DNA of 40,885 nt, taken from positions 1 to 40,885 of the forward strand of contig CAUYTY010000182.1 in the NCBI GenBank assembly GCA_963575655.1, written 5' to 3'. Source of the DNA: Gammaproteobacteria bacterium. Its GTDB lineage: Bacteria > Pseudomonadota > Gammaproteobacteria > CAIRSR01. The notes below the pieces were generated by a model. That model was not told where the DNA came from. It worked only from the letters and a program-made list of their open reading frames with translations, and made no database searches. Numbering within the stretch: position 1 is the first letter of the stretch; each line of letters starts with the position of its first letter. The translations under genes were made by a program, and so were the position numbers. Positions 1 to 40,885 of this stretch are shown piece by piece.

Positions 1-66
<66 letters not shown>

Positions 67-68
67 AG

Positions 69-250
69 TAGGTGGCAACTTGGGTTACCTAACCCAAGTT
101 GCCACCTATGTGGTGAGAAACGAAAAAGCCCCTCTCCCTGAGGGAGAGGGGAGAAAGGCGCGCTAGGTAGCAACTTGGGTTACCTATGTCCCTGGTCTAT
201 ACCCTCCTGGAGGGAGGGGCGAAAAGCGTGCTAGCTAGCAACTTGGGTTA
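69..250. repeat. Cluster of palindromic MITE-like repeat units
   Basis: Bases 69-86 and 91-108 are perfect 18-bp inverted arms around a 4-base loop. The same core (GCAACTTGGGTTA) recurs at 164-186 and 232-250. Between the inverted copy at 91-108 and the copy at 164-186 lies an 11-bp perfect hairpin of a pyrimidine/purine tract (129-139 with 141-151), and a shorter C/G-rich hairpin lies at 202-214. The plan, terminal inverted repeats around an internal hairpin, matches the element at 3169-3325, so this looks like a short non-autonomous repeat family. No ORF is present. Confidence 0.7.
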
Positions 251-327
251 GGATAACGAAGGCAGCTAACGAGGATCTGCCGGGACGACCATCAAGGCCA
301 TTAAACTACTTGTGGAATCAAAGGCCC

Positions 328-1587
328 ATGAAATTGCGCTATCTTCTCGCCGCTGTCGTTGCTTGGTTGTGGGTTATTCCGGGGCCAGCAGCCGACCCTG
401 CGTCTCTCCAACCTGCTGTGCCTTCTTCTTCCGTCCAACATTCCCTGAAAGAGGGATTAGACGCCTACCGGCAAGGACAATTCCGTCGAGCCCTCGTCAT
501 ACTCCAACCTTTTGCCGAAGGTGGTGATGCCCAGGCTCAGTTCGCCCTGGCAATGATGTACAGCAGCGGCAGCGGTGTAGAACTCGACGAATACCAAGCG
601 GCCCATTGGTTCGAATTGGCCGCTACTCAAGATCATCGAGATGCGGCGTATTTTCTGGCGCAACTCTACGAACAGGGTTGGGGAGCTACACGTTCTCCGA
701 CTTTGGCCCTCCGTTGGTATCAGCGTTGCGCAGACCTAGCGGACCTGCGTTGTCGGACCCGTCTTGCACAATTTAGCGGGGAGGGACTGGGTTTAACCCC
801 AGCTAAGGTCCAGGTTATCGCTACCGAAGCCACGATAATTTCTCCATCGGTACCCCATCCTCCCGCATCGGTAGCGCTTGGACCCAAGGCCGCTGAACCG
901 GTAGTGTCTGGATCTGGGGCCACCGAACCGGCAGCACTTGGACCCAAGATCGCCGAATCGGTCGCGTCTGGACCCAAGGCTGCCGAACCAGTTACCCCTA
1001 ACCCCAAAACCGCCGAACCGGTTGCTCCCGGTCTCAAGGCTGCCGAATTGGTTGCGCTCGGACCCAAGACCGCAGAATTGGCTCCCCCTTTTCCGGTAGC
1101 AATTAACGTTGAACCCCGTGAATCTGTTCCTTCTCCAGCGGTCGTAGCGGAAAGATCTGATGCCAAGCCTGTAGCGTCACCCGTAACGCTAGTGTTGCCA
1201 CCCACCTCCCCTGCGATCGAATCCAATGAACCCGCCCCAGTCGTAGCGGCGGAGCTTCTCGGGGAGGATTGGATTCGTACCCAGAAACCTAACAATTACA
1301 CCCTTCAGATCCTAACCAGCCCCCTGGAACGAGACATCCGTACCTTTGTTCGCAAGCATGATCTGAAGGGAGACTTTGCCATGGTGCCAGAATTACGGCA
1401 GGGACGGATTTGGTACAACCTTCTCTACGGATCCTACAAAACTGCAAGCATCGCCAACAAAGCGCGCACGACCCTACCTCCCGAGGCGGTTAAGAATGGC
1501 GCATGGGGGCGGCGATTCCGTGACCTACTACGCATAGCTCCCCCCCAGGAAAAATTGTTACCTGCTCAAGATAAACCAATTCAGTGA
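328..1587 (+). CDS. Exported Sel1-repeat / SPOR-domain protein
   Basis: The 419-residue protein starts with a signal peptide (MKLRYLLAAVVAWLW, then a proline/alanine cleavage region). Residues about 64-150 contain two Sel1-like TPR units (GDAQAQFALAMMYSSGSGV and a second AYFLAQLYEQGWG unit). Residues about 185-270 are a low-complexity linker of degenerate 11-12-residue Pro/Ala repeats (variants of GPKAAEPV). Residues about 325-405 resemble a SPOR domain (YTLQILTSP at its start, WYNLLYGSY later), a fold that binds denuded glycan strands in septal peptidoglycan. A periplasmic role at the cell wall is inferred. An in-frame TTG at 310 exists, but ATG 328 gives the cleaner signal peptide. The next gene, recO, follows after 135 bp. 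Substrate and partners are unknown. Confidence 0.85.
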   Translation: MKLRYLLAAVVAWLWVIPGPAADPASLQPAVPSSSVQHSLKEGLDAYRQGQFRRALVILQPFAEGGDAQAQFALAMMYSSGSGVELDEYQAAHWFELAATQDHRDAAYFLAQLYEQGWGATRSPTLALRWYQRCADLADLRCRTRLAQFSGEGLGLTPAKVQVIATEATIISPSVPHPPASVALGPKAAEPVVSGSGATEPAALGPKIAESVASGPKAAEPVTPNPKTAEPVAPGLKAAELVALGPKTAELAPPFPVAINVEPRESVPSPAVVAERSDAKPVASPVTLVLPPTSPAIESNEPAPVVAAELLGEDWIRTQKPNNYTLQILTSPLERDIRTFVRKHDLKGDFAMVPELRQGRIWYNLLYGSYKTASIANKARTTLPPEAVKNGAWGRRFRDLLRIAPPQEKLLPAQDKPIQ

Positions 1588-1722
1588 ATAAGCGGTTTGA
1601 GGGCATAGTCACAAGTCCCCGACACGGCGAAGCGTCGTAAATAGATCAAAGAGGGATGGGCATTGTTGAGAGTTTCCAAGAAGAACGGCGATTGGTTGGT
1701 TTTGATGTAAAGGCCTTTGAGT

Positions 1723-2481
1723 ATGTCTAATGGCTACGATTCGTCTAGATCTGGCCTGTCTGTCCGATTGGCGCCTGCCTATATTCTTCATCGTCGTCCC
1801 TATCGTGACACGAGCCTCCTAATTGAGGCGTTTACTGCTCGTCATGGGCGGGTGGGATTGGTGGAACGCGGCCGAGGGCGGGGAGGTGCCATTCATCAAG
1901 GGGTGGTGCTACAACCCTTCTGGCCGCTGTTGCTGTCTTTTTCTGGACGAGGGGAACTGGCTACTCTCGGGAGTTGTGAACCGGATGGTCCACCGCTACC
2001 TTTGATTGGCGGGGCGTTGTTGTGTGGTTTCTACTTAAACGAGCTGTTAATGCGCCTGCTTCCGCGTCAGGCCCCCCACACCAGCCTGTTTCATTTTTAT
2101 CACGATGCGCTTACCCGTCTCGCTCAACACGAAGATGAATTTCGGGTATTACGACTGTTCGAAGTGGCGCTATTGCGGGAGCTAGGCTACGGTCTACTCC
2201 TAGAACGCGACGCAGAAAAAGATCAGCCGCTAAATCCAGAGATGCGTTATCGCTACGTCTTGGATCGAGGTCCATTCCCTACCTTCCTAGAAGATACCTG
2301 TGACCTAGCCATTCAGGGCCGCACTCTTTTAGAATTAGGGCGCGGTGAATTGTCTGATGCCACGGCTCGCTCCGAAGCCAAGCGTTTAACCAGGGCGGCC
2401 CTCGCCCTCCACTTGGGGAATCGTCCGCTCCATAGCCGCAATCTCTATGCTGATTACCTACGTCTGAGCAATAACCAATAG
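1723..2481 (+). CDS. recO: DNA repair protein RecO
   Basis: RecO helps load RecA onto SSB-coated single-stranded DNA in the RecFOR recombinational repair pathway. The protein is about 252 residues, normal for the family. Its N-terminal OB fold is recognisable (APAYILHRRPYRDTSLLIEA, then GRVGLVERGRGRGG), followed by the helical C-terminal domain (GALLCGFYLNELLMRLL, FRLFEVALLRELGYG). The usual zinc-binding cysteines of some homologues are not evident, as is common in gammaproteobacterial RecO. ATG 1723 is preferred over TTG 1717 because AAAGG lies about nine bases upstream. In many gammaproteobacteria pdxJ follows directly; here a DUF29 gene and a repeat element separate them, so the old recO-pdxJ operon has been interrupted. 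Confidence 0.93.
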   Translation: MSNGYDSSRSGLSVRLAPAYILHRRPYRDTSLLIEAFTARHGRVGLVERGRGRGGAIHQGVVLQPFWPLLLSFSGRGELATLGSCEPDGPPLPLIGGALLCGFYLNELLMRLLPRQAPHTSLFHFYHDALTRLAQHEDEFRVLRLFEVALLRELGYGLLLERDAEKDQPLNPEMRYRYVLDRGPFPTFLEDTCDLAIQGRTLLELGRGELSDATARSEAKRLTRAALALHLGNRPLHSRNLYADYLRLSNNQ

Positions 2482-2551
2482 ATCGTCAGACCTTATCGGA
2501 AACCATAAACTTTATTTCCGGCCTCCCCCCGAATAATGGTGGGAAACTTCA

Positions 2552-2986
2552 ATGATAATAGCTCCATACGATTCTGATATTATCGCCTGGGCGCAACAGC
2601 AAACGGGGTTTTTGCGTTCCGGTCAGTTTACGCTTTTGAATATTGAGCACATTGCTGAAGAGATTGAAGACGCGGGCAAAAGTAAACAGCGCGAACTGGA
2701 AAATCGTCTTGAAGTACTTTTGATGCATCTTATCAAATGGCAATATCAACCTAATATTCAAGGGCAAAGCTGGCGTTTGATGATTATGGAGCAACGTCGC
2801 AGGGTGGCCGGCATTGAGAAGAACCCGCGTTTGTCGGCGCGCATCCCAGAAATTTTCCAGGAAATCTATGACGATGCGCGTTTTAGTGCGATGAAGGAAA
2901 CGGATTTAGACATAGAAATGTTTTCTGAGTTATGCCCTTGAAGTTTTGAGCAGGTCATGGATTCTGATTTTTGGCCGGGTGACTAG
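2552..2986 (+). pseudogene. DUF29-family gene broken by an in-frame TGA
   Basis: The 129 residues up to the TGA at 2939-2941 match the DUF29 family: SDIIAWAQQQTGFLRSG at the start, then IEHIAEEIEDAGKSKQRELE and LLMHLIKWQYQP. Reading on past the TGA in the same frame gives SFEQVMDSDFWPGD and a TAG at 2984-2986, which is the usual end of DUF29 proteins (CP-aromatic-S/T-hydrophobic-EQ-hydrophobic-x-D-x-DFWP). The simplest view is TGG (Trp) mutated to TGA, removing only the last 15 residues. The family has no assigned function. The gene stands between recO and pdxJ and looks inserted there. Whether the truncated protein is still made and stable cannot be judged. Confidence 0.8.
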
Positions 2987-3168
2987 CCTGGTATTGCCGA
3001 AGAAATGAGACCAAGCTTTGCCTTTTTACATTGGGACATTTGGCACCTTCAGGTCATGGTGAATCTTCCTGCCGCGTAGCGGAAAACAGACTGTGGCGTG
3101 AAATAACTCAATGGCGCAATGAATGTCCTGTGTTATCGATTGGTGAGTGGTTGTTCTGGATGCAGTAG

Positions 3169-3325
3169 TACCTAACCCAAGTTGCCATCTATTCAAAATT
3201 CGGGATCGCATCCAATCGTCCCCCCTCAATCCCCCCGTAAACGGGGGGAGGTCTGCGGCCTACTCCCTCCCCGTTTACGGGGAGGGCTGGGGAGGGGGTA
3301 AGTAGGTGGCAACTTGGGTTACCTA
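3169..3325. mobile_element. 157-bp MITE-like element with 23-bp terminal inverted repeats
   Basis: Bases 3169-3191 and 3303-3325 are inverted copies of the window's dispersed repeat and differ at three positions. They enclose two G/C-rich hairpins, one around TAAACGG near 3227-3250 and one around GTTTACGG near 3263-3290. There is no ORF. The 180 bases before it (2987-3168) hold nothing I recognise. It lies directly upstream of pdxJ and could affect its transcription. Confidence 0.65.
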
Positions 3326-3371
3326 GAAAACTTTTGGCGTTCACAGAGAATCAGCATGTCGAGGAGACATA

Positions 3372-4133
3372 ATGAGTGAGAATGGGATTGGTATCCTCTT
3401 AGGGGTCAACATTGACCATGTGGCCACCCTCCGTCAGGTACGTGGTACGCTTTATCCGGCCCCGCTCTTGGCAGGACTAGAGGCTGAGCAAGCGGGGGCG
3501 GATGCCATTACTTTGCATCTAAGGGAGGATCGGCGTCACATCCAAAAACAGGACGTAGAGATGTTACGCCAGGTGCTGGTGACGCGAATGAATCTGGAAA
3601 TGGCGGTAACCGACGAAATGGTAGCCTACGCCTGTCGGATCCGACCCGCCGATTGTTGCTTGGTACCAGAACGACGCGAAGAGTTGACTACCGAAGGGGG
3701 ATTGGATGTGGTTGCTAGCCTATCCCGAGTACGCACCGCGTGCGCACTTTTGATGCAGTCGGGAATACGGGTCTCGCTATTTATCGACCCTGACCCACGA
3801 CAGGTGGACGCTGCGTTGGAAGTCGGGGCACCGGTCGTGGAAATTCATACGGGTTGCTATGCCGATGCAACCCATGGAGTGGCCCGCGAGAATGAATATC
3901 GTCGGGTCCTGGAAGCCGCTCGCTATGCCCGAGCGGCGGGATTACAGGTAAATGCCGGTCATGGCCTTAATTATCAAAACGTCGATGCCATTGCCGCCAT
4001 TCCCGAGGTTACCGAACTCAATATTGGTCATGCCATCATCTCCCGCGCCTTATTTATTGGGCTGCATGAGGCAATACGAGAGATGAAGCGACTCATGCGT
4101 GAGGCGCGACCTGCTCATTCCACAAATTCCTGA
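3372..4133 (+). CDS. pdxJ: Pyridoxine 5'-phosphate synthase PdxJ
   Basis: PdxJ condenses 1-deoxy-D-xylulose 5-phosphate with 3-amino-2-oxopropyl phosphate to form pyridoxine 5'-phosphate, the last ring-forming step of DXP-dependent vitamin B6 synthesis, in the cytosol. The 253-residue length is typical. Family landmarks are clear: [16 protein letters not shown] near the N-terminus, [28 protein letters not shown], a conserved EIHTGCYAD segment, and the phosphate-binding [11 protein letters not shown] and [16 protein letters not shown] near the end. The start ATG is preceded by GAGGAGA at good spacing. It is convergent with the cytochrome gene downstream, and it is separated from recO by the DUF29 remnant and a repeat element. 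Confidence 0.97.
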
Positions 4134-4184
4134 ACGTTGACTAAGGCTCCGCATCCCGGGACCTATTTAAAAGTGTTCCGGGAA

Positions 4185-4315
4185 CCTGCCTGACTTTATT
4201 GTCGACTCAATCGCTATCTCTGAGAGATTAGAAAATCAAAAGAACTTTTCCCTTATACAAAAAGAAGAATTCTTATTTTCTGGTCGACTAATACTACCAG
4301 AGAAAGTCAGGCAGG
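4185..4315. repeat. 131-bp segment with perfect 13-bp inverted ends
   Basis: CCTGCCTGACTTT (4185-4197) is repeated exactly in inverse at 4303-4315, and a GTCGAC site lies just inside each arm. The centre is AT-rich. It lies between convergent pdxJ and the cytochrome gene, so it may be a mini-element or take part in transcription termination. No T-run follows either arm. Confidence 0.5.
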
Positions 4316-4356
4316 CCCCTCGGAAAGGTAGATGAACGCGATCGAACGGACCTGCG

Positions 4357-4752
4357 TCAATTGTTCTTAGCGCCCTGTGCCACCCAATTATGAATAACGG
4401 TAGCGTCCTTTTCAGGCAATGGGCCTTTGCCATGGGGCATCCTGATCCGTGGATCGACTTTTCCTTCGACGGTGCGGACCAGGGTACTGCCAGTGGCGTC
4501 GCCGGGTTTGATCACGGGACCAAACTTTGTTCCCTTCATTAGGTCGTTATAACTTTCCATGCTGAACATGTTTTGGGCATAGCCCTTGCCGGGGGGGTGC
4601 TGGGCGTTACCCGGTGTATGGCACTCCAGGCAATATGCAGTGAGGATAGGGCGCACATCTTTGCTGTAGCTCACCTCGGATGGCGCCGGGGTGCAACCTA
4701 CAAGCCACACGCACGCCATCAACGTGGAGCTCAACACCAGTCTGGTACGCAT
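4357..4752 (-). CDS. Monohaem cytochrome c lipoprotein
   Basis: The 131-residue precursor has a lipoprotein signal (MRTRLVLSSTLMACVWLVGC), with Cys20 as the likely lipidated residue. A single haem-binding CLECH motif is at residues 41-45 in the context SKDVRPILTAYCLECH, as in the small cytochrome domains of the PSCyt1 type. Met105 (RMPHG) is a likely sixth ligand. It would be anchored in a membrane facing the periplasm and carry electrons; the partner is not shown by context. ATG 4752 is chosen because AGGAG lies just upstream on the minus strand and because it creates the lipobox; a longer upstream start would bury the signal. It is a single gene, convergent with pdxJ. Confidence 0.85.
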   Translation of the reverse strand: MRTRLVLSSTLMACVWLVGCTPAPSEVSYSKDVRPILTAYCLECHTPGNAQHPPGKGYAQNMFSMESYNDLMKGTKFGPVIKPGDATGSTLVRTVEGKVDPRIRMPHGKGPLPEKDATVIHNWVAQGAKNN

Positions 4753-4963
4753 CAGTGTCTCCTGAAAGTTCGGATAGGGGGGTAGTGGTGCGGCCACGAT
4801 GGCCGGGTGCGGCACGAGCCGGTGAGGGATAGCTTACCTTGCGAGCTACCTACAGCAGCCTCCCCCACGCGAGTCCTCGCAATACTCAACTAAGGCGGCG
4901 GAGTGTATCAGATCCTCGCGACCCTCTGAAAACGTATGGTAGTCTCTACTCTCTAGTCAATCA

Positions 4964-5318
4964 CCCTGGGCTAAAGCCAGGGGCTTGTGAAAGCAAGCCC
5001 GAGATTGACCAGCCTTAGTCCGGGAAATCGGACTACGTTGCAACGAAGTACAAGACTCACCTTGGGGCGCTTCCTCAACTCCAAGCTCTGAAAGCAGCAG
5101 AAGCAGACACGCGACGGGTACGCACGAAACGGTCTGCTGCAAGGTTCGCAAGAATCGAAGCTGCGTTGCAACATTGGCGAGGGGAGCCACACCGTAAGGT
5201 GTGCGTCACTAGGCCCTTACGGGCTGACAGCCGGGAAAGACCGGCAACTTTAAAGATTTTGCTATCCAATGGGGCGGAAAAAAACCGTCCCCTTTCCTCC
5301 CCGCCCTCAAGGGCGGGG
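4964..5318 (+). mobile_element. Remnant IS200/IS605-like element carrying only an RNA gene
   Basis: A left palindrome (4964-4969 with 4977-4982, with CTAAAGC in the middle) and a right palindrome (CCCCGCCC at 5299-5306, TCAA loop, GGGCGGGG at 5311-5318) frame the structured RNA at 4979-5248. Such subterminal hairpins are typical of IS200/IS605-superfamily ends, which are recognised by a single-strand transposase. No tnpA, tnpB or iscB reading frame lies inside, so the element is non-autonomous or decayed. The 200 bases before it (4753-4963) hold nothing clear apart from the cytochrome upstream region. Confidence 0.5.
4979..5248 (+). ncRNA. Structured RNA, HEARO/omega-RNA-like, copy 1
   Basis: This stretch shares long near-identical blocks with 10821-11100; for example, 52 bases from 5026 differ at one position. 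Visible stems are AGTCCG/CGGACT (5018-5033), GCAGCAGA (5094-5101) with TCTGCTGC (5133-5140), CACACC-GTAA-GGTGTG (a GNRA tetraloop, near 5188-5203), and GCCGG...CCGGC near the 3' end. Stem bases co-vary with copy 2. The motif order (GACTACGTTGCAACGAAG, CTTGGGGCG, AGCTGCGTTGCAAC, GACAGCCGGGAAAGACCGGC) resembles my memory of HEARO/omega RNA, the guide scaffold of IscB nucleases. The assignment rests on recall, not a model search. The short frames crossing it show no protein-like conservation. Confidence 0.6.
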
Positions 5319-5405
5319 TTTCTCGGGGACACTGATGATCGATAGCACCTACGCTACACCCCATCCTTCCACCCACGCCACATTGTTAATATCAGTTGCA
5401 CAGTG

Positions 5406-6296
5406 ATGAATTATTCCACTATCGAAGAAACCGTTGGCAACACCCCTCTGGTACTGCTACGTCGCCTGTCGGGGACAACCTCCAATCGCGTCCTGCTCAA
5501 GCTGGAAGGTAACAATCCGGCAGGTTCCGTAAAAGATCGACCGGCCCTGTCCATGATCCGACATGCCGAGGAGCGCGGTGAGATCCACCCTGGTGATACG
5601 CTCATCGAGCCCACCAGTGGCAACACCGGCATTGCCTTGGCGATGGCTGCAGCCATTCGTGGCTATCGAATGATCCTCGTTATGCCCGAGCACATGAGCG
5701 TCGAACGTCGCGCCCTCATGCGTTCCTTCGGCGCCGAGATCCTGCTAACGCCGCAATCGGGGGGTATGGAGGCCGCCATCGACTTGGCGCGGGCGTTAGT
5801 TGCCGAGGGAAAGGGGCGATTCCTGGATCAGTTCTCTAATCCTGACAATCCGCTGGCCCACTACGAGGGAACGGGTCCAGAGATCTGGCGCGATACGGGG
5901 GGGAGCGTTACCCACTTTGTAAGTAGCATGGGTACCACCGGGACCATCATGGGTACCTCGCGCTACCTCAAGGAGTGCAATCCTGCCATCCAGATTATCG
6001 GGGTCCAACCCACAGATGGCTCACAGATTCCCGGCATTCGTCGTTGGCCCGTGGAATATCTGCCTCGTATCTACGACCCAACCCGAATAGACCGCATCAT
6101 CGATGCGAGCCAGCTGGAAGCGGAGGAGACCTCGCGGGCATTGGCGGCTCAGGAAGGGATCTTCGTGGGAATATCTTCGGGCGGAGCCTGCGCGGTCGCG
6201 CTACGTCTTGCGTTGGAAGTAGAACATGCGGTCATTGTCGTTATCGCCTGTGACCGTGGTGACCGTTATCTATCCACTGGTGTCTATCCTGCCTAA
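5406..6296 (+). CDS. cysM: Cysteine synthase B (O-acetylserine sulfhydrylase B)
   Basis: This is a PLP enzyme that makes cysteine from O-acetylserine and sulfide, and in the CysM type also from thiosulfate. It has 296 residues, the usual size. It begins YSTIEETVGNTPLVLLRRL. The PLP lysine is in NNPAGSVKDRPAL, the substrate loop is EPTSGNTGIALAMAAAIRG, the phosphate-binding loop is SSMGTTGTIMG, and the PLP ring-binding serine region is GISSGGACAVAL. The arginine-containing EGTGPEIWRDT fits CysM rather than CysK. ATG 5406 directly follows a possible GTG 5403; SD evidence does not decide between them. Eight bases separate it from the exonuclease gene downstream, so the two are probably co-transcribed. 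Confidence 0.94.
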   Translation: MNYSTIEETVGNTPLVLLRRLSGTTSNRVLLKLEGNNPAGSVKDRPALSMIRHAEERGEIHPGDTLIEPTSGNTGIALAMAAAIRGYRMILVMPEHMSVERRALMRSFGAEILLTPQSGGMEAAIDLARALVAEGKGRFLDQFSNPDNPLAHYEGTGPEIWRDTGGSVTHFVSSMGTTGTIMGTSRYLKECNPAIQIIGVQPTDGSQIPGIRRWPVEYLPRIYDPTRIDRIIDASQLEAEETSRALAAQEGIFVGISSGGACAVALRLALEVEHAVIVVIACDRGDRYLSTGVYPA

Positions 6297-6304
6297 ATTC
6301 CGAT

Positions 6305-7096
6305 ATGAACATTCTAGTTTTCGATATCGAGACCATTCCCGACGTTGATGTCGGACGTCGGATCTACGGCCTAGAGGGTATGGATGATACTTCCGTCGCT
6401 GAGGCCATGTATGCCAAACGTCGCGCCGACAATAATGGTGGTGGTGATTTTCTTCGGCATCATCTCCATCGCGTCGCGGCTATCTCGGTGCTATTACGCC
6501 ACGATACCGACAAGCTTCGCGTAGATTCCTTGGGAGATCCGGATAGCTCTGAGCGCGAATTGGTGAGTCGCTTCTTTGACCTACTTGGACGTTACAAGAA
6601 TCCGACCCTGGTATCGTGGAACGGTTCCGGTTTCGATCTCCCGGTATTGCACTACCGAGCGCTCAAGCACTCTGTGGTGGCCGCAAGCTATTGGGATCAA
6701 GGAGAAAAAGATCAGGCATTTCGCTGGAACAACTACATCAACCGTTACCACATGCGTCATACGGATATGATGGATCTATTCGCTCTCTACCAATCGCGGG
6801 CCTACGCCCCTCTGGACGATGTGGCTATTTTATTAGGTCTACCTGGTAAAATGGGTATAGGTGGCAACAAAGTATGGGAATCCTACCAGGCGGGAGATAT
6901 TGTTGGAATTCGTAATTATTGCGAGGTCGATGTCCTCAATACCTATCTGATCTATTTGCGTTTTGAATTGATGCGTGGACATCTTGATGCAGAGGACCAT
7001 CAACGGGAGTGTCAGCGCCTACACAACTACCTCGCGGCAAATAATCATCCTCACTTACGAGAATTTCTTAGTGCCTGGGATGAGGCAAGTGGGTAA
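6305..7096 (+). CDS. Predicted 3'-5' exonuclease, PolB-like
   Basis: The 263-residue protein belongs to the stand-alone DEDDy exonucleases related to the proofreading domain of family B polymerases (DNA_pol_B_exo2). Exo I is FDIETIPD (Asp7, Glu9), exo II is SWNGSGFDLPVL, and exo III is NYCEVDVLNTYLIY with the Tyr and Asp in YxxxD. It should degrade DNA or RNA 3' ends using two metal ions; the cellular substrate is unknown. The start at 6305 lies eight bases after cysM, and this cysM-exonuclease pairing supports a two-gene operon. The gene ends before a strong hairpin at 7109-7153. Confidence 0.88.
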   Translation: MNILVFDIETIPDVDVGRRIYGLEGMDDTSVAEAMYAKRRADNNGGGDFLRHHLHRVAAISVLLRHDTDKLRVDSLGDPDSSERELVSRFFDLLGRYKNPTLVSWNGSGFDLPVLHYRALKHSVVAASYWDQGEKDQAFRWNNYINRYHMRHTDMMDLFALYQSRAYAPLDDVAILLGLPGKMGIGGNKVWESYQAGDIVGIRNYCEVDVLNTYLIYLRFELMRGHLDAEDHQRECQRLHNYLAANNHPHLREFLSAWDEASG

Positions 7097-7108
7097 TCGT
7101 CGAGTGGT

Positions 7109-7153
7109 CTGATGAATTTAATTGTGGATGAAATCCACGATTAAATTCATCAG
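7109..7153. terminator. Strong 21-bp hairpin between convergent genes
   Basis: Bases 7109-7129 pair with 7133-7153 around a three-base loop with one G-T mismatch. It lies between the end of the exonuclease gene (+) and the end of the GH26 gene (-), where a bidirectional transcription stop would be expected. No T-run follows, so it may instead act as an mRNA 3'-end stabiliser. Confidence 0.5.
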
Positions 7154-7212
7154 GTCACCACACTGCAAGAAGGAATACGCGCGCGACTGATCACTCTCGT
7201 GACAATGAAGAC

Positions 7213-8331
7213 TCAATGAGTCTGATCGAATTTCGGCTGATCCAACCAAAGCGGACCAGCAATTCCGCGTCGATATTCTTCCAAAGCGCTGGGTGACGAG
7301 GTGACACGCAAATCACTAAAACTGCCATCCTCGTTTTGCCAATGTTCATGCCAGAAGACCGCTGCCTTGATACGGGAATAATGAGAGGTTATTAACGCCA
7401 GAGCATCATGGATGTATTGTGCCTTGCTGCCAGACTTCGGGTATTCGCCGATTCCCCACTCGGCAAGAATTACTGGTTTGGTGGAGTCAACACTGGCAAT
7501 TTCCTGATAGGGATAGTCCATGGCCTCGGCTGGGGAGACCCAATTCTCATCAGAAAATTGTTTTCCGTAGGCGCTCATCCCTAACCAGTCCACATAATCG
7601 GGGCCAGGATAATATTCAGTCACGCGATTCCAGGGAGCTTGAGGCACGCTGTAGCCGTTGGTCTGGAATACCCACGAGATATTCATAGCACCACGGGCGC
7701 GTACCCGATCCACCACATAGCGGTAGGCATGTTTGTAAGTCTCCGGGCCAAGATATCCCTGCTGTCCCTTGACCTGCTTACCCGCACCATGAAAAAAACC
7801 CGACCAAGGAAACCACTGACCATTCATTTCCAATCCCCAGGCCACTAACATAGGTTGCCCATAGGCTTTGGCGGCATCTGCCCAACGATCAATATAGGTA
7901 TCAAATTTCCCGGAGAGAATGACATATAGATTAATACGATTGCGGGGGGGGGTACGTCCTTGCTCTGGATGTGCCTCCTCATAGGGTTGATCCCAGGGAG
8001 ACCAAAATATCAGAGGAACGGCGCCGCGAGCGGCAACGGTACGTAGTTGCCCTAGGGGAAAGGAACGTTGCCCCCAATAGCTGGAGAAGGCCACCACCGC
8101 CAGACGTTTACCTACGAGCGTCTCGAAATTTGAGAGGCCCTCAGCGGTAACATCGTCTTCGGTCTCACCAAATTCGACATAGGCCCCCGTATAAACACCA
8201 ATCTCGGGAACGGCAAGGCGGTTCAGGGCGGCACATACATTGCCGATACCTAATCCTCCGCCAAGCCCTAGAGAAATAAACAAAATAATCCGATAGGTGT
8301 AACTATTACAACTAAGGAAACGAACGATCAT
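7213..8331 (-). CDS. Secreted glycoside hydrolase, GH26-like (beta-mannanase-type)
   Basis: The 372-residue protein begins with a long signal or anchor segment (hydrophobic IILFISLGLGGGLGIG). The rest reads as a TIM-barrel clan A glycosidase. The acid/base glutamate is in AWGLEMNGQWFPWSG (Glu168) and the nucleophile is in PVILAEWGIGEYP (Glu291), as in family 26 enzymes. GH26 enzymes cut beta-1,4-mannans or mixed-linkage glucans; the natural substrate here is unknown, and a role in the cell's own exopolysaccharide is also possible. GTG 8361 is an alternative start; ATG 8331 was chosen because it leaves a normal signal peptide. Neither has a clear SD. There is no carbohydrate gene next to it. 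Confidence 0.8.
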   Translation of the reverse strand: MIVRFLSCNSYTYRIILFISLGLGGGLGIGNVCAALNRLAVPEIGVYTGAYVEFGETEDDVTAEGLSNFETLVGKRLAVVAFSSYWGQRSFPLGQLRTVAARGAVPLIFWSPWDQPYEEAHPEQGRTPPRNRINLYVILSGKFDTYIDRWADAAKAYGQPMLVAWGLEMNGQWFPWSGFFHGAGKQVKGQQGYLGPETYKHAYRYVVDRVRARGAMNISWVFQTNGYSVPQAPWNRVTEYYPGPDYVDWLGMSAYGKQFSDENWVSPAEAMDYPYQEIASVDSTKPVILAEWGIGEYPKSGSKAQYIHDALALITSHYSRIKAAVFWHEHWQNEDGSFSDLRVTSSPSALEEYRRGIAGPLWLDQPKFDQTH

Positions 8332-8361
8332 TGATTTATTGTCCAGGAGAATTAGCAACAC

Positions 8362-9150
8362 GATATTACCGTGTCGCTTACGCGGTGGATGTTAGGCGAT
8401 TATTCGCCAACAATCTTGGCTACAGATGATAGAGTTTTTTGCTTACCAGTTCAATGGATGCGTTAATTGGCAGATTACGGGCCTTCTCACACAACACCAC
8501 TGACCAATAGGTAAGAGGCGTGGGTGCTGAGTCACGGTGGTCCCAAAATAACCTACGGCTCAATTCAACCATCCTTCCTGCAAGGATTGCTAGCATCCAA
8601 ATACCATGGAGGGCTTGGTTAGTGGCTTACGGTCCGATGATCTAGATTCTGGCAATGCCTACCAGAATGGCGATTTAACTGTTCGCGAGGTGGTGACTTG
8701 GTTTATTGATAATAGGGAGTGACGCGCATCAAATGATTAGAAATCGCTTTCTGGGCACCACGGTTGAATTGGTTTAACATCAGGTAGATATTCCCGTATT
8801 GATTATCCGAGGGGGTAACCAATTCTGCTCGAGAATCAGATCCAAGACGATGCGTTCTCGGGAACGAGCATTAAATACGTTGGAAAAAACTGGATTGTCA
8901 AGATAAAATACACTCATAGTTTGCTATTTATTCGCACTTTGAACAAGTTGCCAACCCTAAGCGTATGACGGATACTCACGGGATCGTGAGGCCTGGAGGA
9001 GTTGTCTGCTGCGATGCAATCCGTACAAAACTCCCTGTATATGAGGGAAATCGTTAAGACTGACGAAGCCACCCCCAGGCCAGGCAGCCTCGATGAAGTA
9101 GGAACCAAACGCCGCTTGTCCATTGGGGCAGACGGGTAGGTTTCGGCGTA
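8362..9150. other. Gene-poor stretch upstream of pilG
   Basis: About 790 bases hold no convincing gene. A 38-residue frame at about 8608-8721 (it reads QNGDLTVREVVTWF) is too short to call. A small inverted repeat (GCTCG...CGAGC near 8828-8869) is visible. The promoters of the divergent GH26 and pilG genes must lie here, but I see no strong consensus. Confidence 0.5.
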
Positions 9151-9621
9151 ATGGTCCATCCAGTCACCCGAATGGAGAGTATGGTGGTCAACGAAAGTAA
9201 GGACAGCGGGTTTGAAGGTCTAAAGGTGATGGTAATCGATGATAGTAAGACCATTCGCCGAACCGCCGAGATCCTGCTCAAAAACGTCGGTTGCGAAGTC
9301 ATCGTCGCGGGAGATGGTTTCGAGGCGCTGGCCAAAGTTGCCGACCACCACCCCGATGTTATCTTCGTCGATATTATGATGCCGCGTCTGGATGGCTATC
9401 AGACGACGGCGCTCATCAAGCGCAACAGCCAGTTCAGTAACACACCGGTGATTATGCTGTCCAGCAAAGACGGTATCTTCGACCGGGCTCGAGGCAGAAT
9501 CGTGGGCTGCGAGGAATATCTGACCAAGCCCTTCACTAAGGAAGACCTGCTGGGTGCCATCAAACGGCATGTAATCAGCGTCGCCAAGGCTTCGGTATCA
9601 TCAGGTACTACGGGGGATTAG
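9151..9621 (+). CDS. pilG: Twitching-motility response regulator PilG
   Basis: This is a single-domain CheY-like receiver that is phosphorylated by ChpA and acts on the type IV pilus extension machinery. From GLKVMVIDDSKTIRRTAE the sequence closely follows the known PilG. Acidic residues are in VIDDS, the phospho-acceptor Asp is in FVDIMMPRLDGYQTT, the switch Ser is in VIMLSSKDG, and the Lys is in YLTKPFTKEDLLGAIKRH. Pseudomonas PilG is about 135 residues; this frame gives 156. ATG 9172 and ATG 9181 are possible shorter starts. ATG 9151 has GGGTAGG about ten bases upstream. pilH begins two bases after its stop, so the two are translationally coupled. Confidence 0.93.
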   Translation: MVHPVTRMESMVVNESKDSGFEGLKVMVIDDSKTIRRTAEILLKNVGCEVIVAGDGFEALAKVADHHPDVIFVDIMMPRLDGYQTTALIKRNSQFSNTPVIMLSSKDGIFDRARGRIVGCEEYLTKPFTKEDLLGAIKRHVISVAKASVSSGTTGD

Positions 9622-9623
9622 GC

Positions 9624-9989
9624 ATGGCACACGTCCTTATTGTGGATGACTCTCCCACAGAGGTGTATATCCTGAAGACCATGCTGGAACGGCATGGGCA
9701 TCGTACCTCCGCTGCCGGTAACGGTACTGAGGCGGTGGCCTTGGCCCACCAGGAGCATCCCGATGTGGTGCTGATGGATATCGTGATGCCGGGCATCAGT
9801 GGTTTTCAGGCAACGCGTTTGCTCAACAAGGACCCCGCCACCTCCTCGATCCCCGTCATTGTGGTCACTACCAAGGACCAGGAGGCCGATAAGGTGTGGG
9901 CTTTACGCCAAGGTGCGCGAGACTACATTACTAAGCCAGTGATCGAAAACGATCTGCTTGCAAAAATCCAAACCGCCCTCGGCGGTTAG
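9624..9989 (+). CDS. pilH: Twitching-motility response regulator PilH
   Basis: This is a second single-domain receiver of 121 residues, starting MAHVLIVDDSPTEVYILKTM. The phospho-acceptor Asp is in LMDIVMPGISGFQATR, the Thr in VIVVTTKDQEADKVW, and the Lys in DYITKPV. PilH is thought to act as a phosphate sink and retraction-side regulator opposing PilG. GGGGGATT lies upstream of the ATG. It sits between pilG and pilI in the order standard for this cluster. Confidence 0.94.
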   Translation: MAHVLIVDDSPTEVYILKTMLERHGHRTSAAGNGTEAVALAHQEHPDVVLMDIVMPGISGFQATRLLNKDPATSSIPVIVVTTKDQEADKVWALRQGARDYITKPVIENDLLAKIQTALGG

Positions 9990-10009
9990 TCGGAAACGGA
10001 AGGCACGCC

Positions 10010-10546
10010 GTGGACCGTTCATCCCCTTTTGCGTTACTCCATGAGATCGAGTCTCGTGCTCGTACCCACGCCCGAGGTCTACCAAGTCGGGCAGTGGGCA
10101 AAACGACTTGGTCGGGGATCGTCTTTCGTCTGGGTACCCGAGAGTTAGTTACTCCGCTTGGCGAGGTTAACGAGGTATTGGCCTATCCCACGCTCTCGCG
10201 GGTACCTGGTACTCAGTCGTGGGTGAAGGGGATCGCCAACTTTCGCGGTAATCTTCTCCCGGTCATGGACCTGCGTGCCCTATTAGAGGGTACCCCCGTT
10301 GCCCGCGACCGCCGTAACCGGGTCTTGGTGGTCAACCACAAGGGGATTTTCGCCGGATTGTTGGTAGATGAAGTTATTGGTCTCCGCCATTTTCAACAGG
10401 AAGAGCGTAGCCCACTTCCTCCCGCAATAGAGACCTCAATGGCGCTCTACTTTCGGGGTGGATTTGAACGAAACGGGCGATATACCCCAGTGTTCGGACT
10501 GCACGCCCTTGCGGAAAGTCAGGAGTTTATGCAGGTGGCAGCGTAG
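10010..10546 (+). CDS. pilI: CheW-like coupling protein PilI
   Basis: PilI couples the receptor PilJ to the kinase ChpA. The 178-residue protein has a CheW fold: GIVFRLGTRELVTPLGEVNEV, then VPGTQSWVKGIANFRGNLLPVMDL (the conserved RG/N-L-P-V-D-L core), then GLLVDEVIGLRHF. The start is GTG 10010, supported by GGAAGG six bases upstream; no ATG fits as well. It follows pilH by 20 bases. In most relatives pilJ follows at once, but here 647 bases intervene, carrying the second structured RNA. Confidence 0.9.
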   Translation: MDRSSPFALLHEIESRARTHARGLPSRAVGKTTWSGIVFRLGTRELVTPLGEVNEVLAYPTLSRVPGTQSWVKGIANFRGNLLPVMDLRALLEGTPVARDRRNRVLVVNHKGIFAGLLVDEVIGLRHFQQEERSPLPPAIETSMALYFRGGFERNGRYTPVFGLHALAESQEFMQVAA

Positions 10547-10820
10547 TCGATGATTGCAACGTTAGCGTTGTAAGTTGAGTATGGTGTTCCGGGTTAGTAA
10601 AAATTTTTGAAATTGCTTGACCTGCTGTTATTGAAAATAAAAACATCCCAACCAGCGATTCGAATAACCGTTACGCTCGAGGATGTTTCCTTAAGTGATT
10701 TAAGATTTCAATGCGCAACCCCGGTTTAGTTTGTCGAGATCCCTCCATTATAATCAGGTGGCCGGACCCTGCCATGGGGGAAGGATGGAAGTCAAGAATC
10801 TCTCGACCCTATCGGGATCT
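10547..10820 (+). other. pilI-pilJ spacer before the RNA element
   Basis: The stretch has no gene. AAACATCC (10641-10648) pairs exactly with GGATGTTT (10681-10688) around a 32-base loop and could end the pilGHI transcript. Further on comes the TATAAT described separately. Confidence 0.45.
10726..10754 (+). promoter_or_regulatory. Possible promoter before RNA copy 2 / pilJ
   Basis: There is a perfect TATAAT at 10749-10754, with only a weak TTAGTT at 10726-10731, 17 bases away. Its position, about 70 bases before the structured RNA, would suit transcription of that RNA and of pilJ-chpA apart from pilGHI. The weak -35 keeps this tentative. Confidence 0.25.
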
Positions 10821-11100
10821 AGGGGCTTGTGAGGCAAAACTCATAAGCACCCACTTGACCAGCCTAAGTCCAAAGCATCGGACTACGTTGCGACGAAGTA
10901 CAAGACTCACCTTGGGGCGCTTCCTCAATCCCAGGCTCTGAAAGCGGCGGATGCAGACAACCCGGAGGTGGGACGAAACGGTCCGTCGCAAGGTTCAAGA
11001 CATCGAACCAAAGCTGCGTTGCAACATTGGCGAGGAGAGCCACACCGAAAGGTGTGTGTCACTTGGTCAGTGAGGGCTGACAGCCGGGAAAGACTGGCAC
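10821..11100 (+). ncRNA. Structured RNA, HEARO/omega-RNA-like, copy 2
   Basis: This is the second copy of the RNA at 4979-5248, on the same strand. The stem GCGGCGGA (10944-10951) pairs with TCCGTCGC (10982-10989). Against copy 1, two A-T pairs have become G-C on both sides and one G-C has become G-U. The CACACC/GGTGTG stem keeps a GNRA loop but reads GAAA instead of GTAA. The terminal stem is kept as GCCGG/CTGGC. The left palindrome is degenerate here, and the right end is unclear; an ACCCTT/AAGGGT hairpin lies near 11158-11177. No iscB or tnpB frame is attached. It lies between pilI and pilJ and ends about 90 bases before the pilJ start. Confidence 0.6.
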
Positions 11101-11193
11101 CTAATTTAGGCTAAAGCCGCTGGTTTCAGCACCAAAGACAGTGTTTTCTCCCCTCGACCCTTTGGAATCGAAGGGTATCCACGCCGAGGATCT

Positions 11194-13257
11194 ATGAAAG
11201 AAAAGATTGCACAGACCAGGAAAATGGGAACGACCACCAGCCAACCCCTAATCCTTGTATTAATAGTGGTCGTGTTAGCGTTGACCGGGGTCAACTTCTA
11301 TTACGTAGCCGTCAACGAAGGTTACGACGAGCAGTATCGAAATCTGGCCGCCGACCAACGGTTACTCACCCAGCGCCTAGCCAAGGCGGCGCAAGGGGTA
11401 GCCACCAATGGGGGAGGGGAGGCCTTCACCCTGCTCCGGGATAGCCGTGCGCGTTTCGAGCGTAGCCTTGACCTGTTGGAGAAAGGGAATGATGCCACCG
11501 GGCTACCGCCAACCCCTGCGGCTGCGGAGCAGGAATTCGAGGCCGTCAAGCGTCGTTGGATGCAGGCACGTAAGAGTGCCGATCTGATCCTGGCCAGTGC
11601 CCAAGACCTTCAGGCCCTGCGCGATCTCGCTGCGCAGATCCAGGATCAGGTCGTACCCGAGACGATCCGCCGGACGGAGGATCTGATCATGGTGTTGGTG
11701 GAGAAGAGCGCGCCTTCGACACTTATCAACCTCACGGGTCGCCAACGTGTACTTGTCCAACGCATTGCCAACCGCATCGACCGCGTATTGTTGGTAGGTG
11801 GGGCTGCCGCTGCGCGGGCTATCGACGAATCTCGACGTGATATGACGTTGTTCACCCGAGTTATCGATGGCCTTCAAAAGGGCGATGAACTGCTCCAAGT
11901 CAAACCCTTCCAGGACCCCGAAGCCCGCGACAAACTGGCCTCCTTGGCCAAACAGGCCGAGGTACTTAAAGACCTCGTCGATCGTTTTTTGGAAAAGAAA
12001 AACACTCTGTTCAGGATTCAAGACGCTACAACTCAGATCGCTGAACAGAGCGAACTCCTCATGGGAGACTGTTCCAAACTGCTCGACGCCTACGGTCGGC
12101 TTGCTGGTACCCGTTTTATCTCCCCGTTGATTGGCTATCTGTTGGCAGGGATTGTCCTCATTCTGTTGGTGTGGATCGGTACCAGCCTGTTGCGTGATGT
12201 CCGCCATCGCCAGTTGGAGAGTGAAAAACAACAACAGGCTGCTGCCAACACCAGCCGTCGCAACCAGGAGGCGATTCTGCGGTTGCTGGATGAGATTACT
12301 AACCTAGCGGATGGTGACCTCACCGTACACGCTACCGTAAGCGAGGATTTTACCGGGGCCATCGCCGACTCTATCAACTACGCGGTAGACGCTTTGCGTG
12401 ACCTGGTCGCGGCCATCAATACCACCACCGTTCAGGTATCGGGCGCCGCCCAGGAGACCCAGGCCACGGCGATGCACCTTGCCGAGGCCAGTGAGCACCA
12501 AGCCCAGGAAATTCGGCGTGCTAGCGCTACGGTCGACGCCATGGCCCACGCCATGGAGCAGATGGCAACCAAGGCCGATGATGCCGTGGTCGTAGCCCAG
12601 AACTCGGTACGTACGGCCAAGCAGGGTGCCGAGGCCGTGCGTGACACCATCAAGGGGATGGGGGCCATCCGCGACCAGATCCAGGAAACCTCAAAACGTA
12701 TCAAACGCCTTGGTGAATCGTCCCAAGAGATCGGTGAGATCCTGGCGCTTATCAACGATATCTCGGACCAGACCAATATCCTGGCGCTCAATGCCGCGAT
12801 CCAAGCGGCTATGGCCGGCGAGGCCGGACGTGGCTTTGCCGTCGTCGCCGATGAGGTACAGCGCCTTGCGGAACGCGCCGGAAACGCCACCAAGCAGATT
12901 GATGCCCTGGTGCGAACCATCCAAAGCGATACCAACGAGACCGTAATCTCCATGGAAGAAACCACCACTGACGTGGTGCGTGGGGCCAAACTCGCCGAGG
13001 ATGCGGGGAGTGCCCTCTCTGAAATCGACAACGTCTCGGGTCAGCTTGCCGAACTTATCCACCACATCTCTCAATCCGCTCAGGGACAGGTTCGTAGCGC
13101 TGTCCATATCTCGGAGACAATGAACGTCATCCAGGAGATCACGACCCAGACCTCGGCGGGTACTCAGGATACCGCCGCGTCCATTGGTCACTTGGCAGAT
13201 CTCTCCAATGAATTACGACGATCGGTGGCTGGTTTCAAACTGCCGGCGCGCGGATAA
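11194..13257 (+). CDS. pilJ: Type IV pilus chemoreceptor PilJ
   Basis: This is an inner-membrane methyl-accepting chemotaxis protein of 687 residues, near the Pseudomonas PilJ length. The first transmembrane segment is about residues 18-38, the periplasmic helical PilJ-type region about 39-305 (two similar parts, with DQRLLTQRLAKAA and GRQRVLVQRIANRI), and the second transmembrane segment about 311-331. A linker and the signalling domain follow, with the hairpin tip ISDQTNILALNAAIQAAMAG near residue 525. It senses pilin or surface contact in known systems and controls ChpA through PilI. ATG 11194 has GAGGA just upstream. pilK, the methyltransferase usually found next, is absent. Confidence 0.94.
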   Translation: MKEKIAQTRKMGTTTSQPLILVLIVVVLALTGVNFYYVAVNEGYDEQYRNLAADQRLLTQRLAKAAQGVATNGGGEAFTLLRDSRARFERSLDLLEKGNDATGLPPTPAAAEQEFEAVKRRWMQARKSADLILASAQDLQALRDLAAQIQDQVVPETIRRTEDLIMVLVEKSAPSTLINLTGRQRVLVQRIANRIDRVLLVGGAAAARAIDESRRDMTLFTRVIDGLQKGDELLQVKPFQDPEARDKLASLAKQAEVLKDLVDRFLEKKNTLFRIQDATTQIAEQSELLMGDCSKLLDAYGRLAGTRFISPLIGYLLAGIVLILLVWIGTSLLRDVRHRQLESEKQQQAAANTSRRNQEAILRLLDEITNLADGDLTVHATVSEDFTGAIADSINYAVDALRDLVAAINTTTVQVSGAAQETQATAMHLAEASEHQAQEIRRASATVDAMAHAMEQMATKADDAVVVAQNSVRTAKQGAEAVRDTIKGMGAIRDQIQETSKRIKRLGESSQEIGEILALINDISDQTNILALNAAIQAAMAGEAGRGFAVVADEVQRLAERAGNATKQIDALVRTIQSDTNETVISMEETTTDVVRGAKLAEDAGSALSEIDNVSGQLAELIHHISQSAQGQVRSAVHISETMNVIQEITTQTSAGTQDTAASIGHLADLSNELRRSVAGFKLPARG

Positions 13258-13269
13258 GAATTAAAAGAG

Positions 13270-13361
13270 AAAGACCAGAAGCTCAATATCAAACGATTAA
13301 TAATTTTCTTTTTAACCAAAAGGAAAATTACTAATCTTTTGTTGTTGAACTTCTGGTCTTT
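13270..13361. repeat. Long imperfect palindrome between pilJ and chpA
   Basis: Arms of about 44 bases (perfect outer 12: AAAGACCAGAAG at 13270-13281 with CTTCTGGTCTTT at 13350-13361) form a large hairpin with an AT-rich interior. An outer AAAAGAG/CTCTTTT pairing is possible across a bulge. It could be a terminator or processing site that separates the levels of pilJ and chpA, or a mini-element. Confidence 0.6.
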
Positions 13362-13449
13362 GGTGTAGCTCTTTTGTGTTCTTTTTTCTTATTCTTATCC
13401 GACCTTTACTCTATTGACTACAATCTTTTCCCGAGGGGAACGGAACGCC

Positions 13450-16400
13450 ATGAACGTAAGTTCCAGGGCCACAGAGCGTACCCCCCTGAGCTGGGTCAAG
13501 GGCGAGATCGACCAGACCCTCAACCGAGCCCAGACGGCCCTTGAGGCCTACGCAGAAAACCCGACCGCGATTCATTCCCTGCGGACCTGTAGCGGTTGCC
13601 TCCACGAAGTTACTGGCACCCTGCGCATTGTGGAGGTGCAGGGGGGCATTCTGCTCTCGGAGGAAATGGAACAACTCGTTGCCGCGCTCATCGCGGGGAG
13701 TGTTGATTCTGGTGCTGCGGAGGTCCTGATGCGAGTCCTCCTTCAGCTTCCTGACTATTTGGAACGCCTGCAGAATGGTGGTCGCGACCTCCCCATCGCG
13801 CTCCTACCCCTCCTCAACGAATTGCGAGCGGTTCGCAATGAAGCTCTTCTCTCCGAGGACCTTGTTTTCTTTCCCGACCTTAGAGCTGTCCCCGCTTTTC
13901 CCCTCCCTGCTCCAGCTTTCGGTGGTGTAGAAAGCATCGCGCGACGAGCGCGTTCCCTGTTTCAGTCGGGATTGGCGGCGTGGTACCGCAATTCTGAGGA
14001 TCGAGAGGCCTTGCGTCGCTTGGGCCAGGCCATGGATCAGCTTCGTGCTACCGCAACCCAGCCTGAGACTACGCGCCTGTGGTGGGTCGGGGCGGGATTG
14101 ATCGAGGCGGTACAAGACAAAGGTGTTGATGTTGCTCCCGCGCGGGCACTGCTCGGCAAACTGGAGCGTCAGATCAAACGCCTCATCGATAAAGGTGAGG
14201 ATGGGATCGTTCTGGATCTACCCGCACCACTGATTCGGCAGATCCTTTATCACATTGCGCGCTCGCGCTCCCACGGGGCATTGGTCGAGGAATTACAGGA
14301 ATCTTTTCGCCTCGACGAGGCTCTGCCAAACGAATCGGATTTAGCGGCTATCCGGGATAGCCTACGGGGGGCCAACCGCGCCGTTATGGCGACCGTTTCC
14401 ATCGCCCTGCACGAAGATCTCACCGGGGTGATGGATTCCTTGGACCTTTTCGTGCGGCGGCGGGACCACAAACTCGCGAATCTACAACCGTTGATCGAAC
14501 GGATTCGTCAGATCGCGGGCACCCTGGCGGTGATTGACCAGGAAGTGGCTCGTAGCGAATTACTGGTGGTATCGGAAACCCTCACCCGCTTAATCGCGGG
14601 TGGCCAGACCCAAGCGGTGGTTGATGACGCCCTTTTGAGTCTGGCGGGTCGCTTGGTACAAGTGGAATCTACCCTAGCCAGTCTCGGTGGGGTCTCTCCG
14701 TCATCGGGTGAAGGCGCCCCGCCGAGTTTTTCTATTGATGATCGACATTTACATCAGGCAGTCATTAAGCAATCGCTTACGAGTTTGGCGCGCGCCAAAG
14801 AGGCTATTGCTACCTTTGTCCAGAATCCCACGCCAGAGGGATTAGAGGGTGCCCAGGTTGCGCTGAATGAGGTATCGGGGGGGCTGACGATCCTGGAGTT
14901 GGACCGTCCCAGCCATCTGGCAACCGCCTGCGCCCAGGTGCTGAAGTCACTCTCCCTGGCCAGTTCTTCGGACCAAAGGGACATCGGGGAGACGCACGAT
15001 CGCTTGGCTGAGGCCATTGCCGCCTTGGAATTCTATCTGGAGGAGCAGGTTCGTTCTCTCTCCGGTGAATCCTTTCTGGCGCAGGGTGAGGCGGCGTTGG
15101 CCGCATTGCCATCGTTGGTGGTGGTGCCATCGCCCTTGCCCTCGGTGGAGCAGGCACCTCTGGTCGAGGAGGCTGTTGTATCATCGGTCGTGGAGTGGGA
15201 ATCCCCACAACCTCTACCTTGTGCGGTTGAGGTCGCGCTCGAGGATGCGATCGAGAATATTGACCTGAGTGCGTCTTTTCCCTATGCCGATCTACCTTCT
15301 CTGTGGGAAGGACTCGAAGAGTCCATCGATCTGTCGATCTCAACATTGGAATCTTCCCAGCATTCGCTCGTCACGGAAGAAGAAAAAGCGGTCGAGGATA
15401 TGGAACTAATCCCGCTTGCCCCCCCGTCAGATCTTTCTCGCTCATGGGAAGGTGATGAATGGGAGATTCCGAGTCTACTCAACGAGGAATCTCCTCCACT
15501 CGCTACCCCCCCTCCTTCCTTCGTCGCGGATTCAACCCCGCAGAAATCAACGGTGGACGACGAGATATTGGAGGTGTTTGCGGAGGAGACCACCGAGGAA
15601 ATGACGGTCCTCGACCGCCATCTCCCCCGGTTGCGAGCGGCCCTGTCCTCCTCAGAGGGTTTTGGCGGTAGAGAAAACGAGGAATCTTTACGTACGGTGC
15701 GCCGCTCCTTCCACACTCTCAAGGGGAGTGGTCGGATGGTAGGCGCCACGCGCCTGGGTGAACTGGCCTGGGCAGTGGAGAACCTGTTCAATCGGGTGAT
15801 TGATGGCACCGTTGCAACCTCTCCCGACCTCCTGGATGTGGCGGAAGATGCTCGCTCGATCCTGCCCGATTTGGTCGAAGACTTTCGTACCGGTAGGTCC
15901 ACGGCTAAGGGAGTAGAGGACATCGCCGAACATGCGTGGCGACTTGCCCACGCTGGACCTGCCGCTCCCGAAAAACTACTCCTTGAGACGGGCGAGTTTG
16001 TTACGCCACCAGAACATGCTCCTCCCGATTACCTCACTGTTGTTACAGAGGAAGAGATCCATCTCGAAGAAGACGCCGACGAAGAAATTACTCTCGTTGC
16101 AGATGATGCGCCTTCCGCGTTAGAGCTTCCCACCGACGATACCGTTACCCACCAGGAGGAAGAAGAACATCCCGCAGAGGGGAGTACCACATCATCGGCG
16201 CTGCCGATGCTGGATCCGATGCTGCTGGACCTGTTCAACACCGAGACCGAGGGTCACTTGGCGGTGGTGGAGGCCACTCTAGCAGCCTGCCGTGGTACGG
16301 GTACCTGCACCATCAGTGATTCTCTGCTGCGCGCCCTTCATACCCTTCAGGGTAGTGCCCGCATGGCCCAGATTGACGGGGTTGCCGTGCTCGGTCGCGC

Positions 16401-19400
16401 CTTGGAACACTATGTCAAGGCGCGGGCGGCCGCATTTCTCCCCCTAAATGAACCCTGCTTCCAGAGGATTGATGCGGGGGTGCTCCTGATCCGGAGCTGG
16501 CTCTCCGCACTCGCCGGTATTGGTCCGATCCCAGACATCAATTCTTGGCTGGTGGAGATCGACGCAGCTAAGGTGGTGCATTCCCCCCAGTCCCCACCAT
16601 CGGTGAAACCGGCGGAATCGCAGGAATCGATCGAGTCGCCCGAGACTGTGGCAACGGAGGGGGTGATCCAACTGTTTCTGGAAGAGGCCGTCGAGACCCT
16701 CAAGACGGGTGAGAGCGTCGTATCGAAATGGCTGGTACAACCGACCGAGGTTACAGCCCTACAACCCCTTCGTCCGATTGTGAACGCCCTCGGTAGTGGC
16801 GCGGAACTCGCTGGTATTCCGGCGATCGCGACCTTGTGCCGTGCCTTGCACGACATTATCGATCGCGCCGTAGCCGAACCAGCCTTGCGTTGCGAAGCCA
16901 CAGTACAGATCTTTTCCGAGGCGATTGAGCGCCTTTGGGTAATGTTGGAGGTGGTCCGTGATTACCAACCCATTGCCCCTCCCGATGATCTATGTACTGC
17001 TCTGGCCGGCCTGATCCAGGCGACTCATTCCCCGTCCGATGTCCAGGAGCAGCCGGCCATACCGACGGTAGTCATCGTCCCCGAGGTCGTACCACCGCCA
17101 GTCTCTCTCTCGTCTGTGGTCCCACCGACGCCTCTCCCTCCTGTAGCACGAGGAGAGCCGGAACGAAGTGATCTGATGGTCATGTTTTTGACCGAGTCGG
17201 AAGACCTCATGGGACACCTGGACAGCCTGCTCCAACAGTTGTCCATTACCCCGAGCAACGCCCTTCTGATGGGGGATCTACGTCGCATCCTCCATACCCT
17301 CAAGGGTGGTGCGCGCATGGTGGGTATCCAGGCGATTGCCGACCTCGCGCACGCCCTGGAATCCATGATCAACACGGTGGTGGACGGTCACCTACCGGCC
17401 ACTCAGCGCCTGTTCGACCTGCTTCAGGTCGCCAGTGACCAATTATCGGAAATGCTCGACCAGGTGCGGGAAGGAGTCCCAGTGGAAGCGGCGATGGACC
17501 TCCACCGTCGCATCGAAAATTTGGTGACGCAACAACTGATCGACCTGGATGCACGTTCTATCCAGGTAATGAGTCAGATCGAGTCGTCGGATCCGGAGCG
17601 TCGTGCCGGTGAAGCAGATGGAAAATATCGAGAAGACAACGCGCCGGAGGGGAGAGAACGCCGCAAGGGGACGGTTGTTGCTCCTGTAAGAGAATTGTCC
17701 GCTCTTACGGTAGAAGAGGGGAGAGAGGGTGATATTGAGGTCGAGGGGGGCTCCCAGGATCGTCGAGCAGCCCCGCACATTGTTCAGGAACAGGTGCGGG
17801 TTGGAGCCGATCTGCTGAACCAATTGGTAAACCATGCCGCAGAGGTGAGCATTACTCGCTCGCGGGTGGATCAACAATTGGCGGGATTGCGTCATAGCCT
17901 CCATGAGATGGCCCAAACCGTGTCGCGCCTGCGTGACCAATGGCGCAAGCTGGAGATCGAGACGGAGGTTCAGATCCTCCATCACCATGAAGAATCGGGA
18001 AATCCCGACTTCGACCCACTGGAGTTAGACCGCTATTCGACCCTGCAACAACTCTCCCGTAGCCTAATGGAGAGTGTGTCCGACCTGTCGAGCCTCCATG
18101 GATTACTTACTGTGGCGACTCGTGATGCTGAAATGTTGCTCTTGCAGCAGTCGCGCATCACCAAGGAACTCCAGGAAGGATTGATGCGGACCCGGATGGT
18201 GCCTTTTGCCGGACTCGCCCAACGCCTGCGTCGGATCGTGCGCCAAACCGCACAAGAATTAAGTGTCCAAGCCGAGTTGCGTCTGGTGGGGGCAGATATC
18301 GAACTCGACCGTACCGTGCTCGACCGTATAGTGGCGCCTCTGGAGCACATGCTGCGCAATGCGATCAGTCATGGCCTTGAACCACCAGCCGAGCGTCGGA
18401 GTATCAGCAAGCCCGAAACTGGCTCGATTACTATCACCTTGCGTCGCGAGGGGCAGGAGGTTGTCATTCTGGCCCGTGACGATGGTCGTGGTTTGAACCT
18501 CGCCGCCATCCGTCGTAAGGCCGAGGAGCGCGGATTGCTTGCCCGTGGTACTCAATTGGCGGACAAGGAGGTAATGCAATTCATCCTGGAGCCCGGTTTT
18601 TCTACCGCAGGTCAGGTCACTCAGATCTCGGGCCGAGGGGTGGGAATGGATGTGGTGCGCAACGAGGTAAAACTACTCGGTGGGTCCCTATCTATCGATT
18701 CTGAGATGGGGCGTAGTACTACCTTCACCATCCGTCTACCGCTTACGTTGGCGGTCAGCAAGGCGTTGCTTGTCTACGTTCAGGGGGATCTATTCGCCAT
18801 CCCGCTGATCACCATCCGGGCGGTGCTCCAGTTGTCCCATGAAGAGGCCAAATCGCTCTACGAAGTGCCTCGTCCGACCTTGATTCGTGGCGGAATAGAT
18901 TACCAATTTATCCATGCCGCTGCCCTTTTGAACGCCACTTCTCCTCCGCGCCATCTTGCCCCTGGTGAGAAATTGCCGGTGTTGCTCTTCGGCATTGGCG
19001 ATCTTAATACCGCTCTAGCCGTGGACAGTCTCCTCGGCGCACGTGAGATTGTGGTCAAATCGGTGGGGCCTCAACTCGGTCGGGTGCGTGAGATATCTGG
19101 GGCCACCATTCTTGGTGATGGTCGAGTCGTTCTCATTCTCGATATGGGGGCACTTATCCGCAAGAGTGTTGCTCTGCACGGGGCGCTGGCGTACGAGGCC
19201 CCGTCGAATCGAACAACCAAGGTCTCGGCAGTATCGGGGATATCGGTGTTGGTGGTGGACGATTCGATTACCGTTCGGAAAGTCACCGCCCGGCTTTTGG
19301 AGCGTCACCACATGACAGTATTCACCGCACGCGACGGTGTAGACGCGGTGGCTTTACTCCAGAAACAGATCCCTGATCTCATCCTCATGGATATTGAAAT

Positions 19401-19671
19401 GCCACGGATGGATGGTTATGAATTGGCTACCTATGTCCGCGGTGAACCACGGTTGCGCAATATTCCGATTATCATGATCACCTCGCGTACTGGCGCCAAA
19501 CACCGTGAGCGTGCTGCGCAGGTAGGGGTAAACCACTATTTAGGAAAACCTTACCAAGAGACGGAATTGTTGGAAGCCATCCATCACCTACGGATACGTC
19601 CCTCGGCCCCTCGCCCGTCCCTTACGACTCGTGAAAGCGAGTCGGGGCGTCCCACGAGAACCAAAAATTGA
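13450..19671 (+). CDS. chpA: Chemosensory histidine kinase ChpA (multi-HPt CheA with receiver)
   Basis: This large CheA-type kinase of 2073 residues phosphorylates PilG and PilH to control type IV pili. The N-terminal part resembles the FimL-like region of ChpA. HPt domains follow: His755 (FHTLKGSGRMVG), His964 (LHTLQGSARMAQ), a degenerate unit with Asn1112 at the His position (IVNALGSGAELAG), and His1282 (LHTLKGGARMVG). Acidic, proline-rich linkers separate them. Next come the kinase domain (N box LEHMLRNAISHGLEPP near 1635; G boxes ARDDGRGLN near 1675 and GRGVGMDVVRNEVK), a CheW domain, and a receiver with Asp1981 (LMDIEMPRMDGYE). ATG 13450 is chosen over TTG 13414 because purine-rich GAGGGGAACGGAA precedes it. 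Pseudomonas ChpA is longer, with more phosphotransfer sites. Confidence 0.94.
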   Translation: MNVSSRATERTPLSWVKGEIDQTLNRAQTALEAYAENPTAIHSLRTCSGCLHEVTGTLRIVEVQGGILLSEEMEQLVAALIAGSVDSGAAEVLMRVLLQLPDYLERLQNGGRDLPIALLPLLNELRAVRNEALLSEDLVFFPDLRAVPAFPLPAPAFGGVESIARRARSLFQSGLAAWYRNSEDREALRRLGQAMDQLRATATQPETTRLWWVGAGLIEAVQDKGVDVAPARALLGKLERQIKRLIDKGEDGIVLDLPAPLIRQILYHIARSRSHGALVEELQESFRLDEALPNESDLAAIRDSLRGANRAVMATVSIALHEDLTGVMDSLDLFVRRRDHKLANLQPLIERIRQIAGTLAVIDQEVARSELLVVSETLTRLIAGGQTQAVVDDALLSLAGRLVQVESTLASLGGVSPSSGEGAPPSFSIDDRHLHQAVIKQSLTSLARAKEAIATFVQNPTPEGLEGAQVALNEVSGGLTILELDRPSHLATACAQVLKSLSLASSSDQRDIGETHDRLAEAIAALEFYLEEQVRSLSGESFLAQGEAALAALPSLVVVPSPLPSVEQAPLVEEAVVSSVVEWESPQPLPCAVEVALEDAIENIDLSASFPYADLPSLWEGLEESIDLSISTLESSQHSLVTEEEKAVEDMELIPLAPPSDLSRSWEGDEWEIPSLLNEESPPLATPPPSFVADSTPQKSTVDDEILEVFAEETTEEMTVLDRHLPRLRAALSSSEGFGGRENEESLRTVRRSFHTLKGSGRMVGATRLGELAWAVENLFNRVIDGTVATSPDLLDVAEDARSILPDLVEDFRTGRSTAKGVEDIAEHAWRLAHAGPAAPEKLLLETGEFVTPPEHAPPDYLTVVTEEEIHLEEDADEEITLVADDAPSALELPTDDTVTHQEEEEHPAEGSTTSSALPMLDPMLLDLFNTETEGHLAVVEATLAACRGTGTCTISDSLLRALHTLQGSARMAQIDGVAVLGRALEHYVKARAAAFLPLNEPCFQRIDAGVLLIRSWLSALAGIGPIPDINSWLVEIDAAKVVHSPQSPPSVKPAESQESIESPETVATEGVIQLFLEEAVETLKTGESVVSKWLVQPTEVTALQPLRPIVNALGSGAELAGIPAIATLCRALHDIIDRAVAEPALRCEATVQIFSEAIERLWVMLEVVRDYQPIAPPDDLCTALAGLIQATHSPSDVQEQPAIPTVVIVPEVVPPPVSLSSVVPPTPLPPVARGEPERSDLMVMFLTESEDLMGHLDSLLQQLSITPSNALLMGDLRRILHTLKGGARMVGIQAIADLAHALESMINTVVDGHLPATQRLFDLLQVASDQLSEMLDQVREGVPVEAAMDLHRRIENLVTQQLIDLDARSIQVMSQIESSDPERRAGEADGKYREDNAPEGRERRKGTVVAPVRELSALTVEEGREGDIEVEGGSQDRRAAPHIVQEQVRVGADLLNQLVNHAAEVSITRSRVDQQLAGLRHSLHEMAQTVSRLRDQWRKLEIETEVQILHHHEESGNPDFDPLELDRYSTLQQLSRSLMESVSDLSSLHGLLTVATRDAEMLLLQQSRITKELQEGLMRTRMVPFAGLAQRLRRIVRQTAQELSVQAELRLVGADIELDRTVLDRIVAPLEHMLRNAISHGLEPPAERRSISKPETGSITITLRREGQEVVILARDDGRGLNLAAIRRKAEERGLLARGTQLADKEVMQFILEPGFSTAGQVTQISGRGVGMDVVRNEVKLLGGSLSIDSEMGRSTTFTIRLPLTLAVSKALLVYVQGDLFAIPLITIRAVLQLSHEEAKSLYEVPRPTLIRGGIDYQFIHAAALLNATSPPRHLAPGEKLPVLLFGIGDLNTALAVDSLLGAREIVVKSVGPQLGRVREISGATILGDGRVVLILDMGALIRKSVALHGALAYEAPSNRTTKVSAVSGISVLVVDDSITVRKVTARLLERHHMTVFTARDGVDAVALLQKQIPDLILMDIEMPRMDGYELATYVRGEPRLRNIPIIMITSRTGAKHRERAAQVGVNHYLGKPYQETELLEAIHHLRIRPSAPRPSLTTRESESGRPTRTKN

Positions 19672-19680
19672 TCACCCGCC

Positions 19681-20148
19681 ATGCAGACCCGATCCGCAAT
19701 ACGTAGTCTGTTTCTCCCTATAACTGGGGATCCTTTATTGCTGCCTAGTGTAGTATTGGCGGAGGTGATTGCCTATCGAATGCCAGAATCTCTCCCCAAC
19801 AGCCCTCCCTGGCTACTCGGATTGATCGAATGGAGGGGAAGGCCAGTACCTGTAGTCTCTTTCGAGGAACTCTGTGGCCGTTCTAACTCAGGCACTCCGA
19901 TTGGTACTCGAATTGCCATTCTCAATACCATTACCGGCACTCCGCAACTTCCTTTCTTAGGGGTACGTATCCAAGGTATTCCCCGCTTGGTATTGGTGCG
20001 AGAGGACGATCTGATCTTCCGTCAAGATGATGCCTGCTCACCCAACCCCAATATGTATGCCACGATCGAATTGGCAGAACAACCCGCAATCATCCCTGAT
20101 CTGGAGTCGCTTGAATTATTATTGTCGTCTTACGTTACCAAAGAGTAG
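19681..20148 (+). CDS. chpC: CheW-like protein ChpC
   Basis: The 155-residue protein with a CheW fold (LLLPSVVLAEVIAYRMPE, then SPPWLLGLIEWRGRPVPVVS with the core WRG-x-PVPVV) is placed directly after chpA with a nine-base gap. In Pseudomonas, ChpC is the second adaptor of the Pil-Chp system and links additional receptors to ChpA. It is more divergent than PilI. No chpB methylesterase lies between it and chpA, and no chpD/chpE follow. Confidence 0.85.
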   Translation: MQTRSAIRSLFLPITGDPLLLPSVVLAEVIAYRMPESLPNSPPWLLGLIEWRGRPVPVVSFEELCGRSNSGTPIGTRIAILNTITGTPQLPFLGVRIQGIPRLVLVREDDLIFRQDDACSPNPNMYATIELAEQPAIIPDLESLELLLSSYVTKE

Positions 20149-20167
20149 AACCATTGGTTTCAGGTCT

Positions 20168-20257
20168 TACATTTTGTATCTATGCCCTGTTGCTTTAATC
20201 AGAGTAGGTAAATACTTTGATGTGAGTCACGCTACCGTTAGCCAAGCAATGAGATAG
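20168..20257 (+). pseudogene. Transposase helix-turn-helix remnant
   Basis: One frame reads VALIRVGKYFDVSHATVSQA before a stop. This resembles the C-terminal DnaA-like helix-turn-helix found in REP-associated tyrosine (Y1) transposases. Nothing upstream in frame matches the catalytic domain, so only a scrap would remain. The likeness is from memory and short. Confidence 0.3.
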
Positions 20258-20327
20258 AGAGAAAGTGGATGAATGTAAAGCCTGACTCCAATATTTTCAA
20301 TGTCTGTAACATATAGGAACCTATAAG

Positions 20328-21572
20328 ATGAGTATCCATACTTCTTTTGATTTTCCTAGGCATGGTGATAAGAAAAATTCTTCTTTCTTTGAAGAATACT
20401 TAGTTAAATTGCTGGATGATCGAGATCGCTCAGGATTAACTGGTGCCATCCATCAGATGGATGCTTTAATGATTACGGTGGAACCGGGAAACTCCCTTAA
20501 TTATGTTGGGGAGCTTTGCCTCATGACCTCCTACCACTATTTGGTCACTCTGGAATCTCAAAACCATTATACTCACATCCTGCGTATTGATATGAGCGCG
20601 CCAGATATTCTGATACGTGAGGTGAAAGACGAAAATCATCGAGGTATCTTTCGTAGTTTGAACGAAGTTTATCCAATTGGTGCGTATAAACCTAATTCGA
20701 GATACATGGGAGAAATATTTCGAGTAAGTAACTCGCACGAAGTCGTGGAGATACAAAAATCCCGAGACGTACGCTTCTTCAATCAGGAACAAATTCGTAA
20801 GATGGAATTTCCTGGTAACATGGCTGTCGTTAAACCTTCACCCTATACTCATAATATCGTAGGCTATTGGGAACGACCTGACCCGGATATCCGAGTTTAC
20901 GCATTGGGATGGAGCAGTATTCGTGACGACTTACAGGCAGTCTACCTTCAAGCCAAGGATACTCAACAAAAACTTGGTCTGAACAAAATTCTGTTTCCTA
21001 TCGACCATTTAGCCACTCGGATCTATAGTCAAAACCGTGAGGCGTCCATTTTGGAATATCTAACCCTTACGAGTTACTATTATTGGGGTTCTTACGATAT
21101 CGCTAATCAGAATTCCTCGACCAATGTTACAAAAAGCGTGCATTATCACAATGAGTTGGAATGTCCAGCCAAAGTGTTCACTGCTGCAAATTATCCATAT
21201 TTCGTAAATCATTTGCTTGGCCTGCCCTCACCGACCGAACAATTTGTGCGTAACTTTGGTCCACGCTTACATCATTTGGCGATAGCGGTGGCAGATGGAG
21301 AAGTGGATGGTAAACCTAATATTGATTATGTTGTGAGTGCCTTGCGAGATTGCGGGCAGAATTTTTTGTTAGACGTAATCGGCTCCAAAGAAGAAGGTCT
21401 AAAACAAATATTTTCCAGTGCCTCTGAGTATTCTAGCCTAATCATCGAATATGTACAGCGGTTCGGTGATTTTCAGGGTTTTTTCACAAAGGAAAACGTT
21501 GCTGAATTAACGCGTGCGGCAAGTGTAGACGAAACTCTGAAAGCGCTGGATGTAGAGGTGCGTGGTGGTTAG
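20328..21572 (+). CDS. Orphan VOC-family protein resembling 4-hydroxyphenylpyruvate dioxygenase
   Basis: The 414-residue protein has a C-terminal half like the catalytic domain of 4-hydroxyphenylpyruvate dioxygenase. Potential Fe(II) ligands occur in the right order: His227 (FPIDHLATRIY), His316 (GPRLHHLAIAVADG) and Glu374 (SSLIIEYVQRFGDFQGFF, matching the FFEIIQR segment). The N-terminal 200 residues are not recognisable to me. Family members oxidise 2-oxo acids with O2 or bind similar small molecules. No tyrosine-catabolic genes are nearby, so the substrate is unknown and a specialised-metabolite role is possible. The gene is more AT-rich than the chp genes before it, suggesting transfer. 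Its start has AGGA about eleven bases upstream. Confidence 0.6.
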   Translation: MSIHTSFDFPRHGDKKNSSFFEEYLVKLLDDRDRSGLTGAIHQMDALMITVEPGNSLNYVGELCLMTSYHYLVTLESQNHYTHILRIDMSAPDILIREVKDENHRGIFRSLNEVYPIGAYKPNSRYMGEIFRVSNSHEVVEIQKSRDVRFFNQEQIRKMEFPGNMAVVKPSPYTHNIVGYWERPDPDIRVYALGWSSIRDDLQAVYLQAKDTQQKLGLNKILFPIDHLATRIYSQNREASILEYLTLTSYYYWGSYDIANQNSSTNVTKSVHYHNELECPAKVFTAANYPYFVNHLLGLPSPTEQFVRNFGPRLHHLAIAVADGEVDGKPNIDYVVSALRDCGQNFLLDVIGSKEEGLKQIFSSASEYSSLIIEYVQRFGDFQGFFTKENVAELTRAASVDETLKALDVEVRGG

Positions 21573-21591
21573 CACGCCTCATTTTTGTACA

Positions 21592-21612
21592 TTAACCCAA
21601 GTTGTCGACTAT
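21592..21612. repeat. Solo half of the dispersed repeat
   Basis: The sequence TTAACCCAAGTTG followed by a diverged tail matches the terminal repeat at 3169-3191 and 91-108. No partner lies near, so it is a single end. The rest of 21573-21763 is AT-rich and shows no gene; 21642-21671 resembles the start region of the kinase at 22365. Confidence 0.5.
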
Positions 21613-21763
21613 GCGGTAAGCGCGGAATAGTTAGCATCATTCACTGTCGATGATCAAAATCATCATGCTGCGATCCCGTTATCTCAGGCTAAGGATTTAA
21701 AGTGATTTATTTTATTAATAATCATAATGATACTCGATTCCGTTATTAGGCAAGACTGCACCC

Positions 21764-22249
21764 ATGGAATTTAAAGACATCACCGCAAGTATCGCTGCAC
21801 TCGTTGGTATGGTAGTTGGTATTTATAACTTCGTTCACGCACGTGCTGCTGAACGTGTTCATTTACGCGTTATTCCGAAATCTTCGTCGTTTTTGGGAAA
21901 AGGCAACAATGGTCGCAATGCCTATTTGCACAACGAAGATTTCTTTGATACCAACCATCCTGCACGTTCTAAAACGTTGTCCATCGAAATCAACAATCTG
22001 AGCAAATTTGCTGTCACAGTCAAAGAGGTTGGTTTACGTTCACGCTTTTCCAAGAAGCGAATGAGTCTGATTAATCCGGTGCTTTATGACGAAAAACCCT
22101 GGCCGAGAAAGTTGGATCCTCGTGAGATCGTTATTGTTCCGTTCGACTTCGCCACGCTCATCGACCACCCTCGTCTGCTCCACGTAACTCATGCCTATGC
22201 AACTACTAATTGCGGAACAACTTATTTTGGCAGTAGCTGCGCCCTTTGA
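21764..22249 (+). CDS. Hypothetical membrane-anchored protein
   Basis: I do not recognise the family. The 161 residues start with one hydrophobic helix (ITASIAALVGMVVGIYNFVH, about residues 6-25), then a basic HARAAERVHLRV and a soluble domain rich in beta-like segments (TLSIEINNLSKFAVTVKEVG, KLDPREIVIVPFDFATL). The pattern, N-terminal anchor plus a small beta-sandwich-like domain with the non-cytosolic or cytosolic side unresolved, is common in orphan proteins of accessory regions. The context gives no partner. The SD is weak. AT content is higher than in the flanking kinase gene. Confidence 0.6.
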   Translation: MEFKDITASIAALVGMVVGIYNFVHARAAERVHLRVIPKSSSFLGKGNNGRNAYLHNEDFFDTNHPARSKTLSIEINNLSKFAVTVKEVGLRSRFSKKRMSLINPVLYDEKPWPRKLDPREIVIVPFDFATLIDHPRLLHVTHAYATTNCGTTYFGSSCAL

Positions 22250-22364
22250 GAATTAATCCGTGTTGTTAAGAAACATAAAAAATGGCCGGTAACCGAATCA
22301 TCGACCGATATTCCCGCCCGATAGAATAATTAGTCTTAACTCACCGTCGATAATAGAAAATATC

Positions 22365-24401
22365 ATGCTGCATTCTGTTCGTACCAAACTGTTAACCTTG
22401 GTGATCTCGATAGTAGTGGTGACGGTCGTTGCCACGACGGTCATCCATGCGTATCTATTTCGCACGCACCAGGCATGGTCGCTACAAACCGGCGCCCTGG
22501 CCGCAGGAACCGCCCTGCGTACCCTCTTAGAACACATCTATGAACGAGAGCCCAGCCTATCGTCGGAGGATACGAACGATATCAATCATTATTGCAGCGA
22601 AATGGTGGCGGTCCATCCCGCGCTAGCCGCAATTGGGGTCGTGGATCCCGCAGGGAAACGACTTTTTGGCGATATACCGAACGGAATAACTAGCTTCCGC
22701 GACGGTGTGTCTCTGGAACGAGTTCTGATGGAGGGTGAATCTCAATTCACCGAGGCGCGATTAGATCCCAATGACGAGGATGCATTCTCTACCGTAGCCC
22801 TGATACCAATTCATGATTTTCTTGGTAGGCACGCCGAGGTGATATTGGTAGTTCTGCGTGCGGATGCCATAGCCCGCGATCTAGGAACATTGATCCTGGT
22901 ATCTCTCATCACTGGGTTGTTGGTGGCCGCTGTTGCCGCTGCGCTGGGCCGCTGGGGGACAGATCTGGTGGTGATATATCCCCTAGAGAAGTTGCTGCAG
23001 ACCATTCGGGAGGTAACCGCCCGAGGAAAAGAAACGGGGGGACGGGTAGAAATCGACCGTGCGGACGAATTTGGAACCTTGGGCCAGGCGTTCAACGATA
23101 TGCTGGAGCGGCTGGAGCGCTCCCGGGCCGCGTTGACCAGCAATGAGAAATTTTTAGAGGCCATTGTTGAGAATATCCCTATCTTGTTAGAGGTTCAGGA
23201 GGCAACGGATCTGCGCTTTGTGCGTTTCAACCGTGCCGGTGAGGCGATGCTTGACCTCCGACGCGAGGATTTGTTGGGTCGTACCCCGCGCGAGGTTTTC
23301 CCGATAGAGGCTGCAACGCGCTATATCTCCCGCGATCAAGCCATTCTCGCCGCTGGGGTGCCGGTAGATGTACCGGAGGAGCGGGTCCAGACCGAGACCC
23401 TGGGGGAGCGTATCCTCTACACGCGCAAGATCCCCATCCTCGACGAACAACGACGGCCGGTGTATCTACTCGGGATCTCGGAGGACATTACGGAACGGCG
23501 ACACCTCGAAGAGATTCGTCGGTTTGGCGCCTTTCAGGCAGGTATCGCGGAGATGAGCGTATCGGTGCTTCACAATATCGGTAATGCCATCACTGCGGTG
23601 ACCGACGATGCCGAGCAGATCCTGCGAGGAACCGAGGATCTGGGTAGAGTAGCGGCGTTGTTGACCGCAGATGTCGAGCGTACCACCGCTACTTTGCCCA
23701 TCATGGACGAGCAGCAGGCGAACACCTCGGAAAGAGAGCTTAAGCGCGTGGTCATGCGCCTGCTGGCGGTGCAGCGGGAAGTCGCTCGAACCATTGCCCA
23801 GATTCAAAGCGAAGGGCTCAGGGAACGGGCCGAGCGCATCGGGCGTAGTGTGCGCCATATTGCCGATATCGTCCGAATCCAGCAGAGTGCAGCGTTGCCC
23901 AGCGGTGGCGCGGCCGCGTTCAGCCTGCAACGAGCCGTCAATGATGCCCTAGTGATGCAGGGAGAAAGCCTGACCCGGCATGAGGTGGCCATCAGCGTAA
24001 ACCTTGACCCGAGCGTGGATGAGATCACCACCTATCGTAATCGATTGTTGCAGGCACTCATCAATATATTCAAAAATAGCTACGAGGCTATTCGCGAACG
24101 TCAAGGAGAGGAGCCCATTGCCGGACTTATTACTATTACCAGTAAATCCGTAGCAGAAGGTCGACTGGAATTGCGGATCACCGATAACGGTATTGGCATT
24201 GACTCAGTCCATCTGCAAGACATATTTCGCTTTGGTTATTCTACAAAGGCACGCGGCAGTGGTTTTGGTCTGCATTCCGTCGCTAATTTTATACAAGAAC
24301 AGGGTGGGTCGATTGGGGTAAAGAGCGCTGGATTGAATCAAGGCGCGGAATTTATTATTGAGTTACCAGTACGCCAAATTCGTAAGGAACCTATAGACTA
24401 A
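22365..24401 (+). CDS. Membrane sensor histidine kinase (periplasmic sensor, HAMP, PAS)
   Basis: The protein has 678 residues: transmembrane helix 1 at about 9-30, a periplasmic sensor to about 173 (with IGVVDPAGKRLFGDIP, Cache-like), helix 2 at about 174-194, HAMP at about 195-250 (ADEFGTLGQAFNDMLERL), PAS at about 262-380 (ISEDITERRHLEE at its end), and the H box with His403 in SVLHNIGNAIT. The ATPase domain has N box IFKNSYEAI, G1 ITDNGIGID and G2 GSGFGLHSVANFI. It would phosphorylate a receiver, plausibly the REC-GAF-PAS gene 275 bases downstream on the same strand. The signal is unknown. The H-box type (LHNIGN) is found in PAS-kinases that pair with complex receivers. Confidence 0.88.
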   Translation: MLHSVRTKLLTLVISIVVVTVVATTVIHAYLFRTHQAWSLQTGALAAGTALRTLLEHIYEREPSLSSEDTNDINHYCSEMVAVHPALAAIGVVDPAGKRLFGDIPNGITSFRDGVSLERVLMEGESQFTEARLDPNDEDAFSTVALIPIHDFLGRHAEVILVVLRADAIARDLGTLILVSLITGLLVAAVAAALGRWGTDLVVIYPLEKLLQTIREVTARGKETGGRVEIDRADEFGTLGQAFNDMLERLERSRAALTSNEKFLEAIVENIPILLEVQEATDLRFVRFNRAGEAMLDLRREDLLGRTPREVFPIEAATRYISRDQAILAAGVPVDVPEERVQTETLGERILYTRKIPILDEQRRPVYLLGISEDITERRHLEEIRRFGAFQAGIAEMSVSVLHNIGNAITAVTDDAEQILRGTEDLGRVAALLTADVERTTATLPIMDEQQANTSERELKRVVMRLLAVQREVARTIAQIQSEGLRERAERIGRSVRHIADIVRIQQSAALPSGGAAAFSLQRAVNDALVMQGESLTRHEVAISVNLDPSVDEITTYRNRLLQALINIFKNSYEAIRERQGEEPIAGLITITSKSVAEGRLELRITDNGIGIDSVHLQDIFRFGYSTKARGSGFGLHSVANFIQEQGGSIGVKSAGLNQGAEFIIELPVRQIRKEPID

Positions 24402-24675
24402 TCATCACGAAAACGCAAAGACTTGAAAAGTAAAGTTATTAATAGAATCGATAGTTATCAATGGGCATTGCCTTGGTCTTAAAAAACCTTCATTCCTCCA
24501 TAGGAAAACGCAGAGGTTACTAAATAATTTCTCTGCCTCCGCATCATGAGATAATAACCATGCGGAATTTTTTCCGGAAAATCGACAAATCGATGACAGT
24601 ATATTTTGGGAGGCGGTCATTGCTTTTGCTGCTTTTTTTGGGGTGTGTTTCTTTTCCTTAACGGCAATATGATAT

Positions 24676-26156
24676 ATGGAATCTCCTACTACTCTCGGAA
24701 TCTCAAAATCGACCAATGGAGTGGAGATGGCGCGGAATGCCCCGCTAAATCTCAGAATCTTAGTCATTGACGATGATGAGGCCATTCTTACCACCTACCG
24801 CAGTATCCTTCAGCCCCGTGCTACTGGGGCGGAGTCGTTGCTGGCCTTACTCGGAGAGAACGCGCCGGGAGCGCGTGAATACTTCGATGTGGTCACTGCG
24901 AGCCAAGGGCAGGTAGGTGTGGAGCGAGTACGTGAGGCACTCGCACAAAATTCCCCCTTCAGCGTAGTTTTTGTGGATATGCGTATGCCTCCGGGTTGGG
25001 ATGGATTGCGCACTGCCCAGGCCCTGCGCGCCCTTGACCCGAATCTCTACATCGTGGTCGCTTCCGCATACGCTGATTACACGGCGGACCAGATCCAGAC
25101 GGCGTTAAGTCGGGATGCAGTGTTGCTACGCAAACCTTTCGGGCGCGATGAGGTCTATCAGCTCGCTCGTACCCTTGCCCAGGGCTGGACCAACCGACGT
25201 GCTTTGCAAGACCTCAACCTTGCCTTGGAGGCGCGGGTGGCCGAACGTGCGGCGGCGCTCCGTCATCGTTTAGCGTTGGGACAGGTGTTGGCGGAGATCT
25301 CCACGCGCTTTGCCACCGTGCGCGAAGAACGTCTGGCGCACGACCTACCTTGGGCGTTGGAACAACTTGCGCAGATCGTTGAGGTAGACCGTTGTTATCT
25401 GGCGTTGTGGGAGGCGAACGGAGAGGGCGTCGAGGTCTACGAACACGCTTCCCCCACAGCAGTACAAAATGCCCCTATTGGCCTGGAGGACCTGGTCGGC
25501 TCGTTTCGTACCCTGCTGGAAACGGGGGAGATGAATACGGAAGCTCCACTCGTTTCGCAGGTAACCGTGGTCGTACCATTGATTTGGGGAGGGCAGCCGC
25601 GCGGCGTGGTGGGTTGCGAAATCGTGGGGCGGGAGCGTCATTGGCCAGCAGAAGACGTAGACCTACTGACGACGTCTAGCCGCATCATCGGTCGTGCCCT
25701 GGAAAATCTGGAAGTGGCCCGCGCCCTGTACGAGAGTGAGGCACTGTTCCGCTCACTGGCGGTTTCCTCACCACTCGGTATCATGCGCGCTGCGCCGCCG
25801 GACACTGTACCTACGTCAATGACCGAGCCGCGACCCTCTGTGGTCTGTCCGTCGGTGACTGTCTGGGCACGGGTTGGGTGCTTCATCTCCACCCCGAGGA
25901 TCGGGAGCGGGTATGGCAAGGGTGGGAGTCCATTCGGATTGCGCGGGTTCCGTTCCGAGACGAATATCGTTTCCTCCACAGTGATGGTGGCGAACGATGG
26001 GTCATCGGTACGGTTATCCCCCAGTGCAATGACGCAGGCGAAGTGATTGGCTTGGTCGGGACACTTACGGATGTCACCGAATTGAAGACCACCCAGGCGG
26101 CCTTGCAGCGTGCTAATGACGCGCTACGTGCAATAGGGCACTCCGCTGGCTTGTGA
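24676..26156 (+). pseudogene. REC-GAF-PAS response regulator with a frameshift
   Basis: The first frame (24676 to 26046) gives a receiver (LRILVIDDDEAIL; Asp101 in VFVDMRMPPGWDG; Lys153 in LRKPFG; an insert of about 25 residues after the first helix), a GAF domain at about 200-345, and the start of a PAS domain (ESEALFRSLAVSSPLGIMRA). Near 25790-25800 the PAS continues in the -1 frame: GHCTYVNDRAATLCGLSVGD, then LHLHPEDRERVWQGWESI and GLVGTLTDVTELKTTQAAL, ending at 26156. Reading on needs one extra base near that point, so a base has been lost or misread. No slippery heptamer is visible. An alternative start is ATG 24727. The 24402-24675 spacer shows only small hairpins. Confidence 0.8.
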
Positions 26157-26184
26157 CCGATGAGAAAACAAAAGTCTAAAGTTC

Positions 26185-26234
26185 GAATAATTAAAAATTG
26201 TTTCTCTTTCACCGCAAGAAAGTTTTAATTATTC
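26185..26234. terminator. 12-bp perfect inverted repeat before mlaC
   Basis: GAATAATTAAAA (26185-26196) and TTTTAATTATTC (26223-26234) match exactly, with TTTCT/AGAAA pairing inside. A T-rich run (CTTTACTTCTGATTCTGTTTCTTTT) follows. It may terminate the preceding REC-GAF-PAS transcript. Confidence 0.45.
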
Positions 26235-26285
26235 TGGCTTTACTTCTGATTCTGTTTCTTTTGCGACTTTATGAGGAATAATTCT

Positions 26286-26924
26286 ATGACACCACGTTCG
26301 TTTGTTTTATATTGTTTGCTTGGATTTTCTGTCGTTACCACCCTCGTTGCCGAGGAGGTGAAGCCGACGCCCCAGCCGTCACCCTCTCCCGAAGAGATTG
26401 CCGCCCTTCAGGAGAAGATTGCCTCCTCTCCCGAGGCTATTCTTCAGGGCGGTATTGCTGCGCTGACCGAACAACTTAAGCGGGGAGGCAGCCAAGAGGA
26501 AACGCTGGCTTTTCTGGGGCAGAAGATTGCGCGTTACTTTGATTTCGGTTATATGGCGCGCTTGTCCGCTGGTCCTCATTGGAACAGCCTAAATGATCAG
26601 CAGCGGCATGTTTTTGAAGAACGCTTCCGGGTGATGTTCTTCCAATCATTAGCCAGTCAGGTCTCCAATCTAGGCAATCCGCAGATCCAATTCTATCCCG
26701 CCCGACCAGGGAGTTCTGAGAATGAGATAACGGTAAGCGCTCGCGTTACTCAACCGCAGGGTATTCCGATCCTTATGGATTTCCGCTTCTATCGTAACGA
26801 TCAAGAAGGCTGGAAAGTTTTCGACGTAGTGGCTGACGGTAGTAGTGCGGTACTTTACTATCGTCGTTTCTACGCCGAACTTGTGGGTCGTTACGGTATC
26901 AATGCCCTACTGGGCGCTAATTGA
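26286..26924 (+). CDS. MlaC/Ttg2D-family periplasmic phospholipid-binding protein
   Basis: The precursor of 212 residues has a signal peptide (TPRSFVLYCLLGFSVVTTLVA, cleaved before EEVKP), a proline-rich spacer, and a MlaC-type domain: TLAFLGQKIARYFDFGYMARL, WNSLNDQQRHVFEERFRVMF, and GWKVFDVVADGSSAVLYYR near the end. MlaC carries phospholipids between the outer-membrane MlaA complex and the inner-membrane MlaFEDB transporter. None of those genes lies here, so this is a solitary copy, as also seen with hopanoid-linked relatives. ATG 26286 is preferred to ATG 26271 because GAGGA lies eight bases upstream of it. Confidence 0.82.
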   Translation: MTPRSFVLYCLLGFSVVTTLVAEEVKPTPQPSPSPEEIAALQEKIASSPEAILQGGIAALTEQLKRGGSQEETLAFLGQKIARYFDFGYMARLSAGPHWNSLNDQQRHVFEERFRVMFFQSLASQVSNLGNPQIQFYPARPGSSENEITVSARVTQPQGIPILMDFRFYRNDQEGWKVFDVVADGSSAVLYYRRFYAELVGRYGINALLGAN

Positions 26925-27052
26925 AAAGCAATCACCTCCCCCTGTAAAGAGAGTCCATCTTGGCTGCGCTTCCGGGGGCGATCGAAACGATTGTAATTGC
27001 AATACTTGTCCCGCTTGGTGCGGGTTAGTGAGTTCACTTTTTGGAGTACACG

Positions 27053-27484
27053 ATGGCTATTGAACGTACCCTTTCCATTATCAAACCCGATGCTGTGGCC
27101 AAAAACGCCATTGGAGCCATCATTGCACGTCTGGAGCAGGGCGGATTGCGCGTAGTGGCCGCGCGGATGGAGCACCTTACTCAGGAAAAGGCCGAGGGTT
27201 TCTACGCCGTCCATCGGGAGCGGCCCTTCTACCGAGATTTGGTCCGGTTCATGACCTCCGGCCCAGTTTTGGTTCAAGTATTGGAGGGAGAAAACGCCAT
27301 CGCGCGCAATCGAGAGCTAATGGGGGCTACTAATCCGAAAAATGCGGCGCCAGGGACCATTCGCGCTGACTTTGCCGCCAATGTCGAGGAAAATGCGGTT
27401 CATGGTTCGGATGCCCCCGAAACTGCCGCAGTTGAGATTGCCTACTTCTTCGACTCGCAAGGACTTTGCCCACGTACTCGGTAG
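27053..27484 (+). CDS. ndk: Nucleoside diphosphate kinase
   Basis: This enzyme transfers the gamma-phosphate of ATP to nucleoside diphosphates through phospho-His117 ([10 protein letters not shown]). The 143-residue protein begins [18 protein letters not shown] and has [14 protein letters not shown] and FFDSQGL at the expected places. ATG 27053 follows GGAG by six bases; TTG 27041 is not needed. The gene starts the conserved gammaproteobacterial order ndk-rlmN-pilW. A CCCGC-TTGGT-GCGGG hairpin lies in its leader (27010-27024) and might affect translation or initiation. Confidence 0.97.
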
Positions 27485-27656
27485 TCTGCCGTTATTAATT
27501 TGATCGTAGCCGTTCACTCTATCTTCTCAGCGGGAGGGGGTGGACGGTTATCTTCATAAAGAAATAATGGAATTATACCAAAACGACGACCAATATCATG
27601 CCGGAATGGCGTGGGGGCCGACCACATACTAATCACCTGAATATCGACCATCGCTG

Positions 27657-29081
27657 TTGATAAGACGGCCTAACCTTGATGACATTAACCCGGTGAGCTC
27701 GCTAGCCCCATCTACAGTAATCACCGCCCGCGTTTCCTTGGAAACGGCGAAGGCCTGCGCCATCACACCGAATGCATCATCGAGCCTTTCCATCGACCTT
27801 TGCGAATCTCCCTCACCCCCAACAATAAGTGCGGATGCAGTTAATCTATTGGATCTAGACCGGCGTGCCATGGAGGCATTTTTCGTCGGATTGGGTGAGA
27901 AACCGTTTCGGGCAGTTCAGGTTCTCCCCTGGATCCACCGTTTCGGTGTCGTTGATTTCAACGCGATGACCAATTTGAGCAAGTCGCTACGGGCACGTCT
28001 CCAGGAAATTGCCCACATTACGCCCCCTGAGGTCCTGCTCCACCAAGAGGCCGCAGACGGAACTCACAAATGGTTGATGAAACTTCGCGATGGTCAGGCC
28101 ATCGAGACGGTGTATATCCCTGATGGTGAACGCAATACCCTGTGCGTTTCCTCGCAAGTGGGGTGTCCTCTGAAGTGCGCCTTTTGTTCCACCGGACACC
28201 AGGGTTTCAATCGCAATCTGACCGTGGCCGAGATCATTGGTCAGGTGTGGATCGCCCACCGCTGGCTTGGTCACGACCTGCGTAGCGGCGTCCGGGCGGT
28301 GAGCAACGTGGTGGTGATGGGTATGGGGGAACCGCTGCTCAACTTTGACAACGTGGTCGCCGCAATGGATCTGATGCTCGATGACCTGGCCTATGGGCTG
28401 TCGTGGCGTCATGTAACCCTAAGTACCGCAGGGGTGGTTCCCGCCCTGGATCGGTTGCGCGAGGTTTCGCCGGTCAATCTCGCCCTTTCTCTGCATGCCA
28501 CCGATGATGCCTTGCGTGACCAATTGGTTCCCATTAATCGTAAATATCCCCTCGATGAATTGTTTGCCGCCTGTCGACGTTACCTAGCGGTCGATGGCGA
28601 ACATCATCTAACAGGGGGATCGCATCGCCATATCACCTTTGAATACGTTATGCTGGAAGGGGTCAACGATTCCCCAGAGCAGGCCCGTGCACTGGTTCGA
28701 CGGCTACGAGGATTACCTAGTAAGGTCAATCTCATCCCCTTTAATCCCTTTCCCGGAACGTCTTACCGACGATCTCCGCAAGAAAATATTGACCGCTTTC
28801 GGGATATCCTACTTGCGGCGGGCCTCATTACTATCACCCGTAAAACTCGTGGCGGGGATATTGACGCTGCTTGTGGTCAACTCGTGGGACGGGTGACCAA
28901 ACGATTAGGATCGACTTCACCTCGGCATTTGCATACCGAGAAAAATATTCCAGGTGCGATTCAGGAAGTAAATGCAACGGTGGTACCCGAGGATGGTGTA
29001 TCCAGCGCATCTCATCGATTTGTAGGTGAAGCCAAATTGCGCCCACGCTTCTTTCAATCCGTTAATGAGAAAATCTCATGA
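27657..29081 (+). CDS. rlmN: 23S rRNA/tRNA adenine-C2 methyltransferase RlmN
   Basis: This radical-SAM enzyme methylates A2503 of 23S rRNA and A37 of certain tRNAs. The iron-sulfur motif CPLKCAFC has Cys170, Cys174 and Cys177; GMGEPLLN follows; the C-terminal catalytic cysteine is Cys406 (DAACGQ). The body starts at [20 protein letters not shown]. About 60 residues precede this, much longer than in most RlmN, and the C-terminus also runs about 60 residues past the usual end. The frame begins with TTG 27657, and GTG 27693 is an alternative; neither has an SD, so the true start is uncertain and the N-terminal extension may be partly untranslated. The stop overlaps pilW by four bases (ATGA). Confidence 0.93.
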
Positions 29082-29875
29082 CAGGCACTCACTCTTTATG
29101 CTGGAGCTGGGGGCGCACGCTGGTGGGTGCGGGATTATTGATTTTTGCTACGGGCTGTGCGGGTCCATCTAACTCGGTTGCAGATGCCTATGAATCGAAA
29201 CCTCGTAATCCCGCCGAGGCCTATGCCAATCTGGGGCGGCAATATCTACTTCGAGACAGTCTCGATCTAGCTCTGACCCGCCTACAACGTGCTATTCGCT
29301 TGAATCCCGATCTACCCGCTGCCCACCACGATCTAGCGGTGGTTTACAGTAAGATGGGCAACCTCGATGCTGCTGGTGATGAATATCGTATTGCACTGAA
29401 ACTCATCCCAAGAGATCCGACGACCCTCTACAATTACGCGACCTTGCTCTACAACCAAGGTAATTATTCCGAGGCGGAGACCCAACTCCAGACGCTGATT
29501 AGTAATCCCACAGCGGACAACCGTACTCAAGCTTATGAGGCGCTGGGCTTAATAGCGATCAAACTCGGTGATTCGGCTAAGGCTGAGGGTTATCTCGAAC
29601 AATCTTTACGGACTGACGCAAATCAGCCTCGTGCCCTCTTGGAATTAGCTCAGATCGCCCTAGATGGAGGACGCCTACCCCAAGCAAAAAATTATTTCCG
29701 ACGCTACCAAGAGATTGTCCACGACACCCCCGAAGGATTGTGGTTTGGTGTTCTGCTGGAACGAGCCCAGGGAGATGACAGAATGGTCGCCGACTATAGC
29801 CAGCGGCTGCGGGTGAAATTCCCCGACTCTCCCCAGGCACGTCAACTCTACGCTGAACGAATTAATCGCCAGTAA
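29078..29875 (+). CDS. pilW: Type IV pilus pilotin PilW/PilF (TPR lipoprotein)
   Basis: This outer-membrane lipoprotein assists PilQ secretin assembly. The 265-residue protein has a signal peptide ending in a relaxed lipobox (FATGC, Cys27), then about six tetratricopeptide units ([90 protein letters not shown]). Coupling to rlmN by a four-base overlap is the arrangement known in this class. It supplies a structural partner for the pili controlled by the Pil-Chp system at 9151-20148. Confidence 0.92.
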
Positions 29876-29981
29876 TCACTGAGCGTTATCAGAAAACTCT
29901 AGTTGATTATTATTTCGTCATTCTAGCATTCCCTGCCGAAACCACGGCGAGCACTAAAACGGTATAATTGAGACCCGAATC

Positions 29982-31411
29982 ATGCAGGTCACTTCTCGGA
30001 CGCGCCTCCAATTGAGGTTGCAGAATACAGTTTTTGTCGTATTGTTCCTGACGATGATTGGACTGTTCGCCAATTTGTCGACCCGTTATACCTTTCGGGT
30101 AGATTGGACCGCCAACGGACGCCATACACTAAGTCAGGCAAGCGTAACCCTATTGGCACGGTTATCGGGGGTAGTGCAGGTTACGGCCTTTGCTAAAGAC
30201 CTCGACTCCCTACGCCGCCCCATTACAGAATTCGTGGAGCGTTATCGTCGCTATAAATCCGATCTCCGCTTGGAATTCGTTAATCCCGAAACTGCGCCGG
30301 ATCGTGCGCGGACGCTGGGTATTCGAGTGGGGGGGGGAGGTCGTCATTGAGTATCAGGGGCGAACTGAGCGACTGACGACTCTAACCGAACAGGCCATGA
30401 CCAATGCCCTAGAACGACTTGCCCGTGGTGGGGAGCGTTTCGTGGTCTTTCTCCAGGGGCACGGCGAACGCGATGTCCGCGGCAAGGCTAATGCCGATCT
30501 CAGCGCCTTTGGGCGGGCGCTTCAGGGTAAGGGACTACGGGTAACGACGCTAAATTTAGTCACGGCGCACCAAATCCCGGACAACACCGGATTACTCGTG
30601 ATCGCAGGACCACGGGTGGATTTATTGCCGGGGGAGTTTACGGTGGTCCGTGACTATCTAGAACGAGGCGGTAATCTACTATGGCTGGTGGAACCTGGTT
30701 CCCTCCATGGCCTAGAGCCATTAGCGCAGGCCTTGGGGGTGGACCTACCACCGGGGACGGTAGTAGATCCGGCGGCGGTACAACTCTTTGGGGCGGCCTA
30801 TGCCTTGGGTTCCCGGTATTATCCGCACCCGGTGACTCGCGACTTCGATATGGTGACTCTCTTTCCTGAAGCTGTGGCGATTCGGACACACGCCTTTGAA
30901 AATTGGCACGTCGCGCCATTGGTGGAAAGCGGTACGGACAGTTGGTTAGAGAGTGGTCCATTGTCTGGGACGGTGGCCTTCGATTCTGGTATCGATACCC
31001 ATGGCCCCTTACCAATTGCCGTAGCGCTTACTCGTCCAATTCCCAATACGGTAACCTTGCCCAGTATCCGTCCCGAACCTACGAAACCAGACCCGGATAC
31101 TGCATCGGAAGATGCTGCAGAGGAAAAGCCTCCCTCAAGTCCCGAGCAACGGGTAGTAGTCTTTGGCGATGGTGATTTTCTGTCGGATGCCTTCGTGGGT
31201 AACGGAGGCAATCTGGATCTCGGGCTGAATTTGATCAATTGGCTAGTTCACGACGAGAATCTGATCAATATCCCCGCCCGCGCTGCCCCGGATACCTCGT
31301 TGCATTTCTCCTCGATGGCACTGTTGATACTGGCGGGGGGTTCTGATTCTGATGCCGCTGGTTTTGGTGGGTATCGGTGTGACGATATGGTGGCGGCGGC
31401 GCAAGGCGTAA
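29982..31411 (+). pseudogene. GldG-like ABC-transporter auxiliary protein gene with two +1 G frameshifts
   Basis: The first frame gives a transmembrane helix (NTVFVVLFLTMIGLFANL) and the start of the ABC_transp_aux (GldG-like) domain up to a run of nine G (30329-30337). Eight G would continue it as GIRVGGEVVIEYQGR, and this is indeed the next frame. That frame carries FLQGHGERDV and GGNLLWLVEPG, and ends in AAPDTSLHFSSMALLILAG at a run of six G (31335-31340). Five G would give LILMPLVLVGIGVTIWWRRR and a TAA at 31409, the expected C-terminal helix. Two single-G gains in G-runs therefore break an otherwise intact gene of about 475 residues. In other genomes such proteins pair with GldA/GldF-type transporter subunits, which are absent here. 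Sequencing error, decay or switching are all possible. Confidence 0.85.
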
Positions 31412-31475
31412 CGATATCTACGTATCGGAATTCTGTATTCGCGAACATGAACCGTCAGCTAGAGCGTTTTCACGA

Positions 31476-32366
31476 ATGTCACTACGCAATCAATTAAATC
31501 TCGCCTTGCTCGCGATGGTGGTAGGTTTGGCGGGGGTCATGTTGTGGAAACCGGGCATCAAACCGCCCGAATCTCCGCCGTTGTTGGCTGCCTGTGTGCC
31601 GGAAACGGTAACTCGGGTGATCATCGAGCGGGCCGGTCATGCCACGGTGACCCTCACTCGTGTGGATACGACGTGGCGTGTGGAGGCTCCTTTTTCTGCC
31701 CCGGCCAACGCATATCGGATTCGTACACTGCTCGACCTGTGTCAAGCGCCGAGCCACTCCCGTTATCCCATGGCATCGGTGGATCTCGCCCCGTTAGGGT
31801 TGTTGCCGCCGCGTGCGGTGATCCATCTGGGTGGTGTAGAGCTACGCCTAGGTAGTACCGAACCGGTGGAAGGGCAGCGCTACGTTCTATTCAAGGATAC
31901 CGTGCATCTGATCCAGGACAGTCTCTACCCAACCGAGGACGATGCGACCGGTTTTATCGATCCTGCTTTGTTACCCAAGGAGGCACGGATCGTGGCGTTG
32001 TCACTGCCTGCCTTGCCGGGAAGTGCTGCCTTTGGCGTGACGCTTACCGAGGGACGCTGGCGTCTCGACCCGCCGCGCCCGGACTTGTCCGCAGATGTAG
32101 TCTCAACGCTGATGGAGCAGTGGCGTCGGGCGCGTGCGTTGGAGGTGCGCCTCGATGCCCCCGAGGAGGCCCTTGGGACTGTAACTCTTACCCTGGAGGG
32201 TGTAACAACGCCTTTGCTTTTCGATGTGTTGTCCCTGTCTCCCGAGGTAGTACTGCGTCGCACGGACCTCGGGTTACGTTATGTCTTCCCTCGTGATACC
32301 GCCACGGGTTTGTTGTACCTCCCTATCCCTAGTGAAATTGTGCCGGTAATTCCTGCGGTCAATTAG
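31476..32366 (+). CDS. DUF4340-domain membrane-anchored protein
   Basis: The 296-residue protein has an N-terminal helix (LNLALLAMVVGLAGVMLW) and a DUF4340 body: VTRVIIERAGHATVTLTRV, TTWRVEAPFSAPANAYRI, LLDLCQAP, LLPPRAVIHLGGVELRLGS, GQRYVLFKDTVHLIQD. DUF4340 genes commonly follow GldG-like genes and an ABC transporter permease and ATPase; their exact role is unknown, with an envelope or gliding-type transport function inferred. It begins 64 bases after the corrected end of the GldG-like gene. An IS-rich region follows directly after its stop. Confidence 0.82.
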   Translation: MSLRNQLNLALLAMVVGLAGVMLWKPGIKPPESPPLLAACVPETVTRVIIERAGHATVTLTRVDTTWRVEAPFSAPANAYRIRTLLDLCQAPSHSRYPMASVDLAPLGLLPPRAVIHLGGVELRLGSTEPVEGQRYVLFKDTVHLIQDSLYPTEDDATGFIDPALLPKEARIVALSLPALPGSAAFGVTLTEGRWRLDPPRPDLSADVVSTLMEQWRRARALEVRLDAPEEALGTVTLTLEGVTTPLLFDVLSLSPEVVLRRTDLGLRYVFPRDTATGLLYLPIPSEIVPVIPAVN

Positions 32367-32398
32367 TGTCTGGCGGCGGATTCAACTTTGAAGTGTAA

Positions 32399-32644
32399 CG
32401 GGGTATCGTCAAACGTTGTCTCAAAGCGTGGCTGTCGCAGCTATGTTCCTGGCTATGCCCTCATCGGGGTATTTCCCAAGAGAAGTTTCCGATTTACCTG
32501 GGACTTTTTGAATTCGTACATAACGCCAGGCGGCGTGGTCGGGCTTTGTTGGGATCGCTCCTGTATGTCTTGTTACAACCGGCGGCATGTCCTCAACACT
32601 CAATCAATACCTTCGCCATTAAACTACGGGCTCTGGCAAGTTAA
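32399..32644 (+). pseudogene. C-terminal remnant of a transposase
   Basis: The frame reads VKRCLKAWLSQLCSWLCPHR and continues GISQEKFPIYLGLFEFVHN then ARRRGRALLGSLLYVLL. It has no start, and a stop codon comes immediately before it. The style is that of the C-terminal end of a DDE transposase; I cannot name the family with certainty. Its last 14 codons overlap the left end of the IS4-type element, so the two insertions are nested or abutting. Confidence 0.45.
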
Positions 32645-34011
32645 CGCGGCCAAGAGAGGCCACCTGCCTGACGATGGCGTCAATGGAAATTGGCTCAGGG
32701 ATTTGCGGAAGCCATTTTAAAGTTTCGCGGACATACTTTCCCGCGCGGAACCAAGCCTTGAGGTCAATGATGCTCATGCCGACGAACTTGGTTTGTCGCC
32801 TCAAGAGATGCGAAACATTGACCATGAAGAAGGCAAGGTTGGCAGCATTGATGGCAGGGCGTTCGTTGACGGACATGAAGTCGTCGAGCCCCCAGAACTG
32901 CTTGGCGTCACGAAAGTTGAACTCGATTTGGAAGCGAAGCGAGTAATAGTCCATCAGCTCATTCCAGGCGAGGGCGAGATCGGAACTGAAGAGTAGAACA
33001 TGGGCAGACTTGAGGGTTTTTAGGTTCGTTTTGATGATGATGACGACGTTGAGCAGTTCCGTGAATTTCTTGTGGCGCAAGCTCATCTGGTAGATGTCGG
33101 TACGGAGGTTGTCTTCGACCACGGAGAATTTACGGAAATGCTCGGGAAGCTGGCCGTAGTCGAGGCGAGCGCCATACTTTTTGCGTGGTCCCCGGCCGGA
33201 TTGAAGACCCTCGTAGGGGAAATAAAGCGCGGAATCGTGGCGTAGCTTGGAAATGAGATGGAGACCACAGTGTCGGACCAATTGGACCCCGGCGTTGTGG
33301 CCGAGAGCCCCGTCATAGACGAAGTAGAGCAGCGGGAGGTCGGCGCCGACCAAAACCTGCAGGGCTTGGATCGCGTCCCGTAAGAATCGCTGGAATGCCG
33401 TCAGTTCTACTTCAGTGCGGACTTGGTTGCGGCTCCCCTTGGGGCGGCCGCGTCCCCGTTTGACGGTTGGCCGGGATGGAGCCGTCGGAGGTTTTTCCGG
33501 AGGGATTACCGGTAGCGTCATCACGGGATAGGACACACGGTCGTTGACCGAGGTCAGCGAGAGGCACAAATGGCATAGGCTGGGAAGCGGCTTACCGTAA
33601 ATGGAGGAGAAGAACCGGCCTATCCCATGGGTATGGCGGCCCGCCTTGGGTGTCACCACTTCGTCTGCGGTGAGCAATATCACGCAGGGAACTCGCATCA
33701 GGTGGCGACGGATGAGGTGCCACTGTACTTTTTCCCACGGTATCAGGGTGTTGAAGAAACGCTGGACCGTGCGATAACTGCCGCCGGCTTCCGTCCAGCG
33801 TGAAATACCCAGCATGGTGACCCGCCCCGTCATGGTCAGAAGCGCGGCCACTACACGGGCTAGACGGCGCAAAGTGGTAGCGTTGAGGCAAGGAGCCAAA
33901 CACGCCAGAAAAAATAAAAGGTCCATCGGCTCCCCTGCGAGCAGCTGGATTAGTGGCCGCTAAGTATACCCTCTAACTTCCTGTGGTCATCAAATTTGGC
34001 GAACGTATTGA
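32604..34011. mobile_element. IS4-superfamily insertion sequence
   Basis: A single transposase ORF is flanked by imperfect inverted ends: TCAATACCTTCGCCA (32604-32618) and TGGCGAACGTATTGA (33997-34011), matching at 14 of 15 positions. The transposase stop abuts the left end. Outer bases (CTCAACA and, inverted, CTGCTGAG near 34013-34020) might extend the ends. No target duplication is evident. The next 280 bases to rhlB show only degenerate, stop-broken frames (for example ERLAQLIEKVKVWLPRLLQR near 34031) and a CTCCCCCC/GGGGGGAG hairpin near 34269-34292. Confidence 0.6.
32619..33926 (-). CDS. IS4-type DDE transposase
   Basis: The 435-residue protein has DDE residues Asp88 (LLTADEVVTPKAG), Asp205 (YFVYDGALGHN) and Glu335 within the IS4 signature Y-2-R-3-E-6-K (Tyr328, Arg331, Glu335, Lys342 in YSLRFQIEFNFRDAKQFWG). 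This places it in the IS4 superfamily. Residues about 157-165 (RGRGRPKGS) form an AT-hook-like patch inserted between the first two aspartates. The frame is intact and preceded by AGGGGAG, so the element may be active. Confidence 0.88.
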   Translation of the reverse strand: MDLLFFLACLAPCLNATTLRRLARVVAALLTMTGRVTMLGISRWTEAGGSYRTVQRFFNTLIPWEKVQWHLIRRHLMRVPCVILLTADEVVTPKAGRHTHGIGRFFSSIYGKPLPSLCHLCLSLTSVNDRVSYPVMTLPVIPPEKPPTAPSRPTVKRGRGRPKGSRNQVRTEVELTAFQRFLRDAIQALQVLVGADLPLLYFVYDGALGHNAGVQLVRHCGLHLISKLRHDSALYFPYEGLQSGRGPRKKYGARLDYGQLPEHFRKFSVVEDNLRTDIYQMSLRHKKFTELLNVVIIIKTNLKTLKSAHVLLFSSDLALAWNELMDYYSLRFQIEFNFRDAKQFWGLDDFMSVNERPAINAANLAFFMVNVSHLLRRQTKFVGMSIIDLKAWFRAGKYVRETLKWLPQIPEPISIDAIVRQVASLGRVNLPEPVV

Positions 34012-34293
34012 ACTGCTGAGAATATTTCTGAGCGTTTGGCACAACTGATAGAAAAAGTAAAAGTGTGGCTTCCCCGGCTCCTTCAGAGAAACACATGAGT
34101 GGCAGGGATTTGAGCCGACAGATGCCCACACCCTCGCTACAGTATCGAGCGCAAGCTGCAGCCATCTGTTAGATCTGGCTACGTCAATGCGCTAAAAAAT
34201 TAAACATCGAGTGTAAGGTATTTCGCAATTTGCTCCTGACTTCGTGTTTTGATCCACCGTGTTTTTCTCCCCCCTCTCAACAGGGGGGAGTGG

Positions 34294-35640
34294 TTACGTT
34301 TTGACGAGGAGTTGGTGTAGGTCGTGGCTAAGTGGGTAGCTTCGCCAAGCTAGGGACGACGCCGGCGGGGGGGGGGCTGAGCGAGAAGAGGAACCCGTGC
34401 TGCGGTCGTGGTTTTTACCGGGTCGCCCATGCTCGCGGGAGCGGCGCAAGGCTTCCGCAGAGGGCGCGATGGTATTGGCGAGGAGATCAGGGTTGAATTC
34501 TCCAGCGGGGATCTTGAAATTTAGAAAGGCCTCTATCTCGGGCAGAAAGAAGGAATAACGTTCGCAGGCGAAGCTGATCGCGTCCCCTGCCGCCCCGGCG
34601 CGGGCGGTGCGCCCGATACGGTGGACGTAGTCCTCGGGGTCTTGGGGAAGGTCGTAGTTGAAGATGTGGCTAACGTCGGGGATGTGTAGCCCGCGTGCCG
34701 CTACATCGGTGGCTACTAGTACCGGCAGATCCCCACGTTGAAATTGATCGAGCAGCTTCATGCGCTTGATCTGAGGGACATCACCGGACAGCACCGAGGC
34801 ACGAATGTGGTTGGCCACTAGATGGACGCGCAATTTTTCGGCCTCGGCTTTGGTGTTGACAAAAACGATGCTGCGTCGTGGATCCATTGTGCGCAACATA
34901 CCTACCAATAGTGGTAACTTTTCTTCGTTGGCGGTGTAGTACACACATTGGCGGACTTGCTCTACAGTCTTCCGGTCGGGGGCGATCTGGACTAGGTGTG
35001 CCTCGTGCATATGTTCGTAGGCCAACTCGTAGACCCGCCACAGCAGGGTGGCTGAGAACAGCATGTTGAGGCGCCGTTGGGGAGGGGGCATACGCCGGAG
35101 CATAAAGCGTACGTCGGCGATGAAACCGAGATCGAACATTCGGTCGGCCTCGTCCAGTACCATGACCTGAATCCCTTTGAGACCGAATATCTGCTGTTTG
35201 TGATAGTCGATGAGGCGCCCAGGGGTGCCGATCAGGATGTCCGTGCCCTCGGTCAGGTTGGTGCGCTGACTGTCGTAGCCGGTTCCACCGTATGCTAGGC
35301 CCAGGCGTAGATTGGTATACCGCCCCAGTGCCTCGGCGTCCTTGTGGATCTGAATGGCCAGTTCTCGGGTCGGGGCCATGATCAGCGCCCGAGGAGAGGG
35401 GTGGTCCGCTACAGGGGGGTGACGCAGGAGGTGGGCGAAGGTGGCAAGCAGAAAAGCGATGGTCTTTCCGGTACCGGTCTGGGCTTGGCCCGCGATATCT
35501 CTTCCAGTCAAAGCGATGGGTAGGGTGTCCGCCTGGATCGGCGTGCAGTGGGTGAATCCCAGTTCGGCGAGTCCCTGAAGCAATGGTTGGGGCAGGTCAA
35601 AACCGGAGAAATCTATTTTAGTTAGATAGTTATCAGTCAT
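34294..35640 (-). CDS. rhlB: ATP-dependent RNA helicase RhlB
   Basis: This DEAD-box helicase unwinds RNA for RNase E/PNPase in the degradosome. From MTDNYLTKIDFSGFDLP the sequence aligns along its length with RhlB: Q motif FTHCTPIQADTLPI, Walker A AQTGTGKT, PTRELAIQI, DEAD box VLDEADRMFDLGF, SAT (LFSATLLWRV), and C-terminal VATDVAARGLHIPDV and HRIGRTARAGAAG. A basic and proline-rich tail follows. An upstream extension in the same frame (to 35859) overlaps the trxA start and lacks family likeness, so ATG 35640 is used although its SD is weak. Divergent from trxA-rho, as in other gammaproteobacteria. Confidence 0.94.
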   Translation of the reverse strand: MTDNYLTKIDFSGFDLPQPLLQGLAELGFTHCTPIQADTLPIALTGRDIAGQAQTGTGKTIAFLLATFAHLLRHPPVADHPSPRALIMAPTRELAIQIHKDAEALGRYTNLRLGLAYGGTGYDSQRTNLTEGTDILIGTPGRLIDYHKQQIFGLKGIQVMVLDEADRMFDLGFIADVRFMLRRMPPPQRRLNMLFSATLLWRVYELAYEHMHEAHLVQIAPDRKTVEQVRQCVYYTANEEKLPLLVGMLRTMDPRRSIVFVNTKAEAEKLRVHLVANHIRASVLSGDVPQIKRMKLLDQFQRGDLPVLVATDVAARGLHIPDVSHIFNYDLPQDPEDYVHRIGRTARAGAAGDAISFACERYSFFLPEIEAFLNFKIPAGEFNPDLLANTIAPSAEALRRSREHGRPGKNHDRSTGSSSRSAPPPPASSLAWRSYPLSHDLHQLLVKT

Positions 35641-35802
35641 TTTCGGGGGGTGTGGTAGCAAAAAGGGGCGGTTTGGGCTTGCAACAAACGTTCGATTGGG
35701 ATGAAATTCAGCCATCTCTTGGTCACACAGGGTAGCCTCTGTCCTGGCGCCCATTATCCATACTTCCTCAGCTTTCTGTTTTTCTGGAGATAAAGGTTTC
35801 CT

Positions 35803-36129
35803 ATGAGTGCCAACATCGCAACCATCACCGATGACTCCTTCGAGGAGGACGTGCTTCACTCTTCGGTGCCAGTTTTGGTCGATTATTGGGCGGAGTGGTG
35901 CGGGCCATGTAAGTCGATCGCACCAGTCCTAGACGAGATTGCCACAGAGTACGCTGGACGTGTCAAAGTCGCCAAGCTCAACATCGATCAGAACCCAAAA
36001 ACCCCTCCTCGTTACGGCATCCGTGGTATTCCCACGCTGATGTTGTTCAAGGATGGTCAGATAGAGGCCACCAAAGTCGGTGCTGTCTCCAAGTCACAAC
36101 TTGCTGCCTTCATCGACCACAATCTGTGA
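35803..36129 (+). CDS. trxA: Thioredoxin 1
   Basis: This is a cytosolic dithiol reductant of 108 residues with the WAEWCGPCK active site (Cys33, Cys36) and the cis-proline in [14 protein letters not shown]. It is reduced by thioredoxin reductase and serves ribonucleotide reductase, PAPS reductase and others. The ATG has AAAGG upstream. It lies between divergent rhlB and co-directional rho, the standard arrangement. A small difference from E. coli is TPPRYG in place of TAPKYG before the beta strand that carries the cis-proline. Confidence 0.97.
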
Positions 36130-36688
36130 TGGGCATTATCTGCGGTGTCGACCGCTGTCATGGTATTCGATCAGGTAGGTTGTTGTTTCCTGGTGGTACG
36201 TGACAGTGGTTGAGGCCTTGCCGGTGTCGCAGGTAGTGCTGTTGTTTGGCACAATGCTGATGCCTCTGTTGAAAGTTGCTGATCAGAGGCGACAGCACTG
36301 TACGCGCGGGTGGCGAGTGGTTACCATGCGCATGGTTGCAAGTTTTGTAGTGACCGCCTGTAGAAAGGTCCCGAATCTTTGGTTCACGCTGAAGGCACAA
36401 CCGGGCCTGTTGAAGCAGAATCCGGGCACCATTTGTCTTACTGGATAAATGGATGGGTTTTGGAAAACGGTTGCATCCTGCCGCGCCGCTAGCTTTTAGG
36501 GCTGGACGGCGTCTGGTGGAGGTGCTATGGTTTCCCCGCGTAAATTCCTCAAGACGCCTTTGTGCCCAATCCGGTGTCTGTCGACTCCCTAATCTGTTCC
36601 GCATACCTCCCTAAGTCCTTCCCGGGGCTGTGCTGTGCCCGTATTCCCTACGTGGCTGGCATTGTTCCTGACCTGACTTTTTACCACT
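36130..36688 (+). promoter_or_regulatory. Long leader region of rho, C-rich near its 3' end
   Basis: The 559 bases between trxA and rho hold no gene on either strand. In 36541-36688 I count 50 C and 29 G, with pyrimidine-rich runs (CTAATCTGTTCCGCATACCT, TATTCCCTACG). Rho represses its own gene by terminating in such a C-rich, G-poor leader in E. coli, so this stretch is a candidate rut region. The promoter itself was not identified. Confidence 0.5.
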
Positions 36689-37948
36689 ATGAATCTTACC
36701 GAACTCAAGAAAAAAAGTGCTGCTGAAGTGATCGATGTCGCCCAAGCCATGGGTATTGAAGGAATGGCGCGTTCCCGTAAACAGGATGTGATCTTCGCTA
36801 TTCTCAAGGCCCATGCCCAAAAGGGGGAGGATATCTACGGCGACGGGGTTCTGGAAATTTTACAAGATGGGTTCGGTTTTCTGCGCTCCGCAGACAGTTC
36901 CTATCTTGCCGGTCCAGACGACATCTATGTCTCTCCCAGCCAGATTCGTCGTTTCAACCTTCGTACTGGTGATACCGTCTCTGGCAAAATTCGTCCCCCG
37001 AAGGAAGGCGAACGATATTTTGCCCTCCTCAAGGTTGGCGATATCAATTTTGAATCGCCAGAAAATTCCAAGAACAAGGTCCTGTTCGAGAATCTTACCC
37101 CGCTCTTTGCAAATCAACGTCTCACCCTGGAACGCGGTAACGGCAGCTCCGAGGATGTTACGCCGCGGATCATTGACCTCATTGCCCCGATCGGAAAAGG
37201 TCAGCGCGGGCTCTTGGTGTCACCGCCCAAGGCGGGTAAGACTATGATGTTGCAGAGTATTGCCCAGAGTGTTGCCTATAACTCGCCGGACAGTTACCTG
37301 ATCGTTCTGTTGATCGATGAGCGTCCCGAAGAGGTAACCGAGATGCAGCGTTCGGTGCGTGGGGAGGTAATTTCCAGTACCTTCGACGAACCGGCAACCC
37401 GTCATGTGCAAGTAGCGGAGATGGTCATCGAAAAGGCCAAGCGTCTCGTCGAGCATCGCCGTGATGTAGTAATTCTGCTCGATTCCATTACTCGCTTGGC
37501 GCGTGCCTACAATACCGTTGTACCTTCTTCTGGTAAGGTCTTAACGGGAGGCGTGGATGCCAATGCCCTGCATCGACCCAAACGCTTTTTCGGCGCCGCA
37601 CGCAATATCGAAGAGGGCGGTAGCCTTACCATTATTGCCACGGCGCTGATTGATACCGGCTCACGTATGGACGACGTAATCTACGAGGAGTTTAAAGGGA
37701 CCGGTAATATGGAGATCCACCTGGATCGCAAGATCTCCGAAAAGCGTACCTTCCCAGCGTTGAACATTAATCGTTCCGGTACGCGGCGTGAAGAATTGCT
37801 CACCGAGCCCGACGAACTTCAAAAGATGTGGATCCTACGAAAACTCCTCCATCCAATGGATGAGATCGCCGCTATGGATTTTCTCTTGGAGCGAGTCAAA
37901 GCCACCAAAACCAACCTGTCCTTCTTCGATTCCATGAAACGTTCCTAA
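36689..37948 (+). CDS. rho: Transcription termination factor Rho
   Basis: Rho is a hexameric RNA-dependent helicase that ends transcription at rut sites. It has 419 residues, as in E. coli. The N-terminal domain begins [19 protein letters not shown]. The cold-shock RNA-binding domain includes [20 protein letters not shown]. The ATPase has Walker [11 protein letters not shown], the Walker B region [16 protein letters not shown], the Q loop and R loop ([20 protein letters not shown]), and the arginine finger region. No clear SD precedes the ATG. It is convergent with the thioredoxin-like gene that follows. Confidence 0.98.
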
Positions 37949-37991
37949 GGTATGCATCGTTGTCTGGCCGGTTTGTTGAAGCATCCTATCC

Positions 37992-38348
37992 TTAATCCCG
38001 CGATAATTCTCCGTGGGCCTCGATAAACTCCCGCACGAAATGTTCCGGACGCATCCCGGAAAAATGTCCCACCACTACTCCGTTTCGAAACAGGAGGCAG
38101 GTGGGGAATCCGCGCAGCCGATAGTGTCCGGCAAGATGCATGTTTTCGTCCGCTTCGACCTTGGCGAGCACTACCGCGCCGTGGTAGCTGCGCACGATTC
38201 GCTCCAACAGTGGGGTCAGGGAGCGGCAGGGGCCGCACCACTCGGCCCAGAAATCTACCAGCACCGGTCGCTGTCGCGAGACATCCACAACCTGGGTGGT
38301 GAAATCCTCTTCGCTAACATCGATAATCCAATCTTCGGGGGTTTTCAC
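37992..38348 (-). CDS. Second thioredoxin-family protein
   Basis: The 118-residue protein has a [13 protein letters not shown] active site and RLRGFPTCLLFRNGVVVG, containing the cis-proline. It is a stand-alone thioredoxin fold closer to the N-terminal half of CnoX/YbbN than to TrxA, judging by the N-terminal DWIIDVSEEDFTTQVVD, but without the TPR half. It could be a chaperone-linked or specialised reductase. The start is GTG 38348 with AAGGA nine bases upstream. It is convergent with rho and faces away from the coiled-coil gene. Confidence 0.85.
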   Translation of the reverse strand: MKTPEDWIIDVSEEDFTTQVVDVSRQRPVLVDFWAEWCGPCRSLTPLLERIVRSYHGAVVLAKVEADENMHLAGHYRLRGFPTCLLFRNGVVVGHFSGMRPEHFVREFIEAHGELSRD

Positions 38349-38498
38349 GGCTCGGGGTCCTTGTTGTGTACAGGTTTAGGGGAGGGGCATGTTAGCGTCA
38401 TACCGCGCTGGTCACCAGGTGTGGGGAAATCAGTTGCTGTGAAGTTTTGGAAAGCGATAGTTGGTTGATAAAGTTGATCCAAGGGCGATGATTAAATA

Positions 38499-38560
38499 AT
38501 CCAAGTTGTTACCTATGGCCCAATTCAACCGTTATTCCGGCAATCCCTGCCGGAATAACG
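38499..38560. repeat. Dispersed-repeat end plus 12-bp hairpin
   Basis: ATCCAAGTTGTTACCTAT (38499-38516) is a degenerate copy of the window's dispersed repeat end. Next, CGTTATTCCGGC (38530-38541) pairs exactly with GCCGGAATAACG (38549-38560). A diverged relative of this hairpin lies near 29919-29945. The rest of 38349-38640 has no gene. Confidence 0.5.
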
Positions 38561-38640
38561 ACCTAACGAGTTGTCGGCAACAACCGGGACTAAATAGCTT
38601 TATTTATTGTTATTCAGAGGTTTAGACATCGGAGATCGGT

Positions 38641-40488
38641 ATGAATCAGCGCAATGAAATGAAACATCAGGGGTGGTATCTGGGATGTGCCCTATGTTTG
38701 GTTGCCGCCATGGCTACTGCGGAAACGCCAGAGGTGACGGTTATGACTTCCACAGCAGCAGTGGCGCCTGCGGTGGAGGAACAGGGCACGACGGTAGCGT
38801 TTCCAGCCCCGGCGGAAGAGAAGGCGTTGGTACCGACGGCCCCTGTTCCTGCAGCAGAAGAGAAAACACCGGTAGCGGTGGTGGCGGAGCCTGCCCCGGT
38901 ACCGCAAGAGAATTTCCCAGTATCGGCAGAGGCCCAGCCTTCGCCGGTCGATGCGAAGAGTCCGGCAACGGTAGTTGAAGAGAAGAGCCCGTCGGCAGCG
39001 ATTGAGGAGAAACAATCACCGGTGGTTGCAGTCTCAGCGCCGGCCCCGACCGAGGTGGACCTTGCGTCTTTACGGGCGAGCCTGGCTAGGGCGGAAGCCG
39101 AACGTGACGAGGCTATCAACCATTTGGAGGGGATTCGGGCGGATGTCGATGCAATACGTCAGGCTCAGACGACCGCTCAGACTCGGGCCGTGGGACTGGA
39201 GGTTGATCTTCGTGCTGCTCGTACCCGGATCAATATCTTGGATAAAAATGTACAGACCGGGCGAGAGCAGGCGAGGCGTGATTCGGTTGCATTGGCGGAC
39301 TTGGATTCAAGGCTTCATGACGCCTTGGACGCCGCCCAGCATTGCGGTGAGACCTTGGCAAGTTCCGAGGGACGTACCCGGACGGCTGGCGCTGAGATTG
39401 TCCATTTGCAGCAAGAGATACAGAACCTGACTCAAAATCGAGATGAATTGACGGTGAAACTCGCGGAACGGGAAGATACGTTGAGCAAGGTCCAAGGACA
39501 GCTTCAGGAACGGGAAGCGACCCTGACCGCTACTCAGAACCAGCTCACGGAACGAGAGACGACCCTGACCGCCACTCAAAATCAACTTGCTGCACGGGAA
39601 GAGGCGTTGACCAAGACCCAGGTACAGCTTCAGGAGCGCGATGCGAGCCTAACTGCCGTCCAAAACCAACTTGCCGAACGGGAAGAGACCCAGAGCAGGA
39701 CTCAGGGACAGCTTCAAGAGCGCGAGGCAGCCCTAACCGCTACCCAAAACCAACTTGCCGCGCGAGAAGCAACGCTGACCAAGGTCCAAGAACAGATCCA
39801 AGACCGAGAAGCGACGCTGACCGCTCTCCAGAATCAACTCGTAGAACGGGACGCGATGTTGGCTAAGACCCAGGAACAACTCCAGGAGCGAGAGGCGAAT
39901 CTAACGACTGCCAAAAATCAACTCGCTGCGGAAGAAACTCAGGCTACGCAGTTACGCTTGGATCTCGATGGAGTTACAAAAGAGCGAGATGAGGCTCGTA
40001 CTCGCGTGGCGTCATTGGAAACAGAAAAGGTAGGGCTGGCGGGAGAGCTAGAGAAAACCAAGCAGGATCAGGCCGAAATAAATACCCGGTATACCGATCT
40101 GGAAGATCGTCACGGACAATTGATCACTACGCTGGCGCCTATGGATGGCGGTACGCTTGATATCAAGACCGCCCGTACCCAGGCGGCCGAGGCCTATGAA
40201 CACTATCGTGTCCTTTGGGAAAAACATCTCGGTCGCAATCGTGATTCAACGGAATTGTTGACTCAGATCGAGCAGGCGCGCCATGATTTGTTTGTTGCCC
40301 AATATCGAGTAATGAGGGTGAGTGGGGGAGGGGAGCTTTATATTGTGCGTCCACGAGACTCTCTTTCGGATTTGGCGCGCCTCGCCTCTCGGGATGGTAG
40401 TCGTTGGGGTGAAGTTCGTGACGCCAATGCCCACCTGTTGACCAAGACTGGCCCATTGTTGGTGGGAACCCCACTAGTGGTGCCTTAA
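38641..40488 (+). CDS. Exported long coiled-coil protein with 14-residue repeats and a C-terminal LysM-like domain
   Basis: The 615-residue protein has a signal peptide (hydrophobic YLGCALCLVAAMATA), then about 100 residues of Pro/Ala/Val/Glu-rich sequence with short repeats (variants of PAPAEEK). A long coiled coil spans about residues 140-510. Within it, from 39481, ten exact 42-base units and a partial eleventh encode a 14-residue repeat (consensus LTATQNQLAAREAT, two heptads) with no insertions. The last about 50 residues (YIVRPRDSLSDLA...GDV-like turn...PLLVGTPLVV) resemble LysM, a peptidoglycan-binding fold. It may link the outer envelope to the wall, but its function is unknown. GGAG precedes the start; ATG 38659 is an alternative. 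It stands alone. Confidence 0.85.
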   Translation: MNQRNEMKHQGWYLGCALCLVAAMATAETPEVTVMTSTAAVAPAVEEQGTTVAFPAPAEEKALVPTAPVPAAEEKTPVAVVAEPAPVPQENFPVSAEAQPSPVDAKSPATVVEEKSPSAAIEEKQSPVVAVSAPAPTEVDLASLRASLARAEAERDEAINHLEGIRADVDAIRQAQTTAQTRAVGLEVDLRAARTRINILDKNVQTGREQARRDSVALADLDSRLHDALDAAQHCGETLASSEGRTRTAGAEIVHLQQEIQNLTQNRDELTVKLAEREDTLSKVQGQLQEREATLTATQNQLTERETTLTATQNQLAAREEALTKTQVQLQERDASLTAVQNQLAEREETQSRTQGQLQEREAALTATQNQLAAREATLTKVQEQIQDREATLTALQNQLVERDAMLAKTQEQLQEREANLTTAKNQLAAEETQATQLRLDLDGVTKERDEARTRVASLETEKVGLAGELEKTKQDQAEINTRYTDLEDRHGQLITTLAPMDGGTLDIKTARTQAAEAYEHYRVLWEKHLGRNRDSTELLTQIEQARHDLFVAQYRVMRVSGGGELYIVRPRDSLSDLARLASRDGSRWGEVRDANAHLLTKTGPLLVGTPLVVP

Positions 40489-40604
40489 CCATCGGGTAGG
40501 AATTACCTATCTATATGCAATTCGGTAACGTGGGTACGCCTTTTCGTGCCCATGAAGCAGGGCCGTTGCTGTCTATATTCAACCTCTATGTCATAGACAC
40601 TAGA

Positions 40605-40742
40605 CATTATCCGAAACCTATCCACGCCCCTCTCTTTTTGGGAGAGGGGCCGGGGGTGAGGACGGTAACTAGCTGAATATTAACTCCCGTCACCCCCATC
40701 TCTGCTCCTTTCCCAGGAGGAGAGGGAAGATTTCGGATAGTG
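40605..40742. mobile_element. 138-bp MITE-like repeat with inverted ends
   Basis: TATCCGAAA (40608-40616) is repeated inverted as TTTCGGATA (40731-40739), and the match extends outward. Inside is GCCCCTCTC (40626-40634) with GAGAGGGGC (40642-40650) around a T-rich loop, and a second purine/pyrimidine-rich hairpin near 40697-40730. It has the same plan as the elements at 69-250 and 3169-3325 but with different ends. Nothing else is seen in 40489-40604. Confidence 0.55.
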
Positions 40743-40746
40743 CCTA

Positions 40747-40872
40747 CTAGCGAAAAGCCCCATCTAAGTAAAAACGTAAGTCCACGCTGTAGTAGTAACC
40801 CTCCTTGTCGCACAATCCAACCAACCCTAGCCGGTGGTGTTCCAGACCTGGATATGGCCAGTAATGTTCCAT
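40747..40872 (-). CDS. Possible 41-residue protein near the window edge
   Basis: An ATG at 40872 opens a minus-strand frame of 41 codons (MEHYWPYPGLEHHRLGLVGL, then CDKEGYYYSVDLRFYLDGAF). The composition looks protein-like, with aromatic residues, and an in-frame stop lies just before the ATG. No SD is clear and the frame is too short to assign; it might be the tail of a decayed gene. Confidence 0.3.
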   Translation of the reverse strand: MEHYWPYPGLEHHRLGLVGLCDKEGYYYSVDLRFYLDGAFR

Positions 40873-40885
40873 AATTTAGATATTT

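Follow-up and report, generated by a model that had tools for sequence, protein, structure and literature searches.

The window, that is the whole stretch of 40,885 nucleotides that was analysed, corresponds to contig C182 in a draft genome of 4.2 Mb (hereafter the source genome, G000); in a comparison of pilJ, its closest named relatives were assemblies labelled "uncultured Thiotrichales bacterium". The window carries a chemosensory cluster on the + strand in which a CheW-like pilI (10010-10546; Pfam PF01584) is followed by pilJ (11194-13257), which encodes an MCP with PilJ N-terminal and MCP signalling domains (PF13675 and PF00015), and by a chpA-like hybrid kinase gene (13414-19671; Hpt, HATPase, CheW and receiver domains). 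The gene order of the cluster is otherwise intact, with the ChpA-like protein after pilJ. The initial annotation had described the spacing between pilI and pilJ as abnormally wide and had proposed to compare this junction in relatives; the wide spacing holds, since 647 bases separate the two genes here and roughly 50-75 bases, counted from the sequences, do so in two relatives (L064 in G002 and L063 in G003). About 150 extra bases lying at 10547-10740, between pilI and the pilJ leader, are likewise absent from the relatives; this stretch contains the inverted AACATCC...GGATGTT, and the genome search returned no second match to it.

The pilI-pilJ interval contains, on the strand of pilJ as initially annotated, an RNA of the HEARO family, the IscB omegaRNA scaffold (Rfam RF02033; 10791-11045, +), with a score of 95 bits against a gathering score of 83 (E 2e-18, model positions 1-211). 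The segment 10791-11115 folds 6.1 standard deviations below shuffled sequences (z -6.1). The whole element, called copy 2, covers 403 bp (10791-11193, +), from a left end shared with other copies to a right end placed against the ATGA of pilJ, and includes no nuclease or transposase gene. These borders replace those given initially: the start proposed at 10726 falls in host DNA, as 10726-10790 belongs to the host leader, and the gap of about 90 bases between the element and pilJ does not exist, the terminal hairpin extending to 11193, against the start codon. The ungapped repeat similarity between copy 2 and copy 1 ends at 11102, and the element itself continues. In the same way, the TATAAT (10749-10754, +) that had been located about 70 bases ahead of the RNA is found 36 nt before the scaffold, in the host leader. 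Copy 1 (4956-5334, +; 379 bp, row L023), delimited by its HEARO match and by the reading of its right end, is followed by an ATGA at 5335-5338 that is not a gene start. The element had been treated as one of two copies; the source genome holds 69 HEARO matches.

The RNA-guided nuclease IscB has HEARO as its omegaRNA (PMC9755519). Within the family, 109 matches were found in a sister species (G001), 37 in G002 and none in G003, so that the three carrier genomes hold 37-109 matches each, against 0-1 strong match in the other gammaproteobacteria sampled. At E <= 1e-12, HEARO was detected in 9 of the 274 sampled genomes of the class, six of which lie outside the family and have one match each. When the copies are oriented, a variable sequence immediately precedes the constant beginning of the scaffold: the left border is the first scaffold base (GTCAA), and the upstream sequence is unrelated between copies, as expected if the guide comes from the insertion site. 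In young copies the right border reads TTTCTCGGGGACACTG and is followed by host sequence opening with ATGA or GTGA. All of the 70 distinct right junctions read in G000, G001 and G002 show this tetranucleotide (62 ATGA and 8 GTGA); the search motifs were written after the ends had been seen and require [A/G]TGA next, so the 70/70 describes intact copies and is no independent test. A free listing of right ends, made without the motif filter, likewise shows [A/G]TGA. Sixteen copies without a recognisable right end were left out, and decayed ends or other motifs would be missed by this procedure. The 2009 description of HEARO reportedly also places the insertions next to ATGA or GTGA.

The last ~50 bases of the element are predicted to form a two-tier hairpin, with an outer stem of 5-6 pairs, an internal loop and an inner stem. 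The outer stem stays paired through all its sequence classes (GTCCCC/GGGGAC, GTCTCC/GGAGAC, GCCCGC/GCGGGC and GGCGC/GCGCC, and CCTCG/CGAGG in copy 2), and this covariation amounts to 26 cells changed on both sides compared with 8.7 in shuffles, pairing being kept in 83.9% of cells compared with at most 52.2% in slid controls. In copy 2 the hairpin occupies 11152-11189 (+) and stops four bases short of the ATGA (11194-11197, +), which would be at once the target-adjacent motif (TAM) and the opening of pilJ. The 3' arm bears an SD-like tract (GGGGA, GGAGA or, at 11186-11189 of the + strand in copy 2, GAGG) whose distance to the start codon is four to five bases, with weak SD matches in some of the right-end classes of G001. 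This tract is paired in the predicted fold, its unpaired probability being close to 0 both in copy 2 and in L001. The modelled arrangement suggests that the element may bring a substitute SD, and that it carries a working RBS is only plausible; the plain statement that the element carries a working SD was dropped in view of this pairing within the right-end stem, and for the same reason the effect on translation may be one of partial repression.

A nuclease that may use this RNA is encoded elsewhere in the source genome. Four matches to PF14239 were found there, three of them intact (IscB N-terminal domains), compared with the 69 HEARO matches, so that a candidate cognate IscB is available to copy 2 in trans only. 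The intact protein at L120:1049-2287 matches NF040563 (guided_IscB) with 452 bits, aligns to solved IscBs over the RuvC and HNH parts and was matched residue by residue to TbaIscB, and beside it lies the scaffold that most resembles the orphan copies, with 96.5% identity to one of these over 259 nt. For the transposase, PF01797 (Y1, TnpA) gave only weak or short matches in G000, none of them tied to the present copies; HEARO, IscB and TnpA stand side by side in the sister species (G001:C351).

These features can be set beside those of known systems. As in the HEARO/IscB OMEGA system (RF02033), the scaffold scores over the Rfam threshold, a guide would lie directly 5' of it, the TAM side is 3' of the target, and the same genome encodes an intact IscB whose accompanying scaffold is nearly identical; copy 2 differs from that system in its lack of a nuclease gene, its divergence and its position against a start codon. 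The presumed guide of copy 2, 16 nt of host DNA in the pilJ leader (10775-10790, +), agrees in length with the ~16-17 nt of OgeuIscB (PMC9640706). Likewise, the [A/G]TGA after the right end agrees with the NTGA-type TAM preferred by DtIsrB (PMC9581776), and ATGA/GTGA may by analogy be the TAM of the local IscB; unlike IsrB, the intact nuclease has an HNH domain and matches guided_IscB. IStrons (PMC4227781) are IS-type elements that a group I intron splices out; they share with copy 2 the limitation of harm to a host gene, and differ from it in that no splicing is proposed here and tolerance would come from the position in a leader. With its fixed ends, a hairpin near one end and an adjacent fixed tetranucleotide, copy 2 is best read as an IscB-type (HEARO/omegaRNA) element of the IS200/IS605 type, non-autonomous and of some age. 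In 2021 Altae-Tran et al. reportedly described orphan omegaRNAs and non-autonomous derivatives of IS200/IS605 in Ktedonobacter racemifer; the present copies resemble them in being many, short and provided with ends and RNA, without a protein gene.

The position of copy 2 in front of a start codon is a frequent one for these elements. A junction was counted as a gene start when its [A/G]TGA begins a reading frame of 100 codons or more and the upstream frame closes within 60 codons; this was the case for 26 of the 70 junctions, compared with 40 of the 581 [A/G]TGA (7%) that constitute the background, taken from the window only (Fisher p = 5e-11). Of the 27 junctions that open a long frame, a single one is preceded by an open stretch exceeding 60 codons (L181, biotin carboxylase, 89 codons). 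According to family searches, the genes directly behind an element include pdxA, thiG, surA and feoB in G000 and accC-like, ptsI-like and HU genes in G002. Insertion next to ATGA combined with selection against damage within genes would give such a pattern. In the literature searched, no description was found of this placement at start codons or of an SD-bearing right end in such elements.

At pilJ the state before insertion can be reconstructed to some extent. The left flank of copy 2, taken as 40 bases, can be aligned with the 40 bases that precede the ATG of pilJ in G003. The score is 26, and in 2000 shuffles the highest score was 21 and the mean -8; the G002 leader is too diverged for alignment. 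We read the uninterrupted pilJ leader as ...TGGGGGAAGGATGGAA followed directly by ATGA, with a good SD. It follows from the alignment with this relative that the insertion parted the SD tract of pilJ from its ATG: the SD-like AAGGA of the gene itself (10781-10785, +; anti-SD duplex -8.4 kcal/mol) now lies 403 nt farther from the start codon. No other site of the source genome matches the guide plus TAM of copy 2 within 3 mismatches, and the possibility that the guide acts on another site of its own genome was rejected, as only the empty pilJ site matches.

We consider it likely that copy 2 is a non-autonomous IS200/IS605-type IscB-omegaRNA element, steered to start codons by an NTGA-type motif and tolerated at pilJ through the SD-like tract that its hairpin end brings. 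TnpA/IscB machinery supplied in trans would move and maintain such elements; IscB loaded with an omegaRNA would take its guide from the ~16 host bases adjoining the left end, would recognise ATGA as TAM and would cut only alleles without the element, so that its restoration would be favoured. Because an ATGA frequently serves as start codon, the elements that survive selection would in many cases stand between the SD and the ATG of a gene, in the direction of that gene. A host promoter would then transcribe guide and scaffold, and the SD-like tract of the right-end hairpin could keep the gene translatable; pilJ, a motility-sensing gene, is thus probably translated from a transposon-borne leader. 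Of the initial proposals, the tolerated insertion and the presence of a guide-type RNA within an operon both agree with this reading. The kind of element is ordinary, and the place and the number are striking: copy 2 exemplifies guide-RNA elements settling at start codons. The transcription of a guide that lies outside the element and the tolerance of scores of RNA-guided elements are questions of OMEGA biology for which the present genome suits a test: many near-identical copies stand at start codons, some of them of core genes, where the leader of the gene would supply the guide and the element end contains an SD-like tract.

The retained RNA structure had been taken as an argument against plain decay, and it bears on the strongest rival, in which the same insertion has left a silent and drifting RNA whose fold reflects limited age. 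Between copy 2 and copy 1, 29 substitutions fall at 130 paired positions and break 7 pairs; random placement breaks 16.2, and in none of 5000 trials did the number fall this low. Both partners have changed in 5 pairs, for which the expectation is 1.5 (P 0.006). Part of the breakage in copy 2 concerns a hairpin that this copy forms in another register, as shown by comparison of the folds. Eighteen changes are private to copy 2; among them, two pairs in which both bases changed remain paired, and in one case a double change disrupts the pair. As judged from these present-day copies and private changes, the RNA structure was constrained during the history of the RNA of copy 2, and most of the structural signal may predate the pilJ insertion. 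The earlier argument therefore stands in part: the low number of broken pairs supports it, and the private changes, few of them compensated, do not. A plain relic would be consistent with the ~78% identity of copy 2 to its nearest relatives, its long branch, the loss of the two innermost pairs of its first stem and the weakness of its right-end hairpin (-16.9 kcal/mol compared with ~-32 for the commonest right ends). It accords poorly with the small number of broken pairs, with a match still above the gathering score and with the position on the coding strand of an operon-like row of genes, where read-through is expected; we hold this explanation to be possible, on balance doubtful.

A stronger version of the preferred reading, which we think rather unlikely, regards copy 2 as an omegaRNA element that homes to start codons: its ATGA motif would direct it to the interval separating the SD of a gene from the start codon, in the orientation of that gene, the host promoter making the guide RNA and the hairpin serving as a replacement, possibly regulated, RBS. 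If it were true, dozens of host genes, core genes included, would have gained a common IscB-linked leader.

In the sister species, the same pilJ start codon is preceded by a right-end remnant only, which shares 85% identity with a subfamily of that species (L191, L171b) distinct from copy 2. The pilJ genes of the two species differ by ~1.06 substitutions per four-fold site, and with such a divergence an 85%-identical remnant makes independent insertions at the same ATGA more likely. The opposite view, that the element predates the separation of G000 and G001 and was kept under long-term selection at this site, is in our opinion improbable; the right end found at the pilJ start in both species would fit it, but an unconstrained remnant of that age should be far more eroded, and no other shared site was seen among the sampled copies. 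Shared ancestry was accordingly judged unlikely on the four-fold divergence.

The same comparison bears on the proposed regulation of pilJ. The HEARO RNA is absent from pilJ in G002 and G003, and since G001 keeps only the tail of the element there, whichever way this tail arose, the RNA is dispensable for pilJ in the genus. The suggestion of a new promoter found no support, the search for a sigma-70-type promoter on the + strand at 10440-11300 having returned none and the TATAAT of the host leader having no -35 partner. A dedicated regulator of pilJ is not supported, because the guide fits the empty pilJ site only, the TATAAT stands without a -35 and G001 has the tail only. Tuning of pilJ-chpA in cis, also suggested earlier, would be conceivable only as a by-product of the SD moved by 403 nt and of the hairpin partly covering the new tract, and not as an evolved role. 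A domesticated cis-regulator, in which the RNA (with or without IscB) or the right-end hairpin tunes the translation or transcription of pilJ-chpA, could appeal to stems better preserved than random substitution permits, to the stable fold, to the hairpin over the SD-like tract and to an element end at the same start codon in two species, but is very improbable given the sister species with a tail and no RNA, the few private compensated changes, the missing + strand promoter and an arrangement repeated at many unrelated start codons, with nothing specific to pilJ.

Finally, several other repeats and HEARO classes were observed. The window contains, at 34-261 and 3279-3325, a further dispersed repeat with the core TAGGTGGCAACTTGGGTTA, which has 369 matches in G000, 68 in G001, 140 in G002 and 0 in G003 (at most 1 mismatch); many of them lie at contig ends, some HEARO copies are flanked by it (e.g. 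L120), and the repeat and HEARO are alike missing from G003. A right part of another kind, ...GGAGGTTTCCGATAAGGTCTATT, is common to three HEARO copies of the source genome, L059 (C222:19244), L060 (C195:92957) and L017 (C186:36405), which showed no canonical right end. In G001, L163-L165 represent a further class with a different end hairpin (GCAACGC...GCGATTGCGGGG), whose junctions were left out of the junction statistics. A second, diverged HEARO subfamily is present in G000 with ~20 matches of 44-55 bits (e.g. C186:20632 and C195:20996), and two of its copies adjoin an IscB of ~466 aa (L128).
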